A DNA stretch of 64,000 nt from Halorussus salilacus (GTDB lineage: Archaea > Halobacteriota > Halobacteria > Halobacteriales > Haladaptataceae). The notes under the pieces were generated by a model. It was given only the letters and a program-made list of their open reading frames with translations, had not been told where the DNA came from and did not search any database. Shown piece after piece: positions 1 through 64,000 of this stretch. The stretch is taken from assembly GCF_024138125.1 (NCBI RefSeq), contig NZ_CP099993.1, forward strand, positions 1,798,001 to 1,862,000. Reading direction: 5' to 3'. The translations under genes were made by a program, and so were the position numbers. Within the stretch, counting starts at the first letter, position 1; every line of letters starts with the position of its first letter.

Positions 1-1
1 G

Positions 2-994
2 CGGGTCGACGACGGAACGCTGGCTCCCCTCGAACTCGTCGACGGCGCGCTCGTCACGGCGACCCCGGACGGAACGATGTACGGTCTCGGCGTCGACGAC
101 GGAGCGGTCCGGTGGCGCTTCGAGTTGCCCGGCGACCTCGGGTGGATACCGGTCGCGTCCGAGGGGCGCGTCTACGTCGGCACCGATTCGGGGCGGATGG
201 TCGCGCTCTCGGACCCCGGTCCGACGCCCGTCTACGACGCCTACCGGGCCGCCACCTCGACCGCGGGCCTCGCGGTCGGCGGCCTGCTCGGCGGCGCGCT
301 GGCGGTCGGCGCGTATCGCTACCGAAATCGCGACGACGCCGACTCCGCCTCCGACCCCGCCCTTCCGTCCGAACCGCCCGTCTTCGAGGACTACGAACTC
401 CTCGGAACGCTCGCCGAGACCGAGGTCGCGGAGGTCCACCGGGCCCGCGCGCCGGGCGGGACCGAGGTCGCGGTCGAGCGCGTCGCCGACGCGCTCGACC
501 GCGACGCCTTCGCCGAGGCGCTCGTAACGTGGGCCGACCTCGACCACGAGGGCGTCCTCGACGTTCGGGCGTGGGACGCCGACCCGGTGCCGTGGGTCGC
601 GACCGAACTCCCGGACGCGACGCTCGCCGACCGCGCGGGCGACCTGACTCCGCGCGAACTCGCCCGCGCGGTCGCCGACGCCGCCGAGACGGTCCACCGC
701 GCCCACCGCGAGGGCGTGGTCCACGGCCGACTCGCGCCCGAGAGCGTCTGGCTCGCGGGCGGCGAGGTCCGAGTCGGCGACTGGGAACTGGCGGCCGAAC
801 TCCGCGGGGAGTTCGACGAGTCGGACACCGACCGGCTCGCCGCGATGGTCCGCGACCTGCTCGCCGACGAGCATGTGACCGAGAACGTGGATGAGGTCCT
901 CTCGCGCGCGCTCGCCGACGACCCCGCCGACCGCTACGACTCGGCGCTCAAGTTCGCCGACGCGCTCCGGTGGGTAGCGAGGACGGAGAAATAA
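2..994 (+). CDS. PQQ-propeller/pseudokinase membrane protein, 5' truncated by window
   Basis: The reading frame is open from base 2, so the gene begins outside the window. The visible N-terminal part (DDGTLAPLELVDG, then GRVYVGTDSGRMVALSD) is the last blade of a PQQ/WD-like beta-propeller. One membrane helix (GLAVGGLLGGALAVGAY, bases about 260-315) follows, then a protein-kinase-like domain. The kinase core is degenerate: the VAIK region reads VAVER and the catalytic HRD loop reads HGRLAPES, without the catalytic Asp; GDWE stands where DFG would be. The likely topology is propeller outside and pseudokinase inside, so a role in surface sensing or scaffolding is inferred. The last 36 codons lie in a 108-bp segment repeated exactly in the next paralogue (3746-3853). 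The final residues (VARTEK) lie beyond the repeat in low-GC DNA. Confidence 0.8.
   Translation, partial: RVDDGTLAPLELVDGALVTATPDGTMYGLGVDDGAVRWRFELPGDLGWIPVASEGRVYVGTDSGRMVALSDPGPTPVYDAYRAATSTAGLAVGGLLGGALAVGAYRYRNRDDADSASDPALPSEPPVFEDYELLGTLAETEVAEVHRARAPGGTEVAVERVADALDRDAFAEALVTWADLDHEGVLDVRAWDADPVPWVATELPDATLADRAGDLTPRELARAVADAAETVHRAHREGVVHGRLAPESVWLAGGEVRVGDWELAAELRGEFDESDTDRLAAMVRDLLADEHVTENVDEVLSRALADDPADRYDSALKFADALRWVARTEK
867..974 (+). repeat. 108-bp perfect direct repeat, copy 1
   Basis: Bases 867-974 are identical to 3746-3853 at an offset of 2,879 bp, and the first mismatches lie at 866/3745 and 975/3854. Both copies form the 3' end of a pseudokinase gene in the same frame. Upstream of the repeat the two genes are clearly diverged at the DNA level, so the identity is recent: integration by homologous recombination, duplication or gene conversion. 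Confidence 0.97.
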
Positions 995-1047
995 TAATGC
1001 CTAAAGTATAGGAAAGTATACGTGATTGCTGATGAGAGGTTATTCCA

Positions 1048-1812
1048 ATGACGGAGGACTCGATTACAAGAGAGGACCTGTTGAACAGTGTCGACAGTAA
1101 CCCAGACTCGAGTTTTAGGGACATTACTACAGAACGACGTCGTACACTCAAGTCCATACTCGGTGTCGTTACTGGAAGCGCCGTCGGCTCTTTTGGACTT
1201 TCCCAGCGGTCGGCCGCAATGAGTGCGGAGGAACTCGAAACTGCACGGACCGTTGCACAAGAGTACTACTCCCCACAGAAGATTCAGCAAGTGTTCCGGA
1301 CCCACGCTTCGGAATTGGTGCAACGGTTGGCACGAGATGGATATCTCGAACGTGACACCGTTTCCGTTCTTCCAACCGATCAACTACACGACTCGGTTAA
1401 ATCCTATTCCCAAGCCTCTGAGGGTGTACTTATCAACGCGACTGCATCCGGCGGGAATCCCACTGTGAAAATCCAACTAAAATACCCGCTTTCCGAGGAA
1501 AGCGAAATCGTGTTCGTCGTCGATCCACAACGCGAACGCGGTCAAGCTTTCTTTGAGGGCAACTCCGTGGAGGAGGGAGTGAGTCACTACACCGCGAACA
1601 GGACCGGGAGTGACGACGTCATCATTCGAAGTTGCGACGAAGCGTGTGAAGACACCCCCGAATATAAATGTGCTTACACCTGCAATAAATACGATGAGTG
1701 TGGTTGTGCGAACGTGAAAATATATGATAGCTGTACCGATCACGACTGCCGCGGTTGCCATCTTATTGATTACGATTGCTCTAGTTGCGGGAATTACTCC
1801 TGTGATTTCTAG
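1048..1812 (+). CDS. Tat-exported cysteine-rich protein, possible halocin-like precursor
   Basis: A 254-aa protein. A twin-arginine signal (RRRTLK, then a hydrophobic stretch to SQRSAA) lies at about residues 30-58. A hydrophilic middle domain of about 135 residues follows. The last 62 residues contain twelve cysteines in close pairs (CDEAC, CAYTC, CGC, CRGC, CSSC, ending CDF). An N-terminal pro-domain with a cysteine-dense C-terminal module is the layout of halocin C8 precursors, where the C-terminal part is the peptide and the N-terminal part gives immunity. I cannot show homology, so this is an analogy. A TATA-like repeat (agtata) near 1013-1020 lies about 27 bp before the ATG, which suggests a leaderless transcript. 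GC is lower than in argS downstream. The gene lies between two pseudokinase paralogues. A metal-binding or disulfide-rich secreted protein is the alternative. Confidence 0.75.
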   Translation: MTEDSITREDLLNSVDSNPDSSFRDITTERRRTLKSILGVVTGSAVGSFGLSQRSAAMSAEELETARTVAQEYYSPQKIQQVFRTHASELVQRLARDGYLERDTVSVLPTDQLHDSVKSYSQASEGVLINATASGGNPTVKIQLKYPLSEESEIVFVVDPQRERGQAFFEGNSVEEGVSHYTANRTGSDDVIIRSCDEACEDTPEYKCAYTCNKYDECGCANVKIYDSCTDHDCRGCHLIDYDCSSCGNYSCDF

Positions 1813-1854
1813 CAACAGGAATTACTCCGTGAGTTATTCATCCAATCAATAAAT

Positions 1855-3867
1855 ATGTCTGATGTATCCCTCCCGAGACGAGAATTCGTAACTGCTTTTC
1901 TTACACCACTATTATTTCATTCAGATGTAACTGACGTCACGTCGATGCGGCCGTTCGTCTCCCGTCCTAAAACAGACTGGTCGGTGGAAACCGGCGGTAC
2001 GACACATCTCCGCACAGTTGTCGACGGCGAGTTGTACGTCGCCGGAGAACAATCCCTTTCGGCCCTCTCGGCGTCTGATGGGACGAGACGATGGGAACTC
2101 GAAACTCGGATAGAAAACCCGTTCGTGACCGAACAGATGATCGGCGAATCTGTCCTTTCCGTATCCGACGCACAGAGCGTCTCCGTGTATCAACGGGGGA
2201 ACACAGAGCAGAAGTTCGAAATCTCACTGGATGGCGAACATAGTGCGTCCAATCCCGTCGTTCGAGATGGTCGCCTATACATCGTCAATGGTGATTTGTC
2301 CACGACGTCGGCCGAGAGTGGAGAGACACTTTGGTCATTTGACCCATCTCTCTCACTCACGGAGAACTTGCTCGTGCGGTCCAAATCGGTCTACGTTGGC
2401 GGATCGGAGGGAACAGTTCACGCAGTGTCAGTCGCCGATGGAAACGAACGATGGCGGGTCAGAGTCCCCGGAGACGACGTCGAGAGCTCCTATTCTCGAA
2501 TCCGACCTCTCGAACGCCTCTCACGAGACGACGCGTCTTCTGACAGTCGAAGAGAAAGGATGGTTTATCTTTGGGCCCAAAGAGAGGGCGTTCTGCACGC
2601 CGTTTCGGAATCGGCGGCGACTGCTGCGTGGAGCTTCTCCTTCGATCACGACTACTTTTCGTTCCCCGGCGTCGTTTCGGAACAGGGAATATATGCAGTC
2701 GATGGGACAGACGTACTCGCCCTCTCTCCCGAGGATGGCTCCGAGCGATGGCGATTCTCGGCGAACGAACCGCTCCGATGGTACTTCTGGGTTTCTCAGG
2801 ACACGGCATACGTTCACACAGAAGACACCCTACACGCTATCGATATTTCGGACGGCCAGCGTCGGTGGCACTCGAAAATCGAGAAAGAGACCGTGATGAC
2901 CGTTCCCGAACATGGCGTGTCTACGACTAGACGAGACGATTCTCCAACTCGAGTAACCGCGCTTTCACCTCGAACGGGGGACGTTCGATGGGCATTCGAC
3001 AATGACCGTACGTTAACCTCGCGTCTCGTTTCCGGGGGTACGGTGTACGTCGCCGATCAGGCTGGCACGGTGTGGTCACTCTCGCATCCACCGTCGTACG
3101 GGACGATGGCGAAACGAACCGCTCGGCGTTTTGGGCCGCCACTCGTTGTGAGCGGCCTGCTCGGAATCGGACTGCTATTCGGAGCGAACCAGTACCTCCG
3201 CTCCGACGACTCGGACGTTCGAACAATCGACGAGTTTGAGCGCGTTGAGACACTCGACTACTCCGGGCCTGCAACGGTTGAGATGGCTCGGGACTCGGAG
3301 AACGAAATCATCATGCTTCGACGGTATCCGGACGACCCTGAAATCGCTACGGTCATCGAACGGTGGGCGAACCTCGATATCGATGGCGTCCATCCGGTTC
3401 TCGATTACGGCTTCGAACCGGTTCCGTGGGTGGTAACGCCCGTAGCCGAGACCATCCTTGATTTCTCCGAGCATCAGTCAGTTGAAGAAACGACGAAGCA
3501 CATAGCTTCAGGTGCCGAGATCGTCCACCGAGCACACAGACGCGGTCTCGTACACGGACACCTCGTGGGTGAAAACGTACTCTTTGCCGACGGAGACGTC
3601 AAAATCAGTGAGTGGGGTACGTACGCTACCGTTACGGGGACCGAACGGACCGCGTCCGACGACGTTTACGACCTCGCTGTGCTCGCGTATCGGCTCCTCT
3701 GCGGACGCGCTCCATCCGAAGATGCTGTGGCTCCCTCGAAAGTGAACGAGCATGTGACCGAGAACGTGGATGAGGTCCTCTCGCGCGCGCTCGCCGACGA
3801 CCCCGCCGACCGCTACGACTCGGCGCTCAAGTTCGCCGACGCGCTCCGGTGGGCGGTCCGCGAGTAG
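1855..3867 (+). CDS. PQQ beta-propeller, membrane helix and pseudokinase protein
   Basis: A 670-aa protein. It starts with an RR-containing signal-like segment (LPRREFVTAF, residues 6-15). Repeated PQQ-like blades follow at about residues 40-420, with recurring motifs such as GTRRWELE and GDVRWAFD. A helix (PPLVVSGLLGIGLLFGA) lies near 426-448, and a kinase-like domain fills about 463-670. The catalytic loop reads HGHLVGEN near residue 567 and lacks the Asp; ISEWG near 584 replaces DFG, so phosphotransfer is unlikely. The predicted topology is an exported propeller and a cytoplasmic pseudokinase. The gene is 42 bp downstream of the cysteine-rich protein and probably expressed with it. GC is lower than in the resident genes until the last 108 bp, which are an exact copy of the first paralogue's 3' end. 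The final codons and 3' flank are high GC again. Confidence 0.85.
   Translation: MSDVSLPRREFVTAFLTPLLFHSDVTDVTSMRPFVSRPKTDWSVETGGTTHLRTVVDGELYVAGEQSLSALSASDGTRRWELETRIENPFVTEQMIGESVLSVSDAQSVSVYQRGNTEQKFEISLDGEHSASNPVVRDGRLYIVNGDLSTTSAESGETLWSFDPSLSLTENLLVRSKSVYVGGSEGTVHAVSVADGNERWRVRVPGDDVESSYSRIRPLERLSRDDASSDSRRERMVYLWAQREGVLHAVSESAATAAWSFSFDHDYFSFPGVVSEQGIYAVDGTDVLALSPEDGSERWRFSANEPLRWYFWVSQDTAYVHTEDTLHAIDISDGQRRWHSKIEKETVMTVPEHGVSTTRRDDSPTRVTALSPRTGDVRWAFDNDRTLTSRLVSGGTVYVADQAGTVWSLSHPPSYGTMAKRTARRFGPPLVVSGLLGIGLLFGANQYLRSDDSDVRTIDEFERVETLDYSGPATVEMARDSENEIIMLRRYPDDPEIATVIERWANLDIDGVHPVLDYGFEPVPWVVTPVAETILDFSEHQSVEETTKHIASGAEIVHRAHRRGLVHGHLVGENVLFADGDVKISEWGTYATVTGTERTASDDVYDLAVLAYRLLCGRAPSEDAVAPSKVNEHVTENVDEVLSRALADDPADRYDSALKFADALRWAVRE
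3746..3853 (+). repeat. 108-bp perfect direct repeat, copy 2
   Basis: Identical to 867-974. It is the right boundary of the low-GC segment. Recombination between the copies would delete 2,879 bp and leave a single pseudokinase gene directly upstream of argS. Confidence 0.97.
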
Positions 3868-3948
3868 GGACCGACCCCGAACGTCCCGCGGAACCGCTAC
3901 CACGGTTCAGAAACCCATTTACCCGCCGGTCGAAAACCAACGGGTAAC

Positions 3949-5724
3949 ATGTATCTCCAGTTCCGGGACGAGGTGGAGGCCGCCGTCGCCTCCGCGCTCG
4001 AATCGCTCGACCTCCCGACCGACGACCTCGGCATCGAGGACCCGCCCGAGGGCGTTGACGCCGTCCTCGCGTCCAGCGCGGCGTTCCGACTCGCGGGCGA
4101 GGTCGGCGCGGCCCCGCCGGAGGTCGCGGGCCAAATCGCAGACGAGATAGACGCGGGCGAGTACGACCTCCTCGCGGCCGCCCTCGCGCAGGGGCCGTAC
4201 GTCAACTTCCTGCCGAGCGAGGCCTACTACGAGGCGACGGTCGAGTCGGCCCAGTCGCCCGAGTTCGGTCGCCTCGAACCCACCGGCGAGTCGGTCGTGG
4301 TCGAACACACCTCCGCGAACCCGACGGGCCCGGTCCACGTCGGCCGGGCGCGCAACCCCATCGTCGGCGACGCGGTGGCGCGCGTCCTCGACTTCGCCGG
4401 AAACGAGGTCGAGCGCCACTACTACGTCAACGACGCGGGCCGCCAGATGGCGGTGTTCACGTGGGCCTACGAGACGTTCGACGAGGACGACCTCCCCGAC
4501 CCCGAGCGCGACAAGCCCGACTACGACCTCGTGCGCTACTACCGGAAAGGCAACGAGGTGCTGGAGGAGGGCGACCCCGACGAAGTGGAGGACGCCGAGG
4601 CCGAGATACAGGCCATCATGCAGGGGCTGGAGGAGGGCGACGAGGAGACCTACGACCGTGTGCAGGAGGTCGTCGACACCGTGCTGGGCGGGATGCGCGA
4701 GACGCTCTCGCGCCTGCCCGCCGAGTTCGACGAGTTCGTCAAGGAGACCCGATTTCTGCGCGACGGGTCGGCCGACGACGTGGTCGAGCGCCTCAAGGCG
4801 CTCGATCAGGCCGTCTACGAGGAGGAGGCGTGGCAACTCGAACTCGACGAGTTCGACATCGAGAACAACTTCGTGTTCCTGCGCTCGGACGGGACCACCC
4901 TCTACACGACCCGCGACATCGCCCACCACGAGTGGAAGTTCGAGAACTTCGACCGCGCGATAACGGTCATCGGCGAAGACCACCAACTCACCTTCGAACA
5001 GCTACGCCGGACGCTCGAACTGCTGGGCCACGACACCGACCGGCTCGACCAGCTGTTCTACTCCTGGGTCAACCTCCCGGGCGGGGAGGGCATGAGCACC
5101 CGCGCGGGCACCGGCATCGATCTCGACGACCTGCTCGACGAGGCCATCGACCGCGCCCGCGAGGAGGTCGAGACCCGCATGGACGACCGCATCCGGGACG
5201 ACGACCTGACCGACGACGACGTAGAGCGCATCGCCCGGCAGGTCGGCATCGGCGCTGTCCGGTACGACATCGTCGCCAAACAGCCGACCAAGGCCATCAC
5301 CTTCGAGTGGGACCGCGCGCTCGACTTCGAGGCCCAGAGCGCGCCCTACGTCCAGTACGTCCACGCGCGCTGTTGCGGCATCCTCGAAGAGGCCGGAATC
5401 GACCCGAGCGAGGCCTCGGCCTCGCTCGGGGAGTTCGACGCCTCCCTGCTCGAAACCGACGCCGAGCGCGAACTGGTCGAGGTCGTCGCGCGGTTCCCCG
5501 CGGTCATCGAGGAGGCCGCCGCCGACCTCGAACCCCACGTCGTCGCGACCTACACCCGGGAGTTCGCCGAGACGTTCAACGCCTTCTACCGGGAGTGTCC
5601 CGTCCTCGCCGACGACGTGGACGACGACCTGCGCGAGGCGCGCCTCGCGCTGGTCGCGGCCTCGAAGCACGCGGTCGGCAACGCGCTCGGCGTGCTCGGC
5701 GTGGCCGCGCCCCGGTCGATGTGA
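3949..5724 (+). CDS. argS: Arginyl-tRNA synthetase
   Basis: Class I synthetase that charges tRNA-Arg in the cytoplasm. It has 591 aa, a normal length for the family. The N-terminal ArgRS-specific domain is followed by the ATP-binding HIGH motif as HVGR at residues 130-133, within the family block [16 protein letters not shown]. The second signature is degenerate (GEGMSTR near 379-385), as is usual for ArgRS. The C-terminal helical anticodon-binding domain ends in the family-typical LGVAAPRSM-like tail. The ATG start is followed at once by the N-terminal domain. A 28-bp in-frame inverted repeat (5403-5430) encodes a [10 protein letters not shown] stretch in the C-terminal part. Confidence 0.97.
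5403..5430. repeat. 28-bp inverted repeat inside argS
   Basis: Two 13-bp perfect arms (5403-5415 and 5418-5430) are separated by 2 bp and read in frame as part of SEASASLG. The amino acid context is a low-complexity Ser/Ala stretch. It may be a codon-bias coincidence, but it is one of several such palindromes in the window. Confidence 0.8.
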
Positions 5725-5725
5725 C

Positions 5726-5860
5726 TCAGACCGGGACCACGAATCCGGACGTGTCGACGAGGTCGCCGCCGACGAACAGGACCGCACCGGCGGCGACCGC
5801 GAGGGTCAACGCGACGAACAGCGCTATCCACCAGAACGACACTGACGTATCCTCGGCCAT
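5726..5860 (-). CDS. Small single-helix membrane protein
   Basis: A 44-aa ORF that starts MAEDTSVSFW, runs through one hydrophobic helix (ALFVALTLAVAAGAVLFVGG) and ends in a short polar tail. It is convergent with argS, with its stop 1 bp after the argS stop, and lies upstream of and in the same orientation as the MinD-type gene. The short acidic N-terminus and single helix suggest a small membrane protein. I do not recognise a family. The compact fit between the two genes supports it being real. Confidence 0.55.
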   Translation of the reverse strand: MAEDTSVSFWWIALFVALTLAVAAGAVLFVGGDLVDTSGFVVPV

Positions 5861-5901
5861 GGAGACGGTGTTCGCGACCCAGGGACTTAGTGATTGGTCG
5901 C

Positions 5902-7551
5902 TTACCTGAATAGCGACCCGAGACGACCGAGGACCCCGCCGCTGTCCTCGTCGTCCTCCAGACCGGCGTCACCGTCCCACTCCTCGTCATCGGTGACGGC
6001 GTCGCCGTCGGCGTCGGGGATATCGCCGCCCGGAACGTCGGCACCTGTCGGCTCGGGAGTTCCGCCCGGACCGTCGTCGCGGTCGGGACGGTCGCCCTCG
6101 AACGGCACCGGACCGACGCCCGACTCGTCGCTCTCCGGTCGGCCGTCCGATTCCTCCCGCCGGGCCTCCGCTTCCCAGTCGCCGATCTCGTCCTCCAGCG
6201 AATCGCCGCCCGCGTCGGGGGCGTCGGCCCCTTCGGTGTCCCCGGACACCTCCCCCGCCAGCGGGTCGTCACCGCCCGTCAGGGAGTCACCTCCGCCGGT
6301 GAGGGGGTCGTCGTCGGCGACGCCCGCCAGCGGGTCGTCCGTCTCCGAGTCGGGCGAGTCGGAGTCGTCCCGGAGTCGGTCGTCGCTGATGTGTTCGTCG
6401 ATGAGGTCGTCGACGCTTCTTGCCTCGCTCGCGGTCGACCCCTCGTCTCGGTCCTCGGCCCCGGACGTGCCTCGGTCCTCGATTTCGGCCGTCCCCTCCG
6501 CTCCTCTGCGCTCTTCGCGCTCGTACCCGCCGAACTCGCGTGCCTCCGACTCGTGTGCCTCGCGGTCGTCGCCTCGCGCTTCTGGCCCGTCTCCGGAGCC
6601 GGTGCTGGCTCCGCCCGCCGACGACTCCCGTCGGAGCTCCTCGGCGGCGCTCGCCAACTCGCCGCCGAGCAGTCCCTCCGAGTCGCCGCCCTCGATGGCG
6701 TCGCGGACGTTCTCGGCGACCTCCGCGCCGGTCAGCGGGTCCTCGCCGGGTCGGGGTCCGGTCTCCGCCGAGAGCTGTTCGGGGTCGACGCGCTCGTCGT
6801 CGCCCGCGTCGCTTCCCTCGTCGAGTTCGAGTTCGGGGTCGGGTTCGGCGTCGCCGGTCACGACCGCGGCGAGGTCCCGGTAGGCCTGTCCGGCGGGCGC
6901 GTTCGGGGCGAACGCCGCCAGCGGTCGCCCGGCGTCGATGCCCATCGGGACCGCCTCGTCGGAGGGGACCACCGCGAGCACCTCGGTGCCGAGGGTGTCC
7001 TCGACGTCGTCGGCGTTGAGGATGTCGCTGCCGCGCTGGGCCAGCACCGCGCCCGCGACCTCGGTCCCGACGCGCTCGGCCAGTTCGCCGGTCTTGGCGG
7101 TGTCACGGACCGACGCCACGTCGGGCGTCGCGACCAGCAGGACGGCGTCGGCCAGCGCCAGCGGGACGAGGCTGTCGTAGCTGACGCCCGCGCCCGTGTC
7201 GAGCAGGACGTAGTCGTACTCCTCGCGGAGGTCGGCGACGACGCCCCGGAGGTTCGCGGGATTCGACTTGGCGAACGCCTCGATGTCGGTCGCGCTCGGG
7301 AGCACGTCGATGTCGCCCGGCGCTGCGTAGACGGCCTCCTCGGCTGTCGCCTCGTCGGCCAGCACCTCGTGGAGGGTCGGCGACTCGACCTCGAAGTCGA
7401 GGAACCCCGCGAGGTTCGCCATCCCGAGGTCGGTGTCGACCACGACGACCGAGTGGTCCCGGTCGGCCAGCATCGCGCCGAGGTTGATGGCGGTCGTCGT
7501 CTTTCCGACACCTCCCTTGCCGCTCGCTATCGCGTAAACCGTGTCGGACAT
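5902..7551 (-). CDS. MinD/ParA-family P-loop ATPase with long acidic tail
   Basis: A 549-aa protein. The deviant Walker A motif GKGGVGKTTT is at residues 10-19, and DTDLGMANL follows after VVVV, as in MinD. The ATPase fold ends near residue 240. MinD-type ATPases of haloarchaea bind ATP and help position surface or division structures. The remaining roughly 300 residues are a disordered, Asp/Glu/Gly-rich tail with repeated DDPLAG/DDPLTGG units and end in GGVLGRLGSLFR, which could be an amphipathic membrane-targeting helix like the one at the end of MinD. The start was set at MSDTVYAIASG because the open frame upstream of it is not MinD-like. The family call is sure; the cellular role is not. 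Confidence 0.9.
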   Translation of the reverse strand: MSDTVYAIASGKGGVGKTTTAINLGAMLADRDHSVVVVDTDLGMANLAGFLDFEVESPTLHEVLADEATAEEAVYAAPGDIDVLPSATDIEAFAKSNPANLRGVVADLREEYDYVLLDTGAGVSYDSLVPLALADAVLLVATPDVASVRDTAKTGELAERVGTEVAGAVLAQRGSDILNADDVEDTLGTEVLAVVPSDEAVPMGIDAGRPLAAFAPNAPAGQAYRDLAAVVTGDAEPDPELELDEGSDAGDDERVDPEQLSAETGPRPGEDPLTGAEVAENVRDAIEGGDSEGLLGGELASAAEELRRESSAGGASTGSGDGPEARGDDREAHESEAREFGGYEREERRGAEGTAEIEDRGTSGAEDRDEGSTASEARSVDDLIDEHISDDRLRDDSDSPDSETDDPLAGVADDDPLTGGGDSLTGGDDPLAGEVSGDTEGADAPDAGGDSLEDEIGDWEAEARREESDGRPESDESGVGPVPFEGDRPDRDDGPGGTPEPTGADVPGGDIPDADGDAVTDDEEWDGDAGLEDDEDSGGVLGRLGSLFR

Positions 7552-7691
7552 GGTACTCGTTGTCCCAACCGAACCGTGATACGCATATAAATTTACTCCG
7601 TGCGAGGCGACAGATTCGGGCGGGTTCGACGCCGACGCACGGCGTGCGGCAGACGCGCGCATGACGTTCACGGATGGCCTCGCCGTTCGCC

Positions 7692-7725
7692 GGGCCGCCG
7701 CGCGCTCGTGAGCGCGCGGCGGCCC
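7692..7725. repeat. GC-rich inverted repeat, 15-bp arms
   Basis: Perfect 15-bp arms with a 4-nt loop, in the 276-bp divergent interval between the MinD-type gene and prf1 (7552-7827). No gene was seen in that interval. It may be a structured 5' leader of prf1 or a DNA hairpin; there is no T-run for a terminator. Confidence 0.85.
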
Positions 7726-7827
7726 GTGATCGGGTCGAGCGAGCGGGAGTGGTTCCCGGGCGTCGAGGGCCCCCGACGAGTCGTAGGTCAAAGGTTACTT
7801 ACCCTCTGGAGCGGCTAGAACGTACTA

Positions 7828-9066
7828 ATGAGTGAGGAGGACGAGCAGTCCGACAGGAAGAAATACGAGTTCCGGAAGGTCATCGAGGACCTAAAGGACT
7901 ACGAAGGCTCCGGGACTCAGCTCGTGACCATCTACATCCCGCCGGACAAGCAGATCAGCGACGTGGTCGCCCACGTCACTCAGGAGCACAGCGAGGCGAG
8001 CAACATCAAGTCCAAGCAGACCCGGACCAACGTCCAGGACGCGCTCACGTCCATCAAGGACCGCCTGCGCTACTACGACACCTACCCGCCGGACAACGGC
8101 ATCGTCATCTTCAGCGGCGCAATCGACTCGGGCGGCGGCCGGACCGACATGGTCACCAAGGTGTTAGAGGACCCGCCCCAGCCCATCCAGTCGTTCCGGT
8201 ATCACTGCGACTCGGAGTTCCTGACCGAACCCCTCGAAAGCATGCTGGCCGACAAGGGGCTGTACGGCCTCGTCGTCCTCGACCGCCGGGAGGCCAACGT
8301 CGGGTGGCTCAAGGGCAAGCGCGTCGAACCCGTCAAGTCCGCCTCCTCGCTGGTGCCGGGCAAACAGCGGAAAGGTGGGCAGTCGGCCCAGCGGTTCGCC
8401 CGCCTCCGACTCGAAGCCATCGACAACTTCTATCAGGAGGTCGCCGAGATGGCAAACGACCTGTTCGTCCCCGAGCGCGAGAACCTCGACGGCGTGCTCG
8501 TCGGCGGCCCCTCCCCGACCAAGGACGAGTTCCTCGACGGCGACTACCTCCACCACGAGATACAGCAGAAGGTCCTCGGAAAGTTCGACGTGGCCTATAC
8601 CGACGAGTCGGGCCTCTACGACCTCGTGGACAGCGCCGAGGACGCGCTGGCCGACGCCGAGGTGATGAAGGACAAAAAGGAGATGGAGGAGTTCTTCAAG
8701 CAACTCCACGAGGGCGACAAGGCGACCTACGGGTTCGAGCCGACCCGACAGAACCTCGTGATGGGGTCGGTCGACCGCCTGCTCCTCAGCGAGGACCTCC
8801 GCAAGGACGTGGTGGTCTACGACTGCGGCGACAAAGAGGAGTTCGAGTTCGTCGACCGCCGGAAGGCGACGCCCGACCACACCTGCGAGAACGGCAGCGA
8901 CGCCGAGGTCGAGGAGCGCGAGGACGCCATCGAGTACCTGATGAACATCGCCGACCAGCGCGGCACCGAGACCAAGTTCATCTCCACCGACTTCGAGAAG
9001 GGCGAACAGCTCAAGTCGGCGTTCGGCGGCGTCGCTGGCATCCTTCGATACTCGACGGGCGTCTAA
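7828..9066 (+). CDS. prf1: Peptide chain release factor aRF1
   Basis: 412 aa, the usual length for archaeal RF1. The N-terminal domain holds the stop-codon recognition motif NIKS at residues 59-62. The middle domain holds the universal GGQ motif at 183-185 (KGGQSAQRFARLR), which triggers peptidyl-tRNA hydrolysis. The C-terminal domain follows. It acts at the ribosome with aEF1A and the recycling factor ABCE1. The ATG start is preceded by a spacer, so the gene appears to be transcribed alone. Confidence 0.98.
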   Translation: MSEEDEQSDRKKYEFRKVIEDLKDYEGSGTQLVTIYIPPDKQISDVVAHVTQEHSEASNIKSKQTRTNVQDALTSIKDRLRYYDTYPPDNGIVIFSGAIDSGGGRTDMVTKVLEDPPQPIQSFRYHCDSEFLTEPLESMLADKGLYGLVVLDRREANVGWLKGKRVEPVKSASSLVPGKQRKGGQSAQRFARLRLEAIDNFYQEVAEMANDLFVPERENLDGVLVGGPSPTKDEFLDGDYLHHEIQQKVLGKFDVAYTDESGLYDLVDSAEDALADAEVMKDKKEMEEFFKQLHEGDKATYGFEPTRQNLVMGSVDRLLLSEDLRKDVVVYDCGDKEEFEFVDRRKATPDHTCENGSDAEVEEREDAIEYLMNIADQRGTETKFISTDFEKGEQLKSAFGGVAGILRYSTGV

Positions 9067-9070
9067 GCTC

Positions 9071-9193
9071 TTAGTCCGGGACCTCGATTCCGGTCCCGCA
9101 GACCGGACAGGCGTACCCGTCCTCGTCCTCGTTCGACTTCGACTGGGCTCCCGACCAACCACACTCCGGACAGAGGCTCGTCTGGGCGTCCAT
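9071..9193 (-). CDS. Small two-CPxCG zinc-ribbon protein
   Basis: A 40-aa ORF with two zinc knuckles, CPECG near residues 8-12 and CPVCG near 29-33, joined by a charged linker. This is a typical haloarchaeal zinc-finger microprotein that probably binds one Zn ion. It is convergent with prf1, with 4 bp between the stops. Its function is unknown. The paired knuckles and full-length fit in the gap support a real gene. Confidence 0.7.
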   Translation of the reverse strand: MDAQTSLCPECGWSGAQSKSNEDEDGYACPVCGTGIEVPD

Positions 9194-9307
9194 GTCGGGG
9201 CCGTGATACTCCTGACTGAAAAATCCACGGTCCGTCGAGGGGCTCTCGGCCCGGGCTCCCCGCGTTCGCTCGCGGCGGCTACGCCAGCGGTATCCGCTCG
9301 CGGAAAT

Positions 9308-10300
9308 TCAGGCCAGCGGCGTCCGCTCGACCACTTGGCCGTCGTAGGTCGGGTACTGCTCGACGATCTCGCCCTTCTCGACGTCGCCCTCCTCGACCAT
9401 CTCTTCGAGCAGCCACCACGCGAGTTCGACGTGCTCGGACTTGACCGTGTAGAACTCCTCGGGGACGCCGAGTTCCCGCAGGCGCTGTTCGGTCGCCCAC
9501 GTCTTGCCGTAGACGAGAGTGCCGTCGTCGGTCACGTCGTCGAACTCCCGGCGGATGTTCCGAGCCATCCGCTTCATGCGGTTGCGGTGCTGGGCGGCGT
9601 CCTTGAACACCGAGGTGCAGAAGTAGACCCGGTCGTGGTCGCCCATCTCGTCGAGAATCCCCTTCGAGCCCTCGACCGCGCTCATGTGGCCGTCCTGTAG
9701 CTCGAAGCCCTTCTCCTGCATCCGGCGGTAGTTGCCCTGGCTCATCTCGAACTCGTTGACGTTGCAGAACTCCGCCGCGCCCTCGTCCAAGAATTCGAGG
9801 AACTCCTCCTCGGCGCGGATGCCCGGAATCTCGAAGGCGGGGGTCAGCCCCTCCTCGCGGGCGACGTAGAGGATGTCCTCCCACTCGGTGCCGTGCATCT
9901 CGCCCCAGAGTTCCAGCGGCGGGTGGAACCGAATCTCGTCGAGTCCGGCCTCCGAGAGCCTGCGCATGTTCTCCCGACCGCCCGTGATGCCGGTGTAGAG
10001 GTGGGTGTGGTGGTCCTCGCCGAACTCCTCCTTCAGAAGCGAGAGGTACCGACACGTCTTCTCCATGGCCTCCTGGGGCTCGCCGCCCGTGATGGAGGTC
10101 CCGAGCGCGTCCATGCGCTTGGCCTCGGCGATGACGTCCTCGTCGGACTCGACCTTCCGCTCGTTGGCGTACACGTCGGTGACGTTCTTGCGGTTCTCGC
10201 CGAGGGGACAGTAGAAGCAGTCCCGCTGGTCGCAGTAGCCGTAGACGAACAGGACCATCTTGCCCCCCTCGGCGCACTGTTCGCAGCCCTTCGAGATCAT
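9308..10300 (-). CDS. Radical SAM protein with CX4CX2C cluster motif
   Basis: A 330-aa protein. The radical SAM fold is shown by YCDQRDCFYCPLGE near residues 22-35 and by the GGEP motif (SITGGEPQEAM). The first two cluster cysteines are separated by four residues, not the usual three, and there is an extra CEQC pair at residues 6-9. Strand motifs such as EIRFHPP and TPAFEIPG complete the barrel, and the C-terminal 60 residues are hydrophilic. The substrate is unknown. It stands alone between prf1 and a DUF373 gene. Confidence 0.88.
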   Translation of the reverse strand: MISKGCEQCAEGGKMVLFVYGYCDQRDCFYCPLGENRKNVTDVYANERKVESDEDVIAEAKRMDALGTSITGGEPQEAMEKTCRYLSLLKEEFGEDHHTHLYTGITGGRENMRRLSEAGLDEIRFHPPLELWGEMHGTEWEDILYVAREEGLTPAFEIPGIRAEEEFLEFLDEGAAEFCNVNEFEMSQGNYRRMQEKGFELQDGHMSAVEGSKGILDEMGDHDRVYFCTSVFKDAAQHRNRMKRMARNIRREFDDVTDDGTLVYGKTWATEQRLRELGVPEEFYTVKSEHVELAWWLLEEMVEEGDVEKGEIVEQYPTYDGQVVERTPLA

Positions 10301-10440
10301 TCAGTTGTCCCCGTCTACAGGGCCGACGCTGAAAAACCGTGCGCATTCGGCTTCGAGAATCGAGCGAGTCCGGAACCCCGATTCCGACCTCTCTGGGGCG
10401 TCCCGAAAGAAGTTAAACCCCGGACGCATAGCCCCGGGTA

Positions 10441-11532
10441 ATGTTGCTGGTCCTGTGCGTGGACCTCGACGACGACCTCGGCCGGAAGACCGACTTCGAC
10501 ACCCCCGTCGTCGGCCGCGACGAGGTCGAGGACGCCGCGGTAGCGCTGGCGACCGCCGACCCCGAGGACAGCGACGTGAACGTCCTGTTCGAGGGCGTCC
10601 ACCTCGCCGACCGCATCGACGACGAGAACGTGGAGGTCGCGGTCGTCACGGGCGAGGAGGGGAGCGACGTCGCCGCGAACCGGGCGGTCGGCGACGAGGT
10701 CGACGAGGTGCTGGCGGGTCTCTCGACCAGCGAAGAGGTCCGGGCGGTCATCGTCACCGACGGCGCGCAGGACGAGAGCGTCATCCCGGTCATCCGCTCG
10801 CGGGTGCCCGTCGACGCGGTCCGCCGGGTGGTCGTCCGGCAGGCTCAGGACCTCGAATCGATGTACTACACCATGAAACAGGTCCTCGACGACCCCGAGA
10901 CGCGGGGCACCATCCTCGTCCCCCTCGGTATCCTGTTGCTCATCTACCCGCTCGCGGTCGTCTCCGACTGGGTCGGCCTGCCCGGCGCGGCCGTCTTCGG
11001 GTTCACCTCCGGACTGCTCGGCCTCTACGTCCTCGGGCGGGGACTGGGAGTCGAGCGACTCCTCGACAGCGCGGCCGAGAAGGCCAGAAACGGCCTCTAC
11101 GCCGGTCGGGTCACGCTCATCACCTACGTCGTCGCGGCCGCCCTGCTGGTCATCGGCGGCGTTCGGGGCGTCGAGATGCTCGAGACCGTCCAGGCCGACG
11201 CGACCGACCCCGTCGGCCCCCTCCGGGTACTCGCGGCGCTCGTCTACGGCGCGGTAACGTGGTTCACCGCGGCGGGCATCACCACCAGCCTCGGCCAGAT
11301 AACCGACGAGTACCTGGCCGACCGCTTCCGGTGGCGCTACCTCAACGCGCCGTTCTACGTCGTCGCCATCGCGGTCGTCCTCCACGCCGTCAGCGCCTAC
11401 TTCCTCGGGCGGGTCCCCCTGACCTACCTCGCGGTGATGCTCACCGTCGGCACCCTGCTGGGGCTGTCGAGCACGCTCGCGTTCGCCATCGCGGAGTCAC
11501 GGCGGTCCCGGCGGGCCGAGCAGGTCAGCTAG
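10441..11532 (+). CDS. DUF373 family membrane protein
   Basis: A 363-aa protein. The N-terminal 135 residues form a soluble domain (LVLCVDLDDDLG, later AVIVTDGAQDE). Several hydrophobic helices follow, from about residue 155 (GTILVPLGILLLIYPLAVV), and a basic tail ends the protein. This is the DUF373 layout found across Archaea; the function is not known. It is convergent with the prenyl synthase, with 2 bp between the stops. Confidence 0.88.
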   Translation: MLLVLCVDLDDDLGRKTDFDTPVVGRDEVEDAAVALATADPEDSDVNVLFEGVHLADRIDDENVEVAVVTGEEGSDVAANRAVGDEVDEVLAGLSTSEEVRAVIVTDGAQDESVIPVIRSRVPVDAVRRVVVRQAQDLESMYYTMKQVLDDPETRGTILVPLGILLLIYPLAVVSDWVGLPGAAVFGFTSGLLGLYVLGRGLGVERLLDSAAEKARNGLYAGRVTLITYVVAAALLVIGGVRGVEMLETVQADATDPVGPLRVLAALVYGAVTWFTAAGITTSLGQITDEYLADRFRWRYLNAPFYVVAIAVVLHAVSAYFLGRVPLTYLAVMLTVGTLLGLSSTLAFAIAESRRSRRAEQVS

Positions 11533-11534
11533 AA

Positions 11535-12377
11535 TCAGTGCTCGCGAGTCACGACGAACGCCGCCAAGTCACGGAGGTAGCCCGTCGCGGTCGAATCGGG
11601 CGTCTCCGCCCGGTCGAGCGCCGCCAGCGCCGCCTCGGAGTACTCGTGTGCGAGGTCGTCGGCCTCCTCGGCGTCGAGGTCGGTCACCCGCACGATTGAC
11701 GGTCGGCCCATCTCGGCGTCGTGACCCGTCGGCTTGCCGAGGTCGTCGGCGTCGGCGGTCGCGTCGAGCACGTCGTCGCGTATCTGGAAGGCGATTCCGA
11801 CCTTCTCGGCGTACTCGCCGAACGCCTCGACCGTCGCGGGGTCGGCGTCGGCCGCCAGCGCCCCCAGCTCGGCGGCCGCCCGGAACAGCGCGCCGGTCTT
11901 GCGGCGGGCCAGTTCCATGTACTCCTCGCGGTCGGTGGGGCGGGCGACGAGTTCGGTGGCCTCGCCCTCGCCGAGTTCGACCATCGCGTCGGCGACCGCC
12001 TCCATCGCCCGCGGGTCGGGCGAGAACAGCTCGAACGCCTCCCCGAGCAGGCCGTCGCTGGCGATGATGGCCGGGCCGTGGCCGAACTCCGCCCACGCGC
12101 TCGCGTTCCCCCGGCGCACGCTCGACCGGTCGATGATGTCGTCGACGACCAGCGAGGCGTCGTGGACGAGTTCCACCCCCACCGCGAAGTCGACGGCGTC
12201 TTCGGCTTTCCCACCGGCCGCCTCGCAGGAGAGGACCGTCACGGTGGGCCGGACGCGCTTGCCCCCCGACAGCGCGACGTGGCGGACCTCCGCCGCGAGC
12301 TCCGTCGGCTCGACGCGGTCGAGGACGGTTTCGAGGCGCTCCTCGACCAAAGCGCGGCGGGACTCGGGATACTCCAT
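11535..12377 (-). CDS. Isoprenyl diphosphate synthase (GGPP-type)
   Basis: 280 aa. Trans-prenyltransferase with both aspartate-rich motifs, DDIID at residues 79-83 and DDVLD at 201-205, and the GGKRVRP substrate-binding block at 38-44. It condenses allylic diphosphates with IPP; in haloarchaea the product feeds archaeol lipids, quinones or carotenoids. The sequence does not tell the product chain length. It is shorter than the roughly 340-aa main haloarchaeal GGPP synthase, so it may be a second paralogue. Confidence 0.9.
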   Translation of the reverse strand: MEYPESRRALVEERLETVLDRVEPTELAAEVRHVALSGGKRVRPTVTVLSCEAAGGKAEDAVDFAVGVELVHDASLVVDDIIDRSSVRRGNASAWAEFGHGPAIIASDGLLGEAFELFSPDPRAMEAVADAMVELGEGEATELVARPTDREEYMELARRKTGALFRAAAELGALAADADPATVEAFGEYAEKVGIAFQIRDDVLDATADADDLGKPTGHDAEMGRPSIVRVTDLDAEEADDLAHEYSEAALAALDRAETPDSTATGYLRDLAAFVVTREH

Positions 12378-12486
12378 CGACCGGGACTGAGGGCCGGGCA
12401 GAAAAGTAGGTGACGATAGCGCGTCGATTCGACGTCGACGAAAAACGCACTCGCGGTCTCGCGGGACCCGCCGAGTCGGCCCGGAG

Positions 12487-13437
12487 TTACTCGAACTCCT
12501 CGATGAGCTCCGGCACGACCTCGAACAGGTCGCCGACGATGCCGTAGTCGGCGATGTCGAAGATGGGCGCGTTCGGGTCGGTGTTGATGGCGATGATGGT
12601 ATCCGCGCCCTTCATGCCAGCGACGTGCTGGACCGCGCCCGAGATGCCGATGGCGAGGTAGACGTCAGGTGTGACGACCTTGCCCGACTGGCCGACCTGC
12701 CGGTTCTTCGGGAGCCAGCCGTTGTCCACGATGGGCCGCGAGGACGCGAGCGTCGCGTCGGTCGCCTCCACGAGGTCGCGGATGAGGTCGAGGTTCTCCT
12801 CCTCCTCGATGCCGCGTCCGATGGAGACGATGAAGTCGGCCTCGCTGATGTCGACGTCGCCGCCGCCGACCTCCTCGAAGCCGGTGACGGTCGACCCCGA
12901 ATCGGCGTCGATGTCGGCCTCGAACGCCGAGACCTCGGCGTCACCGACGCCCTCCGCGGCGGGCCACTCGGCGTCGCGGATGGTGACCGCCTGCCGGTCG
13001 CCGCCGACCTTGACGGTGGTCTCGACCTTCGAACCGTACATCTCGCGGGTGACGGTGAGGCCGTCGTCGTAGTCGAGTCCCACGGCGTCGGTCGCCAGCG
13101 GGAGGTCGAGCCGGTTCGCCACCGCGGGCGCGTAGTCGAGTCCGTTGACGCTGTTTGGCATCAGCAGGACCTGCGGGTCGAGGTCGGCGTGGAGCGCCTC
13201 GACGGCCTGCACGTACACGTCGTGGTTGAACTCCTCGCCCTCGTCGACGGTGTGGATGACGTCGACGCCCTCGCGGTCGAGGTCCTCGGCGAACCGCTCC
13301 GTGTCGCCGCCGATGACGGCGAGGTGGAGGTCGCCGCCGGTCTCGTCGGCGAGGTCCCGCCCGGCGGAGATGACCTCGTAGCTCACGTCCCGGAGTTCCC
13401 CGCGGCGGTGTTCGGTGACGGCCAGCACGTCGCTCAT
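12487..13437 (-). CDS. etfA: Electron transfer flavoprotein, alpha subunit
   Basis: 316 aa. The C-terminal FAD-binding domain is clear: [20 protein letters not shown], then [13 protein letters not shown] and [13 protein letters not shown]. The start [16 protein letters not shown] overlaps the etfB stop by 4 bp (ATGA), so translation is coupled. With EtfB it forms a heterodimer that carries electrons from acyl-CoA and other dehydrogenases to an ETF:quinone oxidoreductase. Confidence 0.96.
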
Positions 13438-14225
13438 TCTGCCACCCCCTTCTCGCGGAGGACGGTAGCGAGTTTCCCGGCGGTGTCGCTCGCGTCGCCC
13501 TCGAATAGCTCGGCGTCGCTCTCGCTCTCGGGTTCGTACATCGAGGTCAGCGTGAGGTCGCTCTCGACCGCCCCGGCGTCGAGCCCGAGGTCGGCGAGGC
13601 TCTTGGGCGCGATCTCCTTGCTCTGGGCCTGTCGGATGCCCCGGAGGCTGGCGTACCGCGGCTCGTTGATGCCCGTCTGGATGGTCAGCACCGCGGGGAG
13701 CTCGATGTCGGTCAGCTCCTCGACGCCGCCCTCCAGTTCGCGGTGGACGTGCGCGACGCCCGCGTCGTGGTCGTAGTCGAGCGCGTTGACGACCGCGCCC
13801 CACTGGAAGCCAATCTGGTCGGCCAGCGAGACGCCGGTCGCGCCGAGCGCGTCGTCGCCCGACTGGACGCCGGTCAACACGAGGTCGGGCGCTTCCTCCT
13901 CGACGACCGCAGACAGGAGATTGGTCTTCGTCTCCACGTCGAGCATGTCGGGTTCTTCGAGCGCGTCGTCCCAGATTCTGACCGCGCGGTCGGCCCCCTT
14001 CGCGAGCGCCATCCGGATGGTCTCCTCGGCGCGCTCGGGACCGATGGTGACGGTCACGACCTCCTCGGCCGGGCCGTCTTCTTTCAGTTGGACGGCCTCC
14101 TCGACCGCGTAGTCGTCCCACTCGTTCAGGTCGTACTCGAGGTAGCGCTCGCCTACCTCGGTCCCCTCTATCTCGAAGTCGTCGGCGACTTCGGCGACCT
14201 CCTTCACAGTCACCAGGACCTTCAT
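13434..14225 (-). CDS. etfB: Electron transfer flavoprotein, beta subunit
   Basis: 263 aa, a normal length. It starts MKVLVTVKEVAEV and carries the family blocks YDLNEWDDYAVEEAVQLKE and LVLTGVQSGDDALGATG, which form the AMP/domain III region. The LPAVLTIQTGINEPRYASLRG-type signature lies at about residue 180, split here only by quotation length. It is the first gene of the etfBA pair. Confidence 0.96.
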   Translation of the reverse strand: MKVLVTVKEVAEVADDFEIEGTEVGERYLEYDLNEWDDYAVEEAVQLKEDGPAEEVVTVTIGPERAEETIRMALAKGADRAVRIWDDALEEPDMLDVETKTNLLSAVVEEEAPDLVLTGVQSGDDALGATGVSLADQIGFQWGAVVNALDYDHDAGVAHVHRELEGGVEELTDIELPAVLTIQTGINEPRYASLRGIRQAQSKEIAPKSLADLGLDAGAVESDLTLTSMYEPESESDAELFEGDASDTAGKLATVLREKGVAE

Positions 14226-14294
14226 AATAAATGCGTCTCGGGCGCGGGGGTAAACGTTTTCGAAACGCGCGACGCGATGCCGACCGTTTCCGTG

Positions 14295-15461
14295 CTAGTC
14301 GGTGTCGGTCACGTCCTCGTCGGGGAGGGTGATGAGGTTCTCGCGCCCGATCCGGAGTTTGTCGACCTGCTCGTCGTCGTCCATCTTCGAGAGCAGTTGG
14401 GAGACCTTCGCGTTCGACCACTTGGTCTCCGAGACGATCTTGGCCTGCTTCATCCGCCCGTCGTTCTGCCGGAGCAGTCGAAGCACGCGCTCCTCGTCGC
14501 TCAACAGTTCGACGTCGTCCTCTTCGCCCTCGTCGTTCCCTTCGACTTCGCTCGCGGCTGACCGGTCGGATTCGTCCGGCGATTCCGGCCCCGTCGCGGT
14601 CGCTCGGGCCCGGGCCGTCTCGGCCACCCCCGGGTCGTCGCGGCGCTGGGTCCAGGCGTAGGCCCCGAGCCCGCCGACCACGAACAGCAGTAGCGCGACT
14701 CCGGGTAGCCCCCCGAATTCGGAGAGACCGCCGGAAGGCGTTTCGGTTTGGGTTTCGGTTTGGGTTTCGGTGTTCGACCGCGGCGCGTACACGACGGTTA
14801 TATCGCCGGGTTCGAACGCCTGTGGCCCCTCGTAGTGGAGTTCGTTGAAGTTGGTCACGCCCTTGGGCGTGTCCTGAACGACGTACCCGTCGGGGCCCTC
14901 GATGATGAGCCGCTGGTCCTCGCTCAACACCGGTAGCCACGTCCCGGACTCGGTCGTGAACGCGTCGTCGAGGAGTATCTGGCCGTCATCCATTCGGGTG
15001 AAGTTCGTCCAAGTGAACGACAGCGTCAGGACGCCGAGCGTGCTGTTGTCCCGGAGCTCCGCCGACCGGTCGACCGACGCAACGGTCATCTCTCGGTCGG
15101 TGGTCGTCCGGTCTGCGATGCGTTCGAAGGTGTCCGGGGCGAAGCCGACGTCGGCTCCCCCGTTCTCGTACTCGGTCGCGAGCTCTCGAAACGCCTCGGT
15201 CTCGTTCTCGTCCCGGAGGACGAACCGGGTCGTGACGTTCCAGCGGGCGTCGCCGTCGTCTCGGAGGGCGATTCGCATCGTCGTCCCGGCGTGCGAAGTG
15301 TTGTTATCGTCGATGGTCGTGGTGTTTTTGGTCCCTTCTTGGGTGACCGTGTCCGACAGCTCCGCGGTGCGGACTCGGTCGTCCGGTGGTTGACCGACGC
15401 CGACACCGGCGGCGGAACCGAGGAGGAGGAGAGCGATCAGGAGGGCGGCGAACAACCGCAT
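14295..15461 (-). CDS. Secreted-sensor membrane protein with C-terminal winged HTH
   Basis: About 388 aa from MRLFAALLIAL; the frame extends 37 codons upstream, but the signal peptide fixes this start. The order is signal peptide (1-25), an exported domain to about 215, a QTETQTETQTET linker, one membrane helix near 250-270 (GVALLLFVVGGLGAYAW), a charged cytoplasmic linker, and a winged helix-turn-helix (EERVLRLLRQNDGRMKQAKI). This fits haloarchaeal membrane-anchored regulators (DUF7345/DUF7343-like). It is divergent from the secreted protein at 15618, a likely partner or target. Confidence 0.8.
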   Translation of the reverse strand: MRLFAALLIALLLLGSAAGVGVGQPPDDRVRTAELSDTVTQEGTKNTTTIDDNNTSHAGTTMRIALRDDGDARWNVTTRFVLRDENETEAFRELATEYENGGADVGFAPDTFERIADRTTTDREMTVASVDRSAELRDNSTLGVLTLSFTWTNFTRMDDGQILLDDAFTTESGTWLPVLSEDQRLIIEGPDGYVVQDTPKGVTNFNELHYEGPQAFEPGDITVVYAPRSNTETQTETQTETPSGGLSEFGGLPGVALLLFVVGGLGAYAWTQRRDDPGVAETARARATATGPESPDESDRSAASEVEGNDEGEEDDVELLSDEERVLRLLRQNDGRMKQAKIVSETKWSNAKVSQLLSKMDDDEQVDKLRIGRENLITLPDEDVTDTD

Positions 15462-15617
15462 ACAGTCGCGTGAACACGCCGACAAGAAAATACTTTCCAT
15501 CCCCCGCGATAAAACGTCAGCGCGCTCTTTGAAAGGTTTCGGGCGCTCTGGTCGGTTCCTGATCGGCTTCACACTTCCGCATGTATTTTAATGATGGGCC
15601 GTAGAGATGGGGACGAA

Positions 15618-16871
15618 ATGCGACTCGCCCCCGTTATGCTGGCGTTACTGCTCGCCCTCTCCCCCGGTGCAGTTGCGATGCAGGCGTCGGCACCCACGCC
15701 CTCGACCGCGACGCAGTCTGCCACCGCCAGCGTCGGTCCGTCGCTGAACGAGAACACGACGGCCGTCCTGACGCTCGGGACCGAACCGGAGCGCACGTCG
15801 TTCGACTCGCCGTCGACTTCGTTGGGAAGTTCGCTCGCGGCCGACCGCGAGGCGTTCGAGACGGAACTCAGCGTTCGGTCGCTCGACGCGGAGCTGGAAT
15901 CGGCCGACAGCGAATCCCAGAAAAAGCAGGTCCTCACTCGGTACCGTTATCGGATAGAGAACCGCGTTATCTCGCTGGAATCCGAGGAGAAGCACGCGAC
16001 GGACGCCTTCTCGAACGGGTCGATATCGTCGTCGGAGTACGTCCGGACGCTGGCCCGCATCGACAGCGAGGCCGAACACGTCCTCCACACCACTCGGGCG
16101 GTACAGAGACGCGCGGCGCAGGTCCCCGACTTCGGGATGCCGAACATCTACGCGTCGGTGCAGGTGCGACTCCTCCCGCTCGAAGGTCCTATCCGGGACC
16201 GAGTCGCGAAGGCGCTCGATGGGACCGCTGATCCGGTCGAAGTTCACGTTTCCGCTGCCGAGACTGGCGTCGTGCTCTCGATGATTCGCGACGACGAGTA
16301 CGTCCGAGAGGTGGTTCGACCCGACCGCCGCGACTCCAGTAAGACCGAGTCGTTGACCCCCAGCGAGGCGCTGGATTTGGTCTCGGAACAGTACCCCTGG
16401 ACCCGAAACAACTCCGCCGGTGGCAGTAGCTCTCGGTACAGCTCTACCGACGTGTACGACGTGACGATAAGCCACAGCCACGGGAACCTCACAGCGTCCC
16501 TCGACGCTGGCACTGGGGAGATATTCAAGGAAGTCCAGTACAAGCGTCTGTCCGGTCAAGGGACTCTCCCGCCGGGTCCCGGCGTTCGGAACACCACCGA
16601 GGGGCAGTTCGGCTCCGAGAACGTCACCCTCACGGTGAACCGGACGTACGCGGGCGGACCGCTCCGCGCGCAACTCACGAACGAGACGGGCGAGCCCCTT
16701 GACGGTGAGATCTCTGTGGACGGCGAATCCGTCGGAACGACGGGTGAGGACGGCGTCGTCTGGACGCTCGGTCCGGACGAGGCCTTCCGCGTGACCGGAA
16801 CCTACGACGGGACGACCGTCGAGGTGACCACCACGCCGGTCGACCTCGACGACGAGTCGTCCGAAGGTTGA
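15618..16871 (+). CDS. Exported protein, DUF7096-like, divergent from HTH sensor
   Basis: About 417 aa from MRLAPVMLALLLALSPGAVA; nine further in-frame codons precede this ATG. A signal peptide leads into a Ser/Thr-rich linker, a long helical region (about residues 80-190, ending DFGMPNIYASVQV), a central YDVTISHSHGNLTASLDAG domain and a C-terminal Ig-like module (GEPLDGEISVDGESVG). There is no C-terminal anchor, so it is probably secreted or held by the surface. I recall such proteins next to membrane HTH sensors in haloarchaea, which is the arrangement here. The function is unknown. Confidence 0.72.
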   Translation: MRLAPVMLALLLALSPGAVAMQASAPTPSTATQSATASVGPSLNENTTAVLTLGTEPERTSFDSPSTSLGSSLAADREAFETELSVRSLDAELESADSESQKKQVLTRYRYRIENRVISLESEEKHATDAFSNGSISSSEYVRTLARIDSEAEHVLHTTRAVQRRAAQVPDFGMPNIYASVQVRLLPLEGPIRDRVAKALDGTADPVEVHVSAAETGVVLSMIRDDEYVREVVRPDRRDSSKTESLTPSEALDLVSEQYPWTRNNSAGGSSSRYSSTDVYDVTISHSHGNLTASLDAGTGEIFKEVQYKRLSGQGTLPPGPGVRNTTEGQFGSENVTLTVNRTYAGGPLRAQLTNETGEPLDGEISVDGESVGTTGEDGVVWTLGPDEAFRVTGTYDGTTVEVTTTPVDLDDESSEG

Positions 16872-16898
16872 AATCCGAAGCCGGGCCCAACCCTCGGC

Positions 16899-17360
16899 GT
16901 GTCCGGTCGCGCACTCTCCCCGGTCCTCGCCGTCGTCTGTCTCCTCGTCGTCACCGTGGTCCTCGCGGGCGTCGTCGGCATCGTCGCGTTCGGTACGTCG
17001 GTCCCTGACCCACCGCCCGCCGCCGCTATCGACGTGCGGGCCGACGCTGACGCCGACAGGCTCACCTTCGTCCACCGCGGTGGCGACCCGCTCGACGCCC
17101 GCGACCTCTCGCTGCGCGTTCGCGTCGACGGGACCGCGCTCGACACCCAACCGCCGGTCCCGTTCTTCTCGGCGGAGGGCTTTCACCCCGGACCGACCGG
17201 CCCGTTCAACAGCGCGACCGACCCGCGCTGGGAGCCGGGCGAGCGCGCGAGCGTCCGGCTCGCCGGGACGAACGACCCGACGCTCGCGCCGGGCGCGAGC
17301 GTCGAGGTGACGATAACGGTCCAGGAATCCGTCGTCGCGGAGGTGGAGACGACCGCGTAG
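16899..17360 (+). CDS. Type IV pilin-like protein
   Basis: 153 aa with a GTG start. The N-terminus SGRALSPVLAVVCLLVVTVV is a class III signal: G-R-A precedes SPV, then a long hydrophobic alpha-helix, as in archaeal PilA-type pilins cut by PibD. A beta-rich domain follows (residues 40-150). Pilins of this family polymerise in adhesion pili. It follows the 15618 gene by 27 bp in the same direction. Confidence 0.8.
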   Translation: MSGRALSPVLAVVCLLVVTVVLAGVVGIVAFGTSVPDPPPAAAIDVRADADADRLTFVHRGGDPLDARDLSLRVRVDGTALDTQPPVPFFSAEGFHPGPTGPFNSATDPRWEPGERASVRLAGTNDPTLAPGASVEVTITVQESVVAEVETTA

Positions 17361-17386
17361 CGACCGCTCGGGTGCGCGGGCTCGCT

Positions 17387-17423
17387 GGCGGGCGGCGGCG
17401 CGCCGTGCGCGCCGCCGCCCGCC
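17387..17423. repeat. GC-rich inverted repeat, 17-bp arms
   Basis: Perfect 17-bp arms and a 3-nt loop, between the convergent pilin-like and methyltransferase genes. The position would suit a bidirectional terminator or mRNA 3'-end stabiliser, although no T-tract follows. Confidence 0.85.
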
Positions 17424-17450
17424 TCGAAGATGCCGAGACTGCGTGCGACG

Positions 17451-18077
17451 CTACTCCCCGTCGGGGTCGCGCGCGACGGTCGTAATCGCGATGTCGGGGT
17501 CGTAGGAGGGACCCATCTCTCGATGTTCGATGTCCACGTACCCCGCCTCGCGGAACATCCGGTCGGCCTCCTCGCGGTCGTAAAAGAGCATGATGGCGTC
17601 GGCGAGCTTCTGCATCACGGTCGACTTAGGATAGTTGGGCCCGACCACGAGCACCTGCCCGCCCGGTTTGACGACCCGGCGCATGTCCCGGAGGGTCGCG
17701 ACCGGGTCGGGCCAGTACTCGATGGAGCCCGACGACCAGACCACGTCGAAGGTGTCGTCCCCGAAGGGGAGGCGCTCGGCGTCGCCGCGGTAGAAGCTCA
17801 CGGGGTCGCGCTTGCCCAGCTTGTCCCACGCCTTCTCCAGCTGGTGGACGCTCTGGTCGAGGCCGTGGACGTTCTCGGTGTGTTCGAGTAGCCCCTCGGT
17901 GGCGAACCCCGTCCCGCACCCCACGTCGAGCACCCGGTCGTCCTCGTCGATGTCGAGCATCGCCAGCGCCTCGGCGCGCATCTCCTCGTTCCAGATGAAG
18001 GGGTTGACCGTGTCGTACACCTTCGAGAGGTACTTGTAGAACAGCCGCGCCCGGCTCTTGTCTTCGAGGATACCCAT
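17451..18077 (-). CDS. Class I SAM methyltransferase, quinone-methyltransferase-like
   Basis: 208 aa from MGILEDKSRARLFYKYLSKV; nine codons upstream are open but have no support. Motif I is VLDVGCGTGFATE, and WSSGSIEYWPDP and VKPGGQVLVVGP are the later SAM-fold strands. The opening KYLSKVYDTVNPFIWNEEM resembles plant and bacterial methylphytylbenzoquinol-type methyltransferases, so a menaquinone or prenylquinone ring is a plausible substrate. This is an inference from family resemblance. Confidence 0.8.
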   Translation of the reverse strand: MGILEDKSRARLFYKYLSKVYDTVNPFIWNEEMRAEALAMLDIDEDDRVLDVGCGTGFATEGLLEHTENVHGLDQSVHQLEKAWDKLGKRDPVSFYRGDAERLPFGDDTFDVVWSSGSIEYWPDPVATLRDMRRVVKPGGQVLVVGPNYPKSTVMQKLADAIMLFYDREEADRMFREAGYVDIEHREMGPSYDPDIAITTVARDPDGE

Positions 18078-18216
18078 TGGTCGCACTTCGGGCGCGCTCG
18101 CCAAATAATCCTGCCATTTCTCGCGGTGGCCGCCGGACGCGCTATCGGTCCGACCGGAGTCGCGTGGTGTGTGAACCCGTGGCGCGGGTTGGGCGCGAAC
18201 GAGAAAGTTCGCAAGT

Positions 18217-18224
18217 AGTATATA
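18217..18224 (+). promoter_or_regulatory. TATA box of atp operon
   Basis: The element agtatata is centred about 33 bp before the atpH ATG, which puts the transcript start within a few bases of the gene. Confidence 0.6.
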
Positions 18225-18253
18225 CGCGCTTCTGCAACCTTCGCGTGATTAGT

Positions 18254-18586
18254 ATGCCGAGGCCAGAGGTTCTCGAACGAATCAAGGAGGCCGAAAACGA
18301 GGCCGACGAAATCGTCGCCGAGGCCGAGGAGGCCCGCGACGACCGCATCTCCGAGGCTCGCGAAGAGGCCGACCGTATCCGCCGCGAAGCCGAGGAGGAG
18401 GCGAGCGAACTCCACGAGGAGCGACTCGCCGAGGCTCGCGAGGAAATCGAGGCCGAACGCGAGGAGCTTCTCGCCGAAGGCGAGGAGGAGCGCGAGGCCC
18501 TCGAAGCGCGCGCCAGAGAGAACGAGGAGGAAGTGACCGAGTACGTCGTGGACCTGTTCGAGGAGGCGGTGCATGCTCAGACCTGA
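18254..18586 (+). CDS. atpH: A-type ATP synthase subunit H (stalk)
   Basis: 110 aa, almost entirely a charged coiled coil (EAENEADEIVAEAEEARDD), as expected for the peripheral-stalk subunit that pairs with AtpE and holds the head against rotation. First gene of the synthase locus, with a TATA box just upstream. Its 3' end overlaps atpI by 14 bp. Confidence 0.9.
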   Translation: MPRPEVLERIKEAENEADEIVAEAEEARDDRISEAREEADRIRREAEEEASELHEERLAEAREEIEAEREELLAEGEEEREALEARARENEEEVTEYVVDLFEEAVHAQT

Positions 18587-20747
18587 ACGAATGAGCAAGG
18601 TGTCCGTGACGGGCTCGCGGGCCGTCATGGACGACGTCATCGAGACCATCCACGAGCTGAATCTGGTTCACCTCTCCGACTACGACGGCTCGTGGGAGGG
18701 CTTCGAACCCGGCGACCCCGTCGAGGGTGCCGAGACCGCGTCCGACAGGCTCGTCACCGTCCGGTCGCTCGAAAGCATCCTCGACCTCGAGGACGAGGAC
18801 GCCGGACCGAGCCGCATCGTCACCGACGAGGCCCTCGAAGACGAGCTCGAATCCGTCCGGACCGAGGTCAACGACCTCGACGACCGGCGTAGCGAGCTCG
18901 AAACCGAACTCCGGGACGTCGAGGAGCGACTCGACTCCATGGCGCCGTTCGCCGACCTCGGAATCGACCTCGACCTGCTCTCGGGCTACGACACCCTGCA
19001 GGTCGCGGTCGGCGAAGGCGACGCCGACGAGGTCCGGAGCGCGCTCTCGGCCGACGACGACATCCGGGAGTTCGAGGTCTTCTCGGGTGACGACACCGTG
19101 GCGGCCTTCGCGTTCCCCACCGCCGATGCCGACGAGGACGCGCTCGACGAGGCGCTGGTCGGCGTCGACTTCGCACTACTCGGGGTCCCCGACGCGTCCG
19201 GAAGCCCCGAGGGGTACGTCGAGGAGCTCGAACACGAGCGACAGAAGCTCGAGTCCAAGCTCGACGGCGTCGAGAACGAGCTCCACGAGCTCAAGCTCGA
19301 CACCGCTGGCTTCCTGCTGGCGGCCGAGGAGAAGCTCACCATCGACGTTCAGAAGGCCGAAGCGCCGCTCAACTTCGCGACGACCGAGAACGCCTTCGTC
19401 GCCGAGGGCTGGATTCCGACCGACCGGTACACCGAACTCGCGAGCGCGCTCGGCGACGCGGTCGGCGACCGCGTCGAGGTCGACGAACTCGAACGCGCGG
19501 AGTACTCCGACAGCGGTCACGCTCACGCCAGCGAGAACGTCACCGAGGAGGAGGTCGCCACGGACGGCGGCCACGCGACCACGATGGGCGACGACGAGCC
19601 CCCGGTCGTGCAGGACAACCCCGGCGCGTTCAAGCCGTTCGAGCTCCTGGTCGAGACCATCAACCGGCCGAAGTACTCCGAGCTCGACCCGACGGTCGTG
19701 CTGTTCCTGACGTTCCCGGCGTTCTTCGGGTTCATGATCGGCGACCTCGGCTACGGTATCCTCTACATGGGCGTCGGTTACTGGCTGTACAGTAGCTTCG
19801 ACAGCGACGCCATCAAGAGCCTCGGCGGCATCGCGCTCTGGGCTGGCGGCTTCACCGCGCTGTTCGGCGTGCTGTACGGCGAGATATTCGGCCTGCACCA
19901 GCTCGGCGAGTGGGTCTGGGGCGGTCACCCGCCCATCAAGAAGGGGCTCCAGCCCGTCGGCGAGAGCTTCGCGCTGACGTGGATGGTCGTCTCGATACTG
20001 CTGGGCCTGCTCCACATGACCATCGGGTACGTCTTCGGGTTCGTCGAGGAGGTCGGCCACGACCCGGTCGACGCGGTCCTCGAAAGCGGCTCGTGGGTCC
20101 TGCTGTTCGCCGGGGTCTGGACGTGGATCTTCAGCACGCAGGCGGCCGGACAGAAGCCCGACTTCCTGTTCACCGTCTTCGACGGCGACCCGTTCGCGCT
20201 CGGGTTCGGGGGCTTCTCGCCCGAAATCGGGACGCTCGGGCTCGCCATCGGGGCGGTCGGCTTCGTCCTCTACCTCGCGGGTGAGGTCAAGCACCTGGGC
20301 GGTCCGGGCCTGCTCATCGGCGCCCTAGAGAGCCTGAGCGTCCTCTCGGACGCGCTCTCGTACACGCGGATCGCCGCGGTGTTGCTCGCCAAGGCGGGGA
20401 TGGCCTTCGTGGTCAATCTCCTGTTCTTCGGCGTGTACACCATCGACACCCCCGAGGGAGCCGAGTGGCACTTCATGATCAACTACGGTCCGCAGTACGC
20501 GCTCGAACACTACGAGAGCGCGTCGATCATGTTCCCCGGCCTGATGCACTCGGGCATCGGCGGCGTCATCGGCGGGCTCCTCGTGCTCGTGCTGGGTCAC
20601 CTGCTCGTGCTCGCGCTCGGTATCACGAGCGCCGGACTGCAGGCGGTCCGTCTCGAGTACGTCGAGTTCTTCGGGAAGTTCTACGAGGGCGGCGGCGAGG
20701 AGTACGAGCCGTTCGGCTACGAGCGCCAGCACACGACGCAGGACTGA
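18573..20747 (+). CDS. atpI: A-type ATP synthase subunit I (a)
   Basis: 724 aa; an ATG six codons later (MSKVSVTGSR) is an alternative start. The N-terminal half is a cytosolic coiled-coil stalk domain (about 1-350). The C-terminal half has about seven to eight membrane helices, including FPAFFGFMIGDLGYG and ALSYTRIAAVLLAKAGMA; the Arg in the latter is the expected proton-channel arginine. It forms the ion path against the K ring. An internal His-rich loop lies near 310-335. Confidence 0.96.
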   Translation: MLRPERMSKVSVTGSRAVMDDVIETIHELNLVHLSDYDGSWEGFEPGDPVEGAETASDRLVTVRSLESILDLEDEDAGPSRIVTDEALEDELESVRTEVNDLDDRRSELETELRDVEERLDSMAPFADLGIDLDLLSGYDTLQVAVGEGDADEVRSALSADDDIREFEVFSGDDTVAAFAFPTADADEDALDEALVGVDFALLGVPDASGSPEGYVEELEHERQKLESKLDGVENELHELKLDTAGFLLAAEEKLTIDVQKAEAPLNFATTENAFVAEGWIPTDRYTELASALGDAVGDRVEVDELERAEYSDSGHAHASENVTEEEVATDGGHATTMGDDEPPVVQDNPGAFKPFELLVETINRPKYSELDPTVVLFLTFPAFFGFMIGDLGYGILYMGVGYWLYSSFDSDAIKSLGGIALWAGGFTALFGVLYGEIFGLHQLGEWVWGGHPPIKKGLQPVGESFALTWMVVSILLGLLHMTIGYVFGFVEEVGHDPVDAVLESGSWVLLFAGVWTWIFSTQAAGQKPDFLFTVFDGDPFALGFGGFSPEIGTLGLAIGAVGFVLYLAGEVKHLGGPGLLIGALESLSVLSDALSYTRIAAVLLAKAGMAFVVNLLFFGVYTIDTPEGAEWHFMINYGPQYALEHYESASIMFPGLMHSGIGGVIGGLLVLVLGHLLVLALGITSAGLQAVRLEYVEFFGKFYEGGGEEYEPFGYERQHTTQD

Positions 20748-20890
20748 CCCGCCGCTCCTTTCGTCGTCGATTCCCCTCTCGTTTCGAACGTTCGGGAACC
20801 CGGAGTCCGACGTTACCGACCTTTGGTATTCGGTAGCATAAATCGGTTTTGCGGCCGCAGAACCCGCTTCTGGCCAACTCTTTTGGGAAG

Positions 20891-20898
20891 CTTTATGA
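20891..20898 (+). promoter_or_regulatory. Candidate TATA box ahead of atpK
   Basis: The element ctttatga lies in a 210-bp gap between atpI and atpK, the only sizeable gap in the otherwise overlapping atpH-atpB block. A start about 27 bp downstream would give atpK a leader of roughly 37 nt, so the proteolipid could be made in extra copies. Confidence 0.45.
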
Positions 20899-20957
20899 TG
20901 GCAGTAACGGGAAATACGACTGTCCGGTTACGAGAGCAATAGGAGACCCCAAAAACT

Positions 20958-21239
20958 ATGTTCGAAGCTATATTCGCGATGATCGAGTTCGGTGTACTGT
21001 TCGCACAGGGCGGAATCGACGCGTTCACGCCGCTTCAGGCGATCTCGGAGAACGGCATGGCGGCCCTCGCCGTCGGCCTCGCCGCGCTCGGCGCGGGATA
21101 CGCGGAACGCGGTATCGGTAGCGCGGCCATCGGTGCCATCGCCGAGGACGAGAGCCTCTTCGGTACGGGCCTCATCATGACGGTCCTGCCCGAGACGCTC
21201 GTCATCCTGGCGCTGGTCGTCGTGTTCCTCGTCGGATAA
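20958..21239 (+). CDS. atpK: A-type ATP synthase proteolipid subunit K (c)
   Basis: 93 aa with two membrane helices, AALAVGLAALGAGYAERGIG and the final LIMTVLPETLVILALVVVF. Glu79 in LPETL is the ion-carrying carboxylate. The first 33 residues are an extra N-terminal segment, probably a leader. The rotor ring is made of several copies. It is separated by 24 bp from atpE. Confidence 0.95.
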   Translation: MFEAIFAMIEFGVLFAQGGIDAFTPLQAISENGMAALAVGLAALGAGYAERGIGSAAIGAIAEDESLFGTGLIMTVLPETLVILALVVVFLVG

Positions 21240-21263
21240 ACGCACCCTTTCCCCTCTTCATCA

Positions 21264-21845
21264 ATGAGTCTGGACACGGTAGTTGAGGATATTCGAAACG
21301 AGGCCCGCGAGCGCGCGAAGGAAATTCGTTCGGAGGGCGACGAGCGCGCCGACGAAATCGTCTCCGAGGCCGAGGCCGACGCCGAGGAGATACTCGCGGA
21401 GCAGGAACGGGAGACCGAGCAGGCAATCTCCCAGGAGCGCGAACAGAAGCTCTCCAGCGCCAAGCTGGAGGCCAAGCAGAAGCGACTCGAAGCGCGTCGG
21501 GACGTCCTGCAGGACGTCCGCGAGAGCGTCGAGGAGCGCATCGCGACCCTCGAAGGCGACGACCGCGTGGAGCTGACGCGCGAGCTCCTCGACGCGGCGG
21601 CCGAGGAGTTCGACGACGGCGACACGGTTCGGGTCTACGGCAAGCCCGACGACGACGAGCTGTTGACCGACCTCGTCTCGGAGTACGACGGCTACGAGTA
21701 CGCCGGGGAGTACGACTGCCTCGGCGGCGTCGTCGTCGAGTCCAGCGAGTCGCGTCTCCGGGTGAACAACACGTTCGACTCGGTGCTGGAGGACGTCTGG
21801 GACGACAACCTGCAGGACATCAGCACCCGCCTCTTCGAGCAATGA
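21264..21845 (+). CDS. atpE: A-type ATP synthase subunit E
   Basis: 193 aa. The N-terminal half is a charged coiled coil (ADEIVSEAEADAEEILAEQE) and the C-terminal half a mixed domain ending ISTRLFEQ. It pairs with AtpH in the outer stalk. It overlaps atpC by 4 bp (ATGA). Confidence 0.94.
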   Translation: MSLDTVVEDIRNEARERAKEIRSEGDERADEIVSEAEADAEEILAEQERETEQAISQEREQKLSSAKLEAKQKRLEARRDVLQDVRESVEERIATLEGDDRVELTRELLDAAAEEFDDGDTVRVYGKPDDDELLTDLVSEYDGYEYAGEYDCLGGVVVESSESRLRVNNTFDSVLEDVWDDNLQDISTRLFEQ

Positions 21846-22903
21846 GCATCAAAGAGACGGAAGGCACCTCGAACTACGAGTACGTCACGGCCCGAGTCCG
21901 GACGCGGCGGGCGAAGCTGTTCGACGAGGAGGACTACCGCAAGCTCCTCCGGATGGGTCCGGGCGAGATCTCGCGGTACATGGAAGAGACCGAGTACGAG
22001 ACCGAGGTCAACGCGCTCGGCGCGCGCTACTCGGGCGTCGACCTCATCGAGTACTCGCTCAACCGCAACCTCGCCAAGCACTTCGAGGACCTGCTCCGGT
22101 GGGCCGACGGCCGACTCTACACGCTCGTCGCGCGGTACCTCCGGAAGTTCGACGCGTGGAACGTCAAGACGGTCATCCGGGGCATCTACTCCGGGGCCGA
22201 CGCCGAGACCATCGCGGAGGACTTCATCTACGCGGGCGAGTTCGACCGCCAGTTCCTCGACCGGCTCGCCGAGACCGGCTCCATCGAGGAGGTCATCGAA
22301 CTCCTCGACCGCACCCGCTACGGCGAACCGCTCGCCGACGCCTCTGCCGACTACGAGGAGTCGGGCGTGCTGGTGCCCCTGGAGAACGCCGTCGACCGCA
22401 CCTACTACGAGGGGCTCATCGGCGGCGTCGACGCGACGGAGAACCGCGCGAACCAGCTGTACGCCGAGTTCCTGCGGGCCGAGATCGACTTCCGCAACGT
22501 CCGTAACGTCCTCCGTATCGCTCGAAGCGGTGCGGACATCGACCCCGAGGAGTACTTCATCGAGGGCGGGGACCTGTTTCGGGCCTCCGACCTAGCACAG
22601 CTGTCGGGAAGCATCGACGAACTCGCGGCGTTCATCCGCGACAGCACGTACGGCGACGACCTGTCGGACGCGCTCGACGAACTCGAACGCGCCGACAGCC
22701 TCATCGGCTTCGAACACGCACTAGACGTTGCATTGCTGGAGTACGCCGACCGCCTCTCGCACGTGTTCCCCCTGTCGATCTGTCCCGTGCTGTCGTACAT
22801 CCTCGCCAAGGAGCGCGAGGTCGAGAACATCCGCGCCATCGCCCGCGGCCGCGAAGCGGGCCTGAGCCAGGACGAGATCGAGAACGAACTGGTGGTACTA
22901 TGA
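21842..22903 (+). CDS. atpC: A-type ATP synthase subunit C
   Basis: 353 aa, the size of the V/A-type d/C subunit that joins the central stalk to the K ring. It is rich in helices, with repeated DLxxxL-type segments (YVTARVRTRRAKLF at the start, AIARGREAGLSQDEIENELV at the end). It overlaps atpE and atpF by 4 bp each. Confidence 0.95.
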   Translation: MSIKETEGTSNYEYVTARVRTRRAKLFDEEDYRKLLRMGPGEISRYMEETEYETEVNALGARYSGVDLIEYSLNRNLAKHFEDLLRWADGRLYTLVARYLRKFDAWNVKTVIRGIYSGADAETIAEDFIYAGEFDRQFLDRLAETGSIEEVIELLDRTRYGEPLADASADYEESGVLVPLENAVDRTYYEGLIGGVDATENRANQLYAEFLRAEIDFRNVRNVLRIARSGADIDPEEYFIEGGDLFRASDLAQLSGSIDELAAFIRDSTYGDDLSDALDELERADSLIGFEHALDVALLEYADRLSHVFPLSICPVLSYILAKEREVENIRAIARGREAGLSQDEIENELVVL

Positions 22904-23241
22904 GTCAGGAGATCGCGGTCGTCGGCAGTCCCGAGTTCACGACCGGGTTCCGCCTCGCGGGCGTCCGGAAGTTCGAGAACGTTCCGGACGACCGCAAGGA
23001 CGAGGAACTCGACGACGCGGTGACCCGCGTCCTCGACGACGAGGAAATCGGCATCGTCGTGATGCACGACGACGACCTCGACCACCTCTCGCGAGGGGTG
23101 CGAAACGAGGTCGAGACCAGCGTCGAGCCGACGATGGTCTCCATCGGCGGCGGCGCGGGTAGCGGCGGACTGCGCGAGAAGATCAAGCGTGCAATCGGTA
23201 TCGACCTTATGGACGAAGACGAACAAGGTGACAACGAATGA
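22900..23241 (+). CDS. atpF: A-type ATP synthase subunit F
   Basis: 113 aa. A small Rossmann-like domain ([18 protein letters not shown]) ends in a helix that enters the central rotor. It overlaps its neighbours by 4 bp on both sides. Confidence 0.95.
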
Positions 23242-24998
23242 GCCAAGCAACCGAAGGCGACGCGGTCCGTGAGGACGGCGTCATCGAGAGCGTAAGTGGA
23301 CCGGTCGTGACCGCCACCGACCTCGACGCCCGGATGAACGACGTGGTGTACGTCGGCGACGAAGGGCTGATGGGCGAGGTCATCGAGATCGAAGGCAACC
23401 TGACGACGATTCAGGTGTACGAGGAGACCTCGAACGTGGCACCGGGCGAACCGGTCGAGAACACGGGCGAACCCCTGTCGGTCGACCTCGGGCCGGGCAT
23501 GCTGGACTCCATCTACGACGGCGTCCAGCGCCCGCTGGCGGTCCTGGAAGACAAGATGGGCGCGTTCCTCGACCGCGGCGTCGACGCACCCGGTATCGAC
23601 CTCGAGAAGACGTGGGAGTTCGTCCCCGAGGTCGCCGAGGGCGACGCGGTCGAACCCGGCGACATCCTCGGCACGGTCCCCGAGACCGAGAGCATCGAGC
23701 ACAAGGTGATGGTCCCGCCGGACTACGAGGGCGGCGAGGTCGTCGCCATCGAGAGCGGCAACTACACCGTCGAGGAGACGGTCGCCGAACTCGACAACGG
23801 CGAGGAGATCCAGATGCACCAGGAGTGGCCGGTCCGGGAGGCCCGCCCCGCCAAGGAGAAGGAGACCCCGACCACGCCGCTGGTCTCGGGTCAGCGCATC
23901 CTCGACGGCCTGTTCCCCATCGCGAAGGGCGGGACGGCGGCGATTCCGGGGCCGTTCGGCTCCGGGAAGACCGTCACCCAGCACCAGCTCGCGAAGTGGG
24001 CCGACGCCGACATCGTCGTCTACGTCGGCTGTGGCGAGCGCGGCAACGAGATGACGGAAGTCATCGACGACTTCCCCGAGCTGGAGGACCCCAAGACCGG
24101 CAAGCCGCTGATGAGCCGGACCTGCCTCATCGCGAACACGTCGAACATGCCGGTGGCGGCCCGGGAATCCTGCGTGTACACCGGAATCACCATCGCGGAG
24201 TACTACCGCGACATGGGGTACGACGTGGCGCTGATGGCCGACTCCACCTCGCGGTGGGCCGAGGCGATGCGCGAAATCTCCTCGCGACTGGAGGAGATGC
24301 CCGGTGAGGAGGGCTACCCCGCGTATCTGGCCGCGCGCCTCTCGGAGTTCTACGAGCGCGCCGGGAAGTTCCAGAACATCAACGACACCGAGGGTTCGGT
24401 GTCGGTCATCGGCGCGGTGTCGCCGCCGGGCGGCGACTTCTCCGAGCCGGTCACCCAGAACACCCTGCGCATCGTGAAGTGCTTCTGGGCGCTCGACGCC
24501 GACCTCGCCGAGCGTCGCCACTTCCCCTCTATCAACTGGGACGAGTCCTACTCGCTCTACAAGGACCAGCTCGACCCGTGGTACGAGCAGAACGTCGCCG
24601 AGGACTTCCCCGAGCGACGCCAGTGGGCGGTCGACGTGCTCGACGAGGAGGGCGAACTCCAGGAGATCGTCCAGCTCGTCGGTAAGGACGCCCTGCCGGA
24701 GGACCAGCAGCTCACGCTCGAAGTCGCGCGGTACCTCCGCGAGTCGTGGCTCCAGCAGAACGCGTTCCACGACGTGGACACCTTCTGCTCCCCGGAGAAG
24801 ACCTACGCGATGCTCGGCGCGATCAAGACGTTCAACGACGAGGCGTTCGACGCGCTCGACGCTGGCGTACCGGTCGAAGAGATACAGGACATCGACGCCG
24901 CCCCGCGGCTCAACCGCATGGGCGTGCAGGACGACTGGGAGGAGTACATCGACGACCTCGAAGACTCCATCGCAGAACAACTTCGGGAGAAATACTAA
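23238..24998 (+). CDS. atpA: A-type ATP synthase catalytic subunit A
   Basis: 586 aa. The order is N-terminal beta-barrel, the A-subunit insertion domain (about 110-195), and the catalytic P-loop GPFGSGKT at residues 238-245, with [16 protein letters not shown] and the PSINW segment later. It hydrolyses or makes ATP. There is no intein; the P-loop region, a frequent intein site, is uninterrupted. Two bases separate it from atpB. Confidence 0.97.
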
Positions 24999-25000
24999 CA

Positions 25001-26425
25001 ATGAAAGAATACCAGACAATCACCGAAATCAGCGGCCCGCTGGTGTTCGCCGAGGTAGACGAACCCATCGGATACGACGAGATCGTCGAGATCGAGACGC
25101 CGAACGGCGAGACACTGCGCGGTCAGGTGCTCGAATCCAGTAGCGGTCTCGTCGCGATTCAGGTGTTCGAGGGGACCGAAGGCATCGACCGCAAGTCGTC
25201 GGTGCGGTTCCTCGGCGAGACCATGAAGATGCCCGTCACCGAGGACCTGCTCGGTCGCGTCCTCGACGGGTCCGGCCAGCCCATCGACGGCGGCCCCGAG
25301 ATCGTCCCGGACGAACGCCACGACATCGTGGGCGAGGCAATCAACCCCTACGCCCGCGAGTACCCCGAGGAGTTCATCCAGACCGGCGTGTCGGCCATCG
25401 ACGGCATGAACACGCTGGTCCGGGGACAGAAGCTCCCCATCTTCTCGGCCTCGGGTCTGCCCCACAACGAACTCGCGCTCCAGATCGCGCGACAGGCGAC
25501 CGTGCCCGAGGAAGCCGACGAGGACGGCGAGGGCGGCTCGGAGTTCGCCGTCGTGTTCGGTGCGATGGGTATCACTCAGGAGGAGGCAAACGAGTTCATG
25601 GACGACTTCGAGCGCACGGGCGCGCTCGAACGCTCGGTGGTCTTCATGAACCTCGCCGACGACCCCGCGGTCGAACGCCAGGTCACGCCGCGGCTCGCGC
25701 TGACCACCGCCGAGTACCTCGCGTTCGAGAAGGACTACCACGTACTGGTCATCCTGACGGACATGACCAACTACTGTGAGGCACTGCGCGAGATCGGCGC
25801 GGCCCGCGAGGAGGTTCCGGGCCGACGGGGCTACCCCGGGTATATGTACACCGACCTCGCCCAGCTCTATGAGCGCGCGGGCCGCATCGAGGGCCGCGAG
25901 GGGTCGGTCACCCAGATTCCCATCCTCACGATGCCCGGCGACGACGACACCCACCCGATTCCGGACCTGACCGGCTACATCACCGAGGGCCAGATCTACA
26001 TCGACCGCGACCTCAACAGTCAGGGCATCGTCCCGCCCATCAACGTGCTTCCGAGCCTCTCGCGGCTGATGGACGACGGTATCGGCGAGGGCCTCACCCG
26101 CGAGGACCACGCCGACGTCTCCGACCAGATGTACGCGGCGTACGCGGAAGGCGAGGACCTGCGGGACCTCGTGAACATCGTCGGTCGCGAGGCGCTCTCC
26201 GAGCGTGACAACAAGTACCTCGACTTCGCCGACCGGTTCGAGGAGGAGTTCGTCGACCAAGGCTACGACACGAACCGCTCCATCGAGGAGACGCTCGACA
26301 TCGGCTGGGACCTCCTCGGGATGTTCCCCAAGGAGGAACTCAACCGCATCGACGAGGACCTCATCGAGAAGTACTACCCCGGGGACGCGGAAGAAGAGAC
26401 GGCCGAGGAAGTCGCGGCCGACTGA
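25001..26425 (+). CDS. atpB: A-type ATP synthase regulatory subunit B
   Basis: 474 aa from [20 protein letters not shown]. Non-catalytic partner of AtpA in the hexamer. The P-loop is absent, as usual for this subunit, while the SALSDG-like region and [13 protein letters not shown] are present. A hairpin with a T-run starts at its stop codon, so the main operon probably ends here rather than running on to atpD. Confidence 0.97.
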
Positions 26426-26448
26426 GACGGACCTGTCTCGGATTTTTT
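26424..26448 (+). terminator. Hairpin plus T6 after atpB
   Basis: A 5-bp stem (26424-26428 with 26435-26439, loop of 6) is followed by six T at 26443-26448, directly at the atpB stop codon. The rest of the interval to 26638 is low-GC DNA without a clear gene. Confidence 0.6.
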
Positions 26449-26597
26449 GGGCTCCATATTCTTGCCAGCGCGGCGTATCGCTGTTCAGGGAGTCAATACA
26501 GTCGACCACCAACGATTGGGTTGTGGGTGTCTAAGAACTTCGTTATCTGATAACGGCGTTTCATCGAACAGCTTCTCTTGTCTTCCGCTTCTCCCGT

Positions 26598-26607
26598 AAA
26601 TATATTA
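26598..26607 (+). promoter_or_regulatory. TATA box of cassette membrane gene
   Basis: The element aaatatatta is centred 27 bp before a GTG at 26630 and 36 bp before the ATG at 26639. It is strong and leaves a short leader or none. Confidence 0.6.
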
Positions 26608-26638
26608 TCTCCGTGCCTGTACACTCGATGTGAGTATC

Positions 26639-26893
26639 ATGAGTACTGTTACCGCCGATGGAACGATGGAACGGGTGTTCTCGGCCGTCGCAAAGGTCAC
26701 ACAACTACTCGGAGTGGTAACCATCCTCGTCGGCCCCCTTCTGACCGCCGATTCGGTGTATCCGGTTCTGCCCACCGACCTCGCTACGTTGTTGGCGGGC
26801 GGTGCTGCGATTCTGGCAGGAAGCAATTACTTCCGCGTGGAAGCGCTGAAGGCCCGGATGGACCGGAACTCTCAGACCTCACGCGACCGATAA
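26639..26893 (+). CDS. Small two-helix membrane protein of the atpB-atpD cassette
   Basis: 84 aa from MSTVTADGTMERVF; a GTG at 26630 would add three residues and could be a leaderless start. There are two hydrophobic segments, VTQLLGVVTILVGPLL (about 19-35) and TDLATLLAGGAAILAGS (about 45-62), then a charged tail (RVEALKARMDRNSQ). I do not recognise a family. Small two- or three-helix proteins often serve as immunity proteins beside hydrophobic bacteriocins, so that role is worth testing, but there is no direct evidence. It is convergent with the Yip1 gene. Confidence 0.65.
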   Translation: MSTVTADGTMERVFSAVAKVTQLLGVVTILVGPLLTADSVYPVLPTDLATLLAGGAAILAGSNYFRVEALKARMDRNSQTSRDR

Positions 26894-26933
26894 TCGGAAA
26901 ACGCACTGTTTCTGCGTAGGGGGTCGCTCTTCT

Positions 26934-27557
26934 TCACAGAAGCTGGAACGCGTTCCAAGCGATGTTGGCCGCCGTCGGGATCGCGACGACCAGCCCGGCC
27001 TCCCGAAGTGTGATGTTGCGAGCGTGGTGGACCGCGAACACCCAGATCAGCGCTTGCCAGGCGAGAATGACGACTCCCACGATGCTCGCGATCTCCAGTG
27101 CTGGGTGCGACTGGTACTCCTGTATGAACGCCTGTAATTCTAATCCTGCGGGTACCGATTGAATCGCGTACCATGTGAGAACGAGACTGGCAATCGCACT
27201 GAACCCCGCGGGAAAGTATCCCCACCCGACGAAGCGGAAGAGTTGCCGAAACGTTCCCGACCCGTCGAACGCGATCGAGAGCGCGTAAAATACAGCGGTG
27301 AACAAGAGCCAAAGGATGAAGATACCCACGACTCCGAATATTGAACCGAATATCCCGGATACGGCGAGGAAGGTGTTAGCCAGCGACTGTCCTTCGACTC
27401 GGACGTGTGAAATCAACAGTACCGAACTGAAGATGTTGAGGAGGGCTACCCCGAATACGATAAGTACCGGCTTTCTCAGTGACGGGTCGTCGCCCCGCGT
27501 CCGATAGAACTCGTCCGGATTCACGCAGAGTTCTCGGATATCTCGTATGAAACTCAT
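26934..27557 (-). CDS. Yip1-domain membrane protein
   Basis: 207 aa. An N-terminal amphipathic segment (VNPDEFYRTRGDDPSLRKP) is followed by five predicted helices, among them FGSIFGVVGIFILWLLFTAV and SIVGVVILAWQALIWVFAV. The pattern (NPDEFY, then helices with FRFVGWGYFPAG) is that of archaeal Yip1 domain proteins of unknown function. It is transcribed away from the two glycine-rich peptide genes, and the 189-bp divergent gap is AT-rich. Confidence 0.78.
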   Translation of the reverse strand: MSFIRDIRELCVNPDEFYRTRGDDPSLRKPVLIVFGVALLNIFSSVLLISHVRVEGQSLANTFLAVSGIFGSIFGVVGIFILWLLFTAVFYALSIAFDGSGTFRQLFRFVGWGYFPAGFSAIASLVLTWYAIQSVPAGLELQAFIQEYQSHPALEIASIVGVVILAWQALIWVFAVHHARNITLREAGLVVAIPTAANIAWNAFQLL

Positions 27558-27746
27558 ACGTTTCAGTATTTATAATTCTTACTTGAATCTAACTATCTAG
27601 TTGATATCCTTCTCCTCGTCAGATTCAATTACGCTGGTAACCCGAATTCGTTTTAACTCTCGACAAACCGCTGGTTCGTATTCAATTTGGAGACCGAGTG
27701 ACGAACGAGTACGACTAAGTTCTACTCACGCCCACTAGCGTATGGA

Positions 27747-28028
27747 ATGAAATCGAACCGTACCCTGGTTACGATCGGTCTCGCACTGATGTTGATCACT
27801 GCCGGTGCAGGCGTCGCCGTTGGTGCGCAGGCAGAGGCGAACGTCATGGGAGGTATCGGTGTTGCGTCCGGTCAGTGGGGCGCCGGAACCGCTGCCGGAA
27901 TGGCCGGTGTCGGTGCCGGTGGTGGTGCAGTCGCTGGCGCAGGCGTCGGGACGGCCATCTTCCCGGGCGTCGGAACCGGTACCGGTGCCGCCGTGGGTGG
28001 TGCCGCTGGTGGCATCGCAGGCGCGTAA
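27747..28028 (+). CDS. Glycine-zipper secreted peptide 1
   Basis: 93 aa. A signal peptide (LVTIGLALMLITAGAGVAVG) ends near AQAEA at about residue 31. The remaining 62 residues are built of Gly, Ala, Val and Thr with no charged residue (GVGTAIFPGVGTGTGAAVGG). This is striking in a haloarchaeon, where proteins are acidic. The GxxxG spacing suggests a membrane-inserting or self-assembling peptide. It is paralogous to the next gene: both have the same layout, and GIAGA occurs near both C-termini. It lies 5' of a SpoIIM/DUF95 gene. A bacteriocin-like role is inferred; a surface or structural peptide is the alternative. Confidence 0.7.
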   Translation: MKSNRTLVTIGLALMLITAGAGVAVGAQAEANVMGGIGVASGQWGAGTAAGMAGVGAGGGAVAGAGVGTAIFPGVGTGTGAAVGGAAGGIAGA

Positions 28029-28182
28029 CACGCTCGTTCACCGCTTCTATCACGTATTTATCACGTTGCCTCGGTTTCCTTTGCCGCTCGTTCCGCCTTT
28101 TCGACCTAAATACACTAACGGTGTTAACCTAGTTCAACGGGAATGATTCCTGACGATGATATAATTCCTCGACGAGTAAGTA

Positions 28183-28190
28183 GATAAAAT
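28183..28190 (+). promoter_or_regulatory. TATA box of glycine-zipper peptide 2
   Basis: The element gataaaat lies about 33 bp before the ATG at 28220, so peptide 2 probably has its own promoter and is not only read through from peptide 1. Confidence 0.55.
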
Positions 28191-28219
28191 ACTCGGTGGA
28201 TACGAGAAGAAGACGCACC

Positions 28220-28492
28220 ATGATGCGAAAAACCATCGCGGTCGGATTGGCTATAGTGCTGATTACCGGATTGGCGGGCGCCGCGGCAGGTGCAGGAACG
28301 TCGGGTAACGTCGCCGCTGGCGCTGCTGCTGCATACACGGGTGACGGTGTCGTCGCAACCGCTGCTGGCGGCGCAGCCGCAGGTGGTGTGCTCGCGGGTG
28401 CCGCGGCAGTCGGCTTCATGGGCGGCGGTCCGGTCGGTGCTGGCTACGCTGCTGGTCAGTCCACCGGTATCGCTGGTGCAGCGGGCGTCTAA
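28220..28492 (+). CDS. Glycine-zipper secreted peptide 2
   Basis: 90 aa (two adjacent ATGs). The signal peptide is TIAVGLAIVLITGLAGAAAG. A mature part of about 64 residues has one charged residue (GDG) and is almost all Ala/Gly (TAAGGAAAGGVLAGAAAVGF). The protein ends TGIAGAAGV, close to the end of peptide 1 (GGIAGA). It has its own TATA box and is followed 57 bp later by the SpoIIM gene. Two-peptide bacteriocins come as such pairs, but here this is only an analogy. Confidence 0.7.
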   Translation: MMRKTIAVGLAIVLITGLAGAAAGAGTSGNVAAGAAAAYTGDGVVATAAGGAAAGGVLAGAAAVGFMGGGPVGAGYAAGQSTGIAGAAGV

Positions 28493-28549
28493 CGACCGGA
28501 CGCCGTCTCGACGTTTTCGTACTGTAAATCAGAGACTGTAATCGAATTC

Positions 28550-29113
28550 ATGAAAGATAGACTTCCCGACGAGTTCGAAGCGTTAGTGCTTCCGTTCGGT
28601 CTGAGTACGCTTCTTTTTGCTCTTTCGATGACTCTCGGATTCCTCACTGCTCGAACGGCTTCCGACGAATCCCTGGGTTCGTTTGGTCCATCGGCAAAAG
28701 CGAGTCATCTGGACTTCGTTGGTATCGTGTTGAACAATACCTTCGTGCTCGTCGCCATCGTACTTGGTTCGGTAACGTTCGGTCTCACGGCCATGTTCCT
28801 GTTGTACACTACCGGGGCCGCACTCGGGTCGGCCGTTCGGATCGCACTCGAACAGGGGTTCGACCCCCTGACGGTCGGTCTTCTGGTCGTTCCCCACGGT
28901 GTTCTCGAACTCCCGGCGTTCTTTCTCGCTTCCGCCATCGGATTCGATACCGCGTGGGGGATTATCGCCTATTTGCGTGGGAGTCGTGACCGGCCCTTGA
29001 CGGCTGAACGTGCGTGGCGATATGCCGAACTGATACTCGTTGCATTTGGATTGATAATCGTAGCCGCGTGGGTCGAGGCGGCCGTCACCATCCCTTACGC
29101 CAGAGGATTGTAA
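28550..29113 (+). CDS. SpoIIM/DUF95 family membrane protein
   Basis: 187 aa with about five helices (LVAIVLGSVTFGLTAMFLLY, AELILVAFGLIIVAAWVEA). The family signature VPHGVLELPAFFLAS lies at about residues 107-121. DUF95 proteins are the hallmark accessory membrane proteins of circular bacteriocin clusters, where they act in maturation and immunity. They also exist elsewhere with unknown roles. Its place directly after two small hydrophobic secreted peptides makes the bacteriocin context likely. A weak TATA (ctgtaaat) lies 25 bp before the ATG. Confidence 0.85.
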   Translation: MKDRLPDEFEALVLPFGLSTLLFALSMTLGFLTARTASDESLGSFGPSAKASHLDFVGIVLNNTFVLVAIVLGSVTFGLTAMFLLYTTGAALGSAVRIALEQGFDPLTVGLLVVPHGVLELPAFFLASAIGFDTAWGIIAYLRGSRDRPLTAERAWRYAELILVAFGLIIVAAWVEAAVTIPYARGL

Positions 29114-29120
29114 CACGGAC

Positions 29121-29128
29121 TTTATAAC
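29121..29128 (+). promoter_or_regulatory. TATA box of cassette regulator
   Basis: The element tttataac is centred 27-28 bp before the ATG at 29152, which is the spacing of a leaderless transcript and supports that start over the in-frame ATG at 29179. Confidence 0.6.
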
Positions 29129-29151
29129 AAAAATATTCTTTCAACAGATTT

Positions 29152-29970
29152 ATGACGTATAGAAAATCCAGTATTTTTATGGAAAGAGAGGCACGAAAAA
29201 GAGAGCAGACGGCTACGTCGATTCTGTCCTGTATCGGTGGGAGCGAACACCGCTGGCAGATCCTCTCGCTCCTCGGCGAGGGCGAGTACGAGGTCCGACA
29301 AATCGAATCGGAGCTCGACGTTCCGAGAACGACGCTTCGTCACAACATCAAAAAGATGGAGGAACGGGGACTCGTAGAGGAGACTCCGAAACGAAAGTAT
29401 CGGCTCACGCCACTGGGACGGGCGACGCAGGAAGGTCTAGAAACCTATCACTCGTACGTTAGTACCACTCTTCATCTCGACCCGCTGTTTTCCTGTATCT
29501 CGTACGAATCGTTCGAGGGGAATATCGGTTCGCTCAGGGATGCGAATCTCACAGTCGCTAGTTCCGTGCGACCTCACGCACCCAGTCAACGCTTCTTCGA
29601 ACTGATCTCGGAGGCCACTCGAACTATCGGGCTCCTCACCTCACTCCCGCTGACAGAAGACCAGTTCCGAACGGTTCTGTCGGACGAGCAGTCTCGTCTT
29701 GAACTTCTGTTCACCGAAGAGATCGCCCGCGTGTTCGAGGAGGAGTTCTCCTTCCTCGACGAAAACGGCGGCGAATCGCCCGAGACGTCATTCTGGACGG
29801 TGGACCGTGACGCGGAGTTCACACTTGCGGTGGTGGACGAAACCGTCGTGATACTCGCGCTCGACGGTCGGGACAAACCTCACGTCCTCGTCGAAACGGA
29901 CAACGACGCCTGTCGGTCGTGGGCAATGCAGGAGTTCGAGACGTACCGTGAGAGCGCCACACCATACTAG
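29152..29970 (+). CDS. ArsR-type HTH regulator with FilR1-like middle domain
   Basis: 272 aa. A winged HTH spans about residues 22-98 (HRWQILSLLGEGEYEVRQIE, then RTTLRHNIKKMEERGLVEET). A FilR1 middle-like domain follows (LTVASSVRPHAPSQRFFELI at about 128). It probably controls the peptide and SpoIIM genes just upstream, because it ends the cassette and shares its lower GC. The ligand is unknown. Confidence 0.82.
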   Translation: MTYRKSSIFMEREARKREQTATSILSCIGGSEHRWQILSLLGEGEYEVRQIESELDVPRTTLRHNIKKMEERGLVEETPKRKYRLTPLGRATQEGLETYHSYVSTTLHLDPLFSCISYESFEGNIGSLRDANLTVASSVRPHAPSQRFFELISEATRTIGLLTSLPLTEDQFRTVLSDEQSRLELLFTEEIARVFEEEFSFLDENGGESPETSFWTVDRDAEFTLAVVDETVVILALDGRDKPHVLVETDNDACRSWAMQEFETYRESATPY

Positions 29971-30208
29971 CAACGAGTCGCGTCTGGGGAATGAGGGAGT
30001 GACGGCCGAGTGAACGCCGCGACGGAGTCCGGTCGCCGGAGCCATCACTCGGCGGTCGTTCCACGACGGTGGCGGGTCGACGAGACGACGTTGATTACTA
30101 CTCCCGGGACGGTCACGGCGAGGAGTTCTCGAGCCCTGCGTAGGCGACACCGGCGGGCGACACGAACAGTAAAAGGTTAACCCCCTAGAGACACAAACTT
30201 CCCCCAAG

Positions 30209-30907
30209 ATGGCCAACGACGTCAAGCCCACTCGGAAGAACTTGATGCAGATCGAGGACCGCATCGAGCTGTCCGAGCGGGGTCACGACACGCTGGAGCA
30301 GAAGCGCGACGGCCTCATCATGGAGTTCATGGACATCCTCGATCAGGCTCAGGACGTCCGCTCGGGCCTCGAAGACGACTACGAACTCGCCCAGCAGAAG
30401 ATCAACATGGCCCGCGCCATGGAGGGCGACGTGGCGGTCCGGGGCGCGGCCGCCGCGCTCAAGGAACACCCCGAGATCACCACCGAGTCGAAGAACATCA
30501 TGGGCGTGGTCGTCCCCCAGATCGAGTCGAGCAAGGTCAAAAAGAGCCTCGACGAGCGCGGGTACGGCGTGCTGGGCACGAGCGGCCGCATCGACGAGGC
30601 CGCCGAGGCCTACGAGGAACTCCTCGAAAGCATCATCCTCGCCGCGGAGGTCGAGACCGCGATGAAGAAGATGCTCACCGAGATCGAGACCACCAAGCGC
30701 CGGGTCAACGCCCTGGAGTTCAAGCTCCTGCCCGAACTCAACGAGAACAAGGAGTACATCGAGCAGAAGCTCGAAGAGCAGGAGCGCGAGGAGACCTTCC
30801 GCCTCAAGAAGATCAAGGCCAAGAAAGAAGAAGAAGAGCGCGAAGAGCGCGAGGCGGCCGAGGTCGAAGCCGCCGGGGAAGCCGAGACGGTCACCGCCGA
30901 CGACTGA
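30209..30907 (+). CDS. atpD: A-type ATP synthase subunit D
   Basis: 232 aa. The central-shaft coiled coil has helices at both ends ([40 protein letters not shown]), the V/A-type D signature. The C-terminus is a Lys/Glu-rich tail. It normally follows atpB directly; here it is 3.8 kb away, behind a terminator-like hairpin and the low-GC cassette. The 238 bp upstream (29971-30208) must hold its promoter; agtaaaaggtta near 30168-30179 is the only AT-rich candidate. Confidence 0.95.
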
Positions 30908-31003
30908 GGACGGCCACCGACCGCTTTTCCGTTCGAGAATCCGCCCGCGGGCGAATCTTCCCGCTCAGACGCTCTGCCAGTATCACGTCCCCGTCCGTCG
31001 ATT

Positions 31004-31032
31004 CGAGCGACGCGGCACAGCCGCGTCGCTCG
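31004..31032. repeat. Inverted repeat, 13-bp arms
   Basis: Perfect 13-bp arms and a 3-nt loop in the 189-bp gap between atpD and the DUF6276 gene. There is no T-run. Confidence 0.8.
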
Positions 31033-31096
31033 CTCGGTCGGGCTGTCCCCGGCCGCCATCGCCTACCCTTTTGGCCTCCCACGACGATTCCCCGAC

Positions 31097-31492
31097 ATGA
31101 CCTGTCCCGAGTGCGGAAGCGACCAGTTGGCGTTCGCCGTCCCCGGCGACCTCCGGGGATATCTCCCCGAGGACCCCGAACGCGTGGCGGTCTGTAGCCG
31201 ATGTCTCGCCGTCGAACCGACAGCCGACGCGCCCGACGACCTCCCCGACTTCCGGCGTATCAGCGACGCGCTCCCGACCGGCGAGGGGGGCGCGGCGATG
31301 GTACTCGCGCTCGGCCTGCTCGACTCGCTGGCGCTGTACCGGACCGAGTTGGCGGCCCTGCTGGAGCGGGTCGAGCGCGCTGGCACGGACCCCCTGCTGG
31401 TCGTGGACCGGCTCGCGGCCGACCCCGACGTATCCCTGCACTTCGACGTCGAGCGGCGACGCCGACAGGTCGAGCAGTTGCTCTACGAGTAG
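31097..31492 (+). CDS. DUF6276-like zinc-ribbon protein
   Basis: 131 aa. An N-terminal zinc ribbon is formed by CPECG (residues 3-7) and CSRC (about 33-36). A helical domain (GGAAMVLALGLLDSLALYR) and a basic C-terminal helix follow. It matches what I recall of the haloarchaeal DUF6276 family. The function is unknown. Confidence 0.75.
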   Translation: MTCPECGSDQLAFAVPGDLRGYLPEDPERVAVCSRCLAVEPTADAPDDLPDFRRISDALPTGEGGAAMVLALGLLDSLALYRTELAALLERVERAGTDPLLVVDRLAADPDVSLHFDVERRRRQVEQLLYE

Positions 31493-31570
31493 CGCGTCGA
31501 GTCGTGGCTCTCGGAGTCGGTCACCGTGGCCGGTGTCGTTATGTCCGTGGCCGTGGTCCTACGACCCACC

Positions 31571-31780
31571 ATGGCCGACTCCGTGTTCGACCGCGAGACG
31601 ATGCTCGACATCTCGGTCAACATCATCCCGCTGGTCATCCTCGCGTTCTTCATCGCGTTGCTCGTGCTCACATCGCCGTTCGAGCCCAACCTCTTCCTCG
31701 AAGTGGTCGCGCTCTTGCTTCACCTGATTCCGCTCGTTCTGCTTGCCCTGCTGACCTACGTCGCCGCCCACTACATCTGA
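31571..31780 (+). CDS. Small two-helix membrane protein, DUF6684-like
   Basis: 69 aa from MADSVFDRETMLDISVNIIP; the open frame begins 45 bp earlier, but this ATG opens the conserved-looking part. Helices are IIPLVILAFFIALLVL and LHLIPLVLLALLTYVAA. It resembles the haloarchaeal DUF6684 family; the family assignment is from memory. Confidence 0.65.
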   Translation: MADSVFDRETMLDISVNIIPLVILAFFIALLVLTSPFEPNLFLEVVALLLHLIPLVLLALLTYVAAHYI

Positions 31781-31911
31781 GTCGCGTCGGTCTCGCCCGC
31801 CCTTCGACCCCGTGGGTTCCGCGCTACCGATTTCCACAGCCGTCCTTTCGGGCAGTTTCACTTTCACTCCGGATGGCTGACCTTCATATCGCTCCCCGAC
31901 AAGTCTCGGGT

Positions 31912-32094
31912 ATGACACTCACGTTCGCTCGCGAGGAACCGGCGACCGCCGACGACGACGCCAGGGCGGTACTCGACGTCTCGGACGTAGAGACCGACCG
32001 CCTGCAGGAGTACGTCGGCGAGTGGTTCGCCGACGTGAGCGACGTCTACCTCGAACGCAAGGGCGGCAGGACCTTCCTCGTCGCCGGGGAGTAG
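31912..32094 (+). CDS. Small acidic protein of unknown function
   Basis: 60 aa, MTLTFAREEPATADDD at the start and KGGRTFLVAGE at the end. It looks like a beta-hairpin protein with DRLQEYVGEWFADVSDVYLE in the centre. Clean ATG start and acidic composition typical of haloarchaeal proteins. No family recognised. Confidence 0.6.
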   Translation: MTLTFAREEPATADDDARAVLDVSDVETDRLQEYVGEWFADVSDVYLERKGGRTFLVAGE

Positions 32095-32229
32095 GTCGAC
32101 TGCGGTCGGCGGTGCGGATGCGGTCGGGGTCAGTCCCCGCTATTGTACCGCGAGCGACCGCTCGCGGGTCCTGAGCGCAGTAAACGGTTGTACGTAAAGG
32201 TTTAGGCCGCCGGGCCAGTAGCCACAGGC

Positions 32230-32694
32230 ATGCCGGACTGTCCACTCGCGGAAGACTGCCCGAGTTTTCAGGAGCGAATCGAGGGAATGGGATGCCAGCA
32301 CTACGGCGACCGGGGCGGCGCGGAGTGGTGTGACCACTACAACCAGCCCATCCGCGAACTCAAGACCGCGCCCGTCCAGCCGGGCGAGGAGGTCGTGGTG
32401 GACATCGAGGACATCCACGAGAGCGGCGCTGGCGTCGGCCGGACCGAGGACGGCTTCATCGTCATGGTCGACGGCATCCTCCCGGACGCCCGCGCGCGGG
32501 TGGAGATCACGAACGTTCACGGCAACCACGCCCGGGCCGACCCCATCGAGCGACTGCCGATGGACGAGGAGGACGAGGAGGGGACTGACGACGGCGACGC
32601 CGAGGAGTCTGACGCGGAATCCGGCGACGGAGACGACGAGGACGGCCGGTCCCGGCCGCAACTCGGTAGCCGCGACAACTTCTGGGGAAGCTGA
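32230..32694 (+). CDS. TRAM-domain RNA-binding protein
   Basis: 154 aa. A cysteine-containing N-terminus (CPLAEDCPSF, GMGCQHYGD) precedes a TRAM domain at about residues 48-105 (VQPGEEVVVDIEDIHESGAG, then RARVEITNVHGNHARA). TRAM beta-barrels bind structured RNA, and small archaeal ones are thought to act as RNA chaperones. The acidic tail ends SRDNFWGS. Six T at 32754-32759 after the gene may mark termination. Confidence 0.85.
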   Translation: MPDCPLAEDCPSFQERIEGMGCQHYGDRGGAEWCDHYNQPIRELKTAPVQPGEEVVVDIEDIHESGAGVGRTEDGFIVMVDGILPDARARVEITNVHGNHARADPIERLPMDEEDEEGTDDGDAEESDAESGDGDDEDGRSRPQLGSRDNFWGS

Positions 32695-32830
32695 ACCCCG
32701 GGTCCGAGCGCGGCCGCTGGGTGGACAGTCCCAACAGCGTTCCGCGCCGCGGGTTTTTTCGGTCGGAGTGCGTAGAGGCGAGCATGGACCGACCACCGCA
32801 GACGGCGAGGCGGCCGTGGGAGGGTCGACC

Positions 32831-33310
32831 GTGAGCGAGGCCCCCGACCCCGAGGAGATGCTCGACCGCGCGGGATTCGACGCCGACACCAGCGTGCTGA
32901 CCCGCCGACAGGCCGAAGTGCTGGCACTGCGCGAGCGCGGGGTCGCGCAGGCGACCATCGCCGACCGCCTGGGCACCTCGCGCGCGAACGTCTCCAGTAT
33001 CGAGGCAAGCGCCCGCGAGAACGTCCGGAAGGCCCGCGAGACGGTCGCGTTCGCCGAGGCGCTCCACGCGCCGGTCCGGGTCGTCGTCGAGGCTGGGACC
33101 GACCTCTACGACGTGCCCTCGCGGGTCTACGACGCCTGCGACGAGGCGGGCGTGAAGGTCAACCACGCCGCACCGGAGCTGATGAAGCGAGTGAGCGACG
33201 AGGCCGGGGACGCGGTCGAGGACCGCGCCGTTCGCGAAGATTTGTTGATCGGCGTGACGGCCGACGGCGAGGTGACGGTCCGAAAGTCGGCGGAAGCGAG
33301 TCGGGGGTGA
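32831..33310 (+). CDS. Tfx family DNA-binding protein
   Basis: 159 aa with a GTG start; an ATG ten codons later is an alternative. The HTH near residues 22-60 (TRRQAEVLALRERGVAQATI, then GTSRANVSSIEASARENVRK) is the Tfx signature; Tfx of Methanothermobacter binds the formylmethanofuran dehydrogenase promoter. The C-terminal ligand-like domain is acidic. A 16-codon ORF (32784-32834) ends in the GTGA that starts this gene, so coupling to a leader peptide is possible. Confidence 0.85.
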   Translation: MSEAPDPEEMLDRAGFDADTSVLTRRQAEVLALRERGVAQATIADRLGTSRANVSSIEASARENVRKARETVAFAEALHAPVRVVVEAGTDLYDVPSRVYDACDEAGVKVNHAAPELMKRVSDEAGDAVEDRAVREDLLIGVTADGEVTVRKSAEASRG

Positions 33311-33397
33311 CGAACGGCGTTTTGTGCTGTCGTCCCTTCCGTCGTCTCGGTGATGTCCGTCAGCGCGAAGCTAGCTATCTCCGGTACCTATGAGGGC

Positions 33398-33544
33398 CGC
33401 ACCGCACAGCACCGCGACCGCACCGCACAGCACCGCGACCGCACCGCACAGCACCGCGACCGCACCGCACAGCACCGCGACCGCACCGCACAGCACCGCG
33501 ACCGCACTGCACAGCACCGCGACCGCACTGCACAGCACCGCGCC
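33398..33544 (+). repeat. Minisatellite, seven 21-bp units
   Basis: Seven head-to-tail copies of cgcaccgcacagcaccgcga plus one base. Copies 1-5 are identical, and copies 6 and 7 carry a C-to-T change at the sixth base (copy 7 also differs at its end). The unit is a multiple of three, so it reads as RTAQHRD, but there is no gene context. There are no spacers, so it is not a CRISPR array. Confidence 0.95.
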
Positions 33545-33560
33545 CCGTACCTCCCCGCGT

Positions 33561-33591
33561 GCGGTCGCGCCTTCGGCGAAGGCGCGACCGC
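33561..33591. repeat. Inverted repeat, 14-bp arms, next to minisatellite
   Basis: Perfect 14-bp arms with a 3-nt loop, 16 bp after the end of the minisatellite. Confidence 0.85.
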
Positions 33592-33754
33592 GGCGCATCC
33601 GGTGGTCTGTGGCGGCTCGCGGAACTCCCGGTGGTCGGCGGAACCCCGCGGAACCTCCCTCCGGTCGCTCCCGCGACCCGGAGCGTCGATTCAGTTCCAA
33701 GCAAACGCGCCCGCGTCCCGGAGAGCTTTGAGGGTGGCCTCCGAAACGGGGCAC

Positions 33755-34540
33755 ATGGACCTCGGAATCGAAGGCAACGCGGCAATCGTAACGGCGAGTT
33801 CGAGCGGGCTCGGCCGGGCGTCGGCCAAGGCGCTGGCCGAGGCGGGCGCGAACGTCACCATCTGCGCCCGCGGCGAGGAGAAACTCGCCGACGCCGAGGC
33901 GGAGATTTCGGCCGCGGGCGACGGCGACGTGCTCGCGGTCCAGTGCGACATCACCGACCCCGACGAGGTCGAGGCGCTCGTGGAGGCGACGGTCGAGGAG
34001 TTCGGCGGCCTCGACCACGTCGTCACCTCCGCCGGGGGACCGCCGAGCGGAACGTTTCTCGACACCACCGAGCGCGACTGGTACGAGGCCTACGACCTGC
34101 TGGTGATGAGCGTGGTCTGGCTGACGAAGGCCGCCCACCCCCACCTCGTCGAGAGCGACGCGGGCACCGTGGTCAACGTCACCTCGACCAGCGTCCGGGA
34201 GGCCATCGACGGCCTCGTCCTCTCGAACGCGGTCCGGCGCGCGGTCGTCGGCCTGATGAAGACTCAGGCCCGCGAGTGGGCCCCCGACGTGCGGGTCAAC
34301 GCGGTCCTGCCGGGCGCACACGAGACCCCCCGCATCCAGGAACTCGTGGAGGCCTCGGTCGAGCGCGGCGAGCACGACACCTACGAGGAGGGGCTGGCCG
34401 ACTGGTCGGCCGACATCCCGCTGGACCGCGTGGGCGACCCCGGGGAGTTCGGCGACGTGGTCGCGTTCCTCTCCAGCGAGCGCGCGAGCTTCGTCAACGG
34501 CGCGGCGCTCCCGGTCGACGGCGGCCGTCTCCGGAGCTGA
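33755..34540 (+). CDS. SDR-family oxidoreductase lacking the YxxxK pair
   Basis: 261 aa. The Rossmann dinucleotide site is TASSSGLGRASAK near residues 14-26, and SAGGPPSG occupies the NAG position. Where classical SDRs have the catalytic YxxxK, the sequence reads LSNAVRRAV, followed by VGLMKTQAREWAPDVRVNAV. The Ser region TSTSV is present. The fold is certain; the usual catalytic mechanism is doubtful, though I recall a subgroup with SNAxR here. Its TGATG stop/start overlap with dph6 suggests co-translation. Confidence 0.88.
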   Translation: MDLGIEGNAAIVTASSSGLGRASAKALAEAGANVTICARGEEKLADAEAEISAAGDGDVLAVQCDITDPDEVEALVEATVEEFGGLDHVVTSAGGPPSGTFLDTTERDWYEAYDLLVMSVVWLTKAAHPHLVESDAGTVVNVTSTSVREAIDGLVLSNAVRRAVVGLMKTQAREWAPDVRVNAVLPGAHETPRIQELVEASVERGEHDTYEEGLADWSADIPLDRVGDPGEFGDVVAFLSSERASFVNGAALPVDGGRLRS

Positions 34541-35214
34541 TGGCGACGGTCCTCTCGTGGAGCGGCGGCAAGGACGCCTCGTTCGCCCTCCGGGAGATGC
34601 ACCGCGAGGGCGTCGAGGTCGTCGAACTCCTCACGACCGTCTCGGCCCAGACCGGCCGGTCGAGCATGCACGGCGTCGGCCGAGAGCTCTACGAGCGACA
34701 GGCCGACGCGCTCGGCCTGCCGATCCGGTTCGTCGAGATTCCGGCCGACGCCTCGAACGACGAGTACGAGGCCGCGCTGGCCGAGGCCACCGACGAGTAC
34801 GAGCGCCGGGGTATCGACCGAATCGCGTTCGCCGACCTCTACGTCGAGGACATCCGCGCGTACCGCGAGAGCCGCCTCGAAGCGAGCGACATCGAGGGGT
34901 ACTGGCCCGTCTGGGGCCGGGACACCGAATCCCTCGCCCGCGAGTTCGCCGACGCCTTCGAGGCGACCGTGGTCGCGGTCGAGGACTCGGCGCTCGACGA
35001 GTCGTTCGCGGGCCGCCCCTTCGACGAGTCGTTCCTCGCCGACCTCCCCGAGGGCGTCGACCCCTGCGGCGAGAACGGCGAGTTCCACACCTTCGTCCAC
35101 GACGGCCCCGTCTTCGACCGACCCGTCCCGGTCCGGACCGGCGAGACGGCGACGGTCGAACCCCGCCACGGCGACATGGTGGTCCACCAGTGCGAGGTCC
35201 TCCCGGCGGAGTGA
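34540..35214 (+). CDS. dph6: Diphthine-ammonia ligase
   Basis: 224 aa. N-type ATP-pyrophosphatase with the PP-loop SWSGGKDAS at residues 6-14. The conserved C-terminal block CGENGEFHTFV (about 176-186) is diagnostic for Dph6, which amidates diphthine to diphthamide on elongation factor aEF2. Its start codon overlaps the SDR stop. Confidence 0.93.
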   Translation: MATVLSWSGGKDASFALREMHREGVEVVELLTTVSAQTGRSSMHGVGRELYERQADALGLPIRFVEIPADASNDEYEAALAEATDEYERRGIDRIAFADLYVEDIRAYRESRLEASDIEGYWPVWGRDTESLAREFADAFEATVVAVEDSALDESFAGRPFDESFLADLPEGVDPCGENGEFHTFVHDGPVFDRPVPVRTGETATVEPRHGDMVVHQCEVLPAE

Positions 35215-35215
35215 C

Positions 35216-35485
35216 TCAGGACTCTATCTTCTCGACTATCTCCTTTGCCTTCTCGCGGGCCTTATCCTCGCCCACGTTCTTCTTGATGAGCACGCTCTGG
35301 ACCTCCCAGTCGTCGCTCCCCTCTCGCTTGCCGGTCCGAACCTCCGAGCCCTCCGAAACGTCGTGGGCGGGATTCTCGGCCCAGTCGGGCGTCCGAATCT
35401 CGTCGAACTCGTCGGGGTCGCGGAACCGGACGTGGATGTACTCGTCTTCGGTCTCGACGGTCTGAACGTCTGGAACGTCGGCCAT
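35216..35485 (-). CDS. Small conserved-looking acidic protein
   Basis: 89 aa. A beta-rich first half (TVETEDEYIHVRFRDPDEFD) and a Lys-rich C-terminal helix (KNVGEDKAREKAKEIVEKI). It is convergent with dph6, with 1 bp between the stops. It looks like a real haloarchaeal protein; I do not recognise the family. Confidence 0.7.
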   Translation of the reverse strand: MADVPDVQTVETEDEYIHVRFRDPDEFDEIRTPDWAENPAHDVSEGSEVRTGKREGSDDWEVQSVLIKKNVGEDKAREKAKEIVEKIES

Positions 35486-35541
35486 GGCAGGCGTGGTACG
35501 GCGTGGACGCCCAAAATTCGGACGGCCGAGAAAACGCGGAC

Positions 35542-35934
35542 TCAGCGGTACTCTTCGATATCGATGACTTCCCGGCAGGAGGGATGGGTGTGGTCGCTAT
35601 CGCTGGTGACGAGTGGCGCGTCTAGCTCGCGGGACGCGCCCGCGACGAGGGCGTCGATGGGAGAGAGGTGGGGCCCCTGCGCATCTATTTCGGCCGCGAT
35701 TTCGGTGGCGTGCTCGGCTGTCTCCTCGCCGATAGAGTGGACCTCGACCCATTCCAGATTCTGCTTCGCTTTCCCGGGCGTACTCTCGGTACCGTAAACG
35801 CCACCGAGCAGGAACTCGGTGTAAATCGGGGCCGGAACGACGAACGCCTCGTCGCTGTGGTCGAGCAGGTACTCCTTGGTGGTGGGATGGCCGTCCTCGT
35901 AGTCCATCAGGAACGAACTGTCGAGGACCTTCAT
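35542..35934 (-). CDS. vapC: PIN-domain toxin VapC
   Basis: 130 aa. The PIN fold starts MKVLDSSFLMDYEDG (Asp5), continues with YTEFLLGG (the conserved Glu) and SPIDALVAGASREL with the third Asp, and ends with TSDSDH. VapC toxins are Mg-dependent RNases, often cutting tRNA or rRNA loops. The gene overlaps the stop of vapB by 4 bp, the normal order (antitoxin first). A broken relative lies near 62.1 kb. Confidence 0.9.
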   Translation of the reverse strand: MKVLDSSFLMDYEDGHPTTKEYLLDHSDEAFVVPAPIYTEFLLGGVYGTESTPGKAKQNLEWVEVHSIGEETAEHATEIAAEIDAQGPHLSPIDALVAGASRELDAPLVTSDSDHTHPSCREVIDIEEYR

Positions 35935-36182
35935 TCGTCGCTCCGATGTCGGGCGATCTCCTCGACCCGGTCTGCGCTCTCGCGCTTCCCCTGCTCGTGT
36001 AACTCTTCGACCACGCCGCGCTGGTCGGTCTCTTCCCACGCGCCGAATCCCGCCAGTAGGTCGCGGTCGTCGGCGAGGAGTCGCTCGACCACGTCGTCGA
36101 ACGTCTCGTCCTCGCGTCGGCGGGCCTTCAGCCGCTCGTAGTTCTCCTCGCTGACCCGGACGTGCTTGTCGGCGGTTCCCAT
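35931..36182 (-). CDS. vapB: Antitoxin VapB
   Basis: 83 aa. A ribbon-type DNA-binding N-terminus (KHVRVSEENYERLKARRRED) is followed by the family core DETFDDVVERLL and then LLAGFGAWEETD. The C-terminal half wraps VapC and blocks it. It probably autoregulates the pair. It lies 39 bp past the 3' end of the neighbouring guanylyltransferase-like gene. Confidence 0.88.
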   Translation of the reverse strand: MGTADKHVRVSEENYERLKARRREDETFDDVVERLLADDRDLLAGFGAWEETDQRGVVEELHEQGKRESADRVEEIARHRSDE

Positions 36183-36221
36183 ACGAGATTGTAAACTCCC
36201 GCGTTAACATCAACGTTGGGG

Positions 36222-37304
36222 TCAGAACAGTCCCTGTTCGCGCAACGCCGCGACGACCTCGCGCACGCGCTGGGCCTCGTCCTTCGGCACGACCAGCACT
36301 CGGTCGTCGTAGGCCGCGACCACCAACCCCTCGACGCCCACCGCGCTGACGTGGGTGTCGCCGTCGCTCGCGACGACGCTGTCGGCCACGTCGACGGTCA
36401 CGGCGTCGCCCAGAACCGCGTTCTCGGCGTCGTCGGTCTCGACCACGCGCTCTATCGCGTCCCACGACCCCAGGTCGTCCCACTCGAAGTCGGCGGGCAC
36501 GACGTAGGCGTCGTCGGTGCGCTCCATGACGGCGTAGTCGATGCTGACCGGTTCGACCTCGGCGAATCCGCGCTCGGGGTCGCCCGCCGCGAGCGCCGCG
36601 ACGAGCGGCGCGAGCGGCGACTCGCGGGCCTCCCGGAGGAGGGCGTCGGGGGTCCACGCGAACAGCCCCGCGTTCCAGTAGAAACCCCGCCCCACGAACT
36701 CCCGAGCGGTCTCGGCGTCGGGCTTCTCGCGGAACTGCGCGACCTCGGCGTATCCGTCCCCGGTGTTGCCGTCCTCGGCGTATCCGTCCCCGCCGTTCCC
36801 GCCGCCGGGGGCGTCGACGCCCCCGGCGGCGGGTTCGATGTATCCGTAGCCTGTCGCGTGCCGGGTCGGTTCCACGCCGAACGTCACCAACCCCTCGGTT
36901 TCGACTGCGGCGCGGGCGGCGGTTCGGGCGGTCGTCTCGAATGCCCCCGAGACGACGTGGTCGCTCGGGACGCAGAGGACGACGCAGTCGCCCACCTGCT
37001 CGCGAACGCGGTGGGTCGCGTACACCAGCGCCGGGCCGGTGTCGCTGGCCTCGGGTTCCACGAGGACGCCCGCCCGGGGGACCGCCTCGCGCACGCGCTC
37101 GGCGTGCTCGACGGCGGTCGAGACGTACACCTCGTCGGCGAACCCCACGCGTTCGACGGTCCGGGCGAGCAGGGAGCCCTCGCCCCCCAGCGAGAGGAAC
37201 TGCTTGGGCCGGTCGGCCCGGCTGGCGGGGTAGAGCCGGGTGCCGGTTCCGCCCGCCATCACGACCGCGACGAGCGGGCGGTCGAGGGGTCCGTCGGGCG
37301 ACAT
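36222..37304 (-). CDS. Mannose-1-phosphate guanylyltransferase-like enzyme
   Basis: 360 aa. The nucleotide-binding signature is VVMAGGTGTRLYPASRADRPKQF, abbreviated here as GGTGTRLYP plus PKQF, at about residues 17-33. DHVV and the FYWNAGLFAW block are as in GMP-type enzymes that make GDP-mannose for glycans. A glycine-rich insertion near 165-190 (GGVDAPGGGNGGDGYAE, with GDGYAE repeated) is absent from typical family members and contains a perfect 30-bp DNA palindrome (36801-36830). It is followed at its 5' side by the DUF7091 gene. Confidence 0.88.
   Translation of the reverse strand: MSPDGPLDRPLVAVVMAGGTGTRLYPASRADRPKQFLSLGGEGSLLARTVERVGFADEVYVSTAVEHAERVREAVPRAGVLVEPEASDTGPALVYATHRVREQVGDCVVLCVPSDHVVSGAFETTARTAARAAVETEGLVTFGVEPTRHATGYGYIEPAAGGVDAPGGGNGGDGYAEDGNTGDGYAEVAQFREKPDAETAREFVGRGFYWNAGLFAWTPDALLREARESPLAPLVAALAAGDPERGFAEVEPVSIDYAVMERTDDAYVVPADFEWDDLGSWDAIERVVETDDAENAVLGDAVTVDVADSVVASDGDTHVSAVGVEGLVVAAYDDRVLVVPKDEAQRVREVVAALREQGLF
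36801..36830. repeat. Perfect 30-bp palindrome inside the guanylyltransferase-like gene
   Basis: The 30 bases equal their own reverse complement, with a gtcgac centre. They encode the AAGGVDAPGG part of a Gly-rich insertion in frame. Confidence 0.95.
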
Positions 37305-37306
37305 CG

Positions 37307-37585
37307 TCACCACGTCTCGACCCGGCCGTCGCGTACGTCCTCGGCGCATCCCCGGCAGTCCGGATGGTCGGGGTCGAAGCAACTGGGTCGGGCCCGCGCG
37401 TCGAGCGCGACGGCCCGGCGCTCGGCGTAGCGCCGACAGACGATTCTCGCTCGGCCCTCCTCGTCCTGCGGGAGGTCGGCGAGCGCCGACTGGCGGGCGT
37501 TCCGGTAGGCCCGCCTCGCGTCGGCGTACTGCCGCCCGGCCGACCGGAGTTTCGCGCGGAGGAAGCTTTCGAGGCGGTCGTCCAT
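37307..37585 (-). CDS. DUF7091-like cysteine-containing protein
   Basis: 92 aa. A helical basic N-terminal part (LRSAGRQYADARRAYRNARQ) and a C-terminal Cys motif (CFDPDHPDCRGCAEDV). It lies 2 bp upstream of the guanylyltransferase-like gene on the same strand and is probably co-transcribed. Similar to what I recall as DUF7091; function unknown. Confidence 0.72.
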   Translation of the reverse strand: MDDRLESFLRAKLRSAGRQYADARRAYRNARQSALADLPQDEEGRARIVCRRYAERRAVALDARARPSCFDPDHPDCRGCAEDVRDGRVETW

Positions 37586-37680
37586 GTCGATTCGTGGTAG
37601 AGCCTCGGGAAAGATAGGTCTGTTCGTCGGGGGTCGTTCCGACCGGCGCCCGATTATTTCTTCTATCTGACTGGGGGAAA

Positions 37681-37710
37681 GATTTAAAATGTTTGTTGAA
37701 CATTTTCAAC
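37681..37710 (+). promoter_or_regulatory. Promoter with inverted-repeat operator of the GH13 gene
   Basis: The TATA-like element gatttaaaat lies at 37681-37690. The perfect inverted repeat gttgaa-N4-ttcaac (37695-37710) lies between it and the ATG at 37723, where a bound repressor would block transcription start. It differs from the published haloarchaeal TrmB motif as I recall it. Confidence 0.6.
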
Positions 37711-37722
37711 GCAGATTTCAGA

Positions 37723-39867
37723 ATGAACCTCGAACGACGAACGCTACTCAAGGGACTCGGACTCGCGTCGATAGGCTGGGCCGGAAGCAACGCCGCCGGA
37801 GCGGCGCAACTGGGCGACCTGACCTACGCGACTCAGGAACCGTCTGGCGTCGGGAGTGCGGTCGATTACACCGACGACGTGATTTACCAGATCATCACCG
37901 ACCGGTTCGAGAACGGTAACACCGGAAACGACCCCGACGGGGACCTCGCGAGCGACGACTGCTCGGACCTTCGGAAGTACTGTGGCGGCGACTGGCAGGG
38001 CATCATCGACCGAATCGAGGACGGATACCTGACCGAGATGGGAATCACGGCGCTGTGGATATCGCCGCCGTTCGAGAACGTGACCTCGGCCGACCCCGAC
38101 ATCGGGACGTCGTACCACGGCTACTGGGCGCGGGACTTCGAGGACGCCAACGAGTCCTTCGGCGACATGGACACCTTCGAGGAACTGGTGAGCGTGGCCC
38201 ACGACAACGGCATCAAAGTGGTCATGGACTTCGTCCCGAACCACACCTCCCCCTCGACCGAGGACGGCGACATGGAGGACGGCGTCCTCTACGACGACGG
38301 CGAGCGCGTCGCGTCGTACAGCGACGACCCCGACGATTACTTCCACCACAACGGCGGGACCGACTACTCCAGCTACGAGGGTCAGATATACCGGAACCTC
38401 TACAATCTGGCCGACTTCGACCAGCAGAACTCGTTCATCGACCGATACCTCAAGGACGCCATCGAGGCGTGGCTCGACAGGGGCATCGACGGCATCCGGG
38501 TCGACGCCGTGGCTCACATGGCTCCGAAGTGGCAGAAGACCCTCATGGACACCATCTACGACCACGAACCGGTGTTCACCTTCGGCGAGTGGTTCCTCGG
38601 CACCGGCGAGTCGAGCCAGCGCTACTACGACTTCTCGAACGACAGCGGGATGAGCCTGCTCGACTTCCGATTCGGGCAGTCGCTCCGGCAGGTCCTCCGG
38701 GAGTTCGACGACGACTGGGAGGACTTCTGGGACGTGCTTCAGGAGACCGCGAGCGAACACGATCAGGTGGTCGATCAGGTCCCGTTCATCGACAACCACG
38801 ACATGGAGCGGTTCACCGTGGAGGACGGGGAGGTCAACACCGACCTCGCGCTCGCGGTCCTGCTGACCTCGCGCGGAACGCCGACCGTCTACTACGGCAC
38901 CGAGCAGTACCTGACCGGGGGCAACGACCCCGAGAACCGCAAGCCGATGCCGTCGTTCGACCGGACGACGACCGCCTACGAGATAATCAAGACGCTCGCG
39001 CCCCTCCGGCGGTCGAACCCCGCGCTCGCGTACGGAGGGACCCGACAGCGGTGGGTCAACAGCGACGTGTTCTTCTACGAGCGCGAGTTCGGCGACAACG
39101 TCGTGTTGGTCGGCATCAACCGCAGCGAGGATACCTACGACGTGTCCGGCCTGTCGACCGCGCTCCCCGAGGGGACCTACGAGGACCACCTCGACGGACT
39201 CCTCGACGGCTTCGAGACCACCGTCGGGAGCGACGGTTCAATCGACACCTTCTCGTTCGGGCCCAAGACCGTCTGCGTGTGGGAACACACCGGCGACACC
39301 ACCGAACCGACGCTCGGCCACGTCGGGCCGACGATGGGCCGACCCGGCCACACCGTGACCCTCAGCGGCGAGGGCTTCGGGAGTTCGACCGGGTCGGTCG
39401 GGTTCGGGTCGACCGACGCGTCGGTCGTCTCGTGGAGCGACACGCAAATCGAGGCGGAGGTCCCCTCGGTCGCCGGTGGGTTCTACGACATCACCGTCAC
39501 CGACGCCGACGGTGTCGAGAGCGACGCGTTCGCGGATTTCGAGGTGCTGAGCGGCGAACAGGTCTCGGTCCGGTTCGTCGCCGAGGACGCCGAAACCGAG
39601 ACCGGCGAGAACGTCTACGTGGTCGGAAACGTCCACGAACTCGGGGACTGGGACACCGACCGCGCGGTCGGTCCGTTCTTCAATCGGGTCGTCCACGAGT
39701 ACCCCGACTGGTACTTCGACGTCAACGTCCCCGCCGGAACCGACATCGAGTTCAAGTTCGTCAAGATAGCCGACGACGGCAGCGTGACGTGGGAGTCCGG
39801 GTCGAACCGCACGTACACGACGCCAGCCGACTCGACCGGCGAGTACGTCGGCGAGTGGCGGACGTAG
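37723..39867 (+). CDS. Tat-exported GH13 enzyme of cyclodextrin glucanotransferase type
   Basis: 714 aa. A Tat signal (LERRTLLKGLGLASIG) precedes the GH13 barrel: WISPPFENV, the nucleophile GIRVDAVAHM (Asp261), the acid/base FGEWF (Glu289) and FIDNHD (Asp360). After domain C come an IPT/TIG domain (about 528-610) and a C-terminal CBM20 starch-binding domain (about 613-714). This five-domain order is that of CGTases, and the length matches the CGTase of Haloferax mediterranei. A plain alpha-amylase or maltogenic enzyme with the same domains is possible. The start was chosen at the RR signal; ten open codons precede it. Confidence 0.9.
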   Translation: MNLERRTLLKGLGLASIGWAGSNAAGAAQLGDLTYATQEPSGVGSAVDYTDDVIYQIITDRFENGNTGNDPDGDLASDDCSDLRKYCGGDWQGIIDRIEDGYLTEMGITALWISPPFENVTSADPDIGTSYHGYWARDFEDANESFGDMDTFEELVSVAHDNGIKVVMDFVPNHTSPSTEDGDMEDGVLYDDGERVASYSDDPDDYFHHNGGTDYSSYEGQIYRNLYNLADFDQQNSFIDRYLKDAIEAWLDRGIDGIRVDAVAHMAPKWQKTLMDTIYDHEPVFTFGEWFLGTGESSQRYYDFSNDSGMSLLDFRFGQSLRQVLREFDDDWEDFWDVLQETASEHDQVVDQVPFIDNHDMERFTVEDGEVNTDLALAVLLTSRGTPTVYYGTEQYLTGGNDPENRKPMPSFDRTTTAYEIIKTLAPLRRSNPALAYGGTRQRWVNSDVFFYEREFGDNVVLVGINRSEDTYDVSGLSTALPEGTYEDHLDGLLDGFETTVGSDGSIDTFSFGPKTVCVWEHTGDTTEPTLGHVGPTMGRPGHTVTLSGEGFGSSTGSVGFGSTDASVVSWSDTQIEAEVPSVAGGFYDITVTDADGVESDAFADFEVLSGEQVSVRFVAEDAETETGENVYVVGNVHELGDWDTDRAVGPFFNRVVHEYPDWYFDVNVPAGTDIEFKFVKIADDGSVTWESGSNRTYTTPADSTGEYVGEWRT

Positions 39868-39937
39868 GTCGACCGCGGCCCCCGGAATCGACGAGCCGGG
39901 GCCTCACGCCCGGCGACTCGTGACCTCACTCCAATCG

Positions 39938-39979
39938 GCTCGCGCGCCGACCGCGCCCCGGCGCGGTCGGCGCGCGAGC
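39938..39979. repeat. Inverted repeat, 20-bp arms
   Basis: Perfect 20-bp arms with a 2-bp centre, in the 155-bp gap between the GH13 and lysE genes. It may act as a terminator or mRNA-end structure for the GH13 gene. Confidence 0.9.
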
Positions 39980-40022
39980 GTGAGGCTTACTTCCGGCGGC
40001 CCCGAAAGCGTCCCCGACGCCG

Positions 40023-40700
40023 ATGCTCCCGACCATCGACCTCCACGCCTATCTCGTGTTCGTCGGCGCGGCGCTGGCCCTCATCCTCACGCCCGGCCCC
40101 GACACCGTCTTCGTCCTCACGCAGGGGGTCGGCGCGGGCAAGCGCGGCGGTCTCGCCTCGGCGCTCGGGGTCAGCACGGGCATCCTCGTCCACACCGTCG
40201 CGGCGACCGTCGGCCTCGCGGCGCTGCTCCGGACCTCGGCGCTGGCCTTCGCCGTCGTGAAGTACGCCGGGGCGGCCTACCTCGTCTATCTCGGCGCGAA
40301 GACGCTCCTTCGGGGCGGCGACCTGAACGACCTCGCGGGGTCGAGTTCGAGACCGGGTTCCGCGTCTGAGGTCGGCGTCCCCGGGTCCGGGGACGCCGAC
40401 CTCAGACGCGGATTCCTGCGGGGCGTGACGGTCAACGTCCTGAACCCGAAGGTCGCGCTGTTCTTCCTCGCCTTTCTCCCGCAGTTCGTGGGGTCGGGTC
40501 CCGGAACGACCGCCGAGATGCTGGCGCTCGGTGGGACCTACGCCGCGCTGACCGCGCTGTATCTGGGCGGCGTGGGCCTGCTCTCGGGCGGGGTCCGGAC
40601 CGCGTTCCGCGCTCGCCCCCGACTCGCCGACGGCCTGCGGTGGGTCTCGGGGTCGGTCCTCGTGGCGCTCGGGGCGGCGCTGGCGCTCGACGGTCGGTAG
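40023..40700 (+). CDS. LysE/RhtB family amino acid exporter
   Basis: 225 aa with about six helices. The family signature LTPGPDTVFVLTQGVGAGKR lies at residues 21-40, and VNVLNPKVALFFLAFLPQFV at about 138-157. It exports amino acids or related metabolites. The loop between helices 3 and 4 holds an unusual insert (RPGSASEVGVPGSGDADLRR) that is coded by a 50-bp hairpin. Confidence 0.92.
   Translation: MLPTIDLHAYLVFVGAALALILTPGPDTVFVLTQGVGAGKRGGLASALGVSTGILVHTVAATVGLAALLRTSALAFAVVKYAGAAYLVYLGAKTLLRGGDLNDLAGSSSRPGSASEVGVPGSGDADLRRGFLRGVTVNVLNPKVALFFLAFLPQFVGSGPGTTAEMLALGGTYAALTALYLGGVGLLSGGVRTAFRARPRLADGLRWVSGSVLVALGAALALDGR
40361..40410. repeat. 50-bp hairpin (23-bp arms) inside lysE
   Basis: Perfect 23-bp arms (40361-40383 and 40388-40410) with a 4-nt loop. 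It is in frame and lies within the cytoplasmic loop of the exporter. It is the longest perfect inverted repeat in the window. Confidence 0.97.
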
Positions 40701-40763
40701 CCGCAAAATACCGCGAGAGCGTCCGAGAGTTCCACTTTCACTTCCACTCCGCACTCACCGAGG

Positions 40764-40771
40764 TTTTTATA
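40764..40771 (+). promoter_or_regulatory. TATA box of the rpa3 operon
   Basis: The element tttttata is centred 26-27 bp before the ATG at 40794, not the rpa3 ATG at 40832. Transcription would thus start at the 13-aa leader ORF. Confidence 0.65.
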
Positions 40772-40793
40772 CCATAGCGCACAAACCCTTCGC

Positions 40794-40835
40794 ATGTCTC
40801 CCGAAGAAAACGACGCGGAGACGGATACACCATGA
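40794..40835 (+). CDS. 13-aa leader ORF overlapping the rpa3 start
   Basis: MSPEENDAETDTP and a TGA that shares ATGA with the rpa3 start codon. With the TATA spacing, the mRNA would begin on this ATG, so ribosomes would load without a leader and pass to rpa3 by termination-reinitiation. Acidic composition fits a haloarchaeal product. Functional translation is inferred. Confidence 0.45.
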   Translation: MSPEENDAETDTP

Positions 40836-41767
40836 GCGATGTGCGCCAGCACGCCGAAGAGATACGCGAACAGTTCTCCGAACATCTCGACCTGACGGCC
40901 GACGAGGTCGAGCAGCGCCTCGACAACCTCGTCAACGAGTACCGGGTGCCCCTCGAAGAGGCGCGCCGGAGCGTCGTCAGCCACTACCTCGACGAGGCGG
41001 GCCTCGAACGCGACGACATCCGGACCGGTGGCGGCGGTACCGAGAAGGTCAACGTCGAGGACATCGACGAGGACGAGCAGTGGATCGGCCTCACCGCGAA
41101 GGTCGTCGACCTCTGGGACCCCCGGAGCGACGCCGTCGGGCAGGTCGGCCTGCTCGGCGACGAGACCGGCACCACCAAGTTCACCAAGTGGGCCAAGTCC
41201 GACCTCCCGGAACTGGAGGAGGGGAAGGTCTACCGCCTCGGGAACGTCGTCACCGACGAGTACCAGGGCAACTACTCGGTGAAGCTCAACCGCACGACCA
41301 CCATCGAGGAACTCGACGAGGACATCGAGGTCGGCGACGACACCGCCGAGGTCGAGGGCGCGCTTGTGGACATCCAGAGCGGCTCGGGTCTCATCAAGCG
41401 CTGTCCCGAGGAGGACTGCACCCGCGTGCTCCAGAACGGTCGCTGTTCGGAACACGGCGAGGTCGAGGGCGAGTTCGACCTCCGCATCAAGGGCGTCCTC
41501 GACGACGGCGAGGAGGTCCGCGAGGTCATCCTCGACGAGGAGGCGACCGAGGAGTTCACCGGCATCGGCCTCGAAGAGGCACAGGACATGGCGATGGACG
41601 CGCTCGACACCACCGTCGTCGCCGAGGAGATGCGCGAGCGGACCCTCGGAAAGTACTACCGGGTTCGCGGCCCCACGATGGGCCGATACCTCCTCGCCGA
41701 CGAGGTCGAGGAGCTGGCCGGGCCGACGAACGCCGAGGACGTTCTCATCAAAGCGAGGTCGATGTGA
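40832..41767 (+). CDS. rpa3: Replication protein A, single-stranded DNA binding
   Basis: 311 aa. An N-terminal helical region (1-65) is followed by two OB folds (IGLTAKVVDLWDPRSDAVGQ; AEVEGALVDIQSGSGLIKRC) and a zinc finger (CPEEDC plus CSEHG, about 191-210). Together with the next gene it matches the Rpa3-Rpap3 pair of Haloferax, hence the symbol. It protects ssDNA in replication and repair. Confidence 0.85.
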   Translation: MSDVRQHAEEIREQFSEHLDLTADEVEQRLDNLVNEYRVPLEEARRSVVSHYLDEAGLERDDIRTGGGGTEKVNVEDIDEDEQWIGLTAKVVDLWDPRSDAVGQVGLLGDETGTTKFTKWAKSDLPELEEGKVYRLGNVVTDEYQGNYSVKLNRTTTIEELDEDIEVGDDTAEVEGALVDIQSGSGLIKRCPEEDCTRVLQNGRCSEHGEVEGEFDLRIKGVLDDGEEVREVILDEEATEEFTGIGLEEAQDMAMDALDTTVVAEEMRERTLGKYYRVRGPTMGRYLLADEVEELAGPTNAEDVLIKARSM

Positions 41768-41768
41768 C

Positions 41769-42434
41769 ATGAGTGGAGCACCAATGCGAGAGGTCGCCCG
41801 CCGCGTGTTCGCGCGCGAGTTCAACGACGCGACCCACACGTTCAAGGAGTCGGACGAGGAGCGAGCCCCGGTGTACGCGCTGTTGCCGACCGGCGAGAAG
41901 GCCAACCGCATCTTCGTGGTCGGCACGCTCACCGAGACCGAGGACGTGGGCGAGGACAGCGAGTACTGGCAGGGCCGGGTCGTGGACCCGAACGGCGACC
42001 CGTTCTTCGTCTACGCGGGCCAGTACCAGCCCGAGGCCGCGAGCATGCTCCGGGAACTCGAACCACCGGCGTACGTCGCCATCACGGGCAAGCCCCGGAC
42101 CTACGAGACCGACGAGGGCGACGTGAACGTCTCCGTGCGACCCGAGTCCATCACGCTGGTCGACGCCGCGACCCGCGACCGATGGGTGGTCGAGACCGCA
42201 GAGCGGACCCTCGACCGAATCGCCGCCTTCGAGGAGGGAGAGACGGCGGAATCGTCTCACGAAGGCGGCATCGCCGCCGGAGCTAACGAGTACGCCCGGA
42301 TGGCCGAGGAGGAGTACGACCTCCCCCTCGACCGCTACCAGCAGACGGCCATCTCGGCGCTCGAAAGCCTCGAAGACGAGGCGACTGACGACGACACCGA
42401 CGAGCCCGAACCCGAGGCCGAGCCGCAGGCGTAG
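41769..42434 (+). CDS. rpap3: RPA-associated protein
   Basis: 221 aa, starting 1 bp after the rpa3 stop. An OB-fold domain of the RPA32-like type (RIFVVGTLTETEDVGEDSEY, PAYVAITGKPRTYETDEGDV) and a long acidic tail. In Haloferax the associated protein binds its cognate RPA. Confidence 0.85.
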   Translation: MSGAPMREVARRVFAREFNDATHTFKESDEERAPVYALLPTGEKANRIFVVGTLTETEDVGEDSEYWQGRVVDPNGDPFFVYAGQYQPEAASMLRELEPPAYVAITGKPRTYETDEGDVNVSVRPESITLVDAATRDRWVVETAERTLDRIAAFEEGETAESSHEGGIAAGANEYARMAEEEYDLPLDRYQQTAISALESLEDEATDDDTDEPEPEAEPQA

Positions 42435-42620
42435 GCCTCGGGTTCGGGCGACCGAACCGCCACGAGAATCGACAACGAACCGACTTTCGGGGGGAGGTAG
42501 GCGGGACGCTACGCGACGAGGAGTGGGCCGAGAGACAGAGAGCCCAGCGTCGGCGCTCCGAAACGCGTCCGGGTGGTACCAGCACCCGCACGCTGGGCGT
42601 GCCCAGACCAGAGCAGCCCA

Positions 42621-42812
42621 ATGTCTACGGATACGCCACGGTCACAAGAAAGTACCGGGACCGTCACCGGGCCCCACGTCGGCCGCGACCGCGAGGGGAG
42701 ACGCGACCACCGCTTCTGGCGGTGTGAGCGTTGCGGCCTCGAAAGCACCGACCCACGGCTCCGCGAGGGGTGTTTCCGGTGTCACGGAGGAACGAATGCC
42801 CCGCGAGCGTGA
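42621..42812 (+). CDS. Small zinc-finger protein
   Basis: 63 aa from MSTDTPRSQESTG. The C-terminal half has CERCG and CFRCHG (FWRCERCGLESTDPRLREGC), a zinc ribbon. It overlaps the next small zinc-finger gene by 17 bp. Function unknown. Confidence 0.6.
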   Translation: MSTDTPRSQESTGTVTGPHVGRDREGRRDHRFWRCERCGLESTDPRLREGCFRCHGGTNAPRA

Positions 42813-43062
42813 GTCGCCCAGCGCGGGATGGCGCGAGGTCTACCGCGAGCTGGACGCCGCCACCGACGCCGAGGAAGCGACCCGCGCCTGTCCGTACTGC
42901 GGACGGACGTGCGAGAACGTCCTCAGAGACCTGTACGACTGTGACGAACACGGCGTCTTCCGGCCGAGCACCGAGGGTCGGGATTCGGCCGAATCCGGCG
43001 ATTCGGCCGACCCGTCCCCGGAGCACGACCCAAAAAATCGAGCGTCCGGGACGGCTGACTAG
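42796..43062 (+). CDS. Small zinc-finger protein with acidic tail
   Basis: 88 aa. CPYCGRTCENV and then YDCDEHGVFRP form a probable Zn site; the acidic tail has DSAESGDSAD. It is convergent with the Usp gene (4-bp overlap). The two neighbouring small zinc proteins may form an operon. Confidence 0.65.
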   Translation: MPRERESPSAGWREVYRELDAATDAEEATRACPYCGRTCENVLRDLYDCDEHGVFRPSTEGRDSAESGDSADPSPEHDPKNRASGTAD

Positions 43063-43472
43063 TCGGACCCGGGCTTCTCGCGGCCCGCACCGAGGACCAG
43101 CGCGGGCCGGGTCGCCTCCAGGAGCACCTGCTGGGTCACGCTACCGAACAACGCCTTGCCGGTCGGCGACCGGCCCCGCGGCGCGAGACACAGCAGGTCG
43201 GCGTCGATGTCGGCGGCGGTTTCGAGGATGGCCTCGGCTGGCGCGCCGCTCGACTCCGCGTAGCCGACTTCGACGCCCTCGTCTTCGAGGTGTTCGGCCG
43301 CCCGGCGGACCGCGGCCACTTGATGAACCGAGGCCCCTTCCGGATTGTCGGTGAAGTCGTGGAACAGCGTGACCGACACCTCGGGGCCGACGCCCGGCAG
43401 GCCGGTTATGGTTCGGGCCTGTTCGAGCGCGCGCTCCTCGTCGTCGCCGATGGCGGCGAGTATCCTGTACAT
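43059..43472 (-). CDS. Universal stress protein family
   Basis: 137 aa. Usp fold: YRILAAIGDDEERALEQART at the start, ETAADIDADLLCLAPRGRSP at about 88-107, then FGSVTQQVL and TRPALVLG at the end, which carry the nucleotide-binding Gly/Ser motif. The opening reads IGDDE, a variant of the usual VDGSE. Confidence 0.88.
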   Translation of the reverse strand: MYRILAAIGDDEERALEQARTITGLPGVGPEVSVTLFHDFTDNPEGASVHQVAAVRRAAEHLEDEGVEVGYAESSGAPAEAILETAADIDADLLCLAPRGRSPTGKALFGSVTQQVLLEATRPALVLGAGREKPGSD

Positions 43473-43588
43473 GCGCGAGAGTACCCTATCGAACCTGATA
43501 AATCGGGGACCCTGTTTTCAGATTCCGAGATTCGGAAGGTCGGTTGAAGTGGTTCGTGGGACGACCACTAGACGTGAGGTGACCCACC

Positions 43589-44119
43589 ATGTCCACCCGC
43601 CAACTCGAAACCGAGCTGTTCGGTCGACGCACCGACTTCGAATACTCCGAGACGTGGGTTGGTTACGCCCTGTTCGGCCTCCGGGTCGTGATGGGGTGGA
43701 CGCTGTTCTACGCCGGAATCACGAAGGTGCTCGACCCCGAGTGGTCCGCCGAGGGCTTCCTGCTCAACGCCATTCCCGCGGGCAACCCCTTCACCGGGCT
43801 GTGGGCGACGCTCGCGAGCGACTGGCTGTGGCTCATCGACCCGCTCAACGCGTGGGGACTCACGCTGGTCGGGTTCGCGCTACTGGTCGGTGCGTTCGTC
43901 CGTTGGAGCGCGTTCTGGGGCGCGGTGATGATGGTGTTCTACTGGGCGGCCAGCCTGCCGCTGGAGAACGGCATCGTCATCGACGACCACATCGTCTACG
44001 CGCTGTTGCTGTTCGGTCTCGGGGCGTTCGGCGCGGGTCGAATCCTCGGCGTCGACGAGTACCTAGAGGAGACGAGCGTCGCGAAGCGATACCCGACGCT
44101 CCGGTACCTCCTCGGGTGA
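43589..44119 (+). CDS. DoxX family membrane protein
   Basis: 176 aa with four helices, starting LFGLRVVMGWTLFYAGITKV (about 29-48), which is the DoxX signature. It is 4 bp from the next membrane gene. DoxX proteins take part in thiosulfate/quinol oxidation or redox stress; the exact role here is open. Confidence 0.85.
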   Translation: MSTRQLETELFGRRTDFEYSETWVGYALFGLRVVMGWTLFYAGITKVLDPEWSAEGFLLNAIPAGNPFTGLWATLASDWLWLIDPLNAWGLTLVGFALLVGAFVRWSAFWGAVMMVFYWAASLPLENGIVIDDHIVYALLLFGLGAFGAGRILGVDEYLEETSVAKRYPTLRYLLG

Positions 44120-44123
44120 GCAG

Positions 44124-44438
44124 ATGGCCGATCTCTCGACGCTCCTCCTCGCGTTCGACGCGCTCGTCGTCGCGCTCGGCGTTGCCGTCGCGTGGCTCGC
44201 TTTCGGGGCGTTCCGCCGGACCGGCCTGCAGGGCCTGCGACTGGTGGCGTTCGCGGTCGCCCTCGTCGCCCTCGGGGCGGTGCTTCCCGGGGTGACCTAC
44301 CTCGCCACCGGGGCGTCCCCGGTGGCGAGCATGCTCGCCGGGAGCGTCGTCACGACGGTCGGGTTCGTCGCGCTGTCGTACTCGCTGTACGCCGAGTACT
44401 CCGACGATCCGCCCGCACCCGGACGGAACGCGGGCTGA
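44124..44438 (+). CDS. Three-helix membrane protein, DUF7521-like
   Basis: 104 aa. Helices ALVVALGVAVAWLAFGAF, VAFAVALVALGAVLPGV and SVVTTVGFVALSYSLYA. It follows the DoxX gene by 4 bp. A 29-bp inverted repeat (44301-44329) codes for the ATGASPVA loop. The stop lies 1 bp before the convergent hutH stop. Confidence 0.7.
   Translation: MADLSTLLLAFDALVVALGVAVAWLAFGAFRRTGLQGLRLVAFAVALVALGAVLPGVTYLATGASPVASMLAGSVVTTVGFVALSYSLYAEYSDDPPAPGRNAG
44301..44329. repeat. 29-bp inverted repeat inside the DUF7521-like gene
   Basis: 13-bp perfect arms with a 3-nt centre; it reads in frame in a short extramembrane loop. Confidence 0.85.
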
Positions 44439-44439
44439 G

Positions 44440-46014
44440 CTATTCGAGCGACTCGAAGAGCGCGTCCTCGACGCGCTCTTCGAGCAGGCCCGACGCCACC
44501 AGCGCGTCGGCGCGCTCTACGTCCTCGTGGACGGGTCGGTCCTCGACCAGCGGAGCCACGACCTCGCGGACCGCCTCGTAGGCCGCGGCGGTGCCGACGC
44601 CGTGGTCGAGGTCGTCGGGGAGGAACTCCGCGGCCTGCGCGCCACAGAGGAGTTCGATTCCCACCACCGTGGTCGCGTTCTCGACCGCCGCGCGGGCGTC
44701 GAACGCGCTCTGGGCGCTCATGCTGACGTGGTCCTCCTGATTCCCGCTGACCGGCGTGTTGTCCATCGAGGGCCGTCCGGTCGCGCGGTTCTCGTTGAGG
44801 AGCGCCGCCGCGGTGTACTGGGCTATCATGTACCCCGAGCGCAGGCCGCTGCCCTCGGTGAGAAACGGCGGGAGGTGGTCCTCCTGGACGTTCGGGTTCA
44901 CCATCCGGTCGACCCGGCGCTCGGAGATGGCGGCGAGTTCGGTCATCGCGTTCGTCAGGTAGTCGAGCGGCATGGCGAGGGGGTCGCCGTGGAAGTTGCC
45001 GCCCGAGAGGACGGCGGCGTTCTCGGTGCCCGACGCCCGGGGGTCGGTCTCGTCGGCGTCGAAGATGAGGGGGTTGTCGGTCGCGCTGTTGAGTTCGATT
45101 TCGACCGCCTCACGCAGGTGGCGGGCCGCGTCCCGGACCGCGCCGTGGACCTGCGGCAGGCAGCGAATCGAGTAGGCGTCCTGCACCCGGTCGCAGTTGC
45201 GGTGGGACTCGACCACCTCCGAATCGGCGGTGAGGCGCTTGACGTTGCGCGCGCTCTCGGCGTGGCCCGGATGGGGCCGAACCCCGGCGATGGAGTCGTC
45301 GGCGGCGGCGGTGGTCCCCATCGTCACCTCGGTCGTGAGCGCCCCGGCCACGTCGGCGGCCCGGACCGCGCGCTCGGCGTCGACCACCGCCAGCGCTGCG
45401 AGGCCGACCGTCAACTGGGTGCCGTTGATGAGCGCGATGCCCTCCTTCGCCCGTAGCGTCAGGGGTCCGAGGTCGGCTGTCGCGAGCGCGTCCGCGCCGT
45501 CCATCCGCTCGCCGTCTACCTTCGCCTCGCCCTCACCCACGAGCACGAGCGCGAGGTGCGCGAGCGGCGCGAGGTCGCCGCTCGCGCCGAGGCTCCCGCG
45601 GGACTTCACGACCGGGTGGATTCCCTCGTTGAGCATGGTCGCGAGGTGGTCGACGACCACCTCGCGGACGCCGGAGTAGCCCTTCACGAGCGCGTTGAGT
45701 CGGCCGAGCAGGAGCGCACGGACCTCCTCGCGGTCGAGTTCCCGGCCCGCGCCCGCGGCGTGGCTCCGGACCAGATTCAGCTGGAGTCGCTCGATGTCGT
45801 CCTGCGGGATGCGCTGGTCGACGAGCTCGCCGAAGCCCGTGTTGACTCCGTACACTGGGTCGCCGCTCTCGACGACCTCCTCGACGCGCTCGCGGGCGAC
45901 CCGGACCTTCTCGCGGGACTCCTCGGGAATCTCGACCGGGGCGTTCTCGCGGGCGACGCGCGCCACGTCCTCGGGGGTGAGGGTCTCGCCGTCGGCCCGA
46001 ACCGGTTCAGCCAC
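44440..46014 (-). CDS. hutH: Histidine ammonia-lyase
   Basis: 524 aa with a GTG start. It deaminates histidine to urocanate. The MIO cofactor triad ASG is at residues 144-146 (GSLGASGDLAPLAH), with YGVNTGFG near 55-62 and the QDAYSIRCLPQVHG block later, all complete. Last gene of the hut operon; its start overlaps the hutI stop by 8 bp. Confidence 0.96.
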   Translation of the reverse strand: MAEPVRADGETLTPEDVARVARENAPVEIPEESREKVRVARERVEEVVESGDPVYGVNTGFGELVDQRIPQDDIERLQLNLVRSHAAGAGRELDREEVRALLLGRLNALVKGYSGVREVVVDHLATMLNEGIHPVVKSRGSLGASGDLAPLAHLALVLVGEGEAKVDGERMDGADALATADLGPLTLRAKEGIALINGTQLTVGLAALAVVDAERAVRAADVAGALTTEVTMGTTAAADDSIAGVRPHPGHAESARNVKRLTADSEVVESHRNCDRVQDAYSIRCLPQVHGAVRDAARHLREAVEIELNSATDNPLIFDADETDPRASGTENAAVLSGGNFHGDPLAMPLDYLTNAMTELAAISERRVDRMVNPNVQEDHLPPFLTEGSGLRSGYMIAQYTAAALLNENRATGRPSMDNTPVSGNQEDHVSMSAQSAFDARAAVENATTVVGIELLCGAQAAEFLPDDLDHGVGTAAAYEAVREVVAPLVEDRPVHEDVERADALVASGLLEERVEDALFESLE

Positions 46015-47227
46015 GGTGGACCACCTCCCCGTCTTTCAGCACCGCATCGACCGCGTTCACGCCGAAGTTGTACGGGACGTGGACGTGGGTCGGCGCGTCC
46101 AGCACCGCGAGGTCGGCGGGCGCGCCCTCTCGGAGCGTCCCGTGGTCGTCGGGGAGGTCGAGGGCGTCGGCGGCGTTGGTCGTCGCGGCCACCAGCGCCT
46201 CGGCGGGGGTCATCCCCATCTCGACGCAGGACAGCGAGGCGGCAAAGCCCACGCTCTGGGAGTAGCAGTTGGGGTTGAAGTCGGTCGCTATCGCCACGTC
46301 GGCGCCCGCGTCGATGAACGTTCGAGCGTCGGCGTAGGCCGCCCCGAGGCCGAAGGCGGTGCCGGGGAGCAGGACCGGGACCACGTCGGCCTCCACGAGC
46401 GCATCGATGTCCTCCTCGGTCGAGTGGAGCAGGTGGTCGGCGCTCGCGGCGCCGACCTCCGCGGCGAGCTTCGTCCCGCCGATGTGGGCGAGCTCCTCGG
46501 CGTGGACCTTCGGCGTCATCCCCGCGGCCGTCCCGGCCTCCAGCACCTGACGGGACTGCTCGACGTCGAAGACGCCCTCCTCGCAGAACACGTCGCAGAA
46601 CCGGGCGATGCCCTGCGAGGCGACTTCCGGAATCTGCTCGTCGACGACCTCGTCGACGTAGTCGTCGGCGTCTCGGCCCTCGGGGACCGCGTGGGCACCC
46701 ATGAACGTCGGAACCACGTCCACGGGGTGGCGGTCGTTCGCGCGGTCGATGACCGAAAGCATCCGGAGTTCGGTCTCGGTGTCGAGTCCGTAGCCCGATT
46801 TGACCTCGACCGTGGTGGTCCCGTGGGCGAGCATCGTGTCGAGGTGACCGAGCAGGTTCGCGAGCAGTTGCTCGTCCCCGGCCTCGCGGGTCGCCCGGAC
46901 CGTCCGGAGGATGCCCCCGCCCTCCGCCAGAATCTCCTGATACGTCTTGCCCCGCAACTTCGCCTCGAACTCGTCGGAGCGGTCGCCCGCGAACAGGGCG
47001 TGGGTGTGGGGGTCAACGAACCCGGGAATCACCGACTTGCCCGAGGCGTCGACCGCGTGAGCCGCGTTCTCCGGCGGGAACTCCCGGGTGACCGGGCCGG
47101 TCGAGCCGACTCGCGCGACCTCGCCGTCCTCGATTGCCACGGCGGCCTCCTCGTAGACGCCGAGTTCGCCGTCTTCGTGTACCGTGACGACCTCCGCGGC
47201 GTCGTGGACGACTGCCGTCAGGGTCAC
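46007..47227 (-). CDS. hutI: Imidazolonepropionase
   Basis: 406 aa with a GTG start that overlaps the hutG stop (GTGA). Amidohydrolase metal site [11 protein letters not shown], with [13 protein letters not shown] and [12 protein letters not shown] as in HutI. It opens the imidazolone ring to formiminoglutamate. Confidence 0.95.
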
Positions 47228-48171
47228 GCGCGACCACCTCCCGCGGCCCGCGCGCTCAGGAGGTGGGCGACCGCGCGCGCCCCGGCGGTCGCGGTCAGAT
47301 TCGCGGTCCCGGATTCGAGCGGCGGCGCGCACTCGACGACCTCGAAGCCCGCGAGTCGGTCCTCGCTCCCGAGCAGGCGCACCATCCGGAACAGCTCTCG
47401 CGTCGTGATGCCGCCGGGCGTCGGGGCGCTCACGCCGGGCGCGGCCGATGCGTCGAGCACGTCCAGATCGACGCTGACGTAGACTCGGTCCACGTCGCCC
47501 ATCGCGTCGAGCGCGCGGTCGGCGGCCTCGACCCCGTCGTCGCCGACCTCCTCGGCAGTGACGACCTCGCCGCCCCGCTCGGCGACGTAGTCGGCGTACG
47601 CGGTGGAGGTCTCGAAGTGGCGCGCGCCGACGCAGGCGTAGGCGTCCAGCCCCGCCTCGTAGAGCTGGCGGTAGGGCGTCCCGCTCGTGGGGTCGTCCCG
47701 TACTTCGCGCACGTCGAGGTGGGCGTCGAAGTTGACGACGCCGAGCGTTCCCTCGTCGAGGAGGGGCGCGGCGTTCGGGTAGGTCATCGAGTTGTCGCCT
47801 CCGAGGAACACGGGGAAGGCGTCCGCATCGTGGACCCGCGCCGCGATGGTCCAGACGCGCTCTTGGAGGTCCATCACCGACTCGGGCTCGGAATCACCGA
47901 AGGTCACGTCGCCGAGGTCGGCGACCGACCCCACGGGTCCGGCGTCGAAGTGGTGGGTCTTCGCGCCCGCGAGTCGCCCGCGGAGCGCGGACGGCCCCTC
48001 GGCGGCCCCCTTCCGGCCGATGACCGCCCTGTCGAACGGTTCCCCGACCAGCACGGCGTCGAAGCGGTCGGCGTCGTCGATGCTCGCGAGTTCGACCACA
48101 TGGCCGAACTGCTCGTCGTTGGAGTCGCTTGAGGTGCCCATCCAGTCGAAAGTTGGTTCCAGTCCGGTCAT
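47224..48171 (-). CDS. hutG: Formimidoylglutamase, arginase family
   Basis: 315 aa. Arginase-fold Mn sites: NFDAHLDVR and [10 protein letters not shown] are intact, but the GGDH segment reads [11 protein letters not shown], with Asn at the position of a metal-ligand His. The context (between hutU and hutI) supports formimidoylglutamase. It overlaps hutU and hutI by 4 bp each. Confidence 0.92.
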
Positions 48172-49940
48172 TCGTCGGCCCTGTCCCGCATCGGCACCGA
48201 GACGTTCGAGTCCTCGGCCTCGGCTATCGCCTCGTCGTAGCCCGCGTCGGCGTGGCGAATCACGCCCATCCCGGGGTCGGTGGTGAACACCCGCCGGGCC
48301 TTCTCGGCCGCGAGGTCCGACCCGTCGAGCACGACGTGGTTGTTGGCGTGAAGCGCGTTGCCGATGCCCACCCCGCCGCCGTCGTGGACGCTCACGATGT
48401 CGGCCCCGGCCGCGCAGTTGAGCAGGGCGTTCAGGATGGGCCAGTCGGCGACCGCGTCCGACCCGTCCTTCATCGCCTCGGTCTCGCGGTTGGGGCTGGC
48501 GACGCTCCCCGCGTCGAGGTGGTCGCGCGTGACGACGATGGGCGCGGAAATCTCGCCCTCGGCGACGAGTTCGTTGATGCGCAGGGCGAACTTCGCGCGC
48601 TCGGTGAGGCCGTCTTCCGAATCGGTTTGATAGCCGAGCCAGCACACCCGCGAGGGAAGCCCCTGGAACTCGACCTGCTCTTGGGCGAGGTCTATCCACC
48701 GGTGGAGTCCTTGCTTCTCGGGGAACAACTCCTTGACGGCCTCGTCGGTCCGGTGGATGTCGCTCTCCTCGCCCGAGAGCGCGGCCCACCGGAAGGGACC
48801 CTTCCCCCGGCAGAAGAGGGGTCGGATGTACGCCGGGACGAATCCGGGGTAGTCGAAGGCGTCCCGCTTGTTCCGATGCTCGTTCACCTGCCCGCGGATG
48901 TTGTTGCCGTACTCGAAGGCCACCGCGCCCTCCTCCTGCATGTCGAGGATGGCCTGTACGTGGCGTTCCATCGTGTCCAGACTCTCCTCGACGTAGGTCT
49001 CGGGGTCCTCCTCGCGGAGTCGGTCGGCCTCCGCCACGGTGTACCCCGAGGGGTAGTAGCCCTCCAGTTCGTCGTGGGCGCTGGTCTGGTCGGTGATCAC
49101 ATCGGGCACGAACCCCCGGTCGAGCATCCCCTCCAGCATGTCGGCGGCGTTGACGTGGACGCCGACGGAGTAGGGCTCGCCCTCCTCGGCGGCCTCCTGA
49201 GCCCTCTCGATGGCCTCCTCTACGTCGTCGGTCTTCTCCTGACAGTACCCCGTCTCGATGCGGCGGTCGATGCGGTCCTCGTCGACCTCCGCGGCGATGC
49301 AGACGCCCTTGTTCATCGTGACCGCGAGGGGTTGGGCACCGCCCATCCCGCCGAGACCGCCCGTGACGACGATGCGCCCTTCGAGGTCGCCGTCGTAGTG
49401 CTGGCTCGCGAGTTCCGCGAGCGTCTCGTAGGTCCCCTGGATGATGCCCTGCGTGCCGATGTACGCCCACGACCCCGCGGTCATCTGGCCGTACATGATG
49501 AGGCCCCTCGCTTCGAGTTCGTGGAAGTGCTCCCAGTCGTCCCACTTGCCGACGAGGTTGGAGTTGGCGATGAGGACCCGCGGCGCTCTCTCGTGGGTCG
49601 TGAACCGACCGACGGGCTTGCCCGACTGGACGAGCAGGGTCTCGTCGTCGTCGAGGTCTCGCAATTCCGCGAGGATGGCGTCGTAGGCGTCCCACGACCG
49701 CGCGGCCCGGCCGGTACCGCCGTACACCACCAGTTCCTCGGGCTTCTCGGCGACCTCCGGGTCGAGATTGTTGTTCAGCATGCGGAGCGCGGCCTCTTGG
49801 CGCCATCCCTCGCACTCGATGTCGGTGCCGGTGGGTGCGCCCCGGTACTCGCGCCACTGGTCGCTCGGCTCGCCGACGCCCGCGCCAGCGCGGGCGTCGG
49901 CGTCGTCGGCGTCGATTTCGGTCTGTGGGCTATCGCTCAT
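48168..49940 (-). CDS. hutU: Urocanate hydratase
   Basis: 590 aa. NAD-dependent urocanase: [21 protein letters not shown] and [13 protein letters not shown] are family blocks. First gene of the operon hutU-hutG-hutI-hutH. The N-terminal [15 protein letters not shown] stretch is a short extension coded in part by a 30-bp palindrome. On the minus strand a TATA-like attttaaaa (about 50000-50008) sits about 60 bp upstream of the start. Confidence 0.96.
49872..49901. repeat. 30-bp inverted repeat inside hutU
   Basis: 14-bp perfect arms with a 2-bp centre; it codes for the DARAGAG stretch near the N-terminus of HutU. Confidence 0.9.
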
Positions 49941-50100
49941 TTCTATTGTACTCTTCGCGCGCGAGACGCAAATAGCTGAACACCGCCTAAGGGAGGGTGT
50001 TTTAAAATGTTGTGGCGGTAGTCCCAGTCGGGTCGGTCGTAGCACCGTCGAAGCCACCGCAACATATATTAATGAATTGGTGATTATGGTAAGATACGCG

Positions 50101-50182
50101 CGTCCCATATCCGGGACGTCTTCCTGTAGTCCCTTTCCCGGGACACAAATACAGACTCATCCTCGGTCCCCTATCAGGGACC
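50101..50182. repeat. Three successive hairpins with a shared gtccc/gggac stem
   Basis: Stems gtccc...gggac occur at 50102-50117, 50129-50144 and 50166-50181 (the last flanked by one more g-c pair). Loops differ in sequence (atatcc, tttccc, cctatca), while the stems stay identical. They lie between the 3' end of the 50208 gene and the hutU promoter. They could be a terminator array, an RNA-processing site or protein-binding sites. Confidence 0.8.
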
Positions 50183-50207
50183 GGACTTCAAAAGTACTCC
50201 CGAGCCG

Positions 50208-51266
50208 TCAGTCCCGGAGTCTGTTCGTGAAATACGCGATTGCGTCGCCGCGAGTTATGACCTCGACTGACTTCCTCGTATTCAACTCGGCGTAATCTCC
50301 GAGATGTCCCGCTGTATCGTTCAAGCTTACGATGATGTCGCCCTCTGAGAGGAAGTCTCGATCTTGATTCTCCTCGAAGAACTTGACGCACCCGTTCTCT
50401 TCCATCGCGTACCGACAGGCGTGTGCGAAGAGGTCGAGCGACGTGAGTTTATCTTTCGGCATTCCAGCGCGGTCGATGTGAATCGTCGGACTGGGATAAT
50501 GGAGTTCGTTTCGAATGCTCTTGTTCTTGTGAGGAACGAGACGCTCTAATTCGCTGTCGTCGATGTTGTCCGAGTCGACGTACCCGACCGTCCGGTCTTT
50601 CAGGTGTTCGTAGATGTTCTGCGCAAACAGCGGGTAGACCTCCTGTTTCAGAAGCCCCATGACGAGGTCCGCAGTCGCCAGAAGCGGATAGGTAACGTCG
50701 CCCTGTGGAATCACGCGAAGCGAGTCAGCATTCCGACCGACCTCTTCCCACGCTGGGAACACTTTCCCGGAGAAATCGTCGGTCATGATGTTGTATCGGT
50801 TCTCGGTCGGACGGCCTCGACCGGTTCCGTTTTCGAGGTACTTCCAGATAGAGACGACGTTGTAGTACGACGAGAGGACGTTGTTCATGAAATCGTCCGA
50901 GTTCATCCGCTCGAACTCGCCTTCGTCCTCGCCGTAGAGTTCTATCCACTGCGTTTTGAGCGACGTTTCCGTAATCTGAATAGTTTCGATGCAGTCGATA
51001 TCGAGTATTTGCTCGACGATATCGCGGCGAGCGCTCTCCTGCGCCCAGTTCGGTAGCCAGCGCGTGATATCCTGATCCTTGATGATCGGATACGGTATCT
51101 GGATTCCCAGTTCCTCGGCGAAATCCCTCACGACGGCCGTATATTCGGCGTTGTAGGCCTCGATATCGTCCACTGCGACGGCGACCGAGACGAGACTCAT
51201 CCCTCCCGGACGTTTGTTGTGAAACCGATTGACGACCGAGTCCGACGCCACCATTCCTTCCGACAT
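50208..51266 (-). CDS. Unknown protein, possible DUF3800/RNase H-like
   Basis: 352 aa with lower GC than its neighbours. I do not recognise it with confidence. Features that recall DUF3800 (RNase H-like) proteins are an acidic pair after a hydrophobic strand (SVAVAVDDIE), an early QDITRW segment followed by an alpha/beta unit, MTDDFSGK near residue 190, and LLATADLVMGLLKQ near 220. The C-terminal third (VSLNDTAGHLGDYAELNTRK) is unfamiliar. The first 22 residues may be an extension, since MSLVSVAVAV also fits a start. It is isolated between the hut operon and a divergent HTH gene, which suggests an acquired gene. Confidence 0.6.
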   Translation of the reverse strand: MSEGMVASDSVVNRFHNKRPGGMSLVSVAVAVDDIEAYNAEYTAVVRDFAEELGIQIPYPIIKDQDITRWLPNWAQESARRDIVEQILDIDCIETIQITETSLKTQWIELYGEDEGEFERMNSDDFMNNVLSSYYNVVSIWKYLENGTGRGRPTENRYNIMTDDFSGKVFPAWEEVGRNADSLRVIPQGDVTYPLLATADLVMGLLKQEVYPLFAQNIYEHLKDRTVGYVDSDNIDDSELERLVPHKNKSIRNELHYPSPTIHIDRAGMPKDKLTSLDLFAHACRYAMEENGCVKFFEENQDRDFLSEGDIIVSLNDTAGHLGDYAELNTRKSVEVITRGDAIAYFTNRLRD

Positions 51267-51372
51267 ACTCGTTTCGAATGATTTCCCGATGATAGTCTTA
51301 TCGCTATTATCTGGAATATAGTCGAGAAAGACTGAAACAAGTTACTTGTACGCCCACCTGCATCTCCGAACG

Positions 51373-52017
51373 ATGCACGAGGCCGTCCTCGGAATCGAGC
51401 AACCCGGCGCGTACGCCGACGCGACCGCGGGCACCGACACCACCGTCGAACTCTGGTGCAACGACCACTGCGACCTCCTCCACGTCGGCGGTGCGGGCGG
51501 GACGGCGGTCGTCGAACACGTCGAGGAGGCGGTCGGCGTGCGCGAGCGACTCGTCGAGGGCGACGAGCGCCTGCTCATCACCGACGCCTGCCTCAAGGAG
51601 CGGGCCGACGACAACATCGAACCGATGCTCGCGGCCCACGACTGCCTGCTCGTGCCGCCGCTCCGGTACTCGCGGGGCGCGAAGTGGTGCCGGGTGCTGG
51701 CGCTCGACCCCGCGAGCCTCACCGGGTTCTATCGGGACGTGGCCGCCGAGTACTCGGTCACCGTCGAGTCAAAGCGCGAGGTCGAATCGGTCGCGGCCGA
51801 CCGACCGCTCCTGACGCTCGACTCGGCACTCCCGGACCTCTCGGCCCGCCAGCGCGAGGTCCTGCTGGCGGCGGCCGAGGCGGGCTACTACCGCATCCCC
51901 CGCGGGGTGACGACCGCCGAACTCGCCGCCGAGGTCGGCGTCGAGCGCCGGACCCTCGAAGAGCACCTCCGGCGCGCGGAGAACAAGCTGGTCGCGTCGC
52001 TCGCGGAGTACCTCTAG
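51373..52017 (+). CDS. Bat-type HTH-10 transcription regulator
   Basis: 214 aa from MHEAVLGIEQPG; the open frame runs 27 bp further only with a TTG. The C-terminal HTH-10 domain reads LSARQREVLLAAAEAGYYRI, then TTAELAAEVGVERRTLEEHL, as in bacterio-opsin activator-like proteins. The N-terminal domain is unusually Cys/His-containing (CNDHCDLLHVGG). Target genes are unknown; mscS and cydAB are the neighbours. It overlaps mscS convergently by 4 bp. Confidence 0.85.
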   Translation: MHEAVLGIEQPGAYADATAGTDTTVELWCNDHCDLLHVGGAGGTAVVEHVEEAVGVRERLVEGDERLLITDACLKERADDNIEPMLAAHDCLLVPPLRYSRGAKWCRVLALDPASLTGFYRDVAAEYSVTVESKREVESVAADRPLLTLDSALPDLSARQREVLLAAAEAGYYRIPRGVTTAELAAEVGVERRTLEEHLRRAENKLVASLAEYL

Positions 52018-52970
52018 TTCTGCTCGCGCGGCAGGTCGATGCCCTCCGACGCGAGCCGCCTGCTCACACGGCCGAGGTACTCGGACTTGACGGTCACGAA
52101 CGTCTCGCGGGAGGGGCTGTCTATCCAGAACCGCGCCTGCATCCCCGCCCGACCGTCGTCCAGTTCCACCACTCGCGCGGTCGGCGTCGGGCGTTCGAGT
52201 ATCTCCTCGTGGCCCTCGGCCTCGGTGACGAGGACGGAGGCGACCCGGCCGAGGTCGGCGTCGGCGTCGACGTGGAGGGTGTGAGAGACCCGCCGGGGGG
52301 ACTTGGCGACCGCGTTGACGACCGCGGAGGTCGCGAGCTGGGAGTTGGGCACCGTCAGGAGTTCGTTGTCGAAGGTCCGGACCCGGGTGACCCGGAAGCT
52401 GATGTCCTCGATGACGCCCTCTCGGTCGTTCCACCGGATCCAGTCGCCGATGTTGAACTCCGGGTCGGTCACGATGAACACCCCGCCGACGAGGTTCGAG
52501 GCGATGTCCCGGCTCGCGAACCCGACCGCGACCGTCAGCGCGGCCACCACGGTCGGGGGAAGAGACAGCAGGTAGCCGTAGTCGGCCACGTCGAGCGCCA
52601 CCCGGAGCGCGGCGACCAGCACCGCGACGTGGAGTATCTTCAGCAGGGCGTTCGCGGCGGTCCGGTCGACGCGCCACGCGTCGAGCGTCCGCTCTGCCAG
52701 CGGTTCGACTCCCCACCGCCCGACCGCGTAGGCCGCCCCGAACGCCACGAGGAACTCCGCGACGCTCCACGCGAGGTCGACGTACCTCCCCGCGGGTATC
52801 TCGGTGACGCCCACCCCGAGAGCCACGCTCACCACCGTCACGCCGACGCTCACCGCCGTCACGCCGACGCTCACCACCGTCACGCCGACGCTCACCACCG
52901 TCACGCTGAGGCCCGCCACCGCCGCACTGAGGCCCGCCACCGTTCCAGCCACGGCGGCGAGCGCCCTCAA
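52014..52970 (-). CDS. MscS-family mechanosensitive channel
   Basis: 318 aa if the TTG at 52970 is the start, 12 bp after cydB; no ATG is available near it. Three to four N-terminal helices, then the channel helix and beta domain (ASNLVGGVFIVTDPEFNIGD, IEDISFRVTRVRTFDNELLT). It opens under turgor. The first helix is made of SVGVTVV-type heptads encoded by 21-bp DNA repeats (about 52821-52939), which is unusual for a membrane helix. Confidence 0.85.
   Translation of the reverse strand: MRALAAVAGTVAGLSAAVAGLSVTVVSVGVTVVSVGVTAVSVGVTVVSVALGVGVTEIPAGRYVDLAWSVAEFLVAFGAAYAVGRWGVEPLAERTLDAWRVDRTAANALLKILHVAVLVAALRVALDVADYGYLLSLPPTVVAALTVAVGFASRDIASNLVGGVFIVTDPEFNIGDWIRWNDREGVIEDISFRVTRVRTFDNELLTVPNSQLATSAVVNAVAKSPRRVSHTLHVDADADLGRVASVLVTEAEGHEEILERPTPTARVVELDDGRAGMQARFWIDSPSRETFVTVKSEYLGRVSRRLASEGIDLPREQN
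52821..52939. repeat. 21-bp tandem repeats in the 5' part of mscS
   Basis: About five imperfect units of gccgacgctcaccaccgtca plus c. The last two are more diverged (gctgaggcccgccaccg). Each unit codes seven residues of the form SVGVTVV on the minus strand. Confidence 0.85.
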
Positions 52971-52982
52971 AATTCCGGCCGG

Positions 52983-53951
52983 TCAGTACGCCTCCTCGGC
53001 GTCTATCGGCCCGCTGAACGCCGAGTAGAGCACCGCGAAGTACGTCACCACCAGCGGTATCAGTATCGCGGCACCGACCGTGAGGAGTTCGACCGCTGGC
53101 GACCCGATGATGGCCGACTCGACGGTCAGGCCCGCCACCGGGTCGACGACCGGATACCGGAGCCACGCGACCAGCGCGACCAGCGCGCCCGTGAGACCGC
53201 CGGACGCCGCGAGCGCGGCGTACCGGCGGTCGCGTCGGATGGCGACGGCGTAGCCGCCCGCGAGTACCACCGAAACCGCGACCAGCGCGAGTGCGGGGCC
53301 GGTGAGGAGTTCGGCCCGGAACGCGGGCCGCGTCCAGAGGCCCGCCAGCGCGACGACCACGAGCGCGAGGTAGGCGACCACGGCCCGGGTCCCGTAATGG
53401 GCCATCTCCTCGCGGAGGGGGCCGCGGACCTTCAGCGCGAGGAACGCCGCCCCGGAGACGACGGTGAGCGCGACCACCGCGAGGCCGACGACGACGCTCG
53501 TGAGGGCGAGGCCGGTCGCGCCCACAAGCCAGTTCCCGACGAAGATTCCCAGCAGGAGGGGCGCGCCCACGCTCCCGACGACGAAGGCCCGGCCCCACCA
53601 CCGGTGCCACGCCTCGTCGTGGCGCTGTTCGTACATCTCCGGCGCGAGTCCCCGGAGGATGAGCGCGCCGAGGACGCCGAACAGCAGGAGGTAGTGCCTG
53701 CTGAACAGCGCGGCGTACACCGGCGGGAAGGCGGCGAACAGCGCCCCGCCGAACACGACCAGCCACACCTCGTTTCCGTCCCAGAAGGGACCGATGGCGG
53801 CCAGACACTGCTCGCGCTCGCGGGGGTCCTCCCGGGTGGCGAATATCGCGCCGACCCCGAAGTCCCAGCCGTCGAGGAACAGGAAGACCCCGAGGAACGC
53901 GAACACGATACCGAACCAGAGGGTCCCGAACGAGACGGGCAGATCAATCAT
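52983..53951 (-). CDS. cydB: Cytochrome bd oxidase subunit II
   Basis: 322 aa, mostly helices. LDGWDFGVGAIFATREDPRE-type start (about residues 25-44) and FWDGNEVWLVVFGGALFAAF, both hallmarks of CydB. It pairs with CydA in a quinol oxidase. It overlaps the cydA stop by 8 bp. It is shorter than many bacterial CydB. Confidence 0.94.
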   Translation of the reverse strand: MIDLPVSFGTLWFGIVFAFLGVFLFLDGWDFGVGAIFATREDPREREQCLAAIGPFWDGNEVWLVVFGGALFAAFPPVYAALFSRHYLLLFGVLGALILRGLAPEMYEQRHDEAWHRWWGRAFVVGSVGAPLLLGIFVGNWLVGATGLALTSVVVGLAVVALTVVSGAAFLALKVRGPLREEMAHYGTRAVVAYLALVVVALAGLWTRPAFRAELLTGPALALVAVSVVLAGGYAVAIRRDRRYAALAASGGLTGALVALVAWLRYPVVDPVAGLTVESAIIGSPAVELLTVGAAILIPLVVTYFAVLYSAFSGPIDAEEAY

Positions 53952-55377
53952 CGACGCTCGCCTCCGGCGACTCGACGACCGTCGGGTCCTCGCGCTCGCT
54001 CTCGGGGAGCGCGGGCTCGGGTCCGCGACGGACGAGCCGTCCCACGACGTACGTGTAGAGGCCGAGCAGGCCGAGGTAGGCGACCGCGAACCCCGCGAGC
54101 GTCAGGGTCGCCTCCCCGCCAGTGAGGTTCGGCGAGACGCCCGCGTCGGTCTTCATCACACCCTGAATCACCCACGGCTGGCGGCCGACCTCGGTGACGA
54201 CCCACCCGACCTCGACCGCGACGATGCCGAGCAGGGAGGAGGCCATCAGCGCCTTGTGGAGCAGGCGGTCCTCGTAGAGTTCGCCCGAGTACCACCGGTA
54301 GGCCGCCCAGAACGCCAGCAGGACGAACCAGAATCCCAGACCCACCATGAGGCGGAACGACCAGAAGACGATGGCGACCGGCGGGGCCTCGCCGAACTCG
54401 TTCAGTCCCTGGATTTCGGCCTGCGGGTCACCCCCGCTGGCGAGCCACGACGCCCCGCCCGGGATGCCGATACCGAAGATGTCCTTGGCGCGCGGGTCGG
54501 TCAGGTCCTCGACGCTGGTCGGGAACGCGATGATGTACTCGGGGACGTAGCTGTCGGTCTCCCAGACCGCCTCCATCGCGGCGAACTTCTGGGGCTGGGT
54601 CTCGGCGACGTGTCGACCGTAGGCGTCGCCGTGGACCACCTGAAACGGCGCGGTGATCACGAGCACGACCAGCGCGACCTTGAGGGTGGTCCGCCAGAAC
54701 TCGGCGTCGAGGTTGCCCGAATCGACCACATCGAGGTGGCGTCGCCGGTAGATGTGATAGGCCGCCACGCCCGCCATGAACAGCGCGACCGACAGCACCG
54801 CGGCGTTCTGCATGTGGACGAACATCCACGGGAACCGCGGATTCGCGTAGGCCGCCAGCGGGTCGGTCAGCAGGACCACCGGCTGGCCGCCCCGCGTCGC
54901 CATCTCGAAGCCCCGCGGCGTCTGCATCCACGAGTTCGCGATCAGAATCCACACCGCCGACAGCCACGTCCCCAGCCCCACGAGGACGCTCGACACGAAG
55001 TACAGCCGGTCGGAGACGCGCTCGCGCCCGAAGACGAAGATACCGAGGAACGTCGCCTCCAGCATGAACGCCATCATCCCCTCGACCGCGAGGGGCCCGC
55101 CGAACAGTTCGCCCGCCGCGGTCGAGAACGCCGCGAAGTTGGTGCCGAACTCGAACTCCAGCACGAGGCCGGTCACGGTGCCGACCGCGAAACTCAGCGC
55201 GAATATCTTGACCCAGAACCGGCGCAGGCGCTCGTAGAGCGCCTCGCCGGTTCGAATCTCCTTCCATGTGAAGTAGACGAGAAACGGCGCGAGTCCCATG
55301 CTCATCACGGGGAAGATGATGTGGACGATGGTCGTCAGCGCGAACTGGAGTCGGCTGGCGATTACCGGGTCTACCAT
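53944..55377 (-). CDS. cydA: Cytochrome bd oxidase subunit I
   Basis: 477 aa. Haem-binding features: the His in VHIIFPVMSMG, the segment EGMMAFMLEATFLGIFVFGR with the conserved Glu, and the His/Met pair in FVHMQNAA. The quinol loop lies in the middle, and GRQPWVIQGVMKTDAGVSPN is the typical segment near residue 400. It reduces oxygen with high affinity. The 246 bp upstream hold a 9-bp-arm inverted repeat (55514-55541). Confidence 0.95.
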   Translation of the reverse strand: MVDPVIASRLQFALTTIVHIIFPVMSMGLAPFLVYFTWKEIRTGEALYERLRRFWVKIFALSFAVGTVTGLVLEFEFGTNFAAFSTAAGELFGGPLAVEGMMAFMLEATFLGIFVFGRERVSDRLYFVSSVLVGLGTWLSAVWILIANSWMQTPRGFEMATRGGQPVVLLTDPLAAYANPRFPWMFVHMQNAAVLSVALFMAGVAAYHIYRRRHLDVVDSGNLDAEFWRTTLKVALVVLVITAPFQVVHGDAYGRHVAETQPQKFAAMEAVWETDSYVPEYIIAFPTSVEDLTDPRAKDIFGIGIPGGASWLASGGDPQAEIQGLNEFGEAPPVAIVFWSFRLMVGLGFWFVLLAFWAAYRWYSGELYEDRLLHKALMASSLLGIVAVEVGWVVTEVGRQPWVIQGVMKTDAGVSPNLTGGEATLTLAGFAVAYLGLLGLYTYVVGRLVRRGPEPALPESEREDPTVVESPEASVDD

Positions 55378-55513
55378 CGTCCCACCTCCACCCCTCCCCT
55401 CCGCGGCGCGTCGAGCGCTACCGTCGGCCGACTGCGTTGCTCCCGATTCATCGAACGTCGTTACGGACCGCTCGGGCAAGAGGGGGGAATCCGGTTCCCA
55501 ACCGAACGGAATC

Positions 55514-55541
55514 GGGGTCGAATTCAAGTAGGTTCGACCCC
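55514..55541. promoter_or_regulatory. Inverted repeat in the cydA-RHH divergent region
   Basis: Perfect 9-bp arms ggggtcgaa/ttcgacccc separated by 10 bp. It could be an operator for either divergent gene. Confidence 0.4.
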
Positions 55542-55623
55542 AAGTATACGGGGCAGTCGCCCGCTAACTCCGCCCGGCGTCTGACGAACCATTAAGTGGC
55601 GTCGCGTCCGACGTGTCACCGAG

Positions 55624-56034
55624 ATGGGCAACAAGAACAAGACGATCTCGTTCCGGGTCAACGAGGACTCCTTCGAGACGCTCCGCGAGATAGCCGAGGA
55701 GCGCGACCTCTCGCTGTCGGCGGTGTTCCGCGACTACGTCGACACGCTCGTCGCCCACGACGGCCGGGTGAAGGTCGTCCCCGAGAGCGAGGTCGGCGAG
55801 GCGACCGACGGCGAGGAGTTCCCGCCGACGGTCGAGGTGCCCAAGAGCTTCGTCCGCGAACACGAGCGACTCGAACTGGAGGCCGAACACCTCCGCGAGC
55901 AGTTACAGGAACACAAGCAGTACGTCACCCACCTCCAGAAGCGCGTCGAGAGCGACGAGAGCGTCGAGGAGGTCGTCCAGTTGGAGGAACTGGACGAGGA
56001 ACTCGACACCGAGGAGACCTACCGGCTGGGTTAG
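55624..56034 (+). CDS. Ribbon-helix-helix protein with coiled-coil tail
   Basis: 136 aa. The RHH DNA-binding motif is at the N-terminus (KTISFRVNEDSFETLREIAE, then LSLSAVFRDYVDTL). A coiled coil follows at about 80-125 (RLELEAEHLREQLQEHKQYV). It probably dimerises on DNA as a regulator; the target is unknown. Its end overlaps the next gene by 4 bp, convergently. Confidence 0.8.
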   Translation: MGNKNKTISFRVNEDSFETLREIAEERDLSLSAVFRDYVDTLVAHDGRVKVVPESEVGEATDGEEFPPTVEVPKSFVREHERLELEAEHLREQLQEHKQYVTHLQKRVESDESVEEVVQLEELDEELDTEETYRLG

Positions 56035-56486
56035 CCCGACAGATTCCGCTTCTTCCGGCGGGCCTCGTCGGCCATCTCGCGGTCATCCTCCACGTCGGCC
56101 AGTTCCTCGACCGCTTCGAGGGTCCGGACCGAGTCGTCGAGAAACGAGAGCACGTCTCCGGGATAGGCGTACACCATGTAGTCGTCGGTCATCACGTCCA
56201 CGATGGCCTCCGGGCCGAGCCCCTGCTCGCGGAGTTCGAGCAGGTAACGCATGAACTTCTTCTCCGCACACCCGCAGTAGGGATTGGCCTGACAGTCGCA
56301 GTCGAGGAAGTCCTCCGCGAAGTCGAGCACGCGCTCCTGAGTCGTGTCGTCCAACTGCGCGAGGTTCTCGCCCTGAAACAGCATGTCGAGCGTCGCGCCC
56401 TTGAAGGCCCCCTTGGGGATGTTGGTCTCCAACTGGGAGCCGAGTTGGCGGTGGTTCTTGACGTATATCTTGTCCGTGATGGCCAC
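56031..56486 (-). CDS. DUF5814-like protein with cysteine cluster
   Basis: 151 aa. It starts MAITDKIYVKNHRQLGSQLE and contains a Cys cluster, DCDCQANPYCGCAEKKF, near residues 62-78, probably binding Zn. A helical C-terminus follows. I recall this sequence type as DUF5814 in haloarchaea, in some cases near or fused to helicases. The family name is from memory. Confidence 0.7.
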   Translation of the reverse strand: MAITDKIYVKNHRQLGSQLETNIPKGAFKGATLDMLFQGENLAQLDDTTQERVLDFAEDFLDCDCQANPYCGCAEKKFMRYLLELREQGLGPEAIVDVMTDDYMVYAYPGDVLSFLDDSVRTLEAVEELADVEDDREMADEARRKKRNLSG

Positions 56487-56600
56487 GCTTGCGCGGGAAT
56501 TGGGGCGTCCCGGTCAAAAGCGTGTCGTCACCCCGCGTTTCGGACGTGGGTGCCGTCTCGGGACTGTGAGCGAATATCAGTCTCGCACCGAGTCGTAACG

Positions 56601-56608
56601 TATTTTAA
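56601..56608 (+). promoter_or_regulatory. TATA box of tRNA-His
   Basis: The element tattttaa lies 27 bp before the first base of the tRNA. Confidence 0.65.
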
Positions 56609-56634
56609 TCGCCGACGGCTACGACTACGTGCGT

Positions 56635-56707
56635 GTCCGGGTTGGGGTAGTGGTTATCCTTCAGCCTTGTGGAGGCTGAGATGTGGGTTCGATTCTCACA
56701 CCCGGAC
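56635..56707 (+). tRNA. tRNA-His (GTG anticodon)
   Basis: A 73-nt cloverleaf. Acceptor arm tccgggt pairs with acccgga. The extra G-1 at 56635 faces C73, the identity element of tRNA-His. Anticodon stem cagcc/ggctg with loop ttgtgga (anticodon gtg). T stem gtggg/ctcac with loop ttcgatt. No intron and no encoded CCA. Confidence 0.95.
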
Positions 56708-56874
56708 TGCCAAAAATTTCACACTTTTTCGTCGGTTTTGATCCAGTATCCTCACCATTTCAACCAGTGATCTCTATCTTTATTATCTGGCCTGCTCGGA
56801 TGCCTCTTAATTTTTGATTTCGTTTCCTATCGAAAATTATTTTTGGGCCTACTGTGACTATATAGTCGATACTG

Positions 56875-57708
56875 ATGCATACCTGCCCCACATGTGGCCG
56901 CGAATTCGAAACGGGACGTGGTCTGGGTGTTCATCACAGTTCCGTCCACGACCAGCGATTACCGAATAGAACGTGTTCGAACTGCGGTGAGGAATTCCAC
57001 TGCGAATACGAGAAGAAGTACTGTTCCGACGACTGCCACGACGAGGCCGTCTCGTACGAGGGGGAGGCGGCTCGAAATTTCCAGGGGAAGCTGGAACGCA
57101 CCGAGTGCGAACTCTGCGGTGAGGAGTTCGAGTACTATCCGTCCGAGAAGGAGGGGTTGTACTGTTCTACGTGCGTCGAAGAGGAGAACTGGCGACACCG
57201 CCCGTCAATCGAAGGCGACGACAATCCCCGCTGGAACGGCGGCAAGGTCGAACTCGACTGCGAGGTCTGTGGCGAAACGGTCGAACGCTACCCGAGCAAC
57301 GTCACGGGCGAGGTCACGGTCTGTGGCGAGGACTGCCGAACCGCGTGGCTCTCGGACGCCTTCACCGAGTCGGGCCACCCCAACTGGAAGGGCGGCGGAA
57401 ACGGCGCGTACGGCAAGGGGTGGAGCAGGGTCCGGCGGAAGGCGCTCGAACGCGACGGCTACGAGTGCGTCGTGTGCGCCAAGACGAGCGAGGAGATCGG
57501 CCGTAACCCCGACGTCCACCACATCACGCCCGTCAGGCTGTTCGCCGAGTCCGAGAGCCACTCGAAGACCGACGCCCACTACCTCGCGAACGTGGCGTCG
57601 CTGTGCGTCGAGTGCCACCGGAAGGCCGAGTTCGGGAAGATATCGAAGCGCGAACTCCGCTCGCGAATCGGCGTTCCGACCGCGGCCCCGCCGTCAGCCG
57701 CGTGCTGA
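56875..57708 (+). CDS. HNH endonuclease with multiple zinc knuckles
   Basis: 277 aa. A C2H2-like finger at the N-terminus (CPTCGREFETGRGLGVHHSS) is followed by further knuckles (CSNCGEEF, CELCGEEF, CEVCGETV). A C-terminal HNH nuclease (CVVCAKTS, DVHHITPV, NVASLCVECHRKAEFG) has all core His, Asn and Cys residues. It lies 167 bp after tRNA-His, in low-GC DNA. Free-standing HNH proteins of this build are often homing or defence nucleases. The gap 56708-56874 is AT-rich with a likely promoter. Confidence 0.85.
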   Translation: MHTCPTCGREFETGRGLGVHHSSVHDQRLPNRTCSNCGEEFHCEYEKKYCSDDCHDEAVSYEGEAARNFQGKLERTECELCGEEFEYYPSEKEGLYCSTCVEEENWRHRPSIEGDDNPRWNGGKVELDCEVCGETVERYPSNVTGEVTVCGEDCRTAWLSDAFTESGHPNWKGGGNGAYGKGWSRVRRKALERDGYECVVCAKTSEEIGRNPDVHHITPVRLFAESESHSKTDAHYLANVASLCVECHRKAEFGKISKRELRSRIGVPTAAPPSAAC

Positions 57709-58003
57709 CCCGCTACAGACCCCTCTTGAAACCGAGATGACACCCCATAACAAAGTCCGAACCCGCCAAACAAGCGAATGCGCCCGGCGGCTCGGGCGCA
57801 GAGCGTGCAACGACGCGGCGACCCGGCGGAGCCGGAGGCGCTGGTGGCGGGCTGGCCTCCCGCCGACGTGTCACCAACCCTTCCACGAAAGTTCTCGTTC
57901 CGGCCGCCGCGATGTCTCGCTACCTCTCTTTCCGATTCCGTGATGGCCGCTCTATTTCCTCATATTTCCAAGCGAAACGAAGGGGTGGTTCCGAGGCCGT
58001 GGT

Positions 58004-58690
58004 CTAGAATTCGTCGAGTCCCGTCTGGACCTCCTCCTCGGCGGGAACCTCCTCGACGACCGCGGGCGAGTCGTTTTTCGGATTGCCGACCGCGTCCGGG
58101 ACCGGGTAGGCTCGTAGCTCCTCGGCGGGATACGGACCGAGGAGGTCGCTGTCGCCCTCCCGGAGCCACCGGGACTCCTCGCCGCGCCGGAGCATCGCTG
58201 GCATCCGGTGGTGGATCGGCTCGACCACGGCGTTCGGTTCGGTGGTGACGATGGCGAACGTGGCGGGTTCCGCGTCGGTTCCGCCGCTCGGCTCCCACAG
58301 ACCCGCGAACGCGAACGGTTCGCGGTCGACGCGCTCGACCCGGTAGGGTTGCTTGCCGGTCGGCGTCTCGGTCCAGTCGTAGAAGCCGTCGGCGAGGACG
58401 AGACACCGCCGCTCGGCGAACGCCTCGCGGAAGCTGGGCTTCTCGGCGAGCGTCTCGGCGCGGGCGTTGATGTGCCCGCGGTTCGCGTTGCGTCCGCCGC
58501 TATCGCGGTTGCGCTCGGGAACGAGCCCCCACGTCGGGAACCGGATTTCGTCGGTCGCGTCGTTCCGGACGACGGGGTGTCGCTGTCCGGGCGAGACGTT
58601 GTACCGCGGTTCGAGGGGCCGAATCGGCTCGGCGTCGAATCGCTCGCAGACGAGTTCGGGCGGCGCGAACAGCGAGGTTCTCCCGCACAT
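58004..58690 (-). CDS. SOS response-associated peptidase, HMCES/YedK-like
   Basis: 228 aa. Cys2 after the start Met (MCGRTSLF), the catalytic residue that forms a thiazolidine crosslink with abasic sites in ssDNA. Conserved NVSPGQ, NARAETLAEKPSFREAF, RCLVLADGFYDW and the His in HHRMPAML. It protects abasic sites in ssDNA. It is next to the M50 gene, 18 bp away on the same strand. Confidence 0.92.
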   Translation of the reverse strand: MCGRTSLFAPPELVCERFDAEPIRPLEPRYNVSPGQRHPVVRNDATDEIRFPTWGLVPERNRDSGGRNANRGHINARAETLAEKPSFREAFAERRCLVLADGFYDWTETPTGKQPYRVERVDREPFAFAGLWEPSGGTDAEPATFAIVTTEPNAVVEPIHHRMPAMLRRGEESRWLREGDSDLLGPYPAEELRAYPVPDAVGNPKNDSPAVVEEVPAEEEVQTGLDEF

Positions 58691-58708
58691 AGCGTCCGAA
58701 TCGGTTGG

Positions 58709-59899
58709 TCACCGGAAGGATTGTTCGGTTTCGGGCGACGGGCGCTCGGTCTCGGGTGCGACCTCTTGGACCCGGCCGCTCTGCTGGATGACGTCGAATG
58801 CGGTCATCAGGTCGGTTCGGGAGATGAGCCCCGCGAGTTCGCCGTCGGCGTCGACGACCAGCAGGCGACCGATGCCGTGTTGCTGTATCTGCTCGAACGC
58901 GGTCATCGCGTCGGCGTGGGCGGGAATCGTCTTGAGGTCGGTCGACATCACCTCCCGGACGGTGTAGGCGTCGCGCTCGACCTCCCGCACGTCGCGGGCG
59001 TCTTCGAGGGTCACCATCCCGACGAGGTCGCCGTCCTCGACCACCGGGAAGCCGGTGTGGCGCTCGCGGAACATCGCCTCCAGCAGGTCGGCGACGCTGG
59101 TATCGGGGGTCACCACGTCGAGTTCCTCGGCCTCGGTCATGACGTCGCGCACCCGGACGTTCCGGAACGCGGCGTTCATCACGGTCTGCTGGGCCTCGCT
59201 CGTCGCACCGATGTAGATGAAGAAGGCGATGCCGATGAGGATGATGTTCAACTGGAAGATACCGAACAGGCCGAGCAGGATGGCGAACAGCTTCCCGACC
59301 TCTGCGGCGGTCCGGGTCGCGTCGGCGAACGGGCGGTTGCGAGCCAACAGCGCCCGGAGAACCCGGCCGCCGTCCATCGGGAACCCCGGCAGGAGGTTGA
59401 ACGCCGCGAGGACGAGGTTCATCAGCGCGAGATAGGCGACGACGAACCGGACCGACGCCAGCCCCTCGGGAATCACGAACACCGCGGCGTAGGCGACGAC
59501 CCCGATGGCGATGCTCACCGCGGGCCCGGCGATGGCGATGTTGAACTCCTCGCGCCACTCCTCGGGCTGCTCGGTGAGGTGAGCGATGCCCCCGAAAATC
59601 CACAGCGTGATGGAGTCGATGGGGAAGCCGTACCGCATCGCCACGAGCGAGTGGCCGAGTTCGTGGAGGATGACCGCGACGAACAGCCCGACCGCGGCTA
59701 TCGCGCCCAGGACCCACCGCTGCGACCCGGCCGTGAGCACCTCGGGGTCGAGGTTCACGCCCCAGAGAAGGTTGAGGTTCTCCACCCAGAGTTCGACCTG
59801 CGAGCCGATGACCCACGCGAATATCGGCAGGATGAGCAGAAACGTGAGGTCGAGCTTGATCGGGATGCCGAACAGCCGCCCGATAGTGAAGCTTCGCAT
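58709..59899 (-). CDS. M50 site-2-type protease with two CBS domains
   Basis: 396 aa. Metal site HELGH at residues 79-83 and NLLPGFPMDGGRVLRALLA later give the M50 catalytic set. Six helices end at about 215. Two CBS domains follow (VRDVMTEAEELDVVTPDTSV; TVREVMSTDLKTIPAHADAM), which usually bind adenine nucleotides and control activity. It cuts membrane-bound substrates inside the membrane. Tandem repeats lie just upstream of its start. Confidence 0.93.
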   Translation of the reverse strand: MRSFTIGRLFGIPIKLDLTFLLILPIFAWVIGSQVELWVENLNLLWGVNLDPEVLTAGSQRWVLGAIAAVGLFVAVILHELGHSLVAMRYGFPIDSITLWIFGGIAHLTEQPEEWREEFNIAIAGPAVSIAIGVVAYAAVFVIPEGLASVRFVVAYLALMNLVLAAFNLLPGFPMDGGRVLRALLARNRPFADATRTAAEVGKLFAILLGLFGIFQLNIILIGIAFFIYIGATSEAQQTVMNAAFRNVRVRDVMTEAEELDVVTPDTSVADLLEAMFRERHTGFPVVEDGDLVGMVTLEDARDVREVERDAYTVREVMSTDLKTIPAHADAMTAFEQIQQHGIGRLLVVDADGELAGLISRTDLMTAFDVIQQSGRVQEVAPETERPSPETEQSFR

Positions 59900-59911
59900 A
59901 CCCGTGTGTTA

Positions 59912-59964
59912 CCGTGGCAGACCCTTAACAGTAGCCGTGGCAGACTCTACACAGTAGCCGTGGC
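59912..59964. repeat. 23-bp tandem repeats upstream of the M50 gene
   Basis: Two units (59912-59934, 59935-59957) of the form ccgtggcagac-N7-acagtag, plus a partial third (ccgtggc). They sit directly before the minus-strand start of the M50 gene, so they could be operator sites. Confidence 0.85.
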
Positions 59965-60012
59965 CGTCCCGACGGGAGCCGGAGTCGGGCTCCGTCGACC
60001 GATTCGGACGGC

Positions 60013-60048
60013 ACCGCGGGGGCCGACCCGCGGGTCGGCCCCCGCGGT
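60013..60048. repeat. Inverted repeat, 17-bp arms, upstream of tnpB
   Basis: Perfect 17-bp arms with a 2-bp centre, 61 bp before the tnpB start. It could be the left-end structure of a former IS or an unrelated palindrome. Confidence 0.9.
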
Positions 60049-60109
60049 CGGCGTTCGGCGAGCGCCAACCCAAGTATTCAAGAGGCCCCCTGAGACAGAC
60101 ACGTACAAC

Positions 60110-61318
60110 GTGGCAGACACCGAGTACTGCAGACGGACGGCGGTCACCGGACTCTCCGTGTCTCCGACGGACGCCACACGGCTCCGCGAGCTGGTCGAGG
60201 AGTGGAAGCGCGGGTGCCAGCTCGCGGTCAACGAGGCGTGGGGTGTCTGTCACACGCGGAGCGAGGTCCAACAGCTCGCGTACGACGTTCTCCGGGAGGA
60301 GACCGACCTCGGGAGCCAGCACGCGGTGCTGGCGACCCACCGGGCGGCGGAGGCGATAAAGCGCGCCCGGGACGGCGGCGAGAAGCCCGAGTTCACGGCC
60401 CCGACGGTCGCGTTCGACACCCGGACGATGACGGTCTTCGACGACCGGACCGTCAGCCTCACCACGACCCGCGAGCGGGTCCGTTGCGAACTCGACGTTC
60501 CCGACGACGGCGGGTATCAGACCGAGTACCTCGACGACGAGCGGTGGGAGCCCGCAAAGAGCGCGCTCCACTACCGGGACGGCGAGTTCGTCTTCCACCT
60601 CGGATTCCGCACGCCTCGGCCGGGGATGGACCCGCCCACGGAGGGGGCGACGGTGCTGGGCGTCGACCTGGGCGTCGAGAACCTCGCGGTCACCAGCACG
60701 GCCCGCTTTTTCCCCGCGGGCGACCTCCAACACCGCCGCGAGGAGTTCGAGCGGGTGCGGGCGTCGCTCGAAGCGACCGGCACTCGCAGCGCCCAGCGGA
60801 CCCTCCGGCAGGCGGGCTACCGGCTCGACCAGCAGGTCGGCCACCGCCTCCACGAGGTCGCCAACGGCATCGTCGCCGAGACCGACCGGTACGACTGCGA
60901 CCTCGTCGCGTTCGGCGAACTCGACGAGGTCCGCGAGATGCTCCCCGACGCCGGGCCCTACCACCAGTGGCTGTTCGAGCGCCTCCTCTCGTTCGTGGAG
61001 TACCGGGCGGCCGAGCGCGACATCGCGGTCGTGGAGGTCAACCCCGAGTACACCAGCCAGCGGTGCATGGAGTGTGGGTTCACTCACCCCCAGAACCGCA
61101 ACCTCGACGCGGGCCAGTTCGAGTGCCTGAAGTGCGGCGCGTCGGCCAACGACGACTACAACGCCGCCAAGAACATCGCGTTCCGGTGCGTCCGTCGCGG
61201 GCCGCTCTCCTCGCGGGGGCTGGGCGCGGCCGCGTGTGCCCTCCAGTCGGGCGTGGTGACGCCCGACGACGGCTTTACGCCCTACGCGGAGCTGTCGGAA
61301 GCGCCGAAGTCGGACTGA
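60110..61318 (+). CDS. tnpB: TnpB-type RNA-guided nuclease, solitary
   Basis: 402 aa with a GTG start; the open frame upstream is unlike TnpB. RuvC active-site residues are intact: Asp186 in GVDLGVENLA, Glu270 in FGELDEVRE and Asp349 in NDDYNAAKNIA. The zinc finger (CMECGF, then CLKCGAS) is between the last two. It has a C-terminal extension of about 40 residues. No tnpA transposase is near, so this is an IS1341-like remnant or a domesticated copy. A guide (omega) RNA would be expected at the 3' end of the gene and right flank (about 61200-61340). I could not define it. Confidence 0.92.
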   Translation: MADTEYCRRTAVTGLSVSPTDATRLRELVEEWKRGCQLAVNEAWGVCHTRSEVQQLAYDVLREETDLGSQHAVLATHRAAEAIKRARDGGEKPEFTAPTVAFDTRTMTVFDDRTVSLTTTRERVRCELDVPDDGGYQTEYLDDERWEPAKSALHYRDGEFVFHLGFRTPRPGMDPPTEGATVLGVDLGVENLAVTSTARFFPAGDLQHRREEFERVRASLEATGTRSAQRTLRQAGYRLDQQVGHRLHEVANGIVAETDRYDCDLVAFGELDEVREMLPDAGPYHQWLFERLLSFVEYRAAERDIAVVEVNPEYTSQRCMECGFTHPQNRNLDAGQFECLKCGASANDDYNAAKNIAFRCVRRGPLSSRGLGAAACALQSGVVTPDDGFTPYAELSEAPKSD

Positions 61319-61343
61319 GATTCGTCCGTTTCTGCGGTCTCCG

Positions 61344-61616
61344 CTATTCGTCGGCTTCGAATCCGCTCGCGTCTAATTCTCCGTCGAGATATCGGCGACC
61401 GCGCTCCGTAATCGTGTAGTACGACGTGTAGTTTTCGTCACGCGCCACGAACTCGTGCGCTTCCAACTCCTCCAGCGCTCGCTTTATCGTCCGATAACCG
61501 GGGTCGAGTTCGTTGTCGAGAACCCCGATGGGAACCGAAATATCGTGGTCGTTCAAAAATTCCAGAACGGGGTCTGTCGCCGTATTCATCCACTGACCCC
61601 GCTTCCGGCGTGCCAT
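61344..61616 (-). CDS. PhiH1 repressor-like winged-helix regulator
   Basis: 90 aa from MARRKRGQWMNTATDPVLEF. A winged helix (VLDNELDPGYRTIKRALEEL) and the C-terminal TERGRRYLDGELDASG are as in haloarchaeal phage phiH1-type repressors. It stands alone, divergent from a region with repeated tgcca half sites. It may be a leftover of a virus or integrated element. Confidence 0.8.
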   Translation of the reverse strand: MARRKRGQWMNTATDPVLEFLNDHDISVPIGVLDNELDPGYRTIKRALEELEAHEFVARDENYTSYYTITERGRRYLDGELDASGFEADE

Positions 61617-61938
61617 TGACAATAGCAGTACAACGGGCTACTTACGGGATTTGGTTTGTCACCAACTAGACAATTTGGGGTGCCATATTGGCACTTTAAA
61701 CTGCCAAATTATAAGTGTATGTATCGGCAATTCTGAATCACGGAAGCAAAACGCGGACCAGTCACTCGAAACGAGGTCTCGATGAATCGAAACGGACCGG
61801 TGTGTGTGTGCACCGGGTCCGCGAGACGCTCCCGTAAGCAAGGTACGAGAGCATGACCCACTACAGGTGTGCGGGACAAAAAGTTCCCGCTCGACTGGAT
61901 CGGTTTACGACCACCTTCGACTACCGGAGCCTCGACAA
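61617..61938. other. 322-bp low-GC interval with operator-like repeats
   Basis: Between the phiH1-like repressor and the small ORF at 61939. It contains inverted repeats and TATA-like elements (listed separately). The stretch 61740-61938 has nothing convincing. No gene was seen. Confidence 0.7.
61656..61715. promoter_or_regulatory. Operator-promoter region of the phiH1-like repressor
   Basis: Half sites tgcca (61681-61685), tggca (61689-61693) and tgcca (61702-61706) flank ctttaaac, a TATA-like element for the minus strand (61694-61701). The plus-strand TATA attataag follows at 61708-61715. A second inverted repeat, ttgtc-N8-gacaa, is at 61656-61673. This is how a repressor operator that controls divergent promoters would look. 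Confidence 0.6.
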
Positions 61939-62085
61939 ATGAAGGCTACTCACCTCCTCTTGGAGGGCGTTTCCGAGGACGATATCACGACCGAGTTTCT
62001 GGTCGCGGTGATGGATGTGGCCGACGAGCAAGGACTCGGTCTTCGAGGAATTTCGGTTCGTCACCGCGACGACGCCGGGGAGTAA
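61939..62085 (+). CDS. Small ORF of unknown function
   Basis: 48 aa, MKATHLLLEGVSEDDITTEF at the start and VRHRDDAGE at the end. The codon usage is like that of real genes, but the ORF sits at the break of a vapC remnant and may itself be a gene fragment. No family recognised. Confidence 0.4.
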   Translation: MKATHLLLEGVSEDDITTEFLVAVMDVADEQGLGLRGISVRHRDDAGE

Positions 62086-62250
62086 CTGCTGTCGAGGACC
62101 TTCACAGCTCCCGCTCGAAGTCCTCGTCCATCTCCGACTTTACCTCGCGGACGACTTCGTCGATGCCCCGTGTCGCTCCACGCCCCAAATCCGGCGAGGG
62201 GGTCGTCCTCTAGCTCGTGGGCGATTACCGCGTCGAAACTCTCGTCCATC
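62085..62250 (-). pseudogene. Broken vapBC remnant
   Basis: On the minus strand, DESFDAVIAHELEDDP then LAGFGAW matches the core of VapB at 35931-36182 (DETFDDVVERLL, LLAGFGAWEE). The frame then shifts by one to IDEVVREVKSEMDEDFEREL and a stop. The stop overlaps a GTG (62105) that starts VKVLDSSYS, the first residues of VapC (MKVLDSSF). After about seven residues the VapC homology ends. The antitoxin is interrupted upstream as well (TSVHIPV, then a stop before MDESFD). Both genes are inactive. Confidence 0.8.
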
Positions 62251-62520
62251 TACACAGGGATGTGTACGCTCGTTTCATTTCGGTGTTTCCCCGCCTACTA
62301 CACGGGAGGCTTCGAGTGCTACTCGGGGACTTCCGACGACGCCAGCTACTCCCGTCACCGGTGAAACCGCACCGCGACCGCAGGCCTCACGCCTCCCCAG
62401 CCTCGGCGGCCGCGTCGCGGCCGCCTCCCTCGCGCGCGTTGCTCGCGCGCGCCGACGACCATAAGAATAGGATGCGCTCGGACTCCACCTTTTTATCCCT
62501 CCGCGCGCGTACTCACGCCC

Positions 62521-62895
62521 ATGAGTCAGAACCCCGAACCGCTGGTGCGCCGGAGCGACGACATCGAGTACGAGGACGTGGGTGCCGCCGAGGGAATGCG
62601 AAAGGGCGTCCTCGTCGACGAGAGCCGCGGCGCGCCCAACTTCGCGATTCGTCGGTTCGAACTCGACCCGGGCGCGTCGGTCCCCGAACACACCAACGAG
62701 GTCGAACACGAGCAGTACGTCCTCTCTGGCGAGTACGTCGTGGGAATCGGCGACGAGGAGTACACGGTGGCGGCGGGCGACTCCCTGCTAATCCCCGCGG
62801 GCGTCGTCCACTGGTACCGAAACGAGGGCGACGAACCGGGTGCGTTCCTCTGTGCGGTGCCGAACGGCGACGACGAGATAGAACTGGTCGAGTAG
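62521..62895 (+). CDS. Cupin-domain protein
   Basis: 124 aa. Cupin motif 1: EHTNEVEHEQYVLSGEYVVG with the metal-binding His and Glu residues. Motif 2: DSLLIPAGVVHWYRNEGDEP. A single-domain cupin; substrate unknown. The ATG start follows a GC-poor promoter region. Confidence 0.9.
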   Translation: MSQNPEPLVRRSDDIEYEDVGAAEGMRKGVLVDESRGAPNFAIRRFELDPGASVPEHTNEVEHEQYVLSGEYVVGIGDEEYTVAAGDSLLIPAGVVHWYRNEGDEPGAFLCAVPNGDDEIELVE

Positions 62896-62907
62896 TCGAG
62901 CGGGAGG

Positions 62908-63081
62908 CTACTCGTACTCGGGGAGCGAGACGAGGGCCGAGATGTCGGCGGAAATCCATTCCTCCGGGGAGGTCCGGTCCTGCATCCTGACCGTGGGTCG
63001 TCCGTCGGCGTCGTCCTCGATTTCGAGTGTCACTCGGTCGTCGAACCGCTTGGGCAACTTCCTGTTGTGGCTCCCCCTCAT
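62908..63081 (-). CDS. Small conserved-looking protein
   Basis: 57 aa. MRGSHNRKLPKRFDDRVTLE at the start, then an acidic stretch and WISADISALVSLPEYE at the end. It is convergent with the cupin gene, 12 bp from its stop. It looks like a real haloarchaeal microprotein; the function is unknown. Confidence 0.55.
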   Translation of the reverse strand: MRGSHNRKLPKRFDDRVTLEIEDDADGRPTVRMQDRTSPEEWISADISALVSLPEYE

Positions 63082-63260
63082 GTCTTCTGTGGGTATCCGG
63101 CGGTAGCGACGAGTCGGTCTTTGTTATTTGCCGATTGCCGGGTCGGTATTCCCGGAATACCGCCTGCCGGACTCGGTTATGCCGAGCTTACCCAGCGTTA
63201 TCGGCGCGTTTCCCGGGGGCTGTGCGCTCCGCGGCGGTCCACGGCGGTCGCGAGGGCGGG

Positions 63261-63293
63261 CGGTCGGTTCGCGTCGCCGACGCGAACCGACCG
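63261..63293. repeat. Inverted repeat, 16-bp arms
   Basis: Perfect 16-bp arms with a 1-bp centre in the 252-bp gap before the last gene. The same gap has the smaller palindrome ggtattcccggaatacc (63145-63161). Confidence 0.9.
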
Positions 63294-63333
63294 TTCCGAA
63301 CCGCTCAAATACCGCGAGCCACTACGGAGGGGT

Positions 63334-64000
63334 GTGTCGAAGCAGGTCCCGCAGGTGGACACGCTGTTCCTCCACGAGCAGTCGGGCGACTACCTCGCGG
63401 TCGTCGAGCGCGAGGGGTCGCGCGTCTTCCGCGCGAAGCTCGAACTCAAGGAGACGGGCGCGGGTCCCCGGCCCGCGAAGCTCCGGATTCAGCGCGGGTC
63501 GAGCGAGGAACCGCGGAGTCCCGACCAGTTCGTGGAGATCGCGCGCAGAGCCGACCGCACCCGCATCTCCGAGCAGACCTCCCCGGAGGGCCGCGAGGAG
63601 CTACGGGAGATGCTCGACGGCTACCAGCTCGACGCCAAGGTCGTCCGGACGTGTCGGCTCTGCGCGTCGGGCGGCCACTACTCGCCCATCACGAGCGAGA
63701 CGGCCGTCGATGCGGGCGAGGAGTACATCTGCCCCGACTGCGCCACGGAGGAGCTGGAGCGCGAACTCTCCTTCCGGGGCGACCTGACGGGGCAGGCCCA
63801 GGACCGGCTCGAAGACCTCCTGCTCGAAGTGCAGGACTTAGAACGCATCACCAACCTCCTCAAGGGTCAGCTCGACCCGGACCTCACCAAGTTCGACGAG
63901 ATAAGCGCGAACGTCGAGGACGTAGACAACATCCGGGTCGAAACGCTTTCCCTCCATCCGGGCATCCAGAACCTCCTCGAAGACCGCTTCGAGGAACTGC
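63334..64000 (+). CDS. N-terminal part of a zinc-finger protein, possibly a DEAD/DEAH helicase
   Basis: GTG start; the gene runs out of the window after 222 codons. A beta-rich first domain (VDTLFLHEQSGDYLAVVERE) is followed by a zinc finger (CRLCASGGHYSP, then CPDCATEELE, about residues 107-140) and a helical part. I recall this N-terminus from large haloarchaeal DEAD/DEAH-box helicases, but the helicase motifs would lie outside the window, so the call is tentative. Confidence 0.55.
   Translation, partial: MSKQVPQVDTLFLHEQSGDYLAVVEREGSRVFRAKLELKETGAGPRPAKLRIQRGSSEEPRSPDQFVEIARRADRTRISEQTSPEGREELREMLDGYQLDAKVVRTCRLCASGGHYSPITSETAVDAGEEYICPDCATEELERELSFRGDLTGQAQDRLEDLLLEVQDLERITNLLKGQLDPDLTKFDEISANVEDVDNIRVETLSLHPGIQNLLEDRFEEL

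Follow-up and report, generated by a model that had tools for sequence, protein, structure and literature searches.

Two short peptide genes, here called pep1 and pep2, lie within an island of ~3.5 kb that separates atpB from atpD in the A-type ATPase operon and has a GC content of 56-58% as against ~66% around it. The window, that is the whole 64-kb stretch of haloarchaeal DNA analysed, spans C1:1798001-1862000 of genome G000 and carries the following features at this site:

26630..26893, + strand: small hydrophobic protein of 84-87 aa with about two transmembrane segments, from ORF and hydropathy
26934..27557, - strand: Yip1-domain membrane protein (PF04893, E=1.1e-20), divergent from the peptide genes
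27747..28028, + strand: pep1 precursor, 93 aa
28183..28193, + strand: TATA-like AGATAAAATAC, found by eye, ~28 nt 5' of the pep2 ATG
28220..28492, + strand: pep2 precursor, 90 aa from the ATG at 28220
28550..29113, + strand: SpoIIM/DUF95 membrane protein (PF01944, E=2.6e-22), 57 bp 3' of pep2
29152..29970, + strand: winged-helix HTH regulator (FilR1 middle domain PF08350, 3.1e-17; HVO_A0261 N-domain PF25213, 4e-14)

Both peptide reading frames had been proposed in an earlier note on this DNA and are present; a GTG at 28196 offers an alternative start for pep2 that would add 8 residues. Each precursor begins with a short basic stretch followed by a single hydrophobic segment, which hydropathy places at residues 7-25 in pep1 and 6-24 in pep2. 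The 68 and 66 residues that follow, respectively, are 65% Gly+Ala in both cases, and the putative cores comprise ~64-68 residues of Gly/Ala/Val in pep1 and ~63-66 Gly/Ala-rich residues in pep2. The sole charged residue past the hydrophobic segment is E30 in pep1 and one Asp in pep2, so that the earlier count of one charge for pep2 is correct, while the description of pep1 as free of charge applies only if the precursor is cleaved after AQAEA. The TATA box claimed for pep2 corresponds, by inspection only, to AGATAAAATAC, the spacing of which would fit a leaderless pep2 transcript. The acidic protein surroundings reported for the locus are likewise apparent in the adjoining ATPase proteins (D+E 18-31% except for the small membrane subunit, K+R 5-15%). 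When pep2 alone was modelled with AlphaFold2, three helices (3-38, 45-65 and 72-89) were predicted at low confidence (mean pLDDT 57.5), a model that would suit membrane peptides of many kinds and is not specific for the multi-helix saposin-like fold of circular bacteriocin cores.

The two sequence arguments on which the earlier note had leaned, GxxxG spacing and a common GIAGA motif, mostly restate composition, as shuffling revealed. GxxxG occurs 12 times in pep1 as compared with 8.2 in shuffles, a weak excess (p=0.037), and 6 times in pep2 as compared with 5.1, which is no excess (p=0.41); some common 5-mer such as GIAGA is found in 74% of shuffled pep1/pep2 pairs. The common layout of the two peptides fared better in one part than in the other: their leaders are alike beyond chance (0/2000 shuffles reach the observed value), whereas the similarity of the mature parts is at shuffle level (p=0.60). 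We therefore regard pep1 and pep2 as related through the leader. Two unlike peptides at one locus would probably have arisen by duplication of a leader-bearing gene and subsequent divergence of the core. These results also bear on the idea that pep1 and pep2 form an unmodified two-component linear bacteriocin held together by GxxxG helix contacts. Adjacent Gly-rich ORFs of <100 aa with GxxxG serve as a criterion for two-peptide bacteriocins (PMC13289728), and the two genes have just this appearance. Nevertheless, we consider such a pair improbable: GxxxG is not clearly enriched beyond composition, and the leaders are signal-like hydrophobic segments without a double-glycine motif.

Sequence searches with the peptides themselves did not assign them to a family. 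No bacteriocin family model in Pfam or NCBIfam was matched, comparisons with PHROGs and PDB sequences returned empty or chance matches, and a search of 391 genomes of the class yielded low-complexity matches within long open frames and nothing else. The small two-transmembrane protein at 26630..26893 has no Pfam or NCBIfam match either; by analogy it may be the counterpart of the small transmembrane protein found between peptide and SpoIIM elsewhere, and its assignment to the cassette should accordingly be read as putative.

In 9/17 congeners the gap between atpB and atpD measures just 139-248 bp, in the remaining 8/17 no atpB lies within ~1.5 kb upstream of atpD, and a SpoIIM gene was detectable in 0/17. 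The junction resembles a recurrent cargo site in the genus (L073-L077, L079, L083, L086); where atpB is not within 1.5 kb, the congeners read carry other genes upstream of atpD, such as a rhodopsin-like gene, PKD-like secreted proteins or an acidic enzyme-like gene, as judged by eye. Elsewhere in the window, a tandem repeat at 33380-33560, which reads RTAQHRD or HSTATAP depending on the frame, precedes an SDR-type gene and is probably a non-coding array.

The combination of genes in the window is not unique. Its order, a Yip1 gene (in many cases divergent), a leader peptide rich in Gly/Ala, in most cases a small transmembrane protein and then SpoIIM, recurs at ten further loci, of which one lies in the same genome, eight are spread over five more haloarchaeal genomes and one is on a Methanomethylovorans plasmid:

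L049, G000:C1:1066669-1067601 (L049:6670-7602): second cassette in the same genome as the window
L050, L051 and two in tandem in L197, genome G199: four peptide-bearing cassettes
L055, genome G391: peptide-bearing cassette
L057, genome G192: peptide-bearing cassette, found with a relaxed criterion
L066, genome G185: peptide-bearing cassette
L068, genome G218: peptide-bearing cassette, no Yip1 detected
L202:2763-3561, Methanomethylovorans hollandica plasmid pMETHO01: two near-identical hydrophobic peptides of 66 aa, then SpoIIM

Yip1 is present at 10/11 peptide-bearing loci (9/10 outside the window), small transmembrane proteins occur in most cassettes, and the cassette SpoIIM proteins measure 170-207 aa. 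A homologue of the FilR1-type regulator of the window also follows SpoIIM in L050, and on pMETHO01 Yip1 and an EarA-like regulator are divergent from the peptide pair, a layout close to that of the window; the M. hollandica peptides are a candidate methanogen circular bacteriocin. Outside the class, no peptides were found at the inspected Yip1 loci except for M. hollandica. The Yip1 locus of a Halosolutus plasmid (L234) was rejected as a cassette: it has no SpoIIM, and its neighbour is an 81-aa protein with two transmembrane segments. Contig C1 of G199 holds five cassette-type SpoIIM genes in ~46 kb, four of them with peptides; the fifth (L050:7201-7752) has a small transmembrane neighbour and no detected peptide. 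The L049 peptide carries two Cys near its C-terminus (ACGAGPGGC), unlike pep1 and pep2, and in L064 (genome G205) an apparent degenerate peptide remnant is seen.

Most cassettes contain a single peptide gene, and the sole other pair, that of M. hollandica, consists of near-identical copies. The two-component reading thereby loses further ground. Large structural proteins with homologous pieces, which the note had named as evidence against its proposal, were not seen; the relatives are stand-alone small ORFs.

We surveyed ~100 SpoIIM loci in the class, with further loci added from a profile search, and looked in 938 kb of DNA around ~100 SpoIIM genes for ORFs that satisfy a criterion set by the window peptides (50-160 aa, G+A >30%, hydrophobic >52%, charged <13%, G >10%). 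As caveats, this criterion, although used uniformly across the loci, replaced a less strict initial one, and the inspection of second SpoIIM copies was what brought several cassettes to light. Only 11 such ORFs occur in the 938 kb, and in eight cases a cassette SpoIIM follows within 350 bp. The ~90 other SpoIIM genes encode fused or stand-alone proteins of ~200-240 aa and have no ORF of this kind within 350 bp; at L159 and L163 an unrelated hydrophobic ORF lies ~925 bp from SpoIIM. When 65 SpoIIM domains were placed in a tree, the 13 cassette sequences all came to lie on the same side of one branch (support 74, with long-branch warnings), a degree of clustering reached by 0/500 label shuffles. 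The SpoIIM of the window groups with those of the other cassettes in both profile and tree. Overall, the peptide pair exceeds chance, as ORFs of this composition are rare and clustered at SpoIIM genes. The genomic context is the strong part of the evidence, the picture of Gly polymers with GxxxG given in the earlier note the weak part.

This context points to head-to-tail circular bacteriocins. In bacteria, the gene clusters for these peptides are defined as a class by SpoIIM, a protein previously named DUF95 (PMC13289728); Yip1 is a frequent constituent, and the clusters typically also encode hydrophobic or immunity proteins (PMC8659200). Without the DUF95 protein, mature leucocyclicin Q builds up inside the cells (reported in PMC7132975). 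In Bacillus, clusters with several precursor genes exist, each under a separate promoter. The haloarchaeal cassettes share with the AS-48, leucocyclicin Q and circularin/uberolysin clusters a small, hydrophobic, leader-bearing precursor, SpoIIM/DUF95, a small hydrophobic protein, in many cases Yip1 and sometimes several precursor genes. The precursors are small (the bacterial limit is ~120 aa) and combine a putatively cleaved N-terminal leader and a hydrophobic core, the length of which falls in the 58-70 aa range of bacterial circular bacteriocins; SpoIIM (PF01944) is encoded with the precursor in the window and in the ten other cassettes. No protease or cyclase is present in the cassette, and none has been identified for bacterial circular bacteriocins. 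The bacteriocin direction suggested in the earlier note is accordingly strengthened in its circular variant by SpoIIM/DUF95, Yip1 and ten recurrences and weakened as regards a two-component pair, since SpoIIM marks a different class.

There are, however, clear differences. Bacterial circular clusters include an ABC ATPase, and none was found in the 64-kb window or at nine cassette loci by a scan for Walker A and signature motif that gave control matches elsewhere. The archaeal cores are Gly-rich, neutral to slightly acidic and without sequence similarity to bacterial circular bacteriocins, the regulator is of the FilR1 type, the hosts are archaea, and ring closure would have to be assumed here. 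Non-cationic cores, the missing ABC ATPase and the lack of a family match count against the circular-bacteriocin reading. Because of the latter two points we do not file the cassette as a proven member of the class; by analogy, it probably works like a circular bacteriocin system and is a variant of this kind.

Related proteins have been placed in another context. Makarova and colleagues described membrane cassettes of archaea in which SpoIIM and Yip1 families occur, and proposed for them a role in remodelling membranes or in defence at the membrane (PMC5898192, PMC4158269). The cassettes of Makarova et al. (arCOG01994/arCOG01996, arCOG02054, arCOG09673) are similar in that Yip1 and SpoIIM-like proteins are combined with fast-evolving small membrane proteins, but they stem from Archaeoglobi, Methanococci and Thermococci, and the available part of the text mentions neither Gly-rich leader peptides nor haloarchaea. 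SpoIIM, Yip1 and the small transmembrane protein could accordingly form a membrane-remodelling or stress complex with the Gly-rich peptides as its small membrane subunits or as effectors within the producer itself rather than as weapons. The proposed role of such proteins in remodelling or vesicle formation together with variable small membrane proteins (PMC5898192) is in line with this, as are three haloarchaeal SpoIIM-Yip1 pairs without peptides (L053, L059, L060). We nevertheless regard it as unlikely. The peptides have diverged past alignment across cassettes while their partner proteins are still recognisable, the distribution is patchy, one genome has four copies, and one cassette resides on a plasmid, all of which fits conflict genes better than housekeeping genes. 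Furthermore, most SpoIIM loci and the inspected methanogen Yip1 loci lack such peptides. A role as self-assembling surface or matrix peptides or as secreted signalling peptides would agree with the signal-like leaders, the low-charge Gly-rich cores and the regulator of their own. It is the least probable of the readings considered here, as the loci read showed no association with surface, sheath or sensor genes, SpoIIM, Yip1 and the small transmembrane protein would be left unexplained, and the peptides are strongly diverged.

With some reserve, we favour a reading of pep1 and pep2 as archaeocin precursors: their products would be antimicrobial peptides of hydrophobic, glycine-rich character, and a mobile circular-bacteriocin-type cassette would serve to make, export and tolerate them; the patchy distribution and the empty site in congeners are counted in favour of an antagonistic-peptide cassette. 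The leader would be cleaved off, the ends of the core might be joined head to tail, and SpoIIM, Yip1 and the small transmembrane protein would export the peptide and/or confer immunity on the producer. The released peptide would enter the membranes of competing haloarchaea and permeabilize them, with leakage and killing as the consequence, and the HTH regulator would govern expression of the cassette. More tentatively, the cassettes might represent an archaeal family of head-to-tail circular antimicrobials with uncharged Gly-rich rings fit for high salt, for which SpoIIM, Yip1 and the small transmembrane protein handle export and tolerance without a dedicated ABC transporter and which has spread between haloarchaea and methanogen plasmids.

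Haloarchaea secrete antagonistic peptides, the halocins (e.g. halocin C8), which are thus a comparable class. They differ in that no family model matched pep1 or pep2 and that the literature searched gave no link between halocins and SpoIIM/Yip1. Nor are cassettes of haloarchaea that resemble those of circular bacteriocins described in the same literature, although a 2019 mBio survey of archaeal antimicrobial peptides (Makarova et al.) may mention part of them. Known antimicrobial peptides of archaea are few, and the literature searched contains no circular one. Pep1 and pep2 are good candidates for archaeal antimicrobial peptides and more interesting than first stated. Their near-uncharged cores would suit activity in molar salt, which screens the electrostatic attraction exploited by cationic bacteriocins. 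SpoIIM, Yip1 and a leader peptide together form a clear genomic signature that opens a route to finding many more, and a cassette free of an ABC transporter raises the question of what role SpoIIM and Yip1 themselves play in handling circular bacteriocins.
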